This document shows, one piece after another, positions 1-64,000 of a stretch of DNA of 64,000 nt. Within the stretch, counting starts at the first letter, position 1; every line of letters starts with the position of its first letter. The notes beneath the pieces were generated by a model. The model saw only the letters and a list, made by a program, of their open reading frames with translations. It did no database searches and was not told the origin of the DNA. Origin of the DNA: Melghiribacillus thermohalophilus (GTDB taxonomy: Bacteria > Bacillota > Bacilli > Bacillales > Alkalibacillaceae); the NCBI RefSeq assembly GCF_004342905.1, contig NZ_SMAN01000011.1:1-64000 (forward strand), read 5' to 3'. The position numbers and the translations under genes were made by a program.

Positions 1-303
1 GGGTTCGGACTAATGTCCCGTCGCTTTGCTTCGCCCTTGACTGAACCTTTTGAAAATTCATCATGTGGTCTTCGGGATGATGAAACGAAAAAAAAACGCA
101 AATCTGCAGGATACCTTAGCTGCTTACACAAAATTCTTGACGTTACCTTATAAGAACATTAAATTCATCCATAGAATAGACTTTGATGAATTTATAAAAT
201 ATTCTATAAATACCTGCAGCAAAAGGTATTCCCGGGAAAATTCAACTAAAATGTTTTTACTATACTCGATTTTGAAGTTTTATGAAATGAGAAGGTGAAC
301 ACT
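1..303. other. Stretch without a convincing gene, upstream of the MgtC-family gene
   Basis: No RNA gene or recognisable protein is visible here. A TTG-started open frame at 50-298 has no convincing ribosome binding site, and its translation (asparagine-, lysine- and phenylalanine-rich) resembles no family I know. A weak sigma-A-like promoter, TTGACG at 137-142, 16 bp, TTAAAT at 159-164, could serve the MgtC-family gene that follows. The left edge may be the tail of an upstream transcription unit that lies outside the window. Confidence 0.4.
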
Positions 304-1002
304 ATGGAACCGATTGTTTTATGGTTGGGGGAAGATTTTGATACCATGACCTATAGAATTTTAACGGCAGCTCTGTTAAGTGGTTTGATCGGATTTGAAA
401 GGGAACTAAAAAAACATTCAGCTGGATTCAGAACCCATATACTCGTTGGAGTCGGTTCATGTATTATGATGCTCATGTCTCTATACGGCTTTGATGAATA
501 CTTAAATAATCATGAAAACATCCGGTTTGATCCAGCGCGAATACCATCATATGTCATAAGCGGGATCGGTTTTTTAGGTGCAGGCACAATCATGGTCCAT
601 GGGATGACCATTCGGGGGCTGACTACAGCTGCTTCAATCTGGACGGTGGCGGGGATTGGTTTAATCGTGGGAATCGGTATGTATCCGGAAGCCATTCTTA
701 CAACGATCATTGTGCTTTTGAGTTTAGTTTTGTTAAACAACATTGAACGAATAGTGACAAGGGGAAAGGATAGAAGGCATGTTTTTGTGACTATTCAGGA
801 GGATGTTAAAATTGCTGATATCTTGAATATTTTTGATTTGATGAATCTATCTGTAAAAAAAGTAGAAATTGAAAATGAAAGTGCTGACCAGCGCCACCTA
901 AAGATTGAACTGGATGATGGGCAGGCAGTGGACCATGATCAATTCATTGATGAAATTTCTAAAATTCCACATGTAAAATTTTCGTTTGAAAGGAAACCAT
1001 AA
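304..1002 (+). CDS. MgtC/SapB family membrane protein
   Basis: This 232-residue protein has the hallmarks of the MgtC/SapB family. Its N-terminal half is hydrophobic, with about four to five membrane segments in residues 15-145, and carries the family motifs GFERE, AGFRTH and GIGFLGAGTI. A soluble ACT-like C-terminal domain follows (about residues 150-232). Relatives inhibit or modulate F-type ATPase and are linked to magnesium limitation or survival in macrophages; in free-living Bacillaceae the role is poorly known, so I give no specific function. I chose ATG 304 over the in-frame GTG 295 because the purine-rich GAGAAGG at 289-295 overlaps that GTG and is correctly spaced for 304. The gene stands alone and is closed by a strong terminator at 1022-1054. 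Confidence 0.85.
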   Translation: MEPIVLWLGEDFDTMTYRILTAALLSGLIGFERELKKHSAGFRTHILVGVGSCIMMLMSLYGFDEYLNNHENIRFDPARIPSYVISGIGFLGAGTIMVHGMTIRGLTTAASIWTVAGIGLIVGIGMYPEAILTTIIVLLSLVLLNNIERIVTRGKDRRHVFVTIQEDVKIADILNIFDLMNLSVKKVEIENESADQRHLKIELDDGQAVDHDQFIDEISKIPHVKFSFERKP

Positions 1003-1021
1003 GGATAAATTGAATGGGAAT

Positions 1022-1054
1022 CCTCTCTGCTATTCCTCAGGCAGAGAGGTTTTT
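1022..1054 (+). terminator. Intrinsic terminator after the MgtC-family gene
   Basis: A perfect 9-bp stem (CCTCTCTGC at 1022-1030 with GCAGAGAGG at 1041-1049) and a 10-nt loop are followed by five T. It separates the MgtC-family gene from the ctsR operon. Confidence 0.9.
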
Positions 1055-1188
1055 CATTAATATTTTAAAACGGAATGATTCAACGGCTATTAAAAACAGG
1101 ATTGATGAAAAACATCGGTAAGGGGTCCTCATCCATATTTCCCTGATCAAGAAAAGGGGAAAAACATAACATAAAATGAAGGCAAAAT

Positions 1189-1218
1189 GTTTGAAACCTC
1201 GAGAAAAGTGGGTATAAT
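1189..1218 (+). promoter_or_regulatory. ctsR operon promoter: sigma-A with overlapping sigma-B-like boxes
   Basis: TTGAAA (1191-1196), a 16-bp spacer and TATAAT (1213-1218) form a good vegetative promoter. The same DNA reads as a sigma-B-like promoter: GTTTGA (1189-1194), 15 bp, GGGTAT (1210-1215). The B. subtilis ctsR (clpC) operon is known to have both sigma-A and sigma-B promoters, so dual use is plausible. Here the two sets of boxes are almost superimposed, which is inferred from sequence only. Confidence 0.75.
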
Positions 1219-1226
1219 AAAAGTAA

Positions 1227-1249
1227 AGTCAAAGATAGTCAAAGTCAAA
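1227..1249 (+). promoter_or_regulatory. CtsR operator with a third heptad
   Basis: Two AGTCAAA heptads (1227-1233 and 1237-1243) are separated by GAT, which is the classic CtsR box arrangement. A third, overlapping AGTCAAA lies at 1243-1249. The box sits at the expected transcription start just downstream of the -10, so bound CtsR would block initiation. This implies autoregulation of ctsR-mcsA-mcsB-clpC by heat and proteotoxic stress. Confidence 0.9.
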
Positions 1250-1286
1250 CGACAGATTTTGATGATGTAGCTAAGGAGGAGGGAAG

Positions 1287-1757
1287 ATGCGGAACATATC
1301 GGATATCATTGAAGAATATTTAAAGAAAATTATAAAATCCAGCCAGGAAAATGCAGTCGAAATTAAACGCAGTGAAATTGCCGACCGTTTTCAGTGCGTT
1401 CCATCACAGATTAATTATGTCATTAACACCCGATTTACACTGGAAAAGGGATATCTTGTGGAAAGCAAGCGTGGCGGTGGAGGGTATATCCGTATCATAC
1501 GTGTTAAACCTCAAAATAGGGCTGAACTGATAGATGAATTAATCAAGCTCGCCAAACCAGAAGTATCACAGCAAGCAAGCTTCAATATGATCGAACGGCT
1601 GCTGGAGGAAAAGTTAATTACTGCAAGAGAAGCCAGACTGATGATGAATGCACTGAAACGCGAGGTGCTAACTATTCAGCTGCCAGAGAGGGATAAGTTA
1701 CGCTCACAAATTTTAACAGCAATGTTTTCCGCTTTAAAATATAACAGAAGGGAGTGA
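1287..1757 (+). CDS. ctsR: Transcriptional repressor CtsR
   Basis: This 156-residue protein is the class III heat-shock repressor that binds tandem heptad operators before clp genes. The N-terminal winged helix-turn-helix (about residues 1-72) contains the glycine-rich wing KRGGGGYIRI, the tetraglycine loop that acts as the intrinsic thermosensor in the family. The C-terminal helical domain (about 80-156) mediates dimerisation and interaction with McsB and ClpC. ATG 1287 is preceded by AAGGAGG at 1273-1279. It is the first gene of ctsR-mcsA-mcsB-clpC and has its own operator at 1227-1249. Length and sequence are typical for Bacillaceae. Confidence 0.98.
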   Translation: MRNISDIIEEYLKKIIKSSQENAVEIKRSEIADRFQCVPSQINYVINTRFTLEKGYLVESKRGGGGYIRIIRVKPQNRAELIDELIKLAKPEVSQQASFNMIERLLEEKLITAREARLMMNALKREVLTIQLPERDKLRSQILTAMFSALKYNRRE

Positions 1758-1763
1758 CCCATC

Positions 1764-2312
1764 ATGGAATGTCAAGAATGTCATCAGCGCCCAGCTACGG
1801 TTCATTTTACACAGGTGATTAATGGAAATAAAACCGAGGTTCACCTATGTGAACCATGTGCTCAGGAAAAAGGGTACATGATGGATCAATATGGGGGAGA
1901 CTTCTCCATCGGAAACCTGTTGTCTGGATTATTTAACTTTGAATCCTCGCCGTTAACCAGCGGTCACTCAACAACTTTTACCCCGAATTCAGGGTTGAAG
2001 TGTGAAAAATGTGGGATGACATATGATGAGTTTAAGAGAACCGGTAAATTTGGATGTGCTCACTGTTACCAAACCTTTGATGCTCAAATTGATCCCATTT
2101 TGCGCAGGGTACACAGCGGAAATACACGGCATAACGGGAAAATCCCCGAGAGAATGGGAGGAAATTTGCATATTCAACGGGAACTGGAACGTTATCGGGG
2201 AGAACTCCAGGATTTAATCCAAAGAGAAGAATTTGAGAAAGCGGCAAAGATTCGAGATAAAATCCGTTCTCTGGAAAATGAATTAAACCGTAAGAAGGAC
2301 GGTGAGGAATAA
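1764..2312 (+). CDS. mcsA: McsA, zinc-binding activator of the McsB arginine kinase
   Basis: The 182-residue protein carries two zinc-finger-like modules of paired CxxC motifs: Cys3/Cys6 with Cys29/Cys32, and Cys80/Cys83 with Cys98/Cys101. A C-terminal UVR-type coiled-coil motif lies at about residues 138-176 ([20 protein letters not shown]). McsA activates McsB and protects against heavy-metal and redox stress by modulating CtsR. It starts 6 bp after ctsR and its stop overlaps the mcsB start by one base (TAATG), which suggests translational coupling. Confidence 0.96.
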
Positions 2313-3379
2313 TGTCATTACAGCAGTTTATCAATGAAGCAGTAAGTCCCTGGATGAAAGAGGATGGCCCAGACAGCGATATCGTTTTGAGCAGCCGAAT
2401 CCGTCTAGCGCGAAACTTTGCCCATGTTCCTTTCCCGATTATTGCGAGTGAGGACCAGTTAGGAAAAATACTTGAATTTTTTTCACAAGAATTTGAGCAT
2501 CAGGCGTTCGGAGATTATCAAAGATTTGAGCTTGTTCAAATATCTGATTTAAAGCCTATTGAAAAGCGTGTGCTTGTTGAAAAACATTTGATCAGTCCCA
2601 ATCTGGCAGAAAACACAGATACAGGAGCAGCATTAATTTCACAAAATGAGCAGGTTTCTGTGATGATCAATGAGGAAGATCATATCCGCATTCAGCTTTA
2701 CTATCCCGGTCTTCAGCTGGAAAGAGCACTGGATAAGGCTTCTGAATTTGACAACTGGCTTGAAGAAAAGATTGATTATGCCTTTGATGAAAAACGGGGA
2801 TACTTAACCAGCTGTCCTACCAATGTGGGAACTGGAATGAGGGCATCAGTGATGATGCATCTTCCTGCTCTTGTTTTAACCCAGCAAATGAATCAGGTTA
2901 TTCCAGCGATTAATCAGCTAGGTTTAGTGGTTAGAGGAATATATGGAGAAGGAAGCGAAGCCCTTGGCAATATTTTTCAGATTTCAAATCAAATCACCCT
3001 TGGTAAATCAGAGCAGGATATAGTAGAGGACTTAAAAAGTGTTGTACAGCAGCTAATTGAAAGGGAGCGTAACGCGCGTCAGATGATTATGAACCAGTCA
3101 GGCATAAAGCTGGAGGACAAAATTTTCCGCTCTTATGGTGTGCTGGCTCACAGCCGGGTGATTGAATCAAAAGAAGCATCCAGATGTTTATCTGATGTAA
3201 GACTTGGAATTGATTTGGGGCTTATTCAGAACGTTTCTAAAACGATTTTAAATGAATTAATGGTCTTAACTCAGCCGGGATTCTTGCAGCAATACGCAAA
3301 GAAGGCCCTCTCGCCAGAGGAAAGGGATGTTAGAAGAGCAGAATTAATCCGAGAAAGATTGAAACTAGAAAAGGAATAA
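2312..3379 (+). CDS. mcsB: Protein-arginine kinase McsB
   Basis: This 355-residue phosphagen-kinase-fold enzyme phosphorylates arginines on client proteins, marking them for ClpC-ClpP degradation, and inactivates CtsR. Visible features are the nucleotide-binding SSRIRLARN (residues 27-35), the acidic NEED segment (120-123) in the catalytic region, and Cys168 in [15 protein letters not shown], matching the conserved active-site cysteine of the family. A C-terminal RDVRRA at 338-343 fits the RDxxRA phosphoarginine-sensing motif of bacterial McsB. Start ATG 2312 overlaps the mcsA stop. All key parts are present, so activity is expected. Confidence 0.97.
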
Positions 3380-3393
3380 GGAGGTAGATGAAA

Positions 3394-5820
3394 ATGATGT
3401 TTGGCCGTTTTACAGAACGAGCACAAAAAGTGTTAGCTTTAGCTCAGGAAGAAGCGGTGCGTCTTGGTCATAACAATATTGGAACCGAGCATATTCTACT
3501 CGGACTTGTACGGGAAGGTGAGGGAATTGCCGCAAAGGCTCTCGGGGCTTTAAACGTAAAAGCCGATCAAATTCAGAAAGAAGTGGAACAATTAATTGGT
3601 ACTGGACAGCAAGTCAGTCAAACCATCCACTACACGCCGAGGGCGAAAAAAGTCATTGAACTATCCATGGATGAAGCACGAAAACTCGGTCATTCGTATG
3701 TGGGAACGGAACATATTTTGCTCGGTCTGATCAGAGAAGGTGAAGGAGTTGCAGCACGGGTATTAAATAATCTGGGAGTGAGCTTAAATAAGGCCCGTCA
3801 GCAAGTGCTGCAACTTTTAGGCAGCAATGAATCAACATCAAGTCACCGGGGACATCGCCAGTCTGGCAATGCCAGTACACCGACGCTTGATTCTCTTGCC
3901 AGGGATTTGACAGCGATTGCTAAGGAAGGCAATATTGATCCGGTGATCGGGCGAAGCAAAGAAATTGAACGGGTTATTCAGGTGCTGAGCCGCCGTACGA
4001 AAAATAATCCGGTTCTCATCGGTGAACCAGGAGTAGGTAAGACGGCGATTGCTGAAGGACTGGCCCAGCAAATCGTAAACAATGAAGTTCCAGAAATTTT
4101 ACGAGACAAACGAGTGATGACCCTGGATATGGGAACGGTTGTTGCCGGTACCAAATATCGCGGTGAATTTGAAGACCGTCTGAAAAAAGTAATGGAGGAA
4201 ATTCGCCAGGCCGGTAACATTATTTTGTTCATTGATGAGCTGCATACGCTGATCGGTGCTGGCGGAGCAGAGGGAGCCATTGATGCTTCCAATATTTTAA
4301 AACCGGCACTGGCCCGCGGTGAATTGCAGTGCATTGGTGCAACAACCCTGGACGAATACCGCAAATATATTGAAAAGGATGCGGCTTTAGAGCGTCGCTT
4401 TCAGCCGATTCAGGTTGATGAGCCGACCATTGAAGAGTCTGTTCAAATCCTGCAGGGACTGAGGGACCGATATGAAGCCCATCACCGTGTAACGATTACA
4501 GACGAAGCGATTGAATCAGCGGTTAAACTGTCAGACCGTTATATTACAGATAGATTCCTTCCAGATAAGGCGATTGATCTCATTGATGAAGCAGCATCAA
4601 AAGTTCGACTCCGTTCATATACAGCTCCGCCAAACTTGAAAGAGCTGGAGCAAAAACTGGAGGAAGTGCGCAAAGAAAAGGACGCTGCGGTACAGAGTCA
4701 GGAGTTTGAGAAAGCTGCATCCCTTCGTGACAAAGAGCAGCGGCTTCGTGAAGAATTGGAGAAAACAAAAGATGAATGGAAGGAAAAACAGGGGCAGGAA
4801 AGTTCTGAAGTGACGACAGAAGATATCGCCAATGTGGTTTCCAGCTGGACCGGTGTCCCGGTAGCCAAACTGCAAAAGGATGAGAGTGAACGGTTATTGA
4901 ATATGGAAGACATTCTCCACAACCGTGTAATCGGTCAGGATGAAGCGGTTAAAGCCATTTCTAAAGCAATACGCCGGGCACGTGCTGGACTGAAAGACCC
5001 GAAACGTCCAATTGGTTCCTTTATTTTCCTGGGACCGACCGGTGTAGGGAAAACGGAACTGGCACGGGCATTGGCAGAAGCGATGTTTGGTGATGAGGAT
5101 GCCATGATTCGTATCGATATGTCGGAATATATGGAGAAACACTCCACATCCCGTCTTGTCGGTTCACCACCAGGCTATGTAGGCTATGAAGAAGGCGGGC
5201 AGTTAACCGAAAAAGTACGCAGAAAACCTTATTCTGTTGTGCTTCTGGATGAGATTGAAAAAGCCCATCCTGAAGTATTTAACATCCTTCTTCAGGTACT
5301 GGAAGACGGGCGGCTGACGGATGCAAAAGGGCGTACAGTCGATTTCCGGAATACGATCCTGATCATGACTTCCAATGTAGGTGCCCAGGAACTACGCCGT
5401 AACAAATATGTCGGCTTTAACCTTGGTGATGAAGAACATGATTATCAGGATATGAAATCGAAAGTAATGGATGAGCTGAAGAAAGTGTTCCGCCCAGAAT
5501 TTTTGAATCGTATTGATGAAATCATTGTGTTCCACTCACTGGAACAGAAACACCTGAAACAAATTGTCAAACTGATGGCTGAACAACTGAAAAAACGCCT
5601 GAAAGAACAGGATATTGATTTCGAGCTGACAGATCAGGCCATTGAAAAAATTGCTAAAGAAGGCACTGACCTAGAATACGGTGCGCGCCCTCTCCGTCGG
5701 GCCATACAGAAAAACGTTGAGGATCTCCTTTCTGAAGAATTGCTGAAGGGCAATATTGAGAAAGGCAAAAAAGTAAAAATTGACATCAATAAAGATGGTG
5801 AATTCGTCGTCTCAGGTTAA
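3394..5820 (+). CDS. clpC: AAA+ unfoldase ClpC
   Basis: ClpC (808 residues) is the Hsp100 unfoldase that feeds phosphoarginine-tagged or adaptor-delivered proteins to ClpP. In order: two N-terminal Clp repeats (about 1-150), first AAA+ domain with Walker A GEPGVGKT (210-217), a middle region with a UVR-like coiled coil near 420-455, and second AAA+ domain with GPTGVGKT (547-554). I chose ATG 3394 (MMFGRF) because GGAGG at 3380-3384 is 9 nt upstream; the ATG at 3388 would have only 3 nt spacing. It ends the CtsR operon and is followed by a terminator at 5857-5887. Confidence 0.98.
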
Positions 5821-5856
5821 AAAGAATGGAAATCCGCCTTATGGAATGATTTTAAG

Positions 5857-5887
5857 AAACGGAAGGTGCCGGCCTTCCGTTTTTTTA
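5857..5887 (+). terminator. Intrinsic terminator after clpC
   Basis: The stem AACGGAAGG/CCTTCCGT, with a short TGCCGG loop, is followed by a run of seven T at 5881-5887. It would end the ctsR operon and leave radA-disA to another promoter. Confidence 0.88.
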
Positions 5888-6030
5888 TTCAAAAATGCTA
5901 TAAAAAAACGTTATGATTCTGGCAGAAAGAAAGACTGGCTCTTTTTATGATCCAGCTATTGCGTTCAGACTACAAGGCTAAGCGGGGCGCCTGCATTTTT
6001 CTTGATGATCTGTTAATATTCAAAGAAAAT

Positions 6031-6059
6031 GTAACATTTTTTTATATGATTCGTATAAC
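6031..6059 (+). promoter_or_regulatory. Candidate radA promoter
   Basis: GTAACA (6031-6036), 17 bp and TATAAC (6054-6059) make a moderate sigma-A promoter. It is supported mainly by position, between the clpC terminator and the radA start at 6091. The rest of the 5821-6090 gap is AT-rich with no other signal I can see. Confidence 0.4.
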
Positions 6060-6090
6060 TTACTGAAAGTCATCGCTAAAGGGGGATATT

Positions 6091-7467
6091 ATGGCAAAAA
6101 CCAAAATAAAATATATATGTCAGGACTGCGGATATGAATCTCCAAAATGGATGGGTAAATGCCCCGGATGCCACCAATGGAATACGATGGCGGAAGAAAA
6201 AGAAAAACGAATATCTTCACGTCATGCCATCGGCCAAAATCCGTCCCAAAAAACATCCAGACCTGAATCCATTACTGCCATACAGTCCAAACAGGAAATG
6301 AGATTTCCGACCGATATGCCTGAGTTGAACCGGGTCCTCGGCGGAGGAATTGTTCCTGGTTCCCTCGTATTAATCGGGGGAGATCCCGGGATCGGAAAAT
6401 CTACACTGCTGCTTCAGGTATCCTCACAGCTGGCAAACAGACAAATCAATGTGTTGTATGTTTCTGGTGAGGAATCGGTCAGACAAACGAAACTAAGAGC
6501 TGACCGTCTTGGCATTAATGTGGAACATCTTTACGTGATGGCCGAAACAAATCTGCAGGAAGTTGCGAATGCTATAGAAGAGATGAATCCAGGATTAGTC
6601 ATCGTGGATTCGATTCAGACAGTTTATCAGGAGGAAATTTCGTCTGCCCCCGGCAGTGTATCACAGGTACGGGAATGTACCGGCCATTTAATGCGCATAG
6701 CTAAAGGGAAGGGCATACCTATTTTTATTGTTGGTCATGTGACAAAAGAAGGTGCCATTGCGGGTCCCCGTCTGCTTGAGCATATGGTGGATACGGTACT
6801 GTATTTTGAAGGGGAGAGGCACCACACGTACAGAATTTTGAGAAGTGTGAAAAACCGTTTCGGCAGTACTCATGAGATGGGAATTTTTGAAATGAAAGAG
6901 GAAGGATTAAAGGAAGTGACAAATCCATCTGAAATCTTTCTGGAAGAAAGGTCTCAGGGGGTAGCCGGTTCAACGGTAGTAGCTTCCATGGAAGGGACCC
7001 GTCCGGTGCTTGTGGAAATTCAGGCGTTAATATCGCCAGCAAGTTTCGGGAATCCGCGAAGAATGGCGACAGGTCTTGACCATAACCGGGTTCCCCTTTT
7101 GATGGCAGTGCTGGAAAAACGGGCTGGATTGTTGTTGCAAAATCAAGATGCCTATGTGAAGGTAGCCGGGGGGATGAAGTTAGATGAACCGGCTATTGAC
7201 CTGGCTGTAGCGATCAGCATTGCCTCCAGTTTTCGGGATCAGCCAACAAGACCTGATGATATTTTAATCGGTGAAGTAGGCCTGACTGGCGAAGTGAGAA
7301 GGGTATCCCGGATTGAACAGCGAATACAGGAAGCAAGCAAGCTTGGATTTAAAAGGGCAATTGTTCCGGAGAGAAATTTAAGCGGCTGGTCCAAACCGGA
7401 TACGATCGAGGTGGTGGGCGTCCGGTCGGTACAGGAAGCTTTACAGATTGCGTTAGGAGGAGCATAA
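6091..7467 (+). CDS. radA: DNA repair protein RadA
   Basis: RadA (458 residues) is a RecA-like branch-migration helicase used in homologous recombination and repair. The N-terminal zinc finger has Cys10/Cys13 and Cys24/Cys27. Walker [11 protein letters not shown] lies at 96-105, the RadA-specific KNRFGS motif at 254-259, and a C-terminal Lon-protease-like P domain follows (about 290-458). Start ATG 6091 follows a GGGGG-containing ribosome binding site. The gene is followed at once by disA, the usual pairing in Bacillaceae, where RadA and DisA cooperate at recombination intermediates. Confidence 0.97.
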
Positions 7468-8538
7468 ATGCACCCCCATAACAGCGGCACGAACATGAAG
7501 GACATTTTAAAAATGATCGCTCCAGGTACTCCTCTTCGGGAGGGGGTAGATAATGTTCTCCGTGCAAGAACCGGGGGATTGATTGTGTTAGGAAACAGGG
7601 ATGAAGTAGAGGATGTGGTAGACGGCGGTTTTTATATCCGTACACCGTTTTCCCCTGCTTATCTCTATGAGCTTGCCAAAATGGACGGTGCCATTATTTT
7701 AAATGAGAGTGGCACGGAAATTTTATATGCCAATGCCCAGCTCATTCCGGATTCTGCGATTGAATCGCATGAAACAGGTATGCGTCACAGAACAGCTGAG
7801 CGAGTAGCCAGGCAAACAGGAAGTCTGGTCATAGCGATTTCACAGCGCCGTCATGTCATCACCCTGTACAAAGGAAACATTCGTTATGCCCTGAAAGAAA
7901 TAGGAGTGATATTGACAAAAGCCAATCAGGCTATCCAGACACTGGAAAAGTATCGTCATGAACTCAAACAGTCTATTACCAATTTAGGTGCCCTGGAATT
8001 TGAAGAACTCGTCACGCTGCAGGAAGTGATTCAGGTTCTCCATCGAGTGGAAATGGTTTTACGCATCAAAAATGAAATTCGTTCCTATATCGATGAACTC
8101 GGAACAGAAGGACGGCTGATAGAGCTTCAACTGAAAGAATTGATTGCCAATATTGAAGAGGAAGCGGCGTTGCTCATTAAAGACTACTGTAAAGATTCGG
8201 ATACAGATCCGGATTATGTTTTAGGTGAAATCCAGAAGTCCTCGAAAACCGTATTAATGGATGATACGGCAATCCTGAAACTTTTAGGCTATTCTGCTTC
8301 TACAAAAGTGGAGCAGGGGGTAGCACCAAGAGGTTACCGGATTTTAAAAAAAGTACCCCGCCTTCCCGCTCAGATTGTCGAAAATCTAATCCTTTATTTT
8401 CAAAGCTTTAATCCGATAGTGAAAGCTTCTATAGATGCCTTGATACAAGTTGACGGGGTAGGCGAAGTCCGGGCGAATAATATTAAGGAAGGTCTTACCC
8501 GGATACAGGAACAATTATTGATTGACAGGAATATATAA
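7468..8538 (+). CDS. disA: DNA integrity scanning diadenylate cyclase DisA
   Basis: DisA (356 residues) makes cyclic di-AMP from two ATP while scanning DNA; branched DNA inhibits it. The N-terminal DAC domain contains both catalytic signatures, DGA at 73-75 and RHRTA at 106-110. A helical linker follows, then a C-terminal helix-hairpin-helix DNA-binding domain (about 300-356, ending in [16 protein letters not shown]). ATG 7468 abuts the radA stop, with GGAGG at about 7457-7461 as the ribosome binding site, so it is likely cotranscribed with radA. Confidence 0.97.
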
Positions 8539-8594
8539 TTTGTTGCAAAATTGACACAATAAAAAAAGAGTGATAAAATTGTTGGTTAACAATT

Positions 8595-8623
8595 TTGACT
8601 GGAACTTATAGGCGTGTTATAAT
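8595..8623 (+). promoter_or_regulatory. Promoter of the PIN-TRAM gene
   Basis: TTGACT (8595-8600), 17 bp and TATAAT (8618-8623) form a near-consensus sigma-A promoter about 95 bp before the start codon. The 5-prime untranslated region is T-rich with no clear hairpin. Confidence 0.85.
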
Positions 8624-8716
8624 TATGTACTACCAATTATTTGAATTTTTTCTTTTTTGCATCATACTTATTTTTTTATATTTTTTGGGAATACTAGAGG
8701 CAGGAGGTGACCTTTC

Positions 8717-9811
8717 GTGCTGAAAAAAATCATTCAGCTGTTTATGATCATAGCAGGAGGTACGATTGGATATTTATATATCCCGGATGTAATCGGATTG
8801 CTTGATTTAGCATTGCCTGCCTGGCTTAAAACCCCGTATGCAGGAATGGGTCTGGGAGCACTTATTTTATTTTTATTGACGTTCTGGGTGGTAGACTATA
8901 TTGTTGGATTTTTAAGATTGATCGAAGAAACCCTCGTTAAGGTCCCAGTTATAGATTTGCTGTTTGGAAGTATAGGTTTAATCATCGGTTTAATTATCGC
9001 GTTCCTGGTTAATATTCCCCTTAAGGATATAGACATTCAGCTCGTATCACAGGTTTTGCCGATTTTTCTTACAGTGATATTAGGCTATCTAGGTTTTCAG
9101 GTTGGTTTTAAGCGGAGAAATGAATTTGTCAGCTTAATTTCAAATACGAGAAAGGACAAAAAGAAGTCTCCTGATGGGGTAAAAGAAGAGCTGGAACCTC
9201 TAGTTAAGCCGAAAATACTTGACACAAGTGTAATTATAGACGGAAGAATAGCGGATATTTGCCAGACCAGATTTTTGGAAGGTACAATCATCATTCCTCA
9301 GTTTGTTCTGGAGGAATTGCAACATATAGCCGACTCCTCAGATGTACTGAAAAGAAATCGGGGAAGACGGGGTCTTGATGTGCTCAATCGCATGCAAAAA
9401 GAAATAAGTATAAATATCGAGTTTTATGAAGGTGATTTTGAAGATGTTCATGAAGTCGACAGCAAACTGGTGAAACTGGCGAAACTGCTGAACGGTGTTC
9501 TGGTTACCAATGATTTTAACCTAAATAAAGTCTGCGAATTTCAGCATGTTGAAGTTTTAAATATCAATGATCTGGCCAATGCGGTAAAGCCAATTGTGCT
9601 ACCCGGTGAAGAGTTGAATGTTCACGTCATTAAAGACGGAAAAGAAGAAAACCAGGGAGTTGCCTATCTGGATGATGGCACCATGATTGTTGTGGAAGAA
9701 GGCAAAGACTATATCGGCAAGTCGATCGAAGTGTTGGTCACAAGTGTATTGCAGACTTCTGCAGGAAGAATGATTTTTGCGAAACCAAAATTACTTGAAA
9801 AAGCCCTTTAA
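8717..9811 (+). CDS. Membrane protein with PIN nuclease-like and TRAM domains (YacL family)
   Basis: The protein has 364 residues. Four predicted membrane segments (about 3-22, 43-63, 84-102, 112-130) precede a PIN domain (about 165-290) with the acidic start ILDTSVIIDGRIAD (Asp169, Asp175, Asp180). A TRAM-type RNA-binding domain follows (about 300-360). The family (B. subtilis YacL) is widespread in Bacillota between disA and ispD, but its substrate is not established, so RNase activity is inferred from the acidic PIN residues. Start is GTG 8717, behind GGAGGTGA at about 8702-8709. The gene has its own strong promoter and a terminator at 9840-9880. Confidence 0.9.
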   Translation: MLKKIIQLFMIIAGGTIGYLYIPDVIGLLDLALPAWLKTPYAGMGLGALILFLLTFWVVDYIVGFLRLIEETLVKVPVIDLLFGSIGLIIGLIIAFLVNIPLKDIDIQLVSQVLPIFLTVILGYLGFQVGFKRRNEFVSLISNTRKDKKKSPDGVKEELEPLVKPKILDTSVIIDGRIADICQTRFLEGTIIIPQFVLEELQHIADSSDVLKRNRGRRGLDVLNRMQKEISINIEFYEGDFEDVHEVDSKLVKLAKLLNGVLVTNDFNLNKVCEFQHVEVLNINDLANAVKPIVLPGEELNVHVIKDGKEENQGVAYLDDGTMIVVEEGKDYIGKSIEVLVTSVLQTSAGRMIFAKPKLLEKAL

Positions 9812-9839
9812 AAAAGGTATAAACGTATAAGGAAGATTT

Positions 9840-9880
9840 AAAGTGATAACAACATGGTTTGTTATCGCTTTTCTTTCTTT
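9840..9880 (+). terminator. Intrinsic terminator after the PIN-TRAM gene
   Basis: The 12-bp stem AAGTGATAACAA (9841-9852) with TTGTTATCGCTT (9859-9870), containing one G-T pair, is followed by TTCTTTCTTT. It separates this gene from ispDF. Confidence 0.85.
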
Positions 9881-9991
9881 ATATAAGAAAAGATCATTTA
9901 AAAGGGATTTAAAAATGAAGTCCGCTTCCTGTATGTTTGATAGCGGGAATCGGGCTCATGTGTTAAATACTGATTTTAAGGGCTGAAGAAG

Positions 9992-11179
9992 ATGAAAAAT
10001 TATCATGTGATTGTACTGGCTGCCGGACAGGGGAAACGGATGAAAGCGGGAAGGAACAAACAATTTATTCAACTGGCCGGGAAACCGCTAATTATTCATA
10101 CCCTGTCTGTCTTTGAACAGGATGATGACTGTTCCGGGATTATCCTGGTGTCCCACCCGGATGAACAGGGACAGATGGAAGAGATGGTTAAGGGATATGG
10201 TCTTCAAAAGGTCAGTCGCATTGTTCCAGGCGGAAAAGAACGTCAGGACAGTGTGTACAACGGGCTTATGGTATTTGATCAGGAAACGATTGTATTGATA
10301 CATGATGGGGCTCGTCCTTTCATTGACCGTCAGTCTATTCACCGTCTGGTAGCAGCGGTGGACAGCCATGGAGCTGCGCTGCTCGGAGTAAAAGTTACCG
10401 ACACGATGAAACTGAGAGGCGATCAAGGCATATGTACGCTGGATCGGAATCGATTATGGGCTGCCCAGACACCTCAGGGATTTTCTCTCTCTATTATTCG
10501 AAATGCCCATGAGAAAGCCCGTGAAGAAAAATTTTTAGGAACAGATGATGCTTCACTGGTGGAGCGGCTTGGAAAACAGGTAACCATCGTCGAGGGCAGC
10601 TATGATAATATTAAAATCACTACGCCCGAGGATTTGAAAAAAGCCGAAATGATTATACAACAAACCAAATATGAAGGAAGCGGGGAGGATCAAACGGTGT
10701 TTCGAGTAGGTCAGGGTTTTGACGTTCATCAGCTGGCTGAGGGCCGGCGCTGTATGATTGGGGGTGTGGACATCCCTCATGAAAAGGGGCTTGTAGGCCA
10801 CTCTGACGCTGACGTCTTACTACATACGATTGCTGATGCATGTCTTGGTGCCATTGGCGAAGGTGATATCGGCAAGCATTTCCCGGACACCGATGTAGCT
10901 TATAAAGATGCCGACTCTAAAGATCTTCTTCGGGAAGTATGGAGTCTAGTTCAGGAGAAGGGCTATCAGCTGGGGAATCTCGATTGTACGATTATTGCAC
11001 AGGCACCCAAAATGGCACCTTATATCGATAAAATGCGCACCAATATCGCTGAAATTCTTCAAGCAAATGCGTCCCGGATCAATGTCAAAGCAACCACCAC
11101 AGAAAACCTGGGGTTTACAGGGAGAAAAGAAGGAATTGCGGCTCAGGCAGTCATTCTTTTGCAAAAAAACGGGCAATAA
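9992..11179 (+). CDS. ispDF: Bifunctional IspD-IspF: MEP cytidylyltransferase fused to MECDP synthase
   Basis: One 395-codon frame joins two methylerythritol phosphate pathway enzymes. Residues 1-228 are IspD (CTP + MEP to CDP-ME), with the nucleotide-binding [16 protein letters not shown] (10-25) and the DGARPF segment. Residues 236-395 are IspF (CDP-MEP to MECDP), with metal ligands in DVH (244-246) and HSDADVLLH (from 270), and [12 protein letters not shown] near the end. B. subtilis has two separate genes in this order. Here there is no stop between them, but GTG 10697 (codon 236, exactly where free IspF proteins begin) has GGGGAGG at 10682-10688, 8 nt upstream. Free IspF may therefore also be made. 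It could be a natural fusion or a recent or artefactual stop loss. Confidence 0.9.
10682..10699 (+). promoter_or_regulatory. Internal ribosome binding site and GTG for IspF within ispDF
   Basis: GGGGAGG at 10682-10688, 8 nt, then GTG at 10697-10699 in frame with ispDF. The codons after the GTG encode [10 protein letters not shown], the normal N-terminus of a stand-alone IspF. This is a preserved-looking initiation site inside a fused gene; its use is inferred. Confidence 0.6.
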
Positions 11180-11246
11180 CCGTAAAATGATGATAAAATA
11201 TGATGGGATGAAGGAGCGGAAATCGCCAAAGGAAGGGGTTATTCAT

Positions 11247-12716
11247 ATGTCTACAGATATACGTGTTCGATATGCACCGAGCCCGACCGGTCATCTTCAC
11301 ATTGGAAACGCCCGGACGGCCCTGTTTAACTATTTGTTTGCCCGCAATGCCGGGGGAACATTTATTATCCGGATTGAAGATACGGATCAAAAGCGTAATG
11401 TTGAAGGCGGAGACAAAAGCCAGCTCAAATATTTAAAATGGCTGGGGATTGACTGGGATGAAAGTATTGATGTGGGAGGCGAATATGGTCCATACCGTCA
11501 GATGGAACGCCTCGATATTTATCAAAAATACGCGAAAGAACTTCTCGAGCGGGGGCTTGCCTATAAATGTTACATGACCGAAGAGGAACTGGAAAAAGAG
11601 CGGGAGGAACAGCGGGCAAGGGGAGAAGTGCCTAAATACTCCGGTGCCCATCGAAATTTAACGGAGGAACAGAGAAGGCAGTTTGAAGCAGAAGGTAGAA
11701 AACCGAGTATTCGCATCCGGGTCCCGGACAATAAAACCTATACGTTCAACGATATTGTCAAAGGTAAGATCACCTTTGAATCAAAGGATTTTGGTGACTG
11801 GGTCATCATGAAAAAAGACGGCACACCAACGTATAACTTTGCAGCAGCTATCGATGATCACCTTATGCAAATCTCTCACGTTTTAAGGGGAGAAGATCAT
11901 ATTTCCAATACACCGAAGCAGATGATGATCTATGAAGCCTTCGGGTGGGATGTCCCAAAATTCGGCCATATGACGCTGATTGTGAATGAAGAGCGCAAAA
12001 AATTAAGCAAACGGGATGAAAGCATCATCCAGTTTATTGAACAGTATGCGGATTTAGGCTATCTGCCTGAAGCGTTATTCAACTTTATTGCCCTGTTGGG
12101 CTGGTCACCGGTTGGGGAACAGGAGTTGTTCACCCGGGAAGAATTTATAGAAATTTTTGACCCTAATCGTCTGGCCACATCACCTGCCGTATTTGATCCG
12201 AACAAGTTGAAGTGGATGAACAACCAGTATATTAAAGCTGCGGATTTAGATCGTATTCTGGATATTACGATTCCACACTTGATCAAAGCAGGAAAGCTAT
12301 CCGAACATATGACAGAAAAAGAACGCAAATGGGCGGAAGATCTCGTAGCCCTGTATCAGGATCAGCTAAGCTATGGTGCGGAGATCGTTGAGTTAACGAA
12401 ATTATTTTTCAAAGAAGAAATTGAGTATGACGAAGAATGCATGAATGTCTTAAGTGACGAGCAGGTGCCGGATGTATTGAGAACATTTAGGGAGAAACTG
12501 GAACAGTTGGAAACATTTAACCCTGATGAAATCAAAGCAGCGATTAAAGCTGTCCAAAAGGATACGAAGCAAAGGGGCAAGAAACTGTTTATGCCGATTC
12601 GGGTCGCTACAACCGGACAGACCCACGGGCCTGAACTTCCTAATGCCATTTATTTGCTCGGGAGAGATAAAGTGATCATGCGCCTGAATGATGCACTAAA
12701 TAAACTGGACCGGTAA
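11247..12716 (+). CDS. gltX: Glutamyl-tRNA synthetase
   Basis: GltX (489 residues) is a class I synthetase that charges tRNA-Glu; in Bacillaceae it is normally non-discriminating and also misacylates tRNA-Gln for later amidation. The HIGH-type motif is HIGN at 18-21 and the KMSKS-type motif is KLSKR at 252-256. A helical anticodon-binding domain fills the C-terminal third. I chose ATG 11247 ([15 protein letters not shown]) because it follows GGAAGGGG at 11231-11238 and begins the conserved domain; the open frame runs further upstream over the ispDF end without meaning. It lies about 70 bp after ispDF. Confidence 0.98.
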
Positions 12717-12784
12717 ATGCACATTTGTTTCCATAACTAATATGGTGTAGTAATATAAATGATAAACGATGATGGGGAAAAGTA

Positions 12785-13010
12785 AAAAGAGACCATCCTT
12801 ACACAGAGAGAATCACCTCTGGCTGAAAGTGATTCTAAGGACCTCTTTTGAACATGCACCCCGGAGTCCCTTATTGAATGCACAGTAGGTAAGGGCGGGT
12901 GACTTCCGTTACCGGTTATTTGAGTTTGGGGAACCGATTTATGTTTTGTTCCCAAACAGAGTGGAACCGCGCACAAAGCGTCTCTGTCATATGGCAGAGG
13001 CGCTTTTTTG
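12785..13010 (+). ncRNA. Cysteine T-box leader of cysE-cysS
   Basis: This untranslated leader has the parts of a T-box riboswitch. Stem I includes the perfect AGAATCAC/GTGATTCT helix, and a specifier loop has TGC (Cys codon) at 12855-12857 in GAACATGCACC. The T-box sequence AGAGTGGAACCGCG lies at 12958-12971. A terminator follows: AAAGCGTCTCTG (12975-12986) with CAGAGGCGCTTT (12995-13006) and six T at 13004-13009. Uncharged tRNA-Cys should stabilise the antiterminator and switch on cysE and cysS. Two smaller hairpins follow (TTCGGC/GCCGAA at 13041-13055 and AACGA/TCGTT at 13064-13080). The promoter, probably near 12725-12756, is not clear. Confidence 0.93.
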
Positions 13011-13111
13011 CAGACTGTTAAACGGATCTTGTGATCATATTTCGGCATTGCCGAATTTACTTGAACGATGCTTAGTCGTTTTAAAATGAAAACGGATTGG
13101 AGGGTCCAGGT

Positions 13112-13786
13112 ATGGGTGGTTTTTTAAAAATGCTTAAAGAAGATGTTGAAGTGGTCTTTGATCAGGATCCCGCGGCCAGAAGCAAGCTGGAAGTCATTTT
13201 GACCTATTCCGGCCTGCATGCCATCTGGGCTCATCGCATTGCACATGCATGCTATAAACGAAAATGGTTTTTTATTGCCAGAGCGATATCCCAGATCAGC
13301 CGGTTTTTTACCGGAATCGAAATACATCCTGGTGCGAAGATTGGAAGGCGTTTTTTTATCGATCACGGAATGGGTGTCGTCATTGGTGAAACATGCGAAA
13401 TCGGGGATCATGTAACCATTTATCAGGGAGTAACGCTGGGTGGAACAGGTAAGGAAAAAGGAAAACGGCATCCGACGATCAAGGATCATGCACTCATTGC
13501 TACAGGCGCCAAAGTGTTAGGCTCGATTACCATTGGCGAAAATTCAAAAGTAGGAGCGGGTTCTGTTGTTCTTCAGGATGTCCCGGATAACTCCACTGTT
13601 GTTGGTATTCCGGGCAAGGTAGTGATTCAGAACGGAAAAAAAGTTCGACGGGAACTGGCGCACCACAAATTGCCTGACCCCGTTTCTGATCAATTAAAAG
13701 CCATGGAAGCAGAAATTGAGCGGCTGAAAGAAGAAATTGAATCTTTGAAAAAAGGAGTGATGCATAATGGCGATTCAAATATTTAA
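13112..13786 (+). CDS. cysE: Serine O-acetyltransferase
   Basis: CysE (224 residues) makes O-acetylserine from serine and acetyl-CoA, the committed step of cysteine synthesis. The C-terminal half is a left-handed beta helix built of hexapeptide repeats, with the conserved [19 protein letters not shown] and TLGGTGK region. I chose ATG 13112 because GGAGGG at 13099-13104 is 7 nt upstream; the frame upstream runs through that site. It lies behind a Cys-specific T-box and overlaps cysS by 20 bp, so both are expected to rise together when cysteinyl-tRNA falls. Confidence 0.97.
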
Positions 13787-15170
13787 TACGTTAACCCGTG
13801 AAAAAGAGAAATTTAAACCGATTGAAAACGGGAAGGTCAAAATGTATGTTTGCGGACCAACTGTTTACAATTACATTCATATCGGCAACGCCCGTCCCGC
13901 CATTGTGTTTGATACCGTACGCCGCTATTTTGAATATCGGGGTTATCAAGTGGAGTACGTCCTCAATTTTACGGATGTGGATGACAAAATCATTCGCGCT
14001 GCCAATGAAGTGGGGGAAGAGGTCCGAGAAGTGGCAGAACGCTTCATTAAGGCCTATCGAGAGGATGTTCAGGCTTTTGGAGTCAAAGAGGCTACCCATC
14101 ATCCGAGGGTTACGGAAACCATGGATGAAATTATTGAGTTCATACAGGGATTAATTGACCAGGGCTATGCCTATGAAGCGGATGGAGATGTTTATTTCAA
14201 AACCCGTTCCTTTAAAGACTACGGGAAATTATCTCATCAGTCTATTGACGAACTTCGGGCAGGAGCACGAATTGAAGTAGGAGAAAAGAAAAAAGACCCC
14301 CTTGACTTTGCCCTCTGGAAAAAAGCCAAACCCGGTGAAATCTTCTGGGATAGTCCCTGGGGGAAAGGTAGGCCGGGCTGGCACATTGAATGTTCAGCCA
14401 TGGCAAAAAAATATCTTGGCACAACGATTGACATCCATGCAGGAGGGCAAGATTTAGCGTTCCCACACCATGAAAATGAAATTGCCCAGTCGGAGGCGCT
14501 GAACGGACAACCATTTGCAAACTACTGGATGCATAATGGGTATATTAAAATTAACAACGAAAAAATGTCCAAATCCCTGGGGAATTTTATTCTCGTTCAC
14601 GATTTGATTCAAAAGCATGATCCGAATGTACTGCGCTTTTTCATGCTGAGTGTCCATTACCGCAATCCAATTAATTTCAGTGAGGAGCTTCTGGAAAGCG
14701 CCAGAAACGGCCTTGAGCGCATCCGCACAGCCTATCAGAATCTTGGACATCGCAGACAGTCAAGCACGAATTTGACGGAGGATGATCAGGAATGGCTGAA
14801 TAAGATCGACCGTCTGAAACATCAATTTATCGAAGAAATGGATGATGATTTTAATACCGCTAATGCCATATCGGTTTTGTTTGATCTGGCCAGGGAAGGG
14901 AATGTATATATACAAAAGAAACAAACCTCAGAAAAGGTGCTCCATTCATTTTTAGCGGTTTTTAACGAATTAGCCGATGTATTAGGGCTCTCAATCGAAC
15001 AAAAAGAAGAGGAACTGCTGGACGAGGAAATCGAACAACTCATACAAAAGCGGGAGGAAGCAAGGAAAAACCGTGACTTTGCTACAGCTGATAGGATCCG
15101 GGATGAACTGAAAGCCAAAAACATTATTTTGGAAGATACACCACAGGGAACCCGGTGGAAAAGGGGATGA
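13767..15170 (+). CDS. cysS: Cysteinyl-tRNA synthetase
   Basis: CysS (467 residues) is a class I synthetase for tRNA-Cys. It shows the HIGH motif as HIGN (38-41), zinc ligand Cys29 in the CGPTVYNY segment, further ligands in the WHIECSAM and FPHHENE segments, and KMSKS exactly at 266-270. The start ATG 13767 lies inside cysE and is preceded by AAAGGAGTG, so its translation is probably coupled. The gene runs directly into mrnC. Together with cysE it is under the T-box leader. Confidence 0.98.
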
Positions 15171-15172
15171 AG

Positions 15173-15577
15173 ATGAGTGCCAATCAACTCGATGTGAAAC
15201 AGCTGAAAAGCCTTGCCTTAGCCTATATGGGTGATGCGGTTTACGAAAAATATGTCCGGGAGCATCTCATATATCAGGGGACTGTTCAGCCGCAGCAACT
15301 CCACAAAGCTGCGGTGCGTTTTGTTTCTGCTGTCTCTCAAGCGAATGTCTTAAAGTACTGGCTCGGTGCCGATCTGTTAACCGAAGAAGAGCTGGGTGTG
15401 GTACGCAGGGGACGCAATGCCAAATCAGGATCAAACCCTAAAAACACCGATATAGGTACGTACCGATATAGCACGGCCTTTGAAGCACTTCTTGGTTATC
15501 ATTATTTATTGGGCAATATCGATCGGCTGGAGCAGCTGGTACATCTTGCCTTTCAATTTGTGGAAGAAAGGAGCTGA
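15173..15577 (+). CDS. mrnC: Mini-ribonuclease III
   Basis: This 134-residue protein is a lone RNase III catalytic domain without a double-stranded RNA-binding domain. It matches Mini-III, which matures 23S rRNA in Bacillaceae. The signature YMGDAVYEKYVR carries the acidic metal-binding residues. ATG 15173 is 6 nt after AAGGGG (15161-15166); the ATG at 15167 would have no spacer. The gene follows cysS almost without gap and precedes the rRNA methyltransferase rlmB, a functional grouping around 23S rRNA maturation. Confidence 0.95.
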   Translation: MSANQLDVKQLKSLALAYMGDAVYEKYVREHLIYQGTVQPQQLHKAAVRFVSAVSQANVLKYWLGADLLTEEELGVVRRGRNAKSGSNPKNTDIGTYRYSTAFEALLGYHYLLGNIDRLEQLVHLAFQFVEERS

Positions 15578-15579
15578 TC

Positions 15580-16323
15580 ATGATGAGCGAAGAATGGATT
15601 GTAGGAAAAAACCCTGTAATGGAAGCGCTAAAGTCAGACAGAACCATTCACAAAGTTTTGCTGGCGGAAGGCTTGAAACAGCAGCCGATACAGAAAATCA
15701 TCCATCTTGCCAGGGAACATCATGTGCATATCCAGCGTGTTCCACGGAAAAAACTGGACCAGATTGGCCCTAATCACCAGGGGGTTGCAGCTTCAGTATC
15801 TCCTTATGAATACGTCCAGATTGATGATCTTTTTCATAGGGCGGATGAACAGGGAGAATGGCCATTTTTTATGATTCTGGACGAGCTGGAGGACCCCCAC
15901 AATCTAGGTTCCATTTTACGAACAGCTGACGCGGCTGGTGTTCACGGCATTATCATTCCGAAACGACGATCTGTTCAGATTACCCCAACCGTGGCCAAAG
16001 CTTCTGCCGGAGCGGTAGAATACGTGCCCGTGGCAAGGGTTACCAACATTGCCCGAACCATCGATGAATTAAAGGAACGGAATGTCTGGGTTGTGGGGAC
16101 CGATGCCGAAGGGGAAACAGACTATCGGTCTTTGAAAGGGGATCTCGGACTGGCCCTTGTGATTGGCAGTGAAGGGAAGGGAATGAGCCGCCTCGTCAAA
16201 GAAAAATGTGACTGGCTGGTCAGCCTGCCGATGAAAGGACATGTCTCCTCCTTAAATGCATCTGTGGCAGCAAGTCTTTTAATGTATGAAGTTTATCGCA
16301 AGCGAAATCCGTTAGGTGAATAG
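15580..16323 (+). CDS. rlmB: 23S rRNA 2-prime-O-methyltransferase RlmB (SpoU/TrmH family)
   Basis: The 247-residue protein is a SPOUT-fold methyltransferase. An N-terminal substrate-binding L30e-like domain (about 1-80) is followed by the knotted SAM domain, with motif 1 LDELEDPHNLGSILRTADAAG, motif 2 VIGSEGKGMS, and motif 3 SLPMKG...SLNASVAASLLMYE. RlmB methylates the ribose of a guanosine in the 23S rRNA peptidyl transferase region. ATG 15580 is preceded by AAAGGAG with 6-nt spacing, two bases after the mrnC stop. Assignment among SpoU subfamilies rests on genomic context and overall similarity. Confidence 0.9.
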   Translation: MMSEEWIVGKNPVMEALKSDRTIHKVLLAEGLKQQPIQKIIHLAREHHVHIQRVPRKKLDQIGPNHQGVAASVSPYEYVQIDDLFHRADEQGEWPFFMILDELEDPHNLGSILRTADAAGVHGIIIPKRRSVQITPTVAKASAGAVEYVPVARVTNIARTIDELKERNVWVVGTDAEGETDYRSLKGDLGLALVIGSEGKGMSRLVKEKCDWLVSLPMKGHVSSLNASVAASLLMYEVYRKRNPLGE

Positions 16324-16325
16324 AG

Positions 16326-16835
16326 ATGATCGTATTAATCGTCGATGGATACAACGTTATAGGATCCTGGCCTGAACTGAAAGCTTTGCGGGATCAGGAT
16401 CTCGCACAGGCAAGGGATCTGCTGGCAGAAAAGCTGGCAGAATACCAGGCATACACCGGACACCGGGTCATCATTGTATTTGATGCTTACAATGTTCAGG
16501 GGTTGGAAAAAAAAGTAGAAAATCACCGGGTGGAAATGATTTATACCCGGGAGCATGAGACGGCTGATGAACGGATTGAAAAACTCGTGCAGGAAATAAA
16601 AAATGTTCGGACACAGGTGTATGTAGCAACATCTGATTATACAGAGCAACGTACCATTTTTGCTCAGGGGGCTTTAAGAAAGTCTTCCCGGGAGCTTATT
16701 GCAGAAATTGAAACCATCGAAAAAAATATCGAGAAAGACGTAAAAAAGCAAAATACGATGAAAACACAGGCAAAAATTCCGATAAAAAAAGAAATATTGG
16801 ATGTGTTTGAAAAATGGAGAAGGGGGGAAAAGTGA
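16326..16835 (+). CDS. rae1: Rae1/YacP, ribosome-associated endoribonuclease (NYN/PIN-like)
   Basis: This 169-residue protein closely resembles B. subtilis YacP, now Rae1, an RNase that enters the ribosomal A site and cuts mRNA in a translation-dependent way. The N-terminal VDGYNVIGSWPEL carries the first catalytic Asp. RVIIVFDAYNV and ETADERIEKLV supply further acidic residues, and VATSDYTEQ is the last conserved motif. The C-terminal tail is strongly basic (KKQNTMKTQAKIPIKK), fitting ribosome contact. It starts 2 bp after rlmB and is clearly in the same operon. Confidence 0.93.
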   Translation: MIVLIVDGYNVIGSWPELKALRDQDLAQARDLLAEKLAEYQAYTGHRVIIVFDAYNVQGLEKKVENHRVEMIYTREHETADERIEKLVQEIKNVRTQVYVATSDYTEQRTIFAQGALRKSSRELIAEIETIEKNIEKDVKKQNTMKTQAKIPIKKEILDVFEKWRRGEK

Positions 16836-16847
16836 AAACAGGCGTTA

Positions 16848-16877
16848 TTGACGCTGTTTTAACAAATCCTGTATAAT
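16848..16877 (+). promoter_or_regulatory. sigH promoter
   Basis: TTGACG (16848-16853), 18 bp and TATAAT (16872-16877) lie 40 bp before the sigH GTG. The B. subtilis sigH promoter is also sigma-A dependent and repressed by AbrB; I cannot see an AbrB site because that protein has no clear consensus. Confidence 0.8.
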
Positions 16878-16917
16878 ATTTCTATATTTACGGTTATCAA
16901 ATCAGGGGGAATCCTGT

Positions 16918-17559
16918 GTGAGCATCAGACATGGTGAGAAAGATTTAGAGAAAATGTCAGACGAAGAAGTGATAGAGCTGGTTCACAGCGGGAACAGCGA
17001 AGCACTTGAATACCTGATTCACAAGTACAAGAATTTTGTGCGTGCCAAGGCACGTACATATTTCCTGATCGGAGCAGATCGGGAGGACATTGTGCAAGAA
17101 GGAATGATAGGTTTATATAAGGCCATTCGGGATTATCAGGAGGACAAGCTATCATCATTTAAAGCTTTTGCCGAACTTTGTGTAACCCGGCAAATCATTA
17201 CTGCTATTAAAACCGCCACAAGACAGAAACATATCCCGCTCAATTCCTACGTTTCTCTGGACAAGCCCATCTATGACGAAGAATCTGACCGGACACTGAT
17301 GGATGTATTATCAGGTTCAAGGGTGATGGACCCTGAACAGCTAATCATCAATCGGGAACGTTACGGAGATATGGAGTACAAAATGAAAGAAATTTTAAGT
17401 GACCTCGAGCGTAAAGTATTAAACCTTTATCTGGACGGGAGGTCCTACCAGGAGATTTCAGATGAACTGAACCGCCATGTCAAGTCCATTGATAATGCAT
17501 TGCAGAGGGTGAAACGGAAACTGGAACGTTATCTGGAAGTCAATGAATTGTCCCACTAA
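16918..17559 (+). CDS. sigH: RNA polymerase sigma factor SigH
   Basis: This 213-residue sigma-70-family factor matches sigma-H, which directs transition-state, competence and early sporulation genes. Region 2 spans about residues 25-100, with AREDIVQEGMIGLYKAIRDY-type core and -10 recognition sequence. Region 4 (about 150-205) carries the LDGRSYQEISDELNRHVKSID helix-turn-helix. The start is GTG 16918 behind an AGGGGGAA site. Having its own promoter and following rae1 is the standard order. Its presence supports a spore-forming lineage. Confidence 0.95.
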   Translation: MSIRHGEKDLEKMSDEEVIELVHSGNSEALEYLIHKYKNFVRAKARTYFLIGADREDIVQEGMIGLYKAIRDYQEDKLSSFKAFAELCVTRQIITAIKTATRQKHIPLNSYVSLDKPIYDEESDRTLMDVLSGSRVMDPEQLIINRERYGDMEYKMKEILSDLERKVLNLYLDGRSYQEISDELNRHVKSIDNALQRVKRKLERYLEVNELSH

Positions 17560-17628
17560 AAGCTGATTTGACAGTATGAAAGACAAGTGCTACATTAGGA
17601 AATAGTGAAAAAGATTGAGGAGATCAAC

Positions 17629-17778
17629 ATGGCAAAAAAAGTCGTACTCGCCTGCAGTGAATGTTCCAGCCGTAATTACACGACTGAAAAACGTGATTCA
17701 GCATCCGGCAGTCGTTTAGAAATAAAAAAATATTGCAAAAAATGCGGAAAGCATACACTTCATCGCGAGACAAAGTAA
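17629..17778 (+). CDS. rpmG: 50S ribosomal protein L33 (zinc-binding form)
   Basis: This 49-residue protein is L33. Two CxxC pairs (Cys9/Cys12 and Cys36/Cys39) mark the zinc-binding type. ATG 17629 follows GAGGAG with 6-nt spacing. It lies between sigH and secE as in other Bacillaceae, where this copy is the second L33 gene (rpmGB). Confidence 0.95.
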
Positions 17779-17815
17779 ATTTGATCTTTGCACTCGCTAG
17801 TTTGGGGGTTCGAAC

Positions 17816-17995
17816 ATGAATGTTGGCAAGTTTTTAAAAGATGTAACACGGGAAATGAGCAAGGTCAGCTGGCCCAGGGGCAAAGAGCTCGTGCGCTATA
17901 CGATCACAGTAGTAACGACTGTGGCCTTTGTTGCTGTGTTTTTTGCTTTAGTAGATTTAGGAATTACTCAAATTCTTGAACTATTATTTGAATAA
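17816..17995 (+). CDS. secE: Preprotein translocase subunit SecE
   Basis: SecE (59 residues) has a short amphipathic N-terminus containing the conserved EMSKVSWPRGKEL (residues 13-25), then a single membrane segment (about 30-52). This is the minimal Gram-positive form. It clamps SecY in the SecYEG channel; secY lies in this window at 44070. ATG 17816 follows TTTGGGGGTTC, a weak G-rich ribosome binding site. It is followed by a hairpin at 18041-18060. Confidence 0.96.
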   Translation: MNVGKFLKDVTREMSKVSWPRGKELVRYTITVVTTVAFVAVFFALVDLGITQILELLFE

Positions 17996-18018
17996 GTGCC
18001 GCTACAATATGCTATAAT
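17988..18018 (+). promoter_or_regulatory. Candidate nusG promoter
   Basis: TTGAAT (17988-17993), 19 bp and TATAAT (18013-18018) overlap the secE stop. The spacer is longer than usual, so the call rests mainly on the perfect -10. Confidence 0.4.
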
Positions 18019-18040
18019 GGAAAATACAAGTTTTTTCAGC

Positions 18041-18062
18041 AAAACCCGTTTTACGGGTTTTT
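18041..18062 (+). terminator. Hairpin between secE and nusG, possible attenuator
   Basis: The stem AAAACCCGT/ACGGGTTTT ends in a TTTTT run at 18058-18062. It could terminate secE transcripts or attenuate nusG. A T-rich leader of about 140 nt follows with no other clear fold. Confidence 0.65.
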
Positions 18063-18205
18063 CATACGTTTGGAACCTTTTTTATCTTTTGGTTAATTTG
18101 AATTCTTTTGCACAATGCCATGTGCTGGGCTGACTTGTTTTTTACGATTATGAAGGATTAGTTTGATGAAAAAGGGAGGGAAGGGCAGCCTCTTGTCCTA
18201 TAGTG

Positions 18206-18739
18206 ATGGAAAAAAGATGGTATGTTGTTCATACTTATTCAGGATATGAAAACAAAGTGAAAACCAATCTAGAAAAACGTGTAGAATCCATGGGAATGCA
18301 GGATAAAATTTTCCGGGTAATTGTACCGGAGGAAGAACAGACAGAAATCAAAGACGGAAAGCGGAAAACATCCATGAAAAAAGTCTTTCCGGGATATGTG
18401 CTGGCGGAGATGATTATGACTGATGACTCCTGGTACGTCGTTCGGAATACACCCGGCGTTACAGGATTTGTAGGTTCCACCGGATCTGGTTCTAAGCCTA
18501 CCCCTCTCTTGCCCGAAGAAGTGGATGCCATTTTGAAACGAATGGGTGTGGATGAACCTGCAGCCAGTGTGGATTTTGAAATCAAGGAAAGCGTTAAAGT
18601 AACAGATGGGCCATTTGCCAACTTTACAGGGACCATTGAACATATTGATGTGGATAAGCAAAAAGTGAAGGTGCACGTCAATATGTTTGGCCGGGAGACT
18701 CCGGTAGAATTGGATTTTTCACAGATTGAAAAATTATAA
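18206..18739 (+). CDS. nusG: Transcription termination/antitermination factor NusG
   Basis: NusG (177 residues) binds RNA polymerase through its N-terminal NGN domain (about 1-110) and has a C-terminal KOW domain (about 125-177, with VTDGPFANFTG). In Bacillota it stimulates pausing and links to translation. ATG 18206 matches the usual MEKxWYVVHTYSGYENK start; GTG 18203 is the only alternative. The nearest purine-rich sites (GGGAGG at 18174-18179, AAGGG at 18181-18185) are about 20 nt upstream, unusually far. A small upstream frame (18166-18249) overlaps the start. Confidence 0.96.
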   Translation: MEKRWYVVHTYSGYENKVKTNLEKRVESMGMQDKIFRVIVPEEEQTEIKDGKRKTSMKKVFPGYVLAEMIMTDDSWYVVRNTPGVTGFVGSTGSGSKPTPLLPEEVDAILKRMGVDEPAASVDFEIKESVKVTDGPFANFTGTIEHIDVDKQKVKVHVNMFGRETPVELDFSQIEKL

Positions 18740-18748
18740 GGTTAATGC

Positions 18749-18777
18749 TTGAAATTCACCAGTAAACATGCTAAAAT
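18749..18777 (+). promoter_or_regulatory. rplK promoter
   Basis: TTGAAA (18749-18754), 17 bp and TAAAAT (18772-18777) lie about 100 bp before rplK and leave a structured leader. Confidence 0.78.
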
Positions 18778-18822
18778 TTTTTTGTTCTCTATGGCCTCGT
18801 AAATATGGGGTTTTAAAGCTGA

Positions 18823-18849
18823 GTGGGAGGGGAATACCCCATTTACCAC
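18823..18849 (+). promoter_or_regulatory. Candidate L1-type autoregulatory hairpin in the rplK leader
   Basis: GTGG (18823-18826) pairs with CCAC (18846-18849), and GGGG (18829-18832) pairs with CCCC (18837-18840) around an AATA loop. Two unpaired bases on the left and five on the right form an asymmetric internal loop. L11-L1 operons are generally controlled by L1 binding a leader that mimics its 23S rRNA site, so this is the likely target; the match is structural inference. Confidence 0.5.
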
Positions 18850-18875
18850 ATCACGGACTTAAGGAGGTGTGTCTC

Positions 18876-19301
18876 GTGGCTAAAAAAGTTGTTAATGTAG
18901 TGAAACTGCAAATTCCTGCAGGAAAAGCAAACCCGGCGCCGCCAGTTGGTCCTGCTCTTGGTCAGGCTGGTATAAATATCATGGGTTTCTGTAAGGAATT
19001 TAATGCACGTACACAAGATCAGGCTGGTATGATTATTCCTGTTGAAATTACGGTTTATGAAGACCGTTCATTTACATTCGTAACCAAAACACCGCCTGCT
19101 GCTGTTCTGTTGAAAAAAGCAGCCGGTATCGATTCAGGATCAGGTGAACCGAACCGCAATAAGGTAGCAACCATCAAGCGCGATAAAGTGCGTGAAATTG
19201 CGGAAATGAAAATGCCTGACTTAAACGCTGCAGACGTGGAAGCAGCTATGCGCATGGTAGAAGGTACCGCGCGTAGCATGGGAATTGTAGTTGAAGACTA
19301 A
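18876..19301 (+). CDS. rplK: 50S ribosomal protein L11
   Basis: L11 (141 residues, exactly the usual length) binds the GTPase-associated centre of 23S rRNA. The proline-rich switch [19 protein letters not shown] sits at about residues 15-33 and the C-terminal rRNA-binding domain from about 72. The GTG 18876 start is fixed by AAGGAGGTGTG (18861-18871) and by the conserved [11 protein letters not shown]-terminus; the frame is open further upstream but that part is leader. It forms an operon with rplA. Confidence 0.97.
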
Positions 19302-19334
19302 TCCCACATGCAGTAATGCTTAGTGTTGTGCGAG

Positions 19335-19370
19335 AAGGTTGCGAGGATGGGGAACCATTTCGCAACCTTT
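19335..19370 (+). promoter_or_regulatory. Strong intercistronic hairpin between rplK and rplA
   Basis: AAGGTTGCGA (19335-19344) pairs perfectly with TCGCAACCTT (19360-19369). Only a short T run follows, so termination would be partial. Outside it CCCAC (19303-19307) could close against GTGGG (19375-19379), making one larger domain between the two genes. It could be an attenuator or an RNA processing site. Confidence 0.55.
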
Positions 19371-19418
19371 ATTAGTGGGAGGTTCAGCCGTTAAAACCAC
19401 ATTTGAGGAGGAAATGTT

Positions 19419-20117
19419 ATGGCTAAGAAAGGAAAAAAGTATTTAGAAGCTTTAAAACTGATTGATCGTACAAAAGCTTACGGCATTAATGAAGCAGTGG
19501 AACTGGTGAAAAAGACTGCTACGGCTTCATTTGATGAAACCGTTGATGCTGCATTCCGTCTCGGGGTCGATCCGAAAAAAGCGGATCAGCAAATTCGCGG
19601 AGCTATGGTACTACCGCATGGAACTGGTAAAACCCAGAAAGTTCTTGTTTTCGCAAAAGGTGAAAAAGCAAGAGAAGCAGAGGCAGCCGGCGCAGATTAT
19701 GTAGGTGAGCAGGATCTTATCAACAAAATCAATCAAGGCTGGTTTGATTTTGATGTAGTCGTTGCTACTCCTGACATGATGGCCGAAGTCGGTAAACTCG
19801 GACGTGTCCTTGGACCTAAAGGGCTCATGCCAAACCCCAAGACAGGAACCGTAACATTTGAAGTGGAAAAAGCTGTAAAAGAAATCAAGGCCGGTAAAAT
19901 TGAATACCGTGTGGACAAATCTGGTAACATTCACGTTCCAATCGGAAAAGTATCCTTTGATAATCAAAAACTTGTGGAAAACTTTGAAGCGCTTGTAGAA
20001 ACCCTAATCAAAGCTAAACCACAATCTTCAAAAGGTACTTACATGCGCAATGCAGCCATTTCTTCTACCATGGGTCCTGGAATCCGTGTGGATGTTTCCG
20101 GATATGTACGCAAATAA
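19419..20117 (+). CDS. rplA: 50S ribosomal protein L1
   Basis: L1 (232 residues) forms the L1 stalk and usually represses its own operon by binding the mRNA leader. The full protein is present, including the conserved [15 protein letters not shown] segment (about 127-141) and the C-terminal [13 protein letters not shown] 19419 follows GAGGAGG with normal spacing. The 117-bp gap from rplK holds the hairpin at 19335-19370. Confidence 0.97.
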
Positions 20118-20120
20118 AAA

Positions 20121-20149
20121 TTGACTTTCACGCTGGAGTTCGTTATAAT
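20121..20149 (+). promoter_or_regulatory. rplJ-rplL promoter
   Basis: TTGACT (20121-20126), 17 bp and TATAAT (20144-20149) form a near-perfect sigma-A promoter starting just after the rplA stop. Confidence 0.9.
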
Positions 20150-20154
20150 GGCTC

Positions 20155-20305
20155 TGGCAAAATGAATACATGCATTATACCGTAGACAGTAGGTGCGGTT
20201 CATTCGCTTAATTTCCTACCGAGGTATACGAGTCGGAAATCAACTGCATGGTTTAGCTGTGCAGATTTACGATACGTGCCTCCATGTCTATGGAGGCATT
20301 TTTTT
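20155..20305 (+). ncRNA. L10 leader RNA of rplJ-rplL
   Basis: The leader before rplJ matches the Bacillota L10 leader: a branched fold that includes CTGCATGGTTTAGCTGTGCAG (as a CTGCA/TGCAG hairpin near 20244-20263). It ends in a strong terminator, TGCCTCCAT (20277-20285) with ATGGAGGCA (20290-20298), and seven T at 20299-20305. L10, bound with L7/L12, is known to bind such leaders and promote premature termination, which matches L10-L12 synthesis to ribosome need. Confidence 0.88.
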
Positions 20306-20352
20306 AGATTTTCGCACCTGCGGTATAGTGACGGGAACAGGAGGTGGAATGG

Positions 20353-20853
20353 ATGAGCAAAACCCTTGAACACAAAAAACAAATGGTAACTGAAATTGCT
20401 GAAAAATTACAGAACAGTAAGTCAACGATTCTTGTTGACTACCGCGGCCTGAATGTTGAAGAAGTAACTGAACTTCGCAAACAGCTTCGTGAAGCGGGAG
20501 TTGATTTTAAAGTATACAAAAATACGATGACTCGCCGTGCTGCTGAGAAGGCAGATTTAACGGAACTGAATGACATTCTTACTGGACCGACTGCCATAGC
20601 GTTCAGTGACGAAGATGTAGTGGCTCCTGCCAAAGTGTTAAACAACTTTGCAAAGGATCACGAAGCTCTTGAAATTAAAGGTGGAGTGATTGAAGGAAAC
20701 ATCGCTTCTCTTGAACAAATTAAAGAGCTTGCAGATCTTCCATCCTACGAAGGTTTGCTTTCTATGCTGCTCAGCGTGCTTCAGGCTCCTGTGCGCAATT
20801 TTGCATATGCCGCAAAGGCCATTGCCGACCAAAAAGAAGAAGCAGGTGCTTAA
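20353..20853 (+). CDS. rplJ: 50S ribosomal protein L10
   Basis: L10 (166 residues) anchors the L7/L12 dimers at the stalk base. The N-terminal rRNA-binding domain includes [20 protein letters not shown], and the C-terminal helix (about 135-166) carries L12-binding sites. ATG 20353 is 8 nt after AGGAGG (20339-20344); the upstream GTG 20344 overlaps that site. It is preceded by its own leader RNA and followed by rplL. Confidence 0.97.
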
Positions 20854-20904
20854 TCGCCTGATTCTGAACGTCTGATAAAACAAAATATTTGAGGAGGAAT
20901 TAAG

Positions 20905-21270
20905 ATGACGAAAGAACAAATTATTGATGCGCTTAAAGAGATGACTGTTCTTGAACTTAACGAACTTGTTAAAGCGATTGAAGAAGAATTTGGTGTAACT
21001 GCTGCAGCTCCTGTGGCTGTTGCAGGCGGTGCAGCTGGTGGAGATGCTGCTGAAGAAAAATCTGAATTTGATGTCGTACTTACCGATGCAGGAAGCTCTA
21101 AAATCAAAGTGGTTAAAGCTGTACGCGAAATCACTGGTCTTGGCTTGAAAGATGCAAAAGACTTAGTCGATAACGCTCCAAAACCAGTTAAAGAAGGCGT
21201 TGCAAAAGAAGAAGCTGAAGAACTGAAAGCTAAACTTGAAGAAGCAGGTGCTTCTGTAGAGTTGAAGTAA
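20905..21270 (+). CDS. rplL: 50S ribosomal protein L7/L12
   Basis: L7/L12 (121 residues) recruits translation factors. An N-terminal dimerisation domain (about 1-31), an alanine- and glycine-rich hinge (about 32-53), and a C-terminal factor-binding domain with [21 protein letters not shown] are clear. GAGGAGG precedes ATG 20905. The strong terminator at 21291-21321 ends the unit. Confidence 0.98.
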
Positions 21271-21290
21271 GTCGCTGAAATGAAATGAGT

Positions 21291-21323
21291 AAAGCTCGCT
21301 GTTTACCGGCGGGCTTTGCTTTT
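21291..21323 (+). terminator. Terminator after rplL
   Basis: AAAGCTCGC (21291-21299) pairs with GCGGGCTTT (21309-21317) with one T-G pair, followed by GCTTTTT. It would reduce read-through into the methyltransferase gene and rpoB. Confidence 0.8.
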
Positions 21324-21410
21324 TATATCTTATTCCAGGGCATTTTTTCATGAGCCATTTTGATTAAGGATGATGCCATCTGGTAAAAATGAATTCTGGA
21401 AGGTGTTAGC

Positions 21411-22013
21411 ATGGATCACTACTATTCAAAAGACCCGGCATCCAAAAGTGAACCGGTAACCTGGAAGGAACATCTCCGGGAGAAAACATTCATATTTACT
21501 TCGGATCATGGTGTTTTTTCTAAAGGAAAAGTTGATTTTGGTTCCAGAACCTTAATTGAATATTTTGAAGAGCCTGAGGTAGAAGGTCCGATTGTGGATG
21601 TGGGCTGTGGTTACGGTCCTATTGGACTTTCCCTGGCACATCGTTACCCATCCCGTCATGTATACATGATAGATGTGAATCAACGGGCCCTGGAGCTTGC
21701 GAGAAAGAATGCAGCGGATAATCATATAACAAATGTTACTGTCCGGGAAAGTGATCTGCTGGATGGTGTTTCGGAACAGAAGTTTGCTGCCATCGTTTCA
21801 AATCCCCCGGTTCGTGCCGGAAAAAATATTGTTCACCGTCTATTTGAAGACAGTTTTCATGCACTGCTCACAGGCGGGGAACTCTGGATCGTTCTTCAAA
21901 AAAAACAGGGAGCACCTTCCGCGAAGAAAAAACTTGAGGAAATCTTTGGCCATGCCGATATAAGAAAAAGAAACAAAGGATATTACATTATTGTTGCAAA
22001 AAAGTTTGACTGA
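21411..22013 (+). CDS. RsmC-like class I SAM-dependent methyltransferase
   Basis: This 200-residue protein is a Rossmann-fold methyltransferase of the RsmC type, matching B. subtilis YbxB. SAM motif I is VDVGCGYGPIG (about 61-71), the acidic loop is MIDVNQRALELARKNA, and the catalytic motif is SNPPVRAGK, as in enzymes methylating the exocyclic N2 of guanine in 16S rRNA. It is half the length of E. coli RsmC, lacking its N-terminal pseudo-domain, which is normal in Bacillota. The exact target is inferred. It lies between rplL and rpoB; its 3-prime end overlaps the probable rpoB promoter. Confidence 0.88.
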   Translation: MDHYYSKDPASKSEPVTWKEHLREKTFIFTSDHGVFSKGKVDFGSRTLIEYFEEPEVEGPIVDVGCGYGPIGLSLAHRYPSRHVYMIDVNQRALELARKNAADNHITNVTVRESDLLDGVSEQKFAAIVSNPPVRAGKNIVHRLFEDSFHALLTGGELWIVLQKKQGAPSAKKKLEEIFGHADIRKRNKGYYIIVAKKFD

Positions 22014-22034
22014 ACGTTTTAGCTATGCTAATAT
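22006..22034 (+). promoter_or_regulatory. Probable rpoB promoter with extended -10
   Basis: TTGACT (22006-22011), overlapping the stop of the methyltransferase gene, 17 bp, then TAATAT (22029-22034) preceded by TGC, an extended -10. Transcription from here gives a leader of about 420 nt before rpoB. Another -10-like TATAAT at 22116-22121 lacks a convincing -35. Confidence 0.65.
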
Positions 22035-22150
22035 TGAAAAATGCCAACATATAAAAACTCTTGTCAAGGGGAATTTTTCATGGCATGAGATGTATATTTC
22101 ACCTCTGTTATGGGATATAATGGTAAAACTGAGAATAAACAATCATAAGC

Positions 22151-22180
22151 GGTTTTCATAGCAAAACCCTTTTTCTTTTT
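22151..22180 (+). terminator. Weak terminator-like hairpin early in the rpoB leader
   Basis: GGTTTT (22151-22156) pairs with AAAACC (22163-22168) around CATAGC, followed by CTTTTTCTTTTT. It may end transcripts from rplJ-rplL-methyltransferase or be the first control point in the rpoB leader. Confidence 0.6.
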
Positions 22181-22214
22181 GTCTAACGTTAGAGAGAATG
22201 AAAATAGGATAGGC

Positions 22215-22431
22215 CATTCGTTTTATATACGATTTTCTGAAGCAGCGATCCCGTCGTTTAAATGGACTGATCTACTGGCTTTGACCGACCGATCTCTCCC
22301 ATGTATTTTGCGGAATTTTCGGCCGGTTAAGTGATATAAAACGAATGTACCATATAACATGCTTATGTGGGCAGAGGAGGCCTGCATAATCTATGTTCGG
22401 CATGCACTTTTTTGCCGGACCCTTTGTTTTT
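22215..22431 (+). ncRNA. Structured rpoB leader RNA ending in a terminator-like hairpin (candidate)
   Basis: A perfect 14-bp helix joins CATTCGTTTTATAT (22215-22228) to ATATAAAACGAATG (22334-22347). Directly inside its right arm, TTGACCGACCGA (22281-22292) pairs with TCGGCCGGTTAA (22319-22330) with one mismatch and one G-T pair. A small AGCGA/TCGTT hairpin can form between, giving a multibranched domain. A second hairpin follows: TTATGTGGGC (22363-22372) with GCCTGCATAA (22380-22389), loop AGAGGAG. Last comes GTTCGGCA (22395-22402) with TGCCGGAC (22413-22420) and a T-rich tail to 22431, an intrinsic-terminator shape 30 nt before rpoB. The function is inferred as attenuation of rpoBC. Confidence 0.6.
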
Positions 22432-22460
22432 AAATTATGTTTGTTTGAGGGGTGAATCAG

Positions 22461-25400
22461 TTGACAGGTCAACTAGTTCAATATGGTCGACACCGCCAGC
22501 GAAGAAGTTACGCGCGTATCAGTGAAGTTCTGGAATTGCCAAACTTAATCGAAATTCAAACCGCTTCATATGAATGGTTCCTCGAAGAAGGTTTGAGAGA
22601 GATGTTTCAGGACATTTCCCCGATCGAAGACTTCACCGGAAACCTTTCATTAGAATTTGTAGATTATAGTCTGGGTGAACCGAAGTACCCGGTGGACGAA
22701 GCAAAAGAGCGAGACGTCACGTATTCAGCTCCTCTTCGTGTAAAGGTACGACTGCTGAATAAAGAAACAGGGGAAGTAAAAGAGCAGGAAGTGTTCATGG
22801 GGGATTTTCCTCTGATGACAGACACAGGCACCTTTATTATTAATGGTGCAGAACGTGTCATCGTATCTCAGCTCGTCCGTTCTCCAAGTGTTTATTACAG
22901 TGAAAAGATGGATAAAAACGGCAAAAAAGGATATACGGCTACCGTCATTCCAAACCGTGGAGCATGGCTTGAGTTTGAGACTGATGCAAAAGATGTGGTA
23001 CATGTACGAATTGACCGAACAAGAAAATTGCCAATCACAGTGCTGCTCCGTGCCCTGGGATTTAGCACAGATGAAGATATAATCGAACTGCTCGGAGACA
23101 ACCTGTTTTTGAGAAATACGCTAGAAAAAGACAATACAGAAAACAGCGAAAAAGCGCTTCTGGAAATTTATGAACGTCTGCGTCCGGGAGAACCGCCCAC
23201 TGTTGAAAATGCAAAGAGCCTGCTGATCTCCCGTTTCTTTGACCCTAAACGATATGACCTTGCTCACGTGGGACGTTATAAGATCAACAAAAAACTCCAT
23301 ATTAAAAATCGTATATTTAACCAGATCCTTGCGGAAAACATTGTTGATGCGGAAACTGGCGAAGTGATTGCCCGTGAAGGTGACCGAATGGATCGCCGTT
23401 TGCTGAATAGAATATTACCTTACCTGGAAAATGAGGAAAACAGGCTGGGTGAGCAAATTCTAGAGCCTCATGAAGGGGTTTTGGATGACCCGATTAAGAT
23501 TCAGTCCATTAAAATTTACGACCCAACTGATCCCGAAGGCGAAAAAACGCTGAATGTGATCAGCAATGCCCAGGTAGAAGATGGTGTAAAAAACATTACA
23601 CCGGCCGACATCATTGCTTCAATCAGCTATTTCTTTAACTTGTTACATGAAGTAGGAGATACTGACGATATTGACCATCTGGGAAATCGTCGCCTTCGTT
23701 CGGTTGGTGAATTATTGCAGAACCAGTTCCGGATTGGTTTATCGAGAATGGAACGTGTGGTCCGTGAACGAATGTCGATTCAGGATACGAGTTCCATTAC
23801 ACCTCAGCAATTGATCAATATTCGTCCAGTCATCGCATCGATCAAGGAATTTTTCGGCAGTTCTCAGCTGTCTCAGTTTATGGACCAGACGAATCCGCTG
23901 GCAGAATTAACCCATAAACGGAGGCTGTCAGCCCTTGGACCGGGCGGTCTTACCAGGGAACGCGCAGGATTTGAAGTCCGTGACGTTCACTATTCGCATT
24001 ATGGCCGTATGTGTCCGATTGAGACGCCTGAGGGTCCAAACATTGGCTTGATTAATTCCCTATCTTCATATGCGAAAGTCAATAAGTTTGGATTTATCGA
24101 AACACCTTATCGCAGAATAGATCCTGAAACGGGAAAGGTAACGGCGCAAATCGACTACCTGACAGCTGACGAAGAAGACAATTATGTCGTCGCCCAGGCG
24201 AATGCACGTCTCGATGACGAGGGTAACTTTATTGATGAGGAAGTCATTGCCCGTTTCCGGGGGGAAAACATTGTGGTTCCCCGGGACCGTGTAGACTATA
24301 TGGATGTTTCCCCTAAACAGGTCGTTTCAGCTGCAACAGCCTGTATCCCTTTCCTGGAAAACGACGACTCCAACCGGGCTTTAATGGGCGCAAACATGCA
24401 GCGTCAGGCAGTGCCTCTCATGCAGCCGGAAGCACCAATTGTGGGAACGGGAATGGAGTATGTTTCAGGGAAAGACTCTGGTGCAGCTGTCATCTGTAAA
24501 CATGATGGAATTGTTGAACGGGTTGAGGCTAAAGAAGTTCTCGTTCGCCGTGTTTCTGAAGTGGACGGAAAAGAAGTAAAGGGAGATTTAGACCGCTATC
24601 GCCTGCAAAAATTCGTTCGTTCAAACCAGGGTACATGTTACAATCAGCGTCCGATTGTGGAAAAGGGTGAACGGGTGAAGAAAGGTGATATTCTTGCAGA
24701 CGGGCCGTCTATGGAACAGGGAGAACTTGCCCTTGGCCGTAACGTGCTTGTTGCCTTCATGACCTGGGATGGATACAACTTTGAGGACGCAATTATCATG
24801 AGTGAGCGTCTTGTAAAAGATGATGTATATACCTCTATTCATATTGAGGAGTTTGAATCTGAAGCCCGTGACACGAAATTGGGACCGGAGGAAATCACGC
24901 GTGATATTCCAAACGTTGGGGAAGACGCCTTAAAAAACCTCGATGAACGAGGAATTGTAAGAATCGGTGCAGAAGTTTCCGATGGGGACCTGCTTGTGGG
25001 TAAGGTTACGCCTAAAGGTGTAACCGAACTGACTGCCGAAGAGCGCCTGCTTCATGCCATTTTTGGTGAAAAAGCCCGTGAAGTCCGTGACACATCTTTA
25101 CGAGTCCCCCATGGCGGAGGCGGCATTGTTCTCGATGTAAAAGTATTTAAGCGGGAAGATGGAGATGAACTGCCTCCTGGCGTCAACCAGCTTGTGCGTG
25201 TCTACATTGTTCAGAAGCGGAAGATTTCTGAAGGGGATAAGATGGCAGGACGACATGGAAACAAAGGGGTTATCTCAAAAATTTTGCCTGAAGAAGATAT
25301 GCCGTTCTTGCCGGATGGCACCCCGGTGGATATCATGTTGAACCCCCTAGGTGTACCATCCCGGATGAACATCGGTCAGGTGCTTGAGCTTCATCTCGGT

Positions 25401-26009
25401 ATGGCAGCCAGACAGCTCGGCATTCATGTGGCTTCGCCGGTATTTGACGGTGCTGATGAGGAAGACGTCTGGGAAACCCTGGATGAAGCAGGTTTGCCAC
25501 GGGACGCAAAAACCGTTCTGTACGATGGCCGTACAGGCGAACCTTTTGATAATCGAGTATCAGTCGGTGTTATGTACATGCTCAAATTGGCTCACATGGT
25601 CGATGATAAGCTACATGCACGCTCAACCGGACCATACTCACTCGTCACTCAGCAGCCGCTGGGCGGTAAAGCTCAGTTTGGTGGCCAGCGTTTTGGCGAG
25701 ATGGAGGTGTGGGCCCTTGAGGCATATGGTGCAGCATATACCTTGCAGGAGTTATTAACCGTTAAATCCGATGATGTTGTCGGCCGTGTGAAAACGTATG
25801 AAGCAATTGTTAAAGGTGAAAACGTACCAGAGCCTGGAGTGCCGGAGTCATTTAAGGTATTAATCAAAGAGCTTCAAAGCCTTGGAATGGATGTAAAAAT
25901 TCTTTCCAGTGATGAGACAGAGATCGAAATGCGCGATATCGAAGAAGACGATCAGCCTGCAGAACAGCTGGATGTCCAGGTGGATAGCAAAAAAAGTGTC
26001 ACGAAGTAA
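22461..26009 (+). CDS. rpoB: DNA-directed RNA polymerase subunit beta
   Basis: RpoB (1182 residues) forms half of the RNA polymerase active cleft. All conserved regions are present, including the rifampicin-binding cluster around residues 463-500 ([20 protein letters not shown], then [11 protein letters not shown]) with the usual sensitive-type residues, and the C-terminal [19 protein letters not shown] chose TTG 22461 because the protein then begins [20 protein letters not shown] as in B. subtilis, and GAGGGGTGA (22447-22455) is well spaced; GTG 22452 lies inside that site. It is preceded by a long structured leader and followed by rpoC after 40 bp. Confidence 0.98.
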
Positions 26010-26049
26010 TGGAATCGGTTAAACCAGGATTAAAAGGGAGGTTGGCCCC

Positions 26050-29000
26050 TTGCTAGATGTAAATAACTTTGAATTCATGAAAATCGGTTTGGCTTCACCG
26101 GATAAAATCCGCTCCTGGTCTTATGGTGAAGTAAAAAAACCAGAAACCATCAACTATCGGACCTTAAAACCTGAAAAAGACGGGTTGTTTTGTGAACGGA
26201 TTTTTGGTCCCACAAAGGACTGGGAATGTCACTGTGGAAAATATAAACGTGTTCGCTACAAAGGTGTCGTATGTGACCGATGTGGTGTAGAAGTGACAAA
26301 ATCCAAAGTGAGAAGGGAGCGGATGGGGCATATTGAACTGGCAGCCCCTGTCTCCCATATCTGGTATTTTAAAGGGATTCCCAGTCGTATGGGGCTAGTC
26401 CTTGATATGTCCCCGCGTGCACTCGAGGAAGTGATTTATTTTGCGGCCTATGTGGTGACAGATCCAGGGGATACTCCATTAGAAAAGAAACAGCTTCTTT
26501 CTGAAAAGGAATACCGTTCATACAGGGAAAAATACGGACAATCTTTTAAGGCTATGATGGGAGCGGAAGCCATCCGCAAGCTTTTAAAAGATATTGATCT
26601 GGATAAAGAAGTAGAAGCATTAAGAGAAGAGCTAAGAACAGCACAGGGTCAGCGCCGTACCCGTGCCATCAAACGTCTTGAAGTGCTTGAAGCATTCCGT
26701 CATTCTGGAAACGACCCATCCTGGATGATCCTGGATGTGCTTCCGGTTATTCCACCGGAACTCCGCCCAATGGTTCAACTGGATGGGGGACGCTTTGCTA
26801 CATCTGATTTGAATGATCTATATCGCCGTGTCATAAACCGAAACAATCGTCTGAAGCGGCTGCTTGATCTTGGAGCTCCAAGCATTATTGTTCAAAACGA
26901 AAAGCGGATGCTTCAGGAAGCGGTAGATGCACTAATTGATAACGGACGCCGGGGCCGTCCGGTAACCGGGCCTGGAAATCGCCCATTAAAATCCCTTTCC
27001 CACATGTTAAAGGGTAAGCAGGGGCGTTTCCGTCAGAACCTGTTAGGTAAGCGTGTCGACTACTCCGGACGTTCGGTCATTGTTGTGGGTCCAGGTCTGA
27101 AAATGTATCAGTGCGGTCTTCCGAAAGAAATGGCTCTGGAACTGTTTAAGCCATTTGTGATGAAAGAGCTGGTTGATCGGGGGCTGGCGCATAACATTAA
27201 GTCTGCTAAACGGAAAATTGAACGGGTACATCCGGAAGTATGGGGCGTGCTTGAAGATGTGATTAAAGAGCACCCAGTACTCCTGAACCGTGCACCGACA
27301 CTGCACAGGCTTGGTATCCAGGCATTTGAGCCAACCCTTGTTGAGGGCCGTGCCATCAGGCTGCATCCACTGGTATGTACAGCATATAACGCAGACTTTG
27401 ATGGAGATCAGATGGCGGTTCACGTACCACTTTCCGCCGAAGCCCAGGCGGAAGCACGTATCCTGATGCTTGCTGCCCAAAACATCCTGAATCCTAAAGA
27501 CGGTAAGCCAGTAGTCACACCGTCACAGGACATGGTGTTAGGAAACTATTACCTGACTCTGGAGCGTAAAGGGGCAATTGGTGAAGGGAAAGTATTTAAA
27601 GATGCCAATGAAGCGTTGATTGCTTACCAAAATGGATATGTGCATCTTCATTCACGGATTGCAGTCGATGCAGGCTCATTAAATAATGAGACATTCACCG
27701 AAGATCAGAACAATATGCTTCTTTTAACAACGGTCGGAAAACTGATTTTCAATGAGATGCTGCCAAATTCATTCCCATACATTAATGAACCGACTGCAAA
27801 CAATCTTGAAAATAAAACTCCAGAAAAATATTTTGTACCAAAGGGTACCAATGTGAAAGAGGAATTCGAAAAACGAGATCTTGTTCCTCCGTTTAAGAAA
27901 GGTATCCTTGGGGATATTATCGCAGAGGTATTCAAGCGCTTTAAAATTACGGAAACATCCAAAATGCTTGACCGCATGAAGGATCTTGGTTTCCATTACT
28001 CAACTAAAGCCGGGATTACAATTGGCATTTCCGATATCGTTGTATTGCCTGAAAAGCAAGAAATTCTTGAAAAAGCCCAGGCTAAAATCGATAAGGTCAT
28101 GAAACAGTTCCGCCGGGGACTTATTACAGAAGAAGAGCGCTATGACCGTGTGATCAGCACCTGGACGGAAGCGAAGGACGAAATTCAGGATAAACTGATG
28201 GGCTCTCTGGATTCACACAACCCGATCTTTATGATGAGTGATTCCGGTGCACGGGGTAACGCATCCAACTTCACGCAGCTTGCAGGTATGCGTGGTCTGA
28301 TGGCCAACCCGGCCGGACGGATTATCGAGCTTCCGATTAAATCCAGCTTCCGTGAGGGTCTGACGGTACTGGAATACTTCATTTCCACTCACGGAGCCCG
28401 TAAAGGTCTTGCGGATACAGCTCTGAAGACAGCCGACTCAGGTTACTTAACCCGACGTCTAGTAGATGTCGCCCAGGATGTGATTGTCCGGGAAGACGAC
28501 TGCGGAACCGACCGGGGCATGACCGTGCGTGCTCTGAAAGATGGCAACGAAGAAATCGTACCATTGTACGACCGCCTTGTAGGGCGTACAGCCTTTCGAA
28601 CGATCCGTAACCCAGAAACAGGCGAAACCATTGTTAAACGCAATAATATGATTTCGGAAGACCAGGCGAAGCAAATTGTAGAGTCTGGTATAGAAGAAGT
28701 CGAAATCCGCTCTGTGTTTACATGTAACACCCGCCACGGTGTCTGTAAAAAATGTTACGGGCGCAACCTGGCAATCGGCGACGAGGTGGAAGTTGGAGAG
28801 GCAGTCGGAATTATCGCTGCACAGTCTATTGGAGAACCAGGGACACAGCTTACCATGCGTACCTTCCACACAGGCGGTGTAGCGGGAGATGACATTACTC
28901 AGGGTCTGCCCCGTATTCAGGAGCTGTTTGAGGCCCGTAATCCAAAAGGTCAGGCTGTCATCAGTGAAGTATTTGGTACTGTTGAAGAAATTAATGAACT

Positions 29001-29661
29001 TAAGGATAAATTGGAAATTGTTGTACAGGGTGATGTTGAAAAACGATCCTACACAGCACCCCTCAGTGCAAGGATCAAAGTTTCCGTCGGCGATTCAGTT
29101 GTTGCTGGCCAGGAACTGACAGAGGGTTCTGTCGATCCAAAGGAACTCCTGAAAGTACAAGGCGTGGAAGGGGTTCAGGAATATTTGCTTCGCGAAGTAC
29201 AAAAGGTTTATCGTATACAGGGTGTAGAAATCAGCGACAAGCATATTGAGGTTATGGTGCGCCAGATGCTCCGGAAAGTCCGTGTGGTAGATGCCGGAGA
29301 TACAGATGTCCTTCCAGGTTCACTGCTTGAAGTGTTCCAATTTAAAGATGCTAACCGAAAAGCCATACAGGAAGGCAAACAGCCAGCAGTGGGACGTCCG
29401 ATCATTCTCGGTATTACAAAAGCATCCCTTGAGACAGACTCATTTCTGTCTGCAGCATCCTTCCAGGAAACAACCAGAGTGCTTACGGATGCCGCTATCA
29501 AAGGGAAAACAGATGAACTGCTCGGCTTAAAAGAAAATGTCATCATCGGTAAACTGGTGCCAGCAGGAACCGGTATGAACCGTTACCGCAAACTGAATGT
29601 ACAGAAGAATGAAGTTGAAGCAACAGAAGAAGAGAGCCGGGAAGAAATAACAGCACAATAA
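26050..29661 (+). CDS. rpoC: DNA-directed RNA polymerase subunit beta-prime
   Basis: RpoC (1203 residues) carries the catalytic metal site NADFDGDQ (Asp449, Asp451, Asp453). The N-terminal zinc ribbon has Cys60, Cys62, Cys75 and Cys78; a second zinc site lies in the DDCGTDRG and [13 protein letters not shown] segments. The trigger loop region ([11 protein letters not shown]) is intact. The TTG 26050 start, behind GGGAGGT, gives the standard MLDVNNFE N-terminus. The size is normal, without lineage-specific insertions. It is cotranscribed with rpoB. Confidence 0.98.
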
Positions 29662-29682
29662 CTGGATAGGATGAGGAAAATC

Positions 29683-29756
29683 GGAAGCACCTTGAATTTT
29701 TAAAAATATCGTTGACATGAACAAATGAGAAGTGATAATATATTCAAGGTGCTTCC
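29683..29756 (+). promoter_or_regulatory. Promoter bracketed by a 15-bp perfect inverted repeat
   Basis: GGAAGCACCTTGAAT (29683-29697) and its exact reverse complement ATTCAAGGTGCTTCC (29742-29756) flank a promoter: TTGACA (29712-29717), 18 bp, TAATAT (29736-29741). The right arm begins one base after the -10 and spans the expected start site. In DNA it could be a repressor operator or looping site; in read-through RNA from rpoC it would form a long hairpin, but without a T run. It controls the L7Ae-like gene and perhaps the whole str operon. Confidence 0.75.
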
Positions 29757-29785
29757 ATTACCTTGTTACTTTGGAGGATATACCA

Positions 29786-30549
<764 letters not shown>

Positions 30550-30594
30550 TCGGATATCTCGTACTAGTTCTACGACATTTTGAAAGGAGGGTGA

Positions 30595-31068
<474 letters not shown>

Positions 31069-31115
31069 TCGCATTCGAACATTCTTAAACTACATTTCAG
31101 GAAGGAGAAAGTTGC

Positions 31116-33194
31116 ATGGCTAGAGAGTTCTCCTTAGACAAATACCGTAATATCGGAATTATGGCTCACATCGATGCCGGAAAAACAACGACTACCGAAC
31201 GTATTTTGTTCTATACAGGACGTATTCATAAAATTGGAGAAACTCACGAAGGTGCTTCCCAGATGGACTGGATGGAGCAGGAACAGGAACGCGGAATCAC
31301 CATTACATCCGCGGCGACTACTGCTCAATGGAAGGGCCATCGTATCAATATTATCGATACACCGGGCCACGTAGACTTCACTGTTGAGGTTGAACGTTCC
31401 TTGCGTGTTCTTGACGGTTCTGTTGCCGTACTTGATGCTCAGTCCGGAGTTGAGCCACAGACGGAGACGGTATGGCGTCAGGCAACAACCTATGGTGTAC
31501 CTCGAATCGTTTTTGTCAATAAGATGGACAAAGTGGGAGCAGACTTCCTGTATTCTGTAAGCACCTTGCATGATCGTCTTGGTGCCAATGCTCATCCAAT
31601 TCAGCTGCCAATTGGCGCTGAAGATGAGTTTGAGGGCATCATTGATCTGGTAGAAATGGAAGCTTATTATTATACAGACGATTTAGGAACTCGTACAGAG
31701 TCCCGTCCAGTACCTGACGAATATAAAGATCAGGCAGAAGAATATCGCGCCAAACTAATTGAAGCTGTTGCCGAGCTCGACGAAGACTTAATGATGAAAT
31801 ACCTGGAAGGTGAAGAAATCACAAAAGAAGAACTGAAAGCTGCCATCCGTAAGGCAACTTGTAACGTAGAATTCTATCCTGTACTTTGTGGTTCTGCCTT
31901 CAAAAACAAAGGGGTACAGCTCATGCTGGATGCTGTTGTGGACTATCTTCCGTCTCCACTTGATGTTCCATCAATCAAAGGTGTCGTTCCTGATACCGAG
32001 GAAGAAATTGAACGCAAGTCCAGTGACGATGAACCCTTCTCAGCTCTGGCATTTAAAGTCATGACAGACCCGTATGTAGGTAAACTGACATTCTTCCGTG
32101 TTTATTCAGGTACCCTTGATTCTGGATCTTATGTAAAGAACTCCACAAAAGACAAACGTGAGCGTATCGGTCGAATCCTGCAAATGCACGCCAATCACCG
32201 TGAAGAAATATCTCGCGTATATGCCGGTGATATTGCTGCTGCAGTAGGATTGAAAGATACAGCTACAGGCGATACACTATGTGATGACAAGAACCCAGTA
32301 ATTCTTGAATCGATGGAATTCCCAGAACCAGTTATCGAGGTTGCCATCGAACCAAAATCGAAAGCAGATCAGGATAAAATGGCTGTAGCTCTTGCTAAGC
32401 TGGCAGAAGAAGACCCTACATTCAGAACTGAAACCAATCCTGAAACAGGTCAGACCATTATTGCCGGTATGGGAGAGCTTCATCTTGACATTATCGTGGA
32501 CCGCCTCAAGCGTGAATTTAAAGTGGAAGCCAACATTGGTGCTCCACAGGTTGCTTACCGTGAAACATTCCGCGAAACTGCAGAAGTTGAAGGTAAGTTC
32601 ATTCGCCAGTCTGGTGGTCGCGGTCAGTACGGTCATGTCTGGATCCGCTTTGAGCCAAATGAAGAAGGTGCAGGATTCGAATTCCATGACGCCATTGTCG
32701 GTGGTGTAGTCCCTCGTGAATACATTCCGGCAGTAAAAGCTGGTCTTGAAGAAGCCATGGAAAATGGAGTGCTTGCCGGATATCCATTAATCGACGTGAA
32801 AGCTACTCTGTTTGATGGTTCATACCACGATGTGGACTCAAGTGAAACAGCCTTTAAAGTTGCAGCTTCCCTTGCGCTGAGAGAAGCGAAAAACAAATGT
32901 AAACCTGTTTTGCTTGAACCGATGATGAAAGTGGAAGTAGTCGTACCTGAAGACTACATGGGTGATGTCATGGGTGATATCACTTCCCGTCGTGGACGTG
33001 TTGAAGGAATGGGTTCACGGGGAAATGCATCTGTCGTTAATGCGTTTGTTCCACTATCCGAAATGTTTGGCTATGCAACAGCACTTCGCTCAAACACACA
33101 GGGACGTGGAACGTATACGATGCACTTTGATCACTACGAAGAAGTACCTAAAAATATTGCAGAAGAGATTATCAAGAAAAATAGTGGTCAATAA
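31116..33194 (+). CDS. fusA: Elongation factor G
   Basis: EF-G (692 residues) is the translocase GTPase. G1 is AHIDAGKTT (17-25), G3 is DTPGHVDF, and G4 is NKMDK. Domains II to V follow, including the domain IV loop that enters the A site ([11 protein letters not shown] and [10 protein letters not shown] segments). ATG 31116 follows GGAAGGAG. The gene is full length and typical. Confidence 0.98.
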
Positions 33195-33223
33195 TTAACA
33201 TTTTAACACCCATCAATTATAAC
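33195..33223 (+). promoter_or_regulatory. tuf promoter
   Basis: TTAACA (33195-33200), 17 bp and TATAAC (33218-33223) begin immediately after the fusA stop. This would let tuf be expressed above the rest of the str operon. Confidence 0.65.
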
Positions 33224-33275
33224 TTGTTGTAGTAGACTCGGAAGCAGTCTTTCCCGATTGCTTCCGGGCACAACA
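33224..33275 (+). ncRNA. Two-part hairpin in the fusA-tuf gap
   Basis: Outer arms TGTTGT (33225-33230) and ACAACA (33270-33275) enclose the 8-bp stem CGGAAGCA (33239-33246) with TGCTTCCG (33259-33266). No T run follows, so it is not an ordinary terminator. It may be an mRNA processing or stability element for tuf. Confidence 0.5.
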
Positions 33276-33323
33276 TAAATATTAATCCATAAGTCATTAA
33301 TTCTTTAAAAGGAGGAAATATAA

Positions 33324-34514
33324 ATGTCAAAAGAAAAATTTGATCGTTCCAAACCCCATGTTAACATCGGGACTATTGGACACGTTGACCATGGTAAAAC
33401 TACTTTAACTGCAGCAATCACTCACGTACTTCACAAAAAATCTGGTAAAGGTACTGCGATGGCATACGACCAGATCGACGGTGCTCCAGAAGAGCGTGAG
33501 CGCGGTATTACGATCGCAACTGCACACGTTGAGTATGAAACTGACAACCGTCACTATGCACACGTTGACTGCCCGGGTCACGCTGACTACGTTAAAAACA
33601 TGATCACTGGTGCAGCTCAGATGGACGGTGCGATCCTTGTAGTATCTGCGGCTGATGGTCCAATGCCACAGACTCGTGAGCACATTCTTCTTTCCCGTCA
33701 GGTAGGTGTACCTGCAATCGTCGTATTCTTGAATAAAACAGACATGGTAGACGACGAAGAGCTTCTTGAGCTAGTAGAAATGGAAGTTCGCGATCTTCTG
33801 TCTGAATACGAATTCCCTGGTGACGATGTACCAGTCATCAAAGGTTCTGCGTTAAAAGCTCTTGAAGGTGATGCTGACTACGAAAACGCTATTCTTGAGC
33901 TGATGGATGCAGTAGATGAGTACATCCCAACTCCAGACCGTGACACTGACAAACCATTCATGATGCCTGTAGAGGACGTATTCTCCATCACCGGACGCGG
34001 TACAGTTGCAACTGGTCGTGTTGAGCGCGGTCAAATCAAAGTTGGTGACGAAGTAGAAATTATCGGTCTTGCTGACGAAGCACAAAAAACTACTGTTACT
34101 GGTGTAGAAATGTTCCGTAAGCTTCTTGACTATGCTGAAGCTGGAGACAACATCGGTGCACTGCTTCGCGGTATCTCCCGTGAAGAAGTAAAACGTGGTC
34201 AGGTTCTTGCTGCACCAGGAACGATTACACCACACACTAAATTTAAAGCAGAAGTTTATGTACTATCTAAAGAAGAAGGTGGACGTCATACTCCATTCTT
34301 CTCTAACTATCGTCCTCAGTTCTACTTCCGTACAACTGACGTAACTGGTGTAATCACTCTTCCAGATGGTGTAGAAATGGTTATGCCTGGAGATAACGTA
34401 GAAATGACAGTAGAACTGATTTCACCAATCGCGATCGAAGACGGAACGAAGTTTTCTATCCGTGAAGGTGGACGTACTGTAGGAGCAGGCGTTGTATCTC
34501 AAATTATCGAGTAA
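33324..34514 (+). CDS. tuf: Elongation factor Tu
   Basis: EF-Tu (396 residues) delivers aminoacyl-tRNA to the ribosome. GHVDHGKT (19-26), DCPGHADY and NKTDMVDD are the GTPase motifs, followed by two beta-barrel domains with the conserved [27 protein letters not shown] precedes ATG 33324. Codon choice looks more restricted than in neighbours, consistent with very high expression. A strong terminator follows at 34539-34568. Confidence 0.99.
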
Positions 34515-34538
34515 TGAAGAATAACAGATCCGATAGAA

Positions 34539-34568
34539 GCAGACAGCGACTTAGCTGTCTGCTTTTTT
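34539..34568 (+). terminator. Terminator after tuf
   Basis: GCAGACAGC (34539-34547) pairs perfectly with GCTGTCTGC (34554-34562) around GACTTA, followed by six T. It closes the str operon. Confidence 0.95.
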
Positions 34569-34665
34569 GTGGTTGCAGAAAAAGTTTAAATAGACAATTT
34601 ATTTTACATACTGGTAGAGAATTTAACTATAAAATAGGCGATGTTTCCCCTTTTTCCGGAAGACC

Positions 34666-34694
34666 TTGAAAATCAAGAGAGAAGTTTGTATAAT
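34666..34694 (+). promoter_or_regulatory. S10 operon promoter
   Basis: TTGAAA (34666-34671), 17 bp and TATAAT (34689-34694) make a strong promoter about 200 bp before rpsJ. It probably drives the whole S10-spc-alpha superoperon. Confidence 0.88.
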
Positions 34695-34699
34695 ACTGT

Positions 34700-35202
<503 letters not shown>

Positions 35203-35230
35203 TCTGACATGCGATTAGGAGGTGTGACGG

Positions 35231-35860
35231 ATGGCGAAAGGAATCTTAGGAAAAAAAATCGGCATGACTCAGCTGTTCTCCGAAGATGGAGAATTGATTC
35301 CAGTCACTGTCGTTGAAGCAGAACCAAACGTTGTCCTGCAAAAGAAAACAAAAGAAAATGACGGCTATGAAGCGATTCAATTAGGTGTTGGTGACAAAAA
35401 AGATTCTCGTGCGAATAAGCCGGAACAAGGTCATGCTGAAAAAGCAAACACAAAGCCTAAGCGCTTCATTCGCGAAATCCGTAATGCGAATCTTGACGAA
35501 TATGAAGTAGGTCAAGAAGTGAAGGTAGATATTTTTGAACCAGGAGAAAAGGTGGATGTGACGGGAACGTCTAAGGGGAAAGGTTTTCAGGGTGCCATCA
35601 AGCGCCATAATCAGTCCCGCGGACCAATGAGTCACGGTTCTCGCTATCACCGTCGTCCAGGGTCAATGGGACCGATTGATCCCATGCACGTGTTAAAAGG
35701 GAAAAAACTCCCTGGACAAATGGGTGGAGAAAAAGTGACCATCCAAAATCTTGAAGTTGTAAAAGTTGATCCTGAACGCAACTTAATTTTAATTAAAGGA
35801 AATATTCCTGGTGCAAAGAAATCATATGTAAAAATCACAAGTGCGGTAAAGGCGAACTAA
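35231..35860 (+). CDS. rplC: 50S ribosomal protein L3
   Basis: L3 (209 residues) is an early assembly protein near the peptidyl transferase centre. The long loop with [20 protein letters not shown] and [22 protein letters not shown] is conserved. AGGAGGTG precedes ATG 35231, 28 bp after rpsJ. Confidence 0.98.
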
Positions 35861-35886
35861 GGACGTAAACGAAGGGAGGATATGTC

Positions 35887-36510
35887 ATGCCTAAAGTAGC
35901 ACTATATAATCAAAATGGCTCCCAGGTAGGAGACATTGAACTGAATGATGCGGTTTTTGGCATTGAGCCTAACACTCATGTATTGCATGAAGCTGTGGTC
36001 ATGCAGCGTGCATCCCAGCGTCAGGGTACACATAAGGTAAAGAACCGTTCGGAAGTCAGAGGCGGTGGACGCAAACCATGGCGTCAAAAAGGAACAGGCC
36101 GTGCACGTCAGGGATCCATTCGTTCTCCTCAATGGGTAGGCGGGGGAACCGTATTTGGTCCAACTCCTAGAAGCTACAGCTATAAGCTTCCAAAAAAAGT
36201 GCGCCGTCTGGCACTGAAATCTGCGCTTTCTTCCAAAGTGCTTGATGAAAACATCATTGTACTTGACGATCTTTCAATCGAAGCACCAAAGACAAAAGAA
36301 GTTGTTAGCATGCTTAAAGGCTTAAACGTAAATGAAAAAGCCCTTATTGTAACAGCAGGGGAGGACAAAAACATTGTTCTTTCTGCCAACAACATTCCAG
36401 GTGTGAATGTTTTAACCGTAGAAGAAGTGAATGTTCTGGATTTGCTTGCGCATGACAAGCTGATTATTACAAAAGAAGCAGCTGAAAAAGCAGGGGAGGT
36501 GCTTGCATGA
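35887..36510 (+). CDS. rplD: 50S ribosomal protein L4
   Basis: L4 (207 residues) lines the exit tunnel through its extended loop (about 45-95, with [19 protein letters not shown]). In some bacteria L4 represses the S10 operon; B. subtilis-type regulation is different. GGGAGGAT precedes ATG 35887. It overlaps rplW by 4 bp (ATGA). Confidence 0.98.
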
Positions 36511-36800
36511 TGAAAGACCCACGTGATATTATTAAGCGCCCCGTCATTACAGAGCATTCAGCTGATTTAATGGCTGACAAAAAATATACCTTTGAAGTAG
36601 ATCCAAAAGCCAACAAAACCGAAATTAAACAGGCAGTAGAAACCATTTTTGGCGTTAAGGTCGAAAAAGTAAACACCATGAACAAGAAAGGCAAGTTTAG
36701 AAGAATGGGACGTTACGGAGGCTATCGTCCGAACCGCAAGAGAGCTATTGTTACCTTAACACCAGACAGTAAAGAACTCGATTTCTTTGAAAGTGTTTAA
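36507..36800 (+). CDS. rplW: 50S ribosomal protein L23
   Basis: L23 (97 residues) sits at the tunnel exit and docks trigger factor and [23 protein letters not shown] begins the conserved part. Two ATG codons in tandem (36507 and 36510) both fit AGGGGAGGT at 36492-36500; the second gives the usual MKDPRD start, so the true start may be three bases later. Confidence 0.96.
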
Positions 36801-36841
36801 TGAATAGACTATGATTTTTTTCTTGAAGGAGGGAAAATGAG

Positions 36842-37675
36842 ATGGCGATCAAAAAATATAAGCCAACCTCAAACGGACGTCGTGGCATGTCTGTATCAGA
36901 CTTTGCAGAAATCACGACTGATAAGCCGGAAAAATCGCTGCTGGCGCCGTTAAACAAACGCGCTGGACGCAACAATCAGGGGAAGTTAACCGTTCGTCAT
37001 CAAGGCGGTGGTCATAAGCGTAAATATCGCATCATTGACTTCAAGCGTAATAAAGATGGAATACCAGGACGCGTTGCTACAATCGAATACGATCCAAACC
37101 GTTCTGCTAACATTGCTCTGATTCATTATAAAGATGGTGAAAAGCGTTATATTCTTGCTCCAAAAGGTCTCGAAGTAGGCATGGAGATTATGTCTGGAGA
37201 AGATGCAGATATTAAGGTAGGAAACGCTCTTCCATTAAAAAATATCCCTGTGGGTACGGTGATCCACAATATTGAACTTAAACCAGGACGCGGTGGGCAG
37301 CTCGTTCGTTCTGCAGGTGCCCAGGCTCAGATTCTTGGTAAAGAAGGAAAGTATGTACTTGTCCGTTTAACGTCTGGTGAAGTTCGTATGATTCTTGGCA
37401 CTTGCCGTGCTACAGTTGGTCAGGTCGGTAACCTGGATCATGAACTAATCAATATTGGTAAAGCTGGACGCAACCGCTGGAAAGGCAAGCGCCCAACTGT
37501 ACGAGGTTCTGTTATGAACCCAGCCGATCACCCTCATGGCGGTGGTGAAGGTAAAGCACCAATCGGTCGTCCATCCCCTGTATCTCCATGGGGTAAACCA
37601 ACGATCGGTCTTAAAACCCGTAAGAAAAACAAACCATCAGATAAGTTTATTGTACGTCGCCGTAAGAAGAAATAA
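36842..37675 (+). CDS. rplB: 50S ribosomal protein L2
   Basis: L2 (277 residues) is required for subunit association and peptidyl transfer. The universally conserved [17 protein letters not shown] segment is near residues 228-244. GAAGGAGGG precedes ATG 36842. Length is typical. Confidence 0.98.
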
Positions 37676-37729
37676 CGGATTGAAAGCCAGTTTCAAACTG
37701 GTTGTGCAATCTCGAAGGGAGGTTTATTC

Positions 37730-38008
37730 ATGGGTCGCAGCCTGAAAAAAGGACCTTTTGTAGATGATCATTTAATGAAAAAGATTCAGAAACTGAATGA
37801 AGACGATAAAAAGCAGGTCATTAAAACATGGTCTCGTCGTTCAACGATATTCCCTGAATTCGTCGGACACACAATTGCCGTATACGATGGACGCAAGCAT
37901 GTACCGGTTTATATCACAGAAGATATGGTCGGTCATAAACTGGGTGAATTTGCACCTACCCGCACCTTTAAAGGTCATGCTGGCGATGATAAGAAAACAA
38001 AACGCTAA
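37730..38008 (+). CDS. rpsS: 30S ribosomal protein S19
   Basis: S19 (92 residues) sits in the 30S head and contacts S13. It begins [19 protein letters not shown] and has the conserved [22 protein letters not shown] segment split around Phe47. AAGGGAGG precedes ATG 37730. Confidence 0.98.
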
Positions 38009-38029
38009 TGATGAGAGGAGGCATTCCAG

Positions 38030-38371
38030 ATGCAAGCTAAAGCCATTGCGAGAACTGTTCGTATTGCTCCTCGTAAAGCTCGCTTAGTCATCGATTTAAT
38101 TCGAGGAAAAGAAGTAGGAGAAGCGTTTGCGATTTTGCGTCATACGAACCGTGCTGCTTCACCTATTGTGGAAAAAGTTTTAAAATCAGCAGTTGCTAAC
38201 GCAGAGCATAACTATGAAATGGATGCTGACAATTTAGTGGTTTCCGAAGCTTTTGTGAATGAAGGTCCAACGCTGAAACGTTTTCGTCCGCGTGCACAGG
38301 GCCGTGCTTCTAGAATAAATAAGCGCACCAGCCATATTACGGTAGTTGTATCAGAAAAGAAGGAGGGATAA
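38030..38371 (+). CDS. rplV: 50S ribosomal protein L22
   Basis: L22 (113 residues) lines the exit tunnel; its beta-hairpin holds the conserved [28 protein letters not shown] precedes ATG 38030. No deletion of the macrolide-sensitive loop is visible. Confidence 0.98.
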
Positions 38372-38374
38372 TCT

Positions 38375-39016
38375 GTGGGTCAAAAAGTAAACCCGGTAGG
38401 TCTTCGTATCGGTATTATCCGCGACTGGGAATCTAAGTGGTATGCGGAAAAAGATTATGCAGACTTACTTCATGAAGATATCAAAATTCGTGAATTTATA
38501 GAAAACCGTTTAAAAGATGCTGCAGTATCTTCCGTTGAAGTAGAACGTGCAGCGAATCGTGTAAACATTACCATTCATACAGCAAAACCAGGAATGGTCA
38601 TCGGTAAAGGTGGATCTGAAGTAGAAGCACTTCGCAAATCTTTGAATCAGCTGACAGGAAAGCGGGTTCACATCAACATCGTTGAAGTGAAAAAACCAGA
38701 ACTTGATGCCAAACTGGTAGCAGAAAATATTGCACGTCAGCTTGAAAATCGTGTATCTTTCCGCCGTGTACAAAAACAGGCGATTCAGCGTGCCATGCGT
38801 GCTGGCGCCCAAGGAATCAAAACGCAGGTATCAGGTCGTCTTGGCGGAGCTGATATTGCGCGTGCGGAACACTATAGCGAAGGAACTGTACCACTTCACA
38901 CACTTCGCGCCGATATTGACTATGGAACGGCCGAAGCAGACACTACTTACGGAAAACTGGGTGTCAAAGTGTGGATTTATCGTGGAGAAGTCCTTCCATC
39001 CAAAAAGAAAGACTAA
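38375..39016 (+). CDS. rpsC: 30S ribosomal protein S3
   Basis: S3 (213 residues) helps form the mRNA entry helicase. It has an N-terminal KH domain with the [15 protein letters not shown] loop and the conserved C-terminal domain. The start is GTG 38375, 3 bp after rplV, whose final codons carry the ribosome binding site AAGGAGG. Confidence 0.97.
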
Positions 39017-39034
39017 GGAAGGGGGAAAAGCAAC

Positions 39035-39469
39035 ATGTTAATGCCTAAACGTGTAAAATACCGCAGACAGCATCGCAGCAGTCTGAAAGGCCGTGCAAAA
39101 GGCGGCACAAAAGTGACTTTTGGTGAATACGGTTTGCAGGCACTGGAAGGTGCATGGATTACAAGCCGTCAAATTGAAGCAGCTCGTATCGCCATGACCC
39201 GTTACATGAAGCGTGGCGGTAAAGTATGGATTAAGATTTTCCCGGATAAACCAAAAACAGCGAAGCCACTTGAAGTGCGAATGGGATCCGGTAAAGGTGC
39301 TCCTGAAGGATGGGTTGCAGTTGTTAAGGAAGGAAAAGTAATGTTTGAAATTGCTGGCGTATCTGAAGAGGTAGCTCGTGAAGCTTTACGGCTTGCTTCT
39401 CATAAACTGCCGATTAAAACGAAATTTGTAAAACGTGAAGAAATTGGTGGTGAAAATAATGAAAGCTAA
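39035..39469 (+). CDS. rplP: 50S ribosomal protein L16
   Basis: L16 (144 residues) contacts A-site tRNA. It begins [16 protein letters not shown] and ends with [16 protein letters not shown], both nearly identical to B. subtilis. It overlaps rpmC by 11 bp. GGAAGGGGG precedes ATG 39035. Confidence 0.98.
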
Positions 39470-39659
39470 TGAAATCAGAGAATTAACCACTGCCGAAATT
39501 GAACAGAAAATTAAATCATTGAAAGAAGAACTTTTCAATTTGCGTTTCCAGCTAGCTACTGGCCAGCTTGAAAACACAACCCGTCTTCGTCAGGTTCGTA
39601 AAGATATTGCTCGTATGAAAACGATCATACGTGAAAGAGAGCTTGGAGTTAATAACTGA
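39459..39659 (+). CDS. rpmC: 50S ribosomal protein L29
   Basis: L29 (66 residues) is a helical protein near the tunnel exit. [20 protein letters not shown] is its normal start, so I use ATG 39459 inside the end of rplP; the frame is open further upstream within rplP. GGTGGTG gives a weak ribosome binding site, consistent with coupling to rplP. Confidence 0.97.
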
Positions 39660-39683
39660 TAAAAGAGAGGAGGCCTGCCTCAA

Positions 39684-39947
39684 ATGAGTGAACGTACAAA
39701 TCGTAAGGTATATACTGGTCGTGTTGTTTCTGACAAAATGGATAAAACGATTACGGTTCTCGTTGAGACATATAAGTTTCATCCACTGTACAAAAAGCGT
39801 GTAAAATACTCTAAAAAATTTAAGGCTCATGATGAAAACAACCAGGCAAAAGTAGGCGATATTGTTCGCATTATGGAAACTCGCCCGCTATCAGCCACAA
39901 AACGTTTTCGTCTGGTCGAAATCGTAGAAGAAGCGGTTATTATCTAA
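39684..39947 (+). CDS. rpsQ: 30S ribosomal protein S17
   Basis: S17 (87 residues) is an OB-fold primary 16S rRNA binder, with [19 protein letters not shown] at its start and [18 protein letters not shown] near its end. GAGGAGG precedes ATG 39684. Confidence 0.98.
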
Positions 39948-39988
39948 AAAGTTTGGTTCTGTGTAATCCGAAGGGAGGTAACTAGGCA

Positions 39989-40357
39989 ATGATCCAACAG
40001 GAAACTCGTTTAAAAGTTGCTGATAACTCTGGTGCCCGTGAGGTGGCTACCATTAAAGTTTTGGGCGGATCCGGCCGCAAAACCGCAAACATCGGAGATA
40101 TCATCGTCTGCTCTGTTAAACAGGCAACACCAGGAGGCGTTGTCAAAAAGGGAGACGTTGTAAAAGCAGTTGTCGTTCGTTCTAAGAGCGGTGTTCGCCG
40201 CAAAGATGGCTCTTACATCCGTTTTGACGAAAATGCAGCGGTGATTATCCGGGATGATAAAAGCCCGCGCGGTACCCGTATCTTTGGTCCGGTAGCCCGC
40301 GAACTTCGTGACAAGAAGTTTATGAAAATTGTTTCACTGGCTCCGGAAGTTCTATAA
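39989..40357 (+). CDS. rplN: 50S ribosomal protein L14
   Basis: L14 (122 residues) lies at the subunit interface and binds the silencing factor RsfS. It begins [19 protein letters not shown] and ends [28 protein letters not shown] precedes ATG 39989. Standard length. Confidence 0.98.
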
Positions 40358-40396
40358 CGGTCAAATCATGACAGCCTTGCAAGGAGGTGCGCGAAC

Positions 40397-40708
40397 ATGC
40401 ATGTAAAAAAAGGCGATAAAGTAAAAGTCATTTCAGGAAAAGATAAAGGGAAAACCGGAACGATTCTTGAAGCATACCCTAAAAAAGATCGTGTATTAGT
40501 AGAAGGCATTAATATGGTGAAGAAACATTCCAAGCCTTCACAGGAAAACCCTCAGGGCGGCATTTTGACAATGGAAGCGCCAATTCATGTTTCCAATGTT
40601 ATGCCGATTGACCCCAAAACAGGGGAACCAACCCGAGTTGGTTATGAGATTCGTGACGGCAAAAAAGTGCGTATTGCCAAAAAATCCGGTGAACCATTAG
40701 ATAAATAG
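40397..40708 (+). CDS. rplX: 50S ribosomal protein L24
   Basis: L24 (103 residues) is a KOW-domain assembly initiator: [20 protein letters not shown] and [18 protein letters not shown] are conserved. AAGGAGGTG precedes ATG 40397. Confidence 0.98.
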
Positions 40709-40734
40709 TTTAGCGGCGAAAGGAGGTCTACAAG

Positions 40735-41274
40735 ATGAACACATTAAAAGAACAATACCAGCAAGAAGTCGTTCCAGCTTTGATGAATAAGTTTAACTAT
40801 AGTTCTGTTATGCAGGTCCCTAAAATCGAAAAAATCGTGATCAACATGGGTGTTGGTGATGCGGTTCAAAACGCAAAGGCACTGGACAGTGCAGTAGAAG
40901 AGCTAGCTTTAATTTCCGGTCAAAAACCAGCCATTACCCGTGCCAAAAAATCCATTGCGGGATTCCGTCTTCGCGAGGGAATGCCTATTGGAGCAAAAGT
41001 AACCCTTCGCGGAGAACGCATGTATGACTTTCTGCAAAAGCTGATCCATGTGGCACTGCCACGAGTGCGTGACTTTCGCGGAGTATCCAATAAATCCTTT
41101 GATGGACGCGGAAACTATACTCTCGGTGTTAAAGAACAATTAATTTTCCCTGAAATTGATTACGATAAAGTGAATAAAGTTCGAGGAATGGATATCGTAA
41201 TTGTTACAACGGCTGAAACAGACGAGGAAGCACGTGAACTTCTTGCTCAATTAGGAATGCCGTTTAAAAAATAA
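40735..41274 (+). CDS. rplE: 50S ribosomal protein L5
   Basis: L5 (179 residues) binds 5S rRNA and contacts P-site t[23 protein letters not shown] and the [20 protein letters not shown] end are typical. AAAGGAGG precedes ATG 40735. Confidence 0.98.
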
Positions 41275-41283
41275 GAAAGTTGA

Positions 41284-41484
<201 letters not shown>

Positions 41485-41513
41485 TCCCAGAATCGGGAAG
41501 GAGGTAATGTACA

Positions 41514-41912
41514 ATGACAATGACAGATCCAATTGCAGATATGCTAACTCGTATTCGTAACGCAAACATGGTACGACATGAAAAGTTGGAAGTGCCTGCT
41601 TCTAAATTAAAAAAGGAAATAGCTGAAATCCTAAAGCGTGAAGGTTTTATCCGCGATTATGAATATATTGAAGACAACAAACAGGGTATTTTGCGTATTT
41701 TCCTGAAATACGGACCAAACAACGAGCGTGTTATTACTGGCCTGAAACGCATCAGCAAGCCCGGTTTGCGTGTCTATGCCAAAGCTGATGAACTTCCTCG
41801 TGTGTTGAACGGTCTAGGAATAGCGGTGGTTTCAACTTCGAAAGGTGTGTTAACAGATAAGGAAGCGCGTCAGCAGGCAGTCGGCGGAGAAGTACTTGCT
41901 TACATTTGGTAA
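41514..41912 (+). CDS. rpsH: 30S ribosomal protein S8
   Basis: S8 (132 residues) binds the 16S rRNA central domain. It begins [20 protein letters not shown] and ends with [24 protein letters not shown] precedes ATG 41514. Typical length. Confidence 0.98.
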
Positions 41913-41942
41913 TTACTATCGGTATGACAGGAGGTGCAAGGA

Positions 41943-42482
41943 ATGTCACGTGTAGGTTTTAAGCCACTAGAAATCCCAAACGGTGTAGAAGTAAAAATCG
42001 ACGAAAACAACACCGTCACTGTAAAAGGTCCAAAAGGTGAATTAACTCAAACCTTTAGCGATGAGTTAACGATAAAAGTAGAAGACAATATTCTTACCGT
42101 TGAGCGCCCGAGCGACAGCAAAAAGCATCGCGCCTTGCATGGAACGACCCGCAGCCTGATCGGCAATATGGTTGAAGGCGTGACAAAAGGTTTTGAAAAG
42201 AGCCTGGAGATCATCGGGGTTGGTTATCGTGCCCAAAAACAGGGCAAAAAGGTAGTCATCAATGCCGGATATTCTCATCCAGTAGAAGTTCAAGAAGAAG
42301 ACGGCATCGAACTTGAAGTTCCATCAAACACAAAAATTATTGTAAAAGGAATTGACAAAGAAAAAGTAGGCGCAGTTGCAGCAAACATCCGTGCTATTCG
42401 TCCGCCAGAGCCTTATAAAGGCAAAGGGATTCGTTATGAAGGCGAATATGTACGCCGCAAAGAAGGTAAAACGGCTAAATAA
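41943..42482 (+). CDS. rplF: 50S ribosomal protein L6
   Basis: L6 (179 residues) sits near the factor-binding site. Two repeated beta domains are visible, with the [20 protein letters not shown] end conserved. I chose ATG 41943 ([12 protein letters not shown]) because the upstream GTG 41934 lies inside the ribosome binding site AGGAGGTG. Confidence 0.98.
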
Positions 42483-42514
42483 TGTTCGGTGAGGAACAGA
42501 AAGGAGTGACCTAG

Positions 42515-42877
42515 ATGATCACAAAGCAGGATAAAAACGTAGTTCGCAAAAAACGCCACGCACGGGTACGGAAAACTGTGTTCGGTACAAAAGAACGCCC
42601 TCGCCTAAACGTATACCGTTCCAATAAACATATTTACGCACAGCTTATTGATGATGTGGAGGGTGTAACCCTGGCAAGCGCATCTACGATTGATAAAGAA
42701 TTTGATCTCGATTCAACTGGTAACATGGAAGCTTCAAAAAAGGTCGGCGAAATGATTGCTAAACGTGCAAAAGACAAGGGATATGAATCCGTTGTTTTTG
42801 ATCGCGGAGGTTACTTATATCATGGACGTGTGAAAGCTCTGGCAGATGCAGCGCGTGAAGCAGGCCTTAAATTTTAA
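42515..42877 (+). CDS. rplR: 50S ribosomal protein L18
   Basis: L18 (120 residues) brings 5S rRNA to the 50S subunit. [20 protein letters not shown] and the [20 protein letters not shown] end are diagnostic. AAAGGAGTG precedes ATG 42515. Confidence 0.98.
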
Positions 42878-42898
42878 ACGTAAAAAGGAGGGAAACAC

Positions 42899-43402
42899 AT
42901 GCGTAAACACATTGATCCAAATAAGTTGGACCTGGAAGAACGTGTAGTAACAGTCAACCGTGTAGCTAAAGTCGTGAAGGGCGGACGCCGATTCCGCTTT
43001 ACTGCCCTGGTTGTCGTTGGAGATAAAAACGGTCACGTAGGATTTGGAACAGGAAAAGCACAGGAAGTTCCGGATGCCATCCGTAAAGCGATTGAGGATG
43101 CAAAGAAAAATTTGATAACAGTACCCATTGTCGGCACGACTATTCCACATGAAGTCATCGGTGAATTCGGTGCAGGAAGCATTTTAATGAAACCAGCTTC
43201 AGAAGGTACAGGAATCATTGCCGGCGGTCCAGTGCGTGCGGTACTTGAACTTGCAGGTGTAGGCGACATCCTGTCAAAATCATTAGGTTCCAATACACCA
43301 ATCAACATGGTTCGTGCTACAGTACAGGGCTTAAAAGAACTGAAAACTGCAGATCAGGTAGCAAAACTTCGTGGTAAGTCCGTAGAGGAACTGTTAGGAT
43401 AA
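42899..43402 (+). CDS. rpsE: 30S ribosomal protein S5
   Basis: S5 (167 residues) affects decoding accuracy and mRNA entry. The N-terminal double-stranded RNA-binding-like domain with the [20 protein letters not shown] loop (a spectinomycin-resistance region, wild type here) and the [19 protein letters not shown] segment are present. AAGGAGGG precedes ATG 42899. Confidence 0.98.
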
Positions 43403-43415
43403 GGAGGGAAATCAA

Positions 43416-43598
43416 ATGACCAAAAAACTAGAAATTACCCTCGTGAGAAGTGTAATTGGCAGACCACAGGATCAGCGTGATACCGTAAAGGCACTCGGAT
43501 TAAGAAAAATACGCCATTCAGTTGTTCATGACGATACACCTGCTATTCGCGGAATGGTGAACAAAGTGTCCCATCTTGTTACAGTAAAAGAAGTTTAA
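43416..43598 (+). CDS. rpmD: 50S ribosomal protein L30
   Basis: L30 (60 residues) has the compact bacterial form: [20 protein letters not shown] and [20 protein letters not shown] are conserved. GGAGGG precedes ATG 43416, 13 bp after rpsE. Confidence 0.97.
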
Positions 43599-43629
43599 TA
43601 GAAGATAAGCGTAAAGAGGAGGTGCTCAC

Positions 43630-44070
43630 ATGAAACTACACGAATTAAAGCCAGCAGAAGGTTCCCGCAAAAAACGCAACCGTGTCGGCAGAGGAATGGC
43701 TTCAGGTAACGGCAAAACATCAGGCCGTGGTCATAAAGGTCAAAACGCCCGTTCCGGAGGCGGTGTACGCCCGGGATTTGAAGGAGGGCAAATGCCGCTA
43801 TTCCAGCGCCTGCCTAAACGCGGGTTTACCAATATCAACCGCAAAGAATATGCGATTGTGAATTTAGATAAACTCAATACATTTGAAGAAGGAACAGAAG
43901 TGACTCCGGAATTGCTCCTGGAAACTGGTGTCATCAGCAAGCTGAAATCTGGTGTCAAAATTCTTGGCAGTGGAAAGCTTGAAAAGAAATTAACAGTGAA
44001 AGCTCATAAGTTCTCTGCTTCCGCGAAAGAAGCAATTGAAGCGGCTGGCGGGAAAACTGAGGTGGTTTAA
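43630..44070 (+). CDS. rplO: 50S ribosomal protein L15
   Basis: L15 (146 residues) has the glycine- and arginine-rich N-terminal tail that threads into 23S rRNA (about 15-60, including [19 protein letters not shown]), then a globular domain. GAGGAGGTG precedes ATG 43630. Its stop overlaps the secY start by one base. Confidence 0.98.
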
Positions 44071-45365
44071 TGTTCCGAACAATCTCCAATTTTATGCGCG
44101 TTCATGATATTCGGCGCAAAATCATTTTTACTTTATTAATGCTAGTCATTTTCCGTCTGGGTACATTCATACCTGTACCCTATACAGATAAGGATGCTAT
44201 TGACTTCATGAACGAAAATAATGTTTTCGGGTTTCTCAATACCTTTGGCGGAGGAGCGCTGAGCCAGTTCTCGATCTTCGCCATGGGGATTATGCCTTAC
44301 ATTACAGCATCCATTATTGTGCAGCTCCTGCAAATGGATGTCGTTCCGAAATTTGCAGAGTGGAAAAAACAGGGTGAAGTTGGCCGAAAAAAACTGGCCC
44401 AGGTAACCCGTTATGGAACAGTACTTCTGGCATTTATCCAGGCTATTGTGATGTCCGTTGGGTTTAATGCATTAACAGAGGGAATGTTAATTCAGAATCC
44501 TGGACTGTTCACATATCTGGTGATTGCCATTGTGCTGACAACTGGAACAGCATTTCTGATGTGGCTTGGTGAACAGATTACCGCACATGGTGTCGGCAAC
44601 GGAATTTCCATTCTGATTTTTGCCGGGATTGTAGCAGCGATTCCGAATGGGGTCAATCAGCTATATGCCCAGTATATTCAGGATGCCGGCGATCAGCTGT
44701 TCCTTAACCTTGTGATCGTTGCACTAATTGTGCTTGTCACTCTACTTGTAATCGTAGGAGTGATTTACATTCAGCAGGCGTTGCGCAAAATTCCGATTCA
44801 ATATGCGAAACGTATGGTAAACCGCACACCTGTTGGAGGGCAATCCACTCACTTGCCTTTAAAAGTGAATGCGGCTGGGGTAATCCCGGTTATTTTTGCG
44901 ATTTCTTTCATCATCGCACCGAGAACCATTGCGCAGTTTTTTCCGGATAATCAAGTAGCCGTGGTTCTTTCCGAGAATATTTTTAACTACAATCACTGGA
45001 GCGGAATGCTCATATATGCAGCATTAATCATTGCCTTTACGTATTTTTATACCTTTGTCCAGGTTAACCCTGAACAAATGGCTGAAAACCTGAAAAAGCA
45101 GGGCGGTTATGTACCAGGGATTCGCCCGGGCAAAAATACGGAAATTTATTTAACCCGTGTGATTTACCGGCTGACATTTGTTGGATCCCTTTTCCTGGCA
45201 GCTGTTTCGGTTTTGCCGATCATTCTGGGTTCCCTGGCTAATTTACCGGCTGCCGTTCAGATTGGCGGCACAAGCTTGCTCATCGTAGTAGGTGTGGCCC
45301 TTGAAACGATGAAACAGCTGGAAAGCCAGCTGGTAAAACGTCACTATAAAGGGTTTATTAAGTAA
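44070..45365 (+). CDS. secY: Preprotein translocase subunit SecY
   Basis: SecY (431 residues) is the pore of the Sec translocon in the cytoplasmic membrane. Ten hydrophobic segments are visible; the plug and lateral-gate region includes FLNTFGGGALSQFSIFAMGI, and the cytoplasmic loop has GYVPGIRPGKNTEIYL. ATG 44070 overlaps the rplO stop (TAATG), so translation is coupled. It works with SecE at 17816. Confidence 0.98.
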   Translation: MFRTISNFMRVHDIRRKIIFTLLMLVIFRLGTFIPVPYTDKDAIDFMNENNVFGFLNTFGGGALSQFSIFAMGIMPYITASIIVQLLQMDVVPKFAEWKKQGEVGRKKLAQVTRYGTVLLAFIQAIVMSVGFNALTEGMLIQNPGLFTYLVIAIVLTTGTAFLMWLGEQITAHGVGNGISILIFAGIVAAIPNGVNQLYAQYIQDAGDQLFLNLVIVALIVLVTLLVIVGVIYIQQALRKIPIQYAKRMVNRTPVGGQSTHLPLKVNAAGVIPVIFAISFIIAPRTIAQFFPDNQVAVVLSENIFNYNHWSGMLIYAALIIAFTYFYTFVQVNPEQMAENLKKQGGYVPGIRPGKNTEIYLTRVIYRLTFVGSLFLAAVSVLPIILGSLANLPAAVQIGGTSLLIVVGVALETMKQLESQLVKRHYKGFIK

Positions 45366-46048
<683 letters not shown>

Positions 46049-46049
<1 letters not shown>

Positions 46050-46795
46050 TGATTATATGTAAAACGCCACGGGAAATCGAAATTATGCGTGAAGCTGGCA
46101 GGATTGTGGCTTTAACCCATAAAGAACTGCAACAGCATATTCAACCGGGAATGACAACCAAAGAACTGGACCGTATTGCGGAAAAGTTCATTCGCAGTAT
46201 GGGTGCAATTCCTTCATTTAAAGGGTATAATGGATTTCGTGGCAGTATATGTACTTCTATCAATGAAGAGCTTGTCCATGGGATCCCCGGCAATCGCAAG
46301 CTAAAAAAAGGGGATATCATCAGCATTGACATCGGGGCTAAATACAACGGATACCATGGTGACTCAGCCTGGACGTATCCCGTAGGAGAAATCGATGAAG
46401 ACTCAAAAAGACTTCTTGAGGTAACGGAGAAATCCCTGTTTGTTGGTCTTGAGGAAGCTAAACCAGGCGCGAGGTTATCCAATATATCCCATGCCATTCA
46501 GAGTTATGTAGAGCCTAGAGGCTATTCCATTGTTCGTGAGTATGTCGGTCACGGAGTAGGGCAGGATTTGCATGAAGATCCCCAGATTCCACACTTCGGA
46601 CCGCCAAATATGGGGCCGCGCTTGAAACCGGGAATGGTTCTTGCCATCGAACCGATGGTCAATGCCGGTGAACGGTATGTGCGTACCCTTGATGATCAAT
46701 GGACTGTAGTTACGGTTGATGGTGAACGCTGTGCTCACTTTGAACACACGATCGCCATAACAGATGATGGGTTTGAAATTTTAACAAAAGCCTAA
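46049..46795 (+). CDS. map: Methionine aminopeptidase, type I
   Basis: Map (248 residues) removes the initiator methionine from nascent proteins. The pita-bread metal ligands are visible: Asp in [18 protein letters not shown], His in [16 protein letters not shown], Glu in LAIEPMVN and Glu in HFEHTIAIT. Start ATG 46049 overlaps the adk stop. The secY-adk-map order is standard. Confidence 0.97.
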
Positions 46796-46811
46796 GTGAA
46801 GGTGATGATCG

Positions 46812-47122
46812 TTGAACGAAACTGAGCCGAGTCCGCGAATAGGACAGATTGTCCAGGTCGTCCAGGGGAGAGACACTGGCAAGTATATGGTGGTCATTGA
46901 GGTTCTGGATGAACGTTTTGTTTTGCTGGCTGATGGTGACAAACGGAAAGTCACCAGGCCGAAGAAAAAAAATATACACCATATCGAACTTACAGCCCAT
47001 ATAGCACCGGAAGTGAGAGACAGCATCAAGGAAACAGGTCGAGTGACAAATGGGAAATTACGGTTTGCCTTATCAAAATTTGTCAAGGAACATGTGAACT
47101 ATGGAAGAAGGGAGATCAACTG

Positions 47123-47123
<1 letters not shown>
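46812..47123 (+). CDS. KOW-domain RNA-binding protein (YbzG-like, L14e-related)
   Basis: This 103-residue protein begins with a KOW-type beta barrel (about residues 9-55: [21 protein letters not shown], then [19 protein letters not shown]). A basic, partly helical tail follows. It resembles the small L14e/KOW family found in this place in Bacillaceae between map and infA. A ribosome-related RNA-binding role is likely, but no function is established. The start is TTG 46812, after AAGGTGATG, and its stop overlaps infA by one base. Confidence 0.85.
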
Positions 47124-47487
<364 letters not shown>

Positions 47488-47511
47488 TTTTGAAGGAGGT
47501 GCGTGATAAGG

Positions 47512-47877
47512 ATGGCACGTATTGCAGGTGTTGATATTCCTCGCGAAAAGCGAGTGGTAATCTCTCTAACATATATCTATGGTATCGGTAAAGCAAGAGC
47601 GCAGCAGATTTTAAAGGATGCAGGTGTTTCCGAAGATACCCGGGTGCGTGATCTGACGGAGGATGAATTAAGCAGAATCCGTAAAGAAGTTGATAAATAT
47701 ACGGTTGAAGGTGACTTGCGTCGCGAAATTTCTTTAAACATCAAACGTCTGATTGAAATCGGTTCTTACCGCGGAATCCGTCATCGCCGTGGGCTTCCTG
47801 TACGCGGTCAAAATACGAAAAACAACTCCCGTACCCGCAAAGGTCCGCGCCGTACAGTAGCAAACAAGAAAAAGTAA
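47512..47877 (+). CDS. rpsM: 30S ribosomal protein S13
   Basis: S13 (121 residues) sits in the 30S head and contacts P-site tRNA and L5. It begins [19 protein letters not shown] and ends with the basic [12 protein letters not shown] tail. I chose ATG 47512 since AAGGAGGTG (47493-47501) is correctly spaced for it and too close to GTG 47503. Confidence 0.98.
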
Positions 47878-47894
47878 AGGAGGTTAGTTAATCA

Positions 47895-48287
47895 ATGGCT
47901 CGTAAAACTACAACTCGCAGAAAGCGTCGTGTGAAAAAGAATATTGAATCGGGTATTGCACATATCCGTTCAACGTTTAATAACACAATCGTTACCATTA
48001 CAGATCCTCAAGGAAATACAGTAAGCTGGAGCAGCGCTGGTGCCCTTGGGTTTAAAGGATCTCGCAAATCTACACCATTCGCTGCACAAATGGCTGCAGA
48101 AGCGGCAGCTAAAGCTTCTATGGAACACGGAATGAAATCCATTGAAGTAGCCGTGAAAGGTCCTGGAGCAGGCCGTGAAGCAGCTATTCGTGCCCTCCAG
48201 GCAGCTGGTCTGGAAGTAACCGCTATTCGCGATGTTACACCAGTGCCTCATAACGGTTGCCGCCCGCCAAAACGTCGTCGCGTGTAA
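47895..48287 (+). CDS. rpsK: 30S ribosomal protein S11
   Basis: S11 (130 residues) lines the mRNA exit platform. [20 protein letters not shown] and the conserved [18 protein letters not shown] end identify it. AAGGAGG precedes ATG 47895, 17 bp after rpsM. Confidence 0.98.
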
Positions 48288-48304
48288 TTGGATTGTATAG
48301 TAAT

Positions 48305-48333
48305 TTGTCACCCTGTCAATAATGGGTTATGAT
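48305..48333 (+). promoter_or_regulatory. Candidate rpoA promoter
   Basis: TTGTCA (48305-48310), 17 bp and TATGAT (48328-48333) lie in the 187-bp rpsK-rpoA gap, unusually wide for this cluster. A G-rich leader of about 130 nt follows (GGGGGGAC near 48393, GGGGTCTGGCCGGGG near 48431-48445), with no strong hairpin that I can draw. Confidence 0.55.
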
Positions 48334-48474
48334 AGCTTAAACAGCAATGCACGGTACAACAGGACGAAATAGAATTGATTGATGTCTTCCACGGGGGGAC
48401 TTGCCTACCTGAGGAATTTCGGTTAGACAGGGGTCTGGCCGGGGTTTCGACGTTTTGAAGGAGGGTTTTGTTTA

Positions 48475-49419
48475 ATGATCGAAATTGAAAAACCAAAAAT
48501 TGAAACGGTTGAAATCAGCGAAGATGCCACATTTGGAAAATTCGTTGTTGAACCGCTGGAACGCGGATATGGTACAACATTAGGAAACTCCTTGCGTCGT
48601 ATCCTGTTATCCTCACTTCCTGGCGCTGCTGTAACATCTGTACAAATCGACGGGGTATTGCATGAGTTTTCAACAATTGATGGTGTTGTAGAAGATGTTA
48701 CAACCATCATTTTAAACCTGAAGAAGCTGGCCTTGAAAATTTATTCAGATGAAGAAAAGACGATGGAAATTGATGTTCAGGGAGAAGGAACTGTTACGGC
48801 CGCAGATATCACCCACGATAGTGATGTGGAAATTTTGAATCCGGATCTGCCTATTGCTACCCTTGCGACCAATGGTCAGTTGCGAATGCGGTTAACAGCA
48901 CAGCGGGGACGCGGATACCAGCCTGCTGAAACCAATAAAAAAGAAGACCAGCCGTATGGGGTCATTCCAGTTGACTCGATCTTCACACCTGTTTCACGTG
49001 TGACCTATCAGGTTGAAAATACCCGTGTAGGTCAGGTGACAAATTTTGATAAGCTGACTCTAGATGTATGGACTGATGGCAGTATTCGACCGGAAGAAGC
49101 TGTTTCACTTGGTGCTAAAATTTTAACCGAGCATTTAAATATATTCGTCGGACTAACAGATGAAGCACAAAATGCCGAAATCATGGTCGAGAAAGAAGAA
49201 GATCAGAAGGAAAAAGTATTAGAAATGACCATCGAAGAACTTGATCTGTCTGTACGTTCTTATAACTGTCTCAAACGTGCCGGTATTAACACCGTTCAGG
49301 AACTGACACAAAAAACGGAAGAAGATATGATGAAAGTCCGCAACCTTGGACGGAAATCACTGGATGAAGTAAAATCGAAACTTGATGAACTTGGCTTAGG
49401 TTTACGGAAAGAAGATTAA
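48475..49419 (+). CDS. rpoA: DNA-directed RNA polymerase subunit alpha
   Basis: RpoA (314 residues) has the N-terminal assembly domain (about 1-228, with [20 protein letters not shown]) and the C-terminal DNA- and activator-binding domain (about 245-314, with [19 protein letters not shown] and [12 protein letters not shown]). GAAGGAGGG precedes ATG 48475. The gap upstream may hold its own promoter. Confidence 0.98.
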
Positions 49420-49463
49420 TATATTGAACATCAGAAGATTTTCCTGAAGAAGGAGGGATTACA

Positions 49464-49823
49464 ATGGCTAAAGCTAAACTTGGTCGTACGACAGATCACC
49501 GCATGGCCATGCTTCGCAATCTGGCAACAGATCTTATTATTCACGAACGCGTTGAAACAACTGAAGCCAAAGCAAAAGAGCTTCGTTCAGTTGTAGAAAA
49601 AATGATTACCCTTGGAAAGCGCGGCGATCTTCATGCCCGCCGCCAGGCAGCAGCCTTCCTTCGCCGTGTGAAAGATGAAGACGGTGAACAGGATGCCCTG
49701 CAAAAGCTTTTCTCGGATATTGCTCCGCGCTATGAAGACCGTCAGGGAGGATATACAAGAATCCTTAAGCTGGGTCCGCGCCGTGGAGACGGTGCAAACA
49801 TGGTGATCATTGAACTCGTTTAA
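49464..49823 (+). CDS. rplQ: 50S ribosomal protein L17
   Basis: L17 (119 residues) begins with the conserved [20 protein letters not shown] and ends [25 protein letters not shown] precedes ATG 49464. It ends the superoperon that starts at rpsJ; a terminator follows at 49844-49889. Confidence 0.98.
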
Positions 49824-49843
49824 TTCAATACTCTAAACCCGGG

Positions 49844-49889
49844 AAAGGGCAGGTGAATCTCAAATTGAGATTGTACCGGGCCCTTTTTT
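49844..49889 (+). terminator. Terminator after rplQ
   Basis: AAAGGGC (49844-49850) pairs with GCCCTTT (49880-49886). Inside it GGTGAATCTCAA pairs with TTGAGATTGTACC with small bulges, making a long stem. A T run ends at 49889. The rest of the gap to 50172 is AT-rich; I see only weak promoter-like elements before ecfA1 near 50103-50130. Confidence 0.9.
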
Positions 49890-50172
49890 GCTTTAGAAAG
49901 CAAATCTTATTAAAAAGCAAGGCCGATCAATCGCTACATCTCTTTATTTTTAGAGTGTTCCAGGATAAGAAATATTTATAATCGGGTTTTGCCTGTAATA
50001 GACAGGAAAATGGCGGTTTAAAAATCTCTTTTTCAGTTTGCGGACAGGGTCGCTGCATAGGATGACAAATTTCAGTCGGTGATCTGGAGAATTCGTGTGC
50101 AATTGTGATAAAATGTATAGTATTGTAATGAATGTTTATTTCCCGGGTAATAAATTGTCGAGGTGAGAAGAG

Positions 50173-51021
50173 ATGCGGGAGTTGGAGCAGAGTTTTATCC
50201 AGTTTGACGAAGTTTCATTCTGGTATAACCATGATGAGCCATGGGCATTGAAAGAGCTTTCTCTTACAATCAAGAAAAATGAATTTGTGGCTGTGATCGG
50301 ACATAATGGTTCGGGGAAATCAACCATTGCCAAATTAATGAATGGGTTACTATTTCCTCAAAAAGGGGAAATATTTGTAGATGGCTTACGGTTGAGTGAG
50401 GAAACGGTCTGGGATATTCGTAAAAAGGTTGGCATGGTTTTCCAAAATCCCGATAACCAGTTTGTAGGGACCACTGTTGAAGATGATGTGGCCTTTGGAC
50501 TTGAAAATCACGGAATCCCCCGTAAGGAAATGATTGAGCGCATAGAGCAAAGTTTGAAAGCGGTCGGGATGCTTGATTACAGGAAACATGAACCTCACCG
50601 GCTTTCCGGCGGACAAAAGCAACGAGTAGCCATTGCTGGTGTACTTGCAGTAGCTCCGGACTTAATTATTTTGGATGAAGCGACAGCCATGCTGGACCCC
50701 AAAGGCCGAACCGAAATCATGAAAACCGTTCAGCGGATCAGGAAGGAGAAAAAGGTCTCCATTTTGATGATTACCCATGACCTTCATGAGGTAACTTTTG
50801 CGGACCGGGTGATTGTCATGAATCGTGGCCAAAAGCTGATCGAGGGTACCCCGAAAGAGGTATTTCAGCAACATGAGACGCTCTGGGAAATCGGTCTGGA
50901 TATACCGTTCGTTGCAAAAATTGCTGCAGAGCTGAAGCAGCGGGGAATTCCTTTAAATAAACAGCCACTGAACAATAAGGAATTGCTGGAGGAACTATGG
51001 AGATTACATTCGAACATGTAA
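50173..51021 (+). CDS. ecfA1: ECF transporter ATP-binding protein EcfA1
   Basis: This 282-residue ABC ATPase powers energy-coupling factor vitamin transport. Walker A is GHNGSGKST (43-51), the Q loop is QNPDNQFVG, the signature is LSGGQ (144-148), and Walker B is LIILDEA with Asp168-Glu169. The ECF-specific C-terminal region follows. ATG 50173 follows GAGGTGAGAAG. It overlaps ecfA2 by 25 bp. No substrate-binding S component lies nearby, as expected for a shared group II module. Confidence 0.96.
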   Translation: MRELEQSFIQFDEVSFWYNHDEPWALKELSLTIKKNEFVAVIGHNGSGKSTIAKLMNGLLFPQKGEIFVDGLRLSEETVWDIRKKVGMVFQNPDNQFVGTTVEDDVAFGLENHGIPRKEMIERIEQSLKAVGMLDYRKHEPHRLSGGQKQRVAIAGVLAVAPDLIILDEATAMLDPKGRTEIMKTVQRIRKEKKVSILMITHDLHEVTFADRVIVMNRGQKLIEGTPKEVFQQHETLWEIGLDIPFVAKIAAELKQRGIPLNKQPLNNKELLEELWRLHSNM

Positions 51022-51869
51022 GCCATATTTATCAACCGAATACTCCCTTTGCGTTTCATGCTTTAAAAGACCTTTCATTTCATATTCCTTCTGGGTCGTA
51101 TACAGCGATTATCGGTCATACCGGTTCAGGTAAATCAACCCTGATCCAGCATTTGAATGGATTATTAATCCCAACGGAAGGCAGGGTAAAAGTTGGCGAT
51201 TTCCAGTTAGAGCCAGGTAAAAAAAATAAACACATGAAGGATTTAAGAAAACATGTAGGTGTAGTTTTTCAATATCCCGAACATCAGCTCTTTGAAGAAA
51301 CGGTTAAGAAAGATCTGATGTTTGGTCCCCTCAACTTCGGCACAGCAGAGACGACCATAGAAAAACGTATTCCGGAAATTCTTGAAGCTGTTCAGCTGCC
51401 TGAGGAAGTTCTGGATCGCTCCCCTTTTGATTTAAGTGGAGGTCAAATGAGAAGGGTAGCCATTGCCGGGATTCTCATGATGGACCCGAACGTGCTGGTT
51501 CTTGATGAGCCAACAGCCGGACTCGACCCGGGCGGTCGGCGGGAAATGATGGACATGTTTTATAACCTTCATAAGGAAAAGGAAATGACTACGATTCTGG
51601 TCACCCACAGCATGGAAGATGCGATGAAATATGCTGACTATGTTTTAATCATGAATGAGGGCCGGCTGTATATGGAAGGGCAACCTGAAGAAGTGCTTAT
51701 TCAGAAAAAGAAACTGGAGGCAGTCGGACTGGATGTACCGGAAATGGTGGAGTTTTTGTCCATGTTTGAAGAAAAGTTCGGTACAAAAATCCCTTTTCAT
51801 GGCCAAAATATAAAGGAATTAGCCAGCGATATGTTGCGAGTGATGAAATGGGGGAAATGCGATGAATAA
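50997..51869 (+). CDS. ecfA2: ECF transporter ATP-binding protein EcfA2
   Basis: The second ECF ATPase (290 residues) pairs with EcfA1. Walker A is GHTGSGKST (40-48), the Q loop is QYPEHQLFE, the signature is LSGGQ (146-150), and Walker B is VLVLDEP. ATG 50997 lies within the end of ecfA1 behind GGAGGA, and the gene overlaps ecfT by 8 bp. Tight overlaps suggest stoichiometric synthesis of the A1-A2-T core. Confidence 0.96.
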   Translation: MEITFEHVSHIYQPNTPFAFHALKDLSFHIPSGSYTAIIGHTGSGKSTLIQHLNGLLIPTEGRVKVGDFQLEPGKKNKHMKDLRKHVGVVFQYPEHQLFEETVKKDLMFGPLNFGTAETTIEKRIPEILEAVQLPEEVLDRSPFDLSGGQMRRVAIAGILMMDPNVLVLDEPTAGLDPGGRREMMDMFYNLHKEKEMTTILVTHSMEDAMKYADYVLIMNEGRLYMEGQPEEVLIQKKKLEAVGLDVPEMVEFLSMFEEKFGTKIPFHGQNIKELASDMLRVMKWGKCDE

Positions 51870-52656
51870 CTTGATTATTGGACAGTATGTTCCTGGAGAG
51901 TCGATGGTTCATCAGCTGGATCCCCGAACGAAGATTACCGTGATCTTCTTTTATGTAATTGTCATCTTTTTTGCAAACTCATTTTTCAGTTATTTTATTC
52001 TTGCAGCCTTTGCATTCATCAGTGCCATGCTGACTAGAATCCCTGCCGGATATATTATCAGAGGATTAAAGCCGGTCTGGCTGTTAATTGTTTTCACCTT
52101 TCTTTTGCATTTATTTGTGACCAAAGAGGGAGATGTCCTGTTTCGAATATTTTCATTTTATGTTTATTCCGGGGCGTTGATCCAGGGATTTGCGATTTCA
52201 TTAAGGTTTTTCTTACTGATTCTCATGACTTCGCTCCTGACCTTAACGACTACCCCCATCGCGATTACCGATGCGATTGAAGATATGCTTGGGCCGCTAA
52301 AGAAAGTCCGGTTTCCTGTTCACGAACTCGCATTAATGATGTCCATTTCCCTGCGGTTTATTCCGACTCTGATGCAGGAAACAGAAAAAATTTCAAAAGC
52401 CCAGGCTTCACGGGGCGTGGACTTTCGGACAGGGCCGATTAAAGACAGAATAAAAGCCATTGTACCGTTACTCGTGCCATTGTTTGTAAGTGCCTTTAAA
52501 CGAGCGGAAGAATTAGCCATGGCGATGGAAGCCAGGGGGTATAAAGGTGGCGAGGGAAGAACGAAATTCAGGGAGCTTCAGCTCAGCTCAAGGGATTATG
52601 CCCTTTTTATAAGTTTTGTTTTTGTTCTCTTATTGTTCTGGTGGGCAAGAGCCTGA
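51862..52656 (+). CDS. ecfT: ECF transporter transmembrane protein EcfT
   Basis: EcfT (264 residues) is the membrane scaffold of the ECF module. Several hydrophobic segments occupy about residues 25-120 and 240-262. The two coupling helices carry the family motifs ASRGVDF (about 190) and AMEARGYKGG (about 225), which dock to EcfA1 and EcfA2. The start overlaps ecfA2. Confidence 0.95.
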   Translation: MNNLIIGQYVPGESMVHQLDPRTKITVIFFYVIVIFFANSFFSYFILAAFAFISAMLTRIPAGYIIRGLKPVWLLIVFTFLLHLFVTKEGDVLFRIFSFYVYSGALIQGFAISLRFFLLILMTSLLTLTTTPIAITDAIEDMLGPLKKVRFPVHELALMMSISLRFIPTLMQETEKISKAQASRGVDFRTGPIKDRIKAIVPLLVPLFVSAFKRAEELAMAMEARGYKGGEGRTKFRELQLSSRDYALFISFVFVLLLFWWARA

Positions 52657-52674
52657 TAGATGGAGGTAGTTCAA

Positions 52675-53418
52675 ATGGAAAGGATGAAATGTACTCTCCA
52701 GTATGATGGGACTTTTTTTTACGGCTTTCAGGTGCAGCCTGAAAAACGAACGGTTCAACAAGAAGTGGAAGAAGCATTGCAAAAAATCCACAAAGGACAG
52801 TTGATCCGGATCACTCCTTCAGGACGAACCGATGCAGGCGTGCATGCAATCGGTCAGGTGATTCATTTTGATTCGCCGCTCAGAATCCAGGAGGAAAACT
52901 GGAAAAACGCACTGTGTTCCTTGCTGCCAGATGATATATACGTCGATCAGGTAGAAAAAGTATCTGAATCGTTCCATGCCCGTTATGATGTGAAAGAAAA
53001 AGAATATCGTTACAAAATTTATACGGGAAAAAAACCGGATATTTTCCGGAGAAACTACAGCTATCAGCTCTCACGCCCTCTTAATCTGGATAGGATGAAT
53101 GAGGCATGCAGGTTTCTGATAGGAACCCATGATTTTACGTCCTTCAGTTCGGCAAGAGCAACCGTAAAAGGAGATAAAATTCGTACGATTTATGATGCCG
53201 GGCTGTTCCAGGATGAGGATGAAGTGATTTTTCGGGTGAAAGGAAATGGGTTCCTATATCATATGGTCAGAATCATGGTGGGAACGCTGATTGAGGTTGG
53301 GATCGGAAAACGGTCTCCTGATGAAATAAAAGAGATTATAGCGGGCGAGGACCGGGCACTGGCGGGGAAAACGGCACCGCCACAGGGCCTTTATTTATGG
53401 AAAGTCAGCTACGAATGA
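52675..53418 (+). CDS. truA: tRNA pseudouridine synthase A
   Basis: TruA (247 residues, same length as B. subtilis) isomerises uridines 38-40 in the tRNA anticodon arm. The catalytic Asp53 is in GRTDAGVHA. I chose ATG 52675, 7 nt after GGAGGT (52662-52667); ATG 52660 would precede that site. It ends the ecf operon. In B. subtilis rplM and rpsI come next; here the purine riboswitch follows and I see no terminator between. Confidence 0.97.
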   Translation: MERMKCTLQYDGTFFYGFQVQPEKRTVQQEVEEALQKIHKGQLIRITPSGRTDAGVHAIGQVIHFDSPLRIQEENWKNALCSLLPDDIYVDQVEKVSESFHARYDVKEKEYRYKIYTGKKPDIFRRNYSYQLSRPLNLDRMNEACRFLIGTHDFTSFSSARATVKGDKIRTIYDAGLFQDEDEVIFRVKGNGFLYHMVRIMVGTLIEVGIGKRSPDEIKEIIAGEDRALAGKTAPPQGLYLWKVSYE

Positions 53419-53470
53419 ACATTTTGCGAACATTTATATATATTTATGCGTATAAAATTCGGTTTTTGGT

Positions 53471-53498
53471 TTGAAATTCATTCAAAATACGTTATAAT
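53471..53498 (+). promoter_or_regulatory. pur operon promoter
   Basis: TTGAAA (53471-53476), 16 bp and TATAAT (53493-53498) lie about 30 bp before the riboswitch. I could not find a convincing PurBox for PurR. Confidence 0.85.
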
Positions 53499-53525
53499 AC
53501 AAGTGAAATGAAATCGTACGCGAAT

Positions 53526-53600
53526 ACCCTCATATAATTTTGGGAATATGGCCCAAGAGTCTCTACCCGGTTACCGTAAATAACCGGACTATGGGGGAGA
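53526..53600 (+). ncRNA. Purine riboswitch aptamer, guanine class
   Basis: The aptamer has P1 CCCTCATA with TATGGGGG, P2 TTGGG/CCCAA with the AATATGG loop, and P3 CCGGTTA/TAACCGG with loop CCGTAAA. Joining region TCTCTACC is conserved. The specificity base, equivalent to position 74, is C at 53589 (GACTATG), so guanine or hypoxanthine rather than adenine should bind. Ligand binding would fold the downstream terminators and stop pur transcription. Confidence 0.95.
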
Positions 53601-53628
53601 AGTTGTCTGTAGTTACCCGGACTTCAAT

Positions 53629-53711
53629 AAAGGGGTTCGTATGCCCTTTTTTGGGATGCAGATTACTTTCTCTTCTTATTTATGAGGGAAGGTAATCTGC
53701 TTTTGTTTTTT
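53629..53711 (+). terminator. Two terminator-like hairpins after the purine aptamer
   Basis: First, AAAGGG (53629-53634) with CCCTTT (53644-53649) and six T (53647-53652). Second, a long stem from GCAGATTAC (53658-53666) with GTAATCTGC (53692-53700), extended inward by TTTCTCTT with GAGGGAAG through G-T pairs, then a T-rich tail at 53701-53711. The second is much stronger and probably the ligand-controlled terminator. Confidence 0.85.
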
Positions 53712-53740
53712 ACCATGTACTGTAAAGGAGTGACCCTGAC

Positions 53741-54226
53741 ATGAAACCATTGGTCGGTGTGATTATGGGAAGTACTTCCGACTGGGATACGATGAAACAT
53801 ACATGTGACATCCTTGAAGAATTAAATATTCCGTATGAAAAGAAAGTCGTTTCCGCTCACCGTACGCCGGATTATATGTTTGCATATGCGGAGAAGGCCA
53901 AAGAGCGGGGACTGAAAGTCATTGTAGCGGGAGCAGGCGGTGCTGCCCATTTGCCTGGCATGGTTGCCGCTAAAACGACCCTGCCGGTCATCGGAGTGCC
54001 CGTGCAATCCCGTACCCTTAATGGACTGGATTCCCTGCTTTCCATCGTTCAAATGCCAGGGGGAGTACCTGTGGCCACCGTTGCGATTGGTCGGGCAGGT
54101 GCTGTGAATGCTGGACTTCTGGCAGCAGAAATCCTCGGTGCATTTGATGATGTTATTCAGGACCGTTTGGAAAAACGTCGGGAAGAACTTCGCAAAAAAG
54201 TAGAAGCGAGCAGCGAGGAGTTGTAA
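53741..54226 (+). CDS. purE: N5-carboxyaminoimidazole ribonucleotide mutase PurE
   Basis: PurE (161 residues, class I) moves the carboxylate from N5-CAIR to C4, giving CAIR in purine synthesis. The family signature [13 protein letters not shown] and the active-site loop [12 protein letters not shown] are present. AAAGGAGTG precedes ATG 53741. First gene of the pur operon behind the riboswitch; purK follows after one base. Confidence 0.97.
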
Positions 54227-54227
54227 T

Positions 54228-55349
54228 ATGACGAAAAAAATCTTACCAGGACAAACGATTGGAATTTTAGGCGGAGGGCAGCTGGGCCGGATGATGGCCA
54301 TTGCTGCAAAGGAAATGGGCTTCCGGATTGCGGTGATGGAGCCGAAACAGGACTCTCCGACGGCTCAGGTGGCAGATATTGAAATTGTGGCACCCTATGA
54401 TGATCTGGATGGAGCAAAGAAGCTGGCCCAATATAGCGATGTCATCACCTATGAATTTGAAAATGTAGACTATGAAGTACTGAACTGGCTGGAGGAACAT
54501 GGGTATCTGCCCCAGGGAAGTGAATTCATTCGTATTACCCAGGATCGGGCCCATGAAAAGGCAGCCATTCAAAAAAGCGGAGGCCAGGTAGCCCCCTATC
54601 GCCTTGTTTCTACAGGCGAAGAGCTGGATCAGGCTGTAGCGGAAATCGGTATTCCATGTGTGTTAAAAACCCGCCGCGGCGGCTATGACGGCAAGGGTCA
54701 GGTCATGATTAGAAACAAGGAAGATGTCCAGAAGGCTAAAACTCTGTTGGATCAGGGTTTATGCATAGTAGAGCAGTTTGTGGATTTTGATAAAGAAATT
54801 TCTGTTATTGTATCAAGAGGTGTCAACGGAGAAACCAATACGTTTCCAGTTGCTGAAAACATCCATGTCGATCATATTTTGCATGAATCCATTGTTCCGG
54901 CAAGGATCTCAAAAGAGTCAGCCCATCAGGCTGAAAAAACAGCGCTTGATCTGGCCCAATCCATCGGCATGGTCGGCACGCTCGCAGTGGAGATGTTTTT
55001 GACAAAGGATGGGGAAATATTTATCAATGAACTGGCCCCAAGACCCCATAATTCAGGGCACTATACCATTGATGCGTGTGAAACATCCCAGTTTCAGCAG
55101 CATATACGAGCCATCTGCGGCTGGCCCCTCGGAAAGACAGATCTGTTAAAACCGGTCGTTATGGTCAACATTTTAGGGAAACATTTAGATGAAGCGATTG
55201 AAAAAATAGACGAATATCAGGACAGCAAACTTCATCTTTACGGTAAAGATGAAGCCAAAGAAAAGCGGAAAATGGGGCACCTCAATGTTCTGGCAGACTG
55301 TACAGAAGAGGCTCTGGAAAAAATCGACAAACTCGGAATCTGGCAATAA
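54228..55349 (+). CDS. purK: N5-carboxyaminoimidazole ribonucleotide synthase PurK
   Basis: PurK (373 residues) is an ATP-grasp enzyme making N5-CAIR from AIR, ATP and bicarbonate. The N-terminal GILGGGQLGRMMA binds AIR; the ATP-grasp core includes LKTRRGGYDGKGQ and FINELAPRPHNSGH. ATG 54228 lies one base after purE. Present with class I PurE, as required for the two-step route. Confidence 0.97.
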   Translation: MTKKILPGQTIGILGGGQLGRMMAIAAKEMGFRIAVMEPKQDSPTAQVADIEIVAPYDDLDGAKKLAQYSDVITYEFENVDYEVLNWLEEHGYLPQGSEFIRITQDRAHEKAAIQKSGGQVAPYRLVSTGEELDQAVAEIGIPCVLKTRRGGYDGKGQVMIRNKEDVQKAKTLLDQGLCIVEQFVDFDKEISVIVSRGVNGETNTFPVAENIHVDHILHESIVPARISKESAHQAEKTALDLAQSIGMVGTLAVEMFLTKDGEIFINELAPRPHNSGHYTIDACETSQFQQHIRAICGWPLGKTDLLKPVVMVNILGKHLDEAIEKIDEYQDSKLHLYGKDEAKEKRKMGHLNVLADCTEEALEKIDKLGIWQ

Positions 55350-55376
55350 AACGAAGAACGGTTAGGAGGAAGAATG

Positions 55377-56669
55377 ATGATCGAACGTTATACCCGACCA
55401 GAAATGAAAGAAATCTGGACAGAAGAAAACAAATTTAAGGCATGGCTGGAGGTGGAAATTCTCGCCTGTGAGGCATGGGCTGAGCTGGGAGAGATTCCAA
55501 AAGAGGATGTAGCCGAAATCCGGGAGAACGCATCCTTTGATGTCAACCGCATCCATGAAATTGAACAGGAGACCCGTCACGATGTGGTGGCCTTTACCCG
55601 CGCGGTCTCTGAAACCCTCGGGGAAGAGCGGAAATGGGTTCACTATGGACTGACGTCAACCGATGTGGTGGACACCGCCCTTTCCTATCTCATTAAACAG
55701 GCCAATGATGTGATCCGCAAAGATCTGGAAAACTTTGTTGAGATTTTAAAAGAAAAAGCACTGGAACATAAATATACCGTGATGATGGGCCGTACCCATG
55801 GGGTCCATGCGGAGCCGACCACCTTTGGTTTGAAGTTATTACTCTGGTATTCCGAAATGAAACGGAATTTAGAACGTTTCAACCGGGCAGCGGAAGAAAT
55901 AGAAGTAGGGAAAATTTCTGGAGCAGTCGGTACGTATGCGAACATTGATCCATTTGTGGAGGAGTATGTGTGCCAAAAACTTGGCCTGAAGCCGGCACTA
56001 ATTTCAACCCAGACCCTGCAGCGGGACCGTCATGCGAACTACATGTCGACCCTGGCCCTGATTGCCACGTCCATTGAAAAGTTTGCGGTGGAAATTCGCG
56101 GTCTTCAGAAGTCTGAAACACGGGAAGTAGAAGAATTTTTCGCGAAAGGTCAAAAGGGTTCATCCGCCATGCCTCATAAACGGAATCCGATAGGTTCTGA
56201 AAACATGACTGGAATGGCCCGGGTCGTGAGAGGCCATATGCTGACAGCCTATGAAAATGTACCTCTCTGGCACGAAAGGGATATTTCCCACTCATCAGCT
56301 GAGCGGATCATTATTCCGGATGCCACCACGGCACTCAATTATATGCTCAACCGCTTTGGCAATATCGTGAAAAACTTAACGGTATTCCCGGAAAATATGA
56401 AACGCAACATGGAACGCACCTTTGGCTTAATCTATTCTCAGCGGGTGCTCCTTGCTTTAATCGATAAAGGCCTGACCCGTGAAGAGGCCTATGACACAGT
56501 ACAGCCTTTAGCGATGAAAGCCTGGGAAACGCAGGTGTCATTTAAAGAACTGGTTGAAAAGGAAGAAAAGATTACATCCCACCTTTCACAGGAAGAAATC
56601 GATGACTGCTTTAACTATGAGTACCACCTGAAACATGTCGACCGTATTTTTGCGCGTTTTGGTTTATAA
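55377..56669 (+). CDS. purB: Adenylosuccinate lyase
   Basis: PurB (430 residues) cleaves SAICAR and adenylosuccinate, two steps of purine synthesis. The fumarase-superfamily signature [14 protein letters not shown], the [14 protein letters not shown] segment and the SHSSAERII loop with the catalytic serine-histidine are present. I chose ATG 55377 ([10 protein letters not shown]), 7 nt after AGGAGG (55364-55369), over the tandem ATG 55374. Confidence 0.98.
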
Positions 56670-56698
56670 AATTTCCACTGGATTTAGGGGAGGCGCCT

Positions 56699-57421
56699 AT
56701 GAAAAAGGGAAACCTGCTGTATGAAGGAAAGGCAAAACGGATCTATGAGACAGATGAGCCGAACGTGATCTGGATTGAGTATAAAGATGATACCACCGCG
56801 TTTAACGGCGAAAAAAAAGAGGTCATCAAAGGGAAATCCCGACTGAACAATGAGATTTCCTCCCTGCTGTTTGCCAAAATGCAGGAGGCCGGGATTCAAA
56901 ACCACTTCATTCAAAAACGTTCAGAAACGGAACAGCTTGTGAAAAAGACAGACATCATTCCTTTAGAAGTGGTGGTCCGCAATATTGCAGCGGGGAGTCT
57001 GGCCAAACGTCTGGGGATGGAAGAAGGCATTCCACTTAAGAAAACGATTGTGGAATATTACTACAAAAACGATGATCTTGGCGATCCCCTGATCAACCAG
57101 GATCATATTGAACTGCTGGAGCTGGCCCGCCCGGAACAGCTGGAAGAAATTCGGGAAACAGCTCTTAAAGTCAACGGGATTCTCACCGGTCATTTTGATC
57201 AGTGCAGCGTGCGCTTAGTCGATTTTAAATTGGAATTCGGGCTCGACGAACACGGGGCGATTCTCCTGGCTGATGAGATCTCTCCGGATACATGCCGCCT
57301 GTGGGATAAAGAAACCAATCAAAAGTTCGATAAAGATGTGTTCAGAAGAAATCTTGGCAGCCTGACCGAGGCTTATGAGGAAATATTGAGACGCTTAAAG
57401 GGGGAAACCAACCATGTATAA
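56699..57421 (+). CDS. purC: SAICAR synthetase PurC
   Basis: PurC (240 residues) joins aspartate to CAIR with ATP. LLYEGKAKRIYETDEPN at the start, VVVRNIAAGSLAKRLG in the middle, and DEISPDTCRLWD near residue 193 are diagnostic. AGGGGAGG precedes ATG 56699. It overlaps purS by 8 bp. Confidence 0.98.
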   Translation: MKKGNLLYEGKAKRIYETDEPNVIWIEYKDDTTAFNGEKKEVIKGKSRLNNEISSLLFAKMQEAGIQNHFIQKRSETEQLVKKTDIIPLEVVVRNIAAGSLAKRLGMEEGIPLKKTIVEYYYKNDDLGDPLINQDHIELLELARPEQLEEIRETALKVNGILTGHFDQCSVRLVDFKLEFGLDEHGAILLADEISPDTCRLWDKETNQKFDKDVFRRNLGSLTEAYEEILRRLKGETNHV

Positions 57422-57665
57422 AGTGAAAGTATACGTAACATTGAAGGCAGGCGTGCTGGATCCGCAGGGAAAAGCGGTGAAAGGTGCTCTTCACAGCATG
57501 GACTACAAAGAAGTTCAGGATGTCACCATCGGTAAATATATGGAATTGATGATGGAAAAAACAGAAAATATGGAAGAAAAAGTGGAGGAAATGTGCCACC
57601 GCCTGCTGGCAAACCCGGTCATCGAAGACTACCGTTATGAGATTGAGGAGGTTGTCCCCCAGTGA
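57414..57665 (+). CDS. purS: FGAM synthase subunit PurS
   Basis: PurS (83 residues) bridges PurQ and PurL in the three-part phosphoribosylformylglycinamidine synthase of Gram-positive bacteria. [20 protein letters not shown] is its normal start. It lies between purC and purQ, overlapping both. Confidence 0.97.
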
Positions 57666-58348
57666 AATACGCCGTGATTGTTTTTCCAGGATCGAACTGT
57701 GATGTGGATATGTATCACGCCATCAAAGATGCGTTAGGCGAAGAGGTGGAGTATGTCTCTCATACGGAAAAGGATCTTTCCGAATATGATGCCATTCTTC
57801 TTCCAGGGGGGTTTTCATACGGTGACTATCTCCGCTCTGGTGCTATTGCACGTTTTGCCAATGCCATGTCCGGTGTAATGAAAGCGGCGGAAGAAGGAAA
57901 ACCGGTGCTCGGCGTCTGTAACGGTTTTCAGGTGCTTCTGGAATCCGGCCTTTTGCCAGGAGCGATGAAACGAAACCGGGATCTTAAGTTTATTTGTCGT
58001 CCAGTCAATTTAAAAGTAGAAAATCACGAAACGATGTTTACGAGTGAATATGAAAAAGGGGAAGTCATCACGATTCCAATTGCTCACGGGGAAGGTAACT
58101 ATGAGTGTAATGATAAGACCCTGAAAGAGCTTGAAGAAAATAACCAGATTGTGTTCCGCTATCACGGGGAGAATCCGAACGGCTCCAGAGGAGATGTTGC
58201 TGGCATCATCAATGAGAGAGGGAACGTGCTTGGCATGATGCCTCACCCGGAGCGGGCGGTTGATGAAATCCTGGGCCATACAGATGGCTTAAAACTGTTT
58301 CAGTCCATACTGAAAAATTGGAGGGAATCACATGTCTGCACGTCTTGA
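57662..58348 (+). CDS. purQ: FGAM synthase glutaminase subunit PurQ
   Basis: PurQ (228 residues) is a class I glutamine amidotransferase that supplies ammonia to PurL. The nucleophile is Cys86 in GVCNGFQ; the catalytic His and Glu lie in [11 protein letters not shown] near the C-terminus. The start is GTG 57662, overlapping purS by 4 bp (GTGA). It overlaps purL by 17 bp. Confidence 0.98.
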
Positions 58349-60563
58349 ACCCACTGCTGAACAAATCAAAGAGAAAAAGATCTACCGTGAAATGGGACTC
58401 CGGGACGATGAATATGAACGGGCTGTAGACATGCTGGGACGCCTTCCGAACTATACAGAAACCGGGCTGTTTTCGGTGATGTGGTCCGAGCACTGCAGTT
58501 ATAAAACGTCTAAACCCGTTTTGAAAAAGTTCCCTACAGAAGGAAAGCACGTGCTGCAGGGTCCCGGTGAAGGTGCCGGAATCGTGGATATTGGTGACGG
58601 ACAGGCCGTTGTATTTAAAATTGAAAGCCATAACCACCCTTCTGCCATTGAACCATATCAAGGAGCTGCCACGGGTGTAGGAGGGATCATCCGGGATGTC
58701 TTTTCCATGGGTGCCCGTCCCATTGCCCTGTTGAATTCCCTTCGTTTTGGCGAACTGGATAACCCCAGGGTGAAATATTTATTTGAAGAAGTGGTAGCGG
58801 GAATTGCCGGTTATGGAAACTGTATTGGGATTCCAACTGTAGGCGGCGAAGTTCAATTTGATGACTCCTATAAAGGAAATCCCCTCGTCAATGTCATGTG
58901 CGTGGGAATCATTGACCATGAAGACATTCAAAAGGGTCAGGCTAAGGGGATCGGCAATACGGTCATGTATGTAGGAGCAGCGACCGGCCGGGATGGCATT
59001 CATGGGGCCACCTTTGCTTCTGAGGAACTGACCGATGAATCGGAAGAAGATCGCCCGGCGGTACAGGTGGGCGATCCATTTATGGAAAAGCTCCTCCTCG
59101 AAGCCTGTCTGGAACTGGTGAAATCCGATGCCCTTGTAGGAATTCAGGATATGGGGGCAGCCGGACTGACCTCTTCATCCAGTGAAATGGCCAGCAAAGC
59201 GGGTACAGGAATTGAGATGAACCTGGATGACGTCCCGCAGCGTGAACCAAACATGACGCCATATGAAATGATGCTTTCTGAATCACAGGAACGGATGCTG
59301 ATTGTTGTGAAAGAAGGCAGGGAGCAGGAAATCATCGATCTCTTTGAACGCTATGGACTGGAAGCAAAAGCCATCGGCAAAGTGACCGATGACAGGCGTC
59401 TTCGTTTGTACCATAAAGGGGAAGTAGTTGCCGATGTGCCGGTCGATGCACTGGCAGAAGATGTACCGGTTCGAAACATGCCATCGACAGAACCTTTATA
59501 TTTTAAAGACATGCAAGCGATGGATTTACAGGTTCCGGAAGTAAAAGACTATCAGGAAACCCTGGTTCAATTGCTGAAACAGCCAACCATTGCCAGCAAA
59601 AAATGGGTGTATGATCAGTATGACTACATGGTACGGACCAACACGGTAGTTCCTCCAGGATCAGATGCAGCGGTGCTTCGCATTCGGGGGACAGAAAAGG
59701 CCCTGGCGATGACAACCGACTGTAACTCCAGATATTTATATTTAGATCCGGAAACCGGCGGGAAAATTGCGGTTGCTGAAGCGGCCCGGAACATTGTGGC
59801 TTCTGGAGGGGAACCATTGGCCATCACCGACTGCCTGAACTTCGGAAACCCGGAAAAGCCAGAAATTTTCTGGCAGCTTGAAAAGGCAACGTCCGGAATG
59901 AGTGAAGCATGCAGAGAACTTGAAACGCCGGTGATCAGCGGAAATGTTTCCTTATATAACGAAACGAATGGCACCGCCGTATTTCCGACTCCTGTAGTCG
60001 GTATGGTTGGGCTGATCCATCATGTGGACCATATTACCACCCAGTATTTCAAACAAAAGGGTGACCTGATTTATGTCATCGGGGAAACCTATCCGGAATT
60101 TGGCGGAAGTGAACTGCAAAAGTTAGTCGAAGGCAACTACTCAGGTAAGGCGCCGACTATAGACTTGAGTGTAGAAGGAAAACGGCAGAAGCAATTGCTA
60201 GAGGCTATTCAAAAGGGGTTTGTATCATCTGCTCATGATCTTGCAGAGGGTGGCCTTGCTGTAGGCCTTGCAGAGAGCCTGATGGATGAATCAGGGCTTG
60301 GAGCTGATGTAACCGTGGATGGCGAAGTGGTTACAGCCTTATTCAGTGAGACCCAGTCCCGTTTTCTTGTCTCTGTTCCGAAAAACCAACAAGAAGCTTT
60401 TGAACAGATGGTGGACGATGCCAAACGGATTGGAACGGTAACGGATGATTCCAGACTCGTGATTCACCATACAGACCAGGACATCCTCATTCAGGCAGAT
60501 GTAAAGGATTTAGCCGTGGCCTGGAAAGGAGCTATCCCATGTTTGCTGAAATCAAAGGCTTAA
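58332..60563 (+). CDS. purL: FGAM synthase subunit PurL
   Basis: PurL (743 residues) is the small-type synthase that converts FGAR to FGAM with ATP and ammonia from PurQ. Visible motifs are [13 protein letters not shown] (the active-site histidine region), [34 protein letters not shown] and [21 protein letters not shown] 58332 follows TTGGAGGG inside purQ. It overlaps purF by 25 bp. Confidence 0.98.
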
Positions 60564-61978
60564 ATGAAGAGTGCGGCATTTTTGGGGTGTTTGGACACCC
60601 GGATGCCGCCCAATTGACCTACTATGGACTGCACAGTCTGCAACATAGAGGTCAGGAGGGCACAGGCATTGTGGTGTCAGACGGAAAACAATTAAATATA
60701 CGCAAAGGTCTCGGACTGGTAACTGAGGTGTTTCAGGAAGAGGATCTTAGCCATCTAGAGGGGCATGTTGCTATTGGTCATGTGCGCTATTCTACCTCAG
60801 GCGGGGGCGGATATGAAAATGTACAGCCCCTTCTGTTCCGTTCCCAGAATGGTTCGATGGCGTTAGCCCATAACGGGAATCTGGTGAATGCCAATGCTCT
60901 AAAACATCAGCTGGAAGTGGGAGGGAGCATTTTCCAGACGACTTCCGATACGGAAGTGCTGGCCCACTTAATCAGGAGAAGCGGCTATATCACATTTGAG
61001 GAGAGGGTTAAAAACGCCCTTTCCATGCTGAAAGGCGCTTATGCATTTCTTGTGATGACGGAAGATCAATTAATGGCTGCCCTGGATCCTCTGGGGATGC
61101 GTCCGTTATCCCTCGGGAAAATGGACGGAGCATGGGTGATTGCTTCGGAAACCTGCGCGTTTGATGTGGTAGGAGCCGAATATATCCGGGAAATTGAACC
61201 AGGAGAACTTGTCATTATTGATCAGGACGGACTTCGTTCTCTACCGTTCAGCTCTCCGATGGATCGGGCGATTTGCACCATGGAATATGTTTATTTTGCC
61301 CGTCCGGACAGTAATGTAGACCAGATTAATATTCATGGAGCCCGAAAGCGCCTCGGCAAGCAGCTGGCTAAAGAAGCCTATGTCGATGCAGATGTCGTCA
61401 CAGGAGTTCCGGACTCCAGCATTTCAGCCGCCATCGGTTTTGCCGAAGAAGCGGGCATTCCCTATGAGCTTGGTCTCATCAAAAACCGTTATGTAGGCCG
61501 GACCTTTATCCAGCCTTCCCAGGAGATGCGGGAAAAAGGTGTGAAAATGAAGCTTTCACCGGTACGGGGCATTGTGGAAGGAAAACGGGTCGTGATGGTC
61601 GATGATTCCATTGTCAGAGGAACCACATCACGCCGGATTGTGCGTATGCTGAGGGAAGCGGGAGCAAAAGAAGTTCATGTCCGAATCAGTTCACCGCCGA
61701 TTACGAGCCCATGCTACTACGGGATTGATACGTCAACATCTGCAGAACTAATTGCAGCCAACCATTCCGTTGAGGAGATCAGAGAAATGATCGGGGCTGA
61801 TTCCCTTTCCTATTTATCCGTAGATGGCATGCTGGAGGCCATTGGTCGCCCGAATACAGCGAAGAATTGCGGACAATGCCTGGCCTGCTTTACAGGGAAT
61901 TACCCGACTGAGATTTACGATGATACTGTATTGCCCCATGAAAGAGTGGCCGTTACCCGGGGGCAAAGATCGAAATAA
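60539..61978 (+). CDS. purF: Amidophosphoribosyltransferase PurF
   Basis: PurF (479 residues) makes phosphoribosylamine from PRPP and glutamine, the first committed step. An 11-residue propeptide ([11 protein letters not shown]) precedes nucleophile Cys12, which must be exposed by cleavage. The PRPP motif [15 protein letters not shown] is intact. The C-terminal CGQCLACF segment, with further cysteines, fits the oxygen-sensitive 4Fe-4S cluster of the Bacillus enzyme. The start lies in purL behind AAAGGAG. Confidence 0.98.
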
Positions 61979-61992
61979 GGAGAGATTCAGTC

Positions 61993-63033
61993 ATGTCAAA
62001 AGCATATAAGCAAGCGGGGGTCGATCTCGAGGCCGGATATGAATCGGTCAAGCGAATCCGAAAACATGTTCAGAAAACCATCAGGCCGGAAGTGATCGGT
62101 TCAGTCGGCGGATTTGGCGGAATGTTTGATGTATCACAGCTTGGCATGAAGGAGCCGGTGCTTGTGTCCGGAACCGATGGGGTTGGAACGAAACTGATGC
62201 TGGCTTTTCAGATGGATCAACATGACACCATCGGCATGGATGCGGTCGCCATGTGTGTAAACGATATTGTGGTACAGGGCGCCCAGCCCCTCTTTTTCCT
62301 CGATTATATTGCATGCGGAAAATCCGAGCCCGAAAAAATTGAACAGATTGTCAAAGGCATTGCCGATGGATGCAAACAGGCCGGTTGCGCATTAGTAGGG
62401 GGAGAAACAGCTGAAATGCCGGGAATGTATGATGCGGATGAATATGATATTGCCGGGTTTGCGGTAGGTGCGGTTGAAAAGTCAGCCATCGTCACCGGCG
62501 AAAACATCGAGGAAGGGGACGTATTAATCGGTCTTGCCTCAAATGGCATTCACAGCAACGGGTATTCACTCGTAAGGAAGGTTTTGCTTCACGACAACAG
62601 GCTGGATCTGAACGAGCACTATGAAGAGTTCGGAAAGACACTGGGGGAAGAATTGCTTGTACCGACAAGAATTTATGCAGCTCCAATTATGGAAGTGCTA
62701 AAGCAATATGAGATTAAAGGAATGGCCCATATTACCGGCGGCGGATTTATTGAAAATATTCCGCGTATGCTTCCGGACGGACTGGGAGCAGAAATCGAAA
62801 AAGGTACCTGGACCATTCCAACGATTTTTCGTCTGATTCAGGAAAAAGGCAACTTGTCGGATGATGACATGTACCGCGTCTTTAACATGGGGATTGGCTT
62901 CGTACTGGCTGTCAATGAAAAAGAAGCGGATCATATTGTGAATGTGCTGAATGATACGGGAGAAACAGCACAGATCATTGGAAAAGTGACAGGAACATCC
63001 GGGGTTCAGTTTTTCGGAGGTCCATCATCATGA
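61993..63033 (+). CDS. purM: AIR synthetase PurM
   Basis: PurM (346 residues) closes the imidazole ring, turning FGAM into [35 protein letters not shown] and [13 protein letters not shown] are conserved. AAGGAGAG precedes ATG 61993. It overlaps purN by 4 bp. Confidence 0.98.
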
Positions 63034-63596
63034 AAAAAATAGCGGTTTTTGCATCTGGAAACGGGACAAATTTTCAGGCCCTTTTAGAGGCCTCCAGAAA
63101 GGATCAATCTAAATTTGAAGTGGCTCTGATGGTATGTGACAAGCCTGGAGCAAAGGTTATTGAACGGGCAGAAGACAGAGGAGTGCCGGTGTTTGTATTT
63201 AACCCAAAGGAATATGGCAGCAAAAATGCTTTTGAAAAAGAAATTTTAAAGAGACTGGAACAGGATCAAATCGAATTTATTGCCCTTGCCGGTTATATGC
63301 GCTTAATTGGCGAGACGTTGCTTCGGGCCTATGAAGGGCGGATCGTAAACATTCACCCTTCCCTGCTTCCGGCATTTCCGGGGAAAGATGCCATCGGCCA
63401 GGCTTTTGATAAGAGGGTCAAAATTACCGGGGTGACGATCCATTATGTGGATGAAGGGATGGATACCGGGCCTATTATTGATCAGGAAGCGGTACGGGTT
63501 GAGGAAACGGACACCAGGGATTCCCTGCAGAAAAAAATTCAACAGATTGAACACCGGCTGTATCCCCGGGTGTTAAATGAGATTCTTTCCGATTAA
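63030..63596 (+). CDS. purN: GAR transformylase PurN
   Basis: PurN (188 residues) formylates glycinamide ribonucleotide using 10-formyltetrahydrofolate. [14 protein letters not shown] binds phosphate, and the catalytic Asn-His-Asp set is in [16 protein letters not shown] and [12 protein letters not shown]-like [16 protein letters not shown] 63030 overlaps purM (ATGA). Confidence 0.98.
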
Positions 63597-63622
63597 TGAA
63601 TGACAAAAAGGAGCGGGTTTAC

Positions 63623-64000
63623 ATGGCAAACAAACGGGCCCTGATCAGTGTATCCAACAAACAGGGCATAGTGGAATTTGCAAAAGGACTGGAAGCCTTA
63701 GGAGTTGAAATGATATCAACCGGTGGAACAAAGCGCCTTCTAGAAGAGGAGGGAGTAGCCGTCAAAAACGTATCGGATGTGACGGGCTTTCCAGAAATCC
63801 TGGACGGCCGGGTGAAGACCCTTCATCCAGCCATACACGGTGGACTTCTGGCTGTGCGTGATTCAGCCAAACACCAGCAGCAGCTTGAGGAACAGCACAT
63901 TACCCCCATTGATTTAGTGGTTGTAAACTTATATCCATTCAAAGAAACGATTTCAAAACCGGATGTTTCCTTTGAAGACGCCATTGAAAACATCGATATT
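63623..64000 (+). CDS. purH: Bifunctional AICAR transformylase/IMP cyclohydrolase PurH (5-prime part)
   Basis: The first 126 codons of purH run to the window edge without a stop, so this is a truncation by the window, not a broken gene. [30 protein letters not shown] and [15 protein letters not shown] are the IMP cyclohydrolase (MGS-like) domain. AAAAGGAG precedes ATG 63623. In Bacillus purD follows purH; that would lie outside. Confidence 0.96.

Follow-up and report, generated by a model that had tools for sequence, protein, structure and literature searches.

In E. coli, rplJL and rpoBC form one operon, within which a partial terminator, the rplL-rpoB attenuator, precedes rpoB, and RNase III cuts before rpoB. 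The only named RNA at an rpoB leader is the Lacto-rpoB motif (RF01709) of the Lactobacillales (Weinberg et al. 2010, PMC2864571). In B. subtilis, binding of L10(L12)4 promotes termination before rplJL (PMC4538822), and NusG pausing in the trp leader has been linked to the motif TTNTTT (PMC8060035); the main text of the latter paper does not mention rpoB. In the main texts of the literature searched, no Bacillales rpoB leader is discussed and no control at such a leader is described.

The DNA analysed here, called the window, is a stretch of 64,000 nucleotides from Melghiribacillus thermohalophilus (GTDB lineage Bacteria; Bacillota; Bacilli; Bacillales; Alkalibacillaceae), positions 1-64,000 of the forward strand of contig NZ_SMAN01000011.1 in assembly GCF_004342905.1. 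An earlier note on this DNA had proposed the gap before rpoB as a candidate for an undescribed regulatory RNA that controls RNA polymerase synthesis by attenuation. The rpoB gene of the window is set apart from the E. coli attenuator, by description and not by sequence, in having its own promoter and a conserved multi-hairpin leader.

RESULTS

We compared the leader with the RNAs known from neighbouring systems. Similarly to Lacto-rpoB, its closest known counterpart, it is a conserved structured RNA located in the rpoB leader, after a promoter (P1 and rpoB in Table 1). In contrast to the window RNA, which consists of three hairpins (H1-H2-H3), Lacto-rpoB is one hairpin of 58 positions with the conserved loop UGAAAUAUUGUCCA and lacks this architecture. 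No match to Lacto-rpoB was found in the window (gathering score 40 bits; E<=5) or in the genome it comes from, and the loop UGAAAUAUUGUCCA is absent from the sequence of the window leader. Among 151 genomes of the class, the motif matched two genera only, both outside Bacillales. In 6/6 above-threshold loci inspected, all of family f72 (L311-L316), it was directly followed by a strong terminator with the U-tract CTTTTTGTGC, resembling the element T1 described below. The motif as defined by Rfam ends in the 5' arm of this terminator, AGCAGTTAAATC..GATTTAGCTGCT-CTTTTTGTGC, which gives Lacto-rpoB the appearance of an attenuator's sensor part. The comparison points to a common plan for Lacto-rpoB and the Bacillales leaders, namely promoter, lineage-specific RNA, terminator and rpoB, and it is possible that the window RNA works like Lacto-rpoB.

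A neighbouring leader with attenuation, the L10 leader (RF00557), lies before rplJ in the window. It differs from the rpoB leader in its structure and its gene, and it matches 20162-20313 only. The leaders known to Rfam in the window are a T-box (12760-12988), this L10 leader, an S10-Clostridia leader (34776-34880) and a purine riboswitch (53510-53611). The rpoB leader itself matched no known family at the gathering threshold or at E<=5, apart from chance-level matches to unrelated families.

The leader occupies the gap between the stop of a ybxB-like gene and rpoB, and contains, in this order, P1, a 5' segment, T1, a palindrome, H1, H2, H3/T2 and the rpoB ribosome-binding site (Table 1). The start of rpoB is most likely TTG 22461 (MTGQLVQYG...) rather than GTG 22452. 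A promoter with an extended -10 element had been described in the earlier note, and a consensus scan recovered it; relatives carry the same TTGAC..TATAAT-AAAATGCC layout at the end of ybxB. The RNA is predicted to start near 22041. The entire leader (22006-22480) folds at z -3.4, with 0/100 shuffles as stable; taken alone, the 5' part of the window leader does not fold stably (z -0.4). The ribosome-binding site of rpoB lies outside the conserved stems. A short sequence in the 5' part, TTCACCTCT (22098-22106), is complementary to the ribosome-binding-site region AGGGGTGAA (22448-22456); this complement is found in the window's genus and is not general among the relatives inspected.

Table 1. 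Features in and around the rpoB leader of the window
Feature	Position	Strand	Remarks
ybxB-like gene	21411-22013	+	3' end overlapped by P1
Promoter P1	22006-22034	+	TTGACT, 17 nt, TAATAT, extended -10 (TG); consensus scan
5' leader part	22041-22148	+	starts AATGCCAA, contains TTGTCAAG; kept in relatives across Bacilli
T1	22151-22183	+	GGTTTT-CATAGC-AAAACC hairpin, then CTTTTTCTTTTTGTC (contains TTNTTT)
Palindrome after T1	22182-22193	+	TCTAACGTTAGA; window's genus, one other genus of its family (L006), families f36 and f6
H1, 5' arm	22215-22228	+	CATTCGTTTTATAT; identical in the genus's other species
H1-loop insert	22229-22333	+	105 nt; particular to the window's genus
H1, 3' arm	22334-22347	+	ATATAAAACGAATG; unchanged in the genus's other species
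H2 hairpin	22363-22389	+	10 bp, loop AGAGGAG; stem covaries in relatives
H3/T2	22395-22431	+	GTTCGGCA..TGCCGGAC hairpin, tail CCTTTGTTTTT; likely intrinsic terminator
rpoB ribosome-binding site	22447-22455	+	GAGGGGTGA; almost invariant across the order
rpoB	22461-26009	+	start most likely TTG 22461

The long-range 14-bp helix, the hairpin with an AGAGGAG loop and the terminator-shaped hairpin before rpoB, all picked out in the earlier note, are present and make up a single three-hairpin RNA, H1-H2-H3/T2. The arms of H1 form a 14-bp perfect inverted repeat, which by our own rough estimate (455^2/2/4^14) would arise by chance in about 4 in 10,000 such stretches. The segment 22213-22349 folds at z -3.4, and 0/200 shuffles were equally stable. 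The inner 12-bp helix that had also been claimed was not recovered: the 105-nt loop of H1 holds only imperfect branched pairing, with no inverted repeat >=8. This loop is an insert in the window's genus at the place where relatives have a short hairpin, and it is only 42% identical to its counterpart in the genus's other species, versus 87-97% for neighbouring segments. A repeat or mobile origin of the insert was rejected, as there is no second copy in the genome.

We then assembled sequences upstream of rpoB from Bacillales as well as other Bacilli, of which 167 distinct ones were scanned. A subset of the relatives showed the same three hairpins in the same order: H1 with CATTCG..CGAATG, a linker around TATATA, H2 with GCTTG..CAAGC in many variants, and H3 with GTTCGGCATG..TGYCGRAC. 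H1 of these relatives measures only about 8-10 bp. A covariance model (R1) was built from an alignment of 23 relatives from which the window's genus was left out. Its match in the window (22213-22429) scored 31.9 bits with E 1.3e-4, the next matches within the 64 kb having E 0.84 and 1.2. We define the family of H1-H2-H3 rpoB leader RNAs by a match to the model together with a position directly upstream of rpoB, and the window RNA shows both.

Covariation in relatives, the absence of which had been set beforehand, alongside a hit to a known Rfam family, as grounds for dropping the proposal, is strong in H1 and H2. In a structure-blind alignment, 87% of the cells were paired, compared to 35-40% with slid partners, and compensatory changes were observed in H1 and H2, with 16/27 pairs changed on both sides, a number that 0/500 shuffles reached. 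The model-fitted alignment of 44 matches, which leans to structure, had 90% of its cells paired and 18/27 pairs changed on both sides. A structure-blind covariation ranking, supportive and limited by about 12 effective sequences, placed the H1 pair 9-21 first of 3684 and 5/27 structure pairs in the top 50. By this comparison of sequences, H1 and H2 are under structural selection. H3 evolves in another manner, with a nearly invariant 5' arm and a G-C to G-U exchange on its 3' side. Its 5' arm is conserved in sequence beyond what pairing needs, which suggests that it may also be read as sequence.

The RNA was found in 44/397 Bacillales genomes, a lower bound since the strict scan filters missed the window's own genus, and 43 of these 44 genomes contained exactly one match. 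The matches span four families in the survey, one of them containing Pontibacillus (Pontibacillus litoralis). In all 30 loci retrieved, rpoB lies directly downstream, and 22/30 have the same spacing of 25-26 nt.

The T2 hairpin proper (22395-22420) has 8 bp, with -11.7 kcal/mol and z -3.2, and its tail runs to 22431. It shows the G+C-rich hairpin followed by a U-tract that characterizes intrinsic terminators, and T2 is likely to be one. The tail is offset by 2 nt from the hairpin and interrupted by a G, as would be expected of a partial terminator. Only 29 nt separate the end of T2 from the rpoB start codon, which leaves no room for a promoter between them, so transcripts of rpoB must pass T2. 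A run of >=4 T follows H3 in 26/32 relatives. In two of the three relatives from family f13 (L105 and L125), H3 is without a U-tract, and H3 may therefore do more than, or other than, terminate. A long inverted repeat, AACACTTAC..GTAAGTGT, is additionally present between H3 and rpoB in all three f13 relatives (L105, L125, L140). A conserved RNA antiterminator for T2 was also considered and rejected: the upstream segment that pairs best with the H3 arm, often the 5' AAUGCC, did no better than in shuffled leaders.

A second terminator-like element, T1, which is absent from the earlier note, is more widely conserved. Its stem is weak in the window (-4 kcal/mol). On the non-template strand, TTTTTCTTTTTG (22170-22181), which contains the TTNTTT motif of NusG pausing, follows the hairpin (22151-22168). 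With this weak hairpin and a T-rich stretch containing TTNTTT, T1 resembles the sites in B. subtilis where pausing or termination depends on NusA/NusG (PMC8060035). We scanned GTDB species genomes with the T1 21-mer AAACCCTTTTTCTTTTTGTCT, and at least 119 contigs matched. In 118/119 contigs among the matches listed, the rpoB start lies 59-337 nt past the first base of the 21-mer; the remaining contig had no rpoB start within the stored stretch. The matches listed from GTDB genomes (L192-L310, rpoB leaders of Bacilli) place the 21-base sequence almost only before rpoB.

Across most Bacillales, T1 is retained ahead of rpoB, and in most Bacillaceae it lies about 70 nt from the rpoB start. The stem has a different sequence in the other orders of Bacilli, but the equivalent place is often taken by a hairpin with TTTTCTTTTTG or TTTTATTTTTG after it. 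Judged by this distribution and by its linkage to rpoB in 118 of the 119 contigs listed, T1 is an old, Bacilli-wide element specific to rpoB leaders. Covariation in T1 was not above controls in a MAFFT alignment that mixed two stem registers, and it is conservation alone that we claim. T1 cannot be recognised in most of the family to which the window belongs, yet H1-H2-H3 is kept there. In many Bacillaceae (L025, L048, L051, L087, L227, L273 and others), a hairpin with variable stems opens at the GTCT behind the T1 U-tract, its other end being AGAC or a similar sequence.

DISCUSSION

The candidate put forward in the earlier note is borne out to the extent that H1-H2-H3 is a real and conserved structured rpoB leader, apparently undescribed, of the kind of cis-acting leader or attenuator RNAs, with strong covariation in H1 and H2 and no Rfam match. 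The proposed attenuation control of rpoB fits the anatomy of the leader and is probable; no conserved antiterminator was found.

In the reading that we favour, rpoB is controlled by transcription attenuation at both T1 and T2 and a trans-acting factor acts at H1-H2-H3; we give it a probability of roughly 0.55. Attenuation is favoured because two terminator-like elements lie between the promoter and a ribosome-binding site that is outside the conserved stems, and a trans-acting factor because there is no conserved RNA antiterminator. We infer that T1 and T2 terminate, that this process is under regulation and that the signal is a protein. Transcription from P1 would yield the 5' leader of the rpoB mRNA, and the polymerase would have to pass T1 and then T2 before rpoB. 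With the help of NusA and NusG, T1 would cause pausing or partial termination. T2 would act as a partial terminator set by the trans-acting factor, most likely a protein recognising the conserved GUUCGGCAUG arm along with H1-H2. The two sites would jointly scale RNA polymerase synthesis by attenuation. Given its weak stem, interrupted U-tract and TTNTTT, T1 may tie rpoB to the capacity of the polymerase or of elongation factors.

Nothing need be sensed if both T1 and T2 terminate partially and constitutively and so do no more than fix the ratio of upstream to rpoB transcription. No antiterminator or ligand signature was found, and a fixed step-down from rplJL to rpoB would be enough for dosage; still, a plain terminator needs neither structurally selected H1 and H2 nor a near-invariant H3 5' arm, and we consider this explanation unlikely. 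We are similarly doubtful that H1-H2-H3 is an element of mRNA processing or stability, such as a site for a double-strand RNase or a fold that stabilises the transcript, with no role for termination. The long perfect helix of H1 in the window would suit such an element, as would the two f13 relatives whose H3 has no U-tract, and the RNase III cut in E. coli offers a precedent. However, the T run that follows H3 in most relatives is unneeded for processing alone, and the short H1 of relatives also speaks against it.

Two other roles appear far less probable. Control of T2 by a translated leader peptide would involve a 20-codon ORF (22393-22455), the stop of which overlaps the rpoB ribosome-binding site. 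It has AGAGGAGG upstream, in the H2 loop, and its frame is kept in the genus's other species, but AGAGGAGG is missing there, and no ATG precedes GTTCGG in most relatives. We rejected this peptide, as its start codon and ribosome-binding site are not kept in relatives. It is also very improbable that the T2-terminated RNA is a small RNA acting in trans, for which the place next to rpoB would be secondary. The H3 5' arm, more conserved than pairing requires, could serve as a seed; the near-constant spacing to rpoB argues against this role, as does the lack of copies elsewhere in the genomes searched.

Attenuation at T1 and T2 with a factor at H1-H2-H3 can tentatively be extended to the whole class. 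Bacilli might gauge the capacity of RNA polymerase, or of NusA/NusG, by the passage through T1, so that the enzyme would be regulating itself by way of its own leader, and some Bacillales families would add a second, factor-controlled terminator in the form of H1-H2-H3; we regard this extension as possible, if rather doubtful. If true, this reading of T1 and H1-H2-H3 would mean that Bacilli in general control RNA polymerase synthesis by attenuation. How RNA polymerase synthesis is set is a basic question, and the exact conserved sites of this leader make it directly testable.
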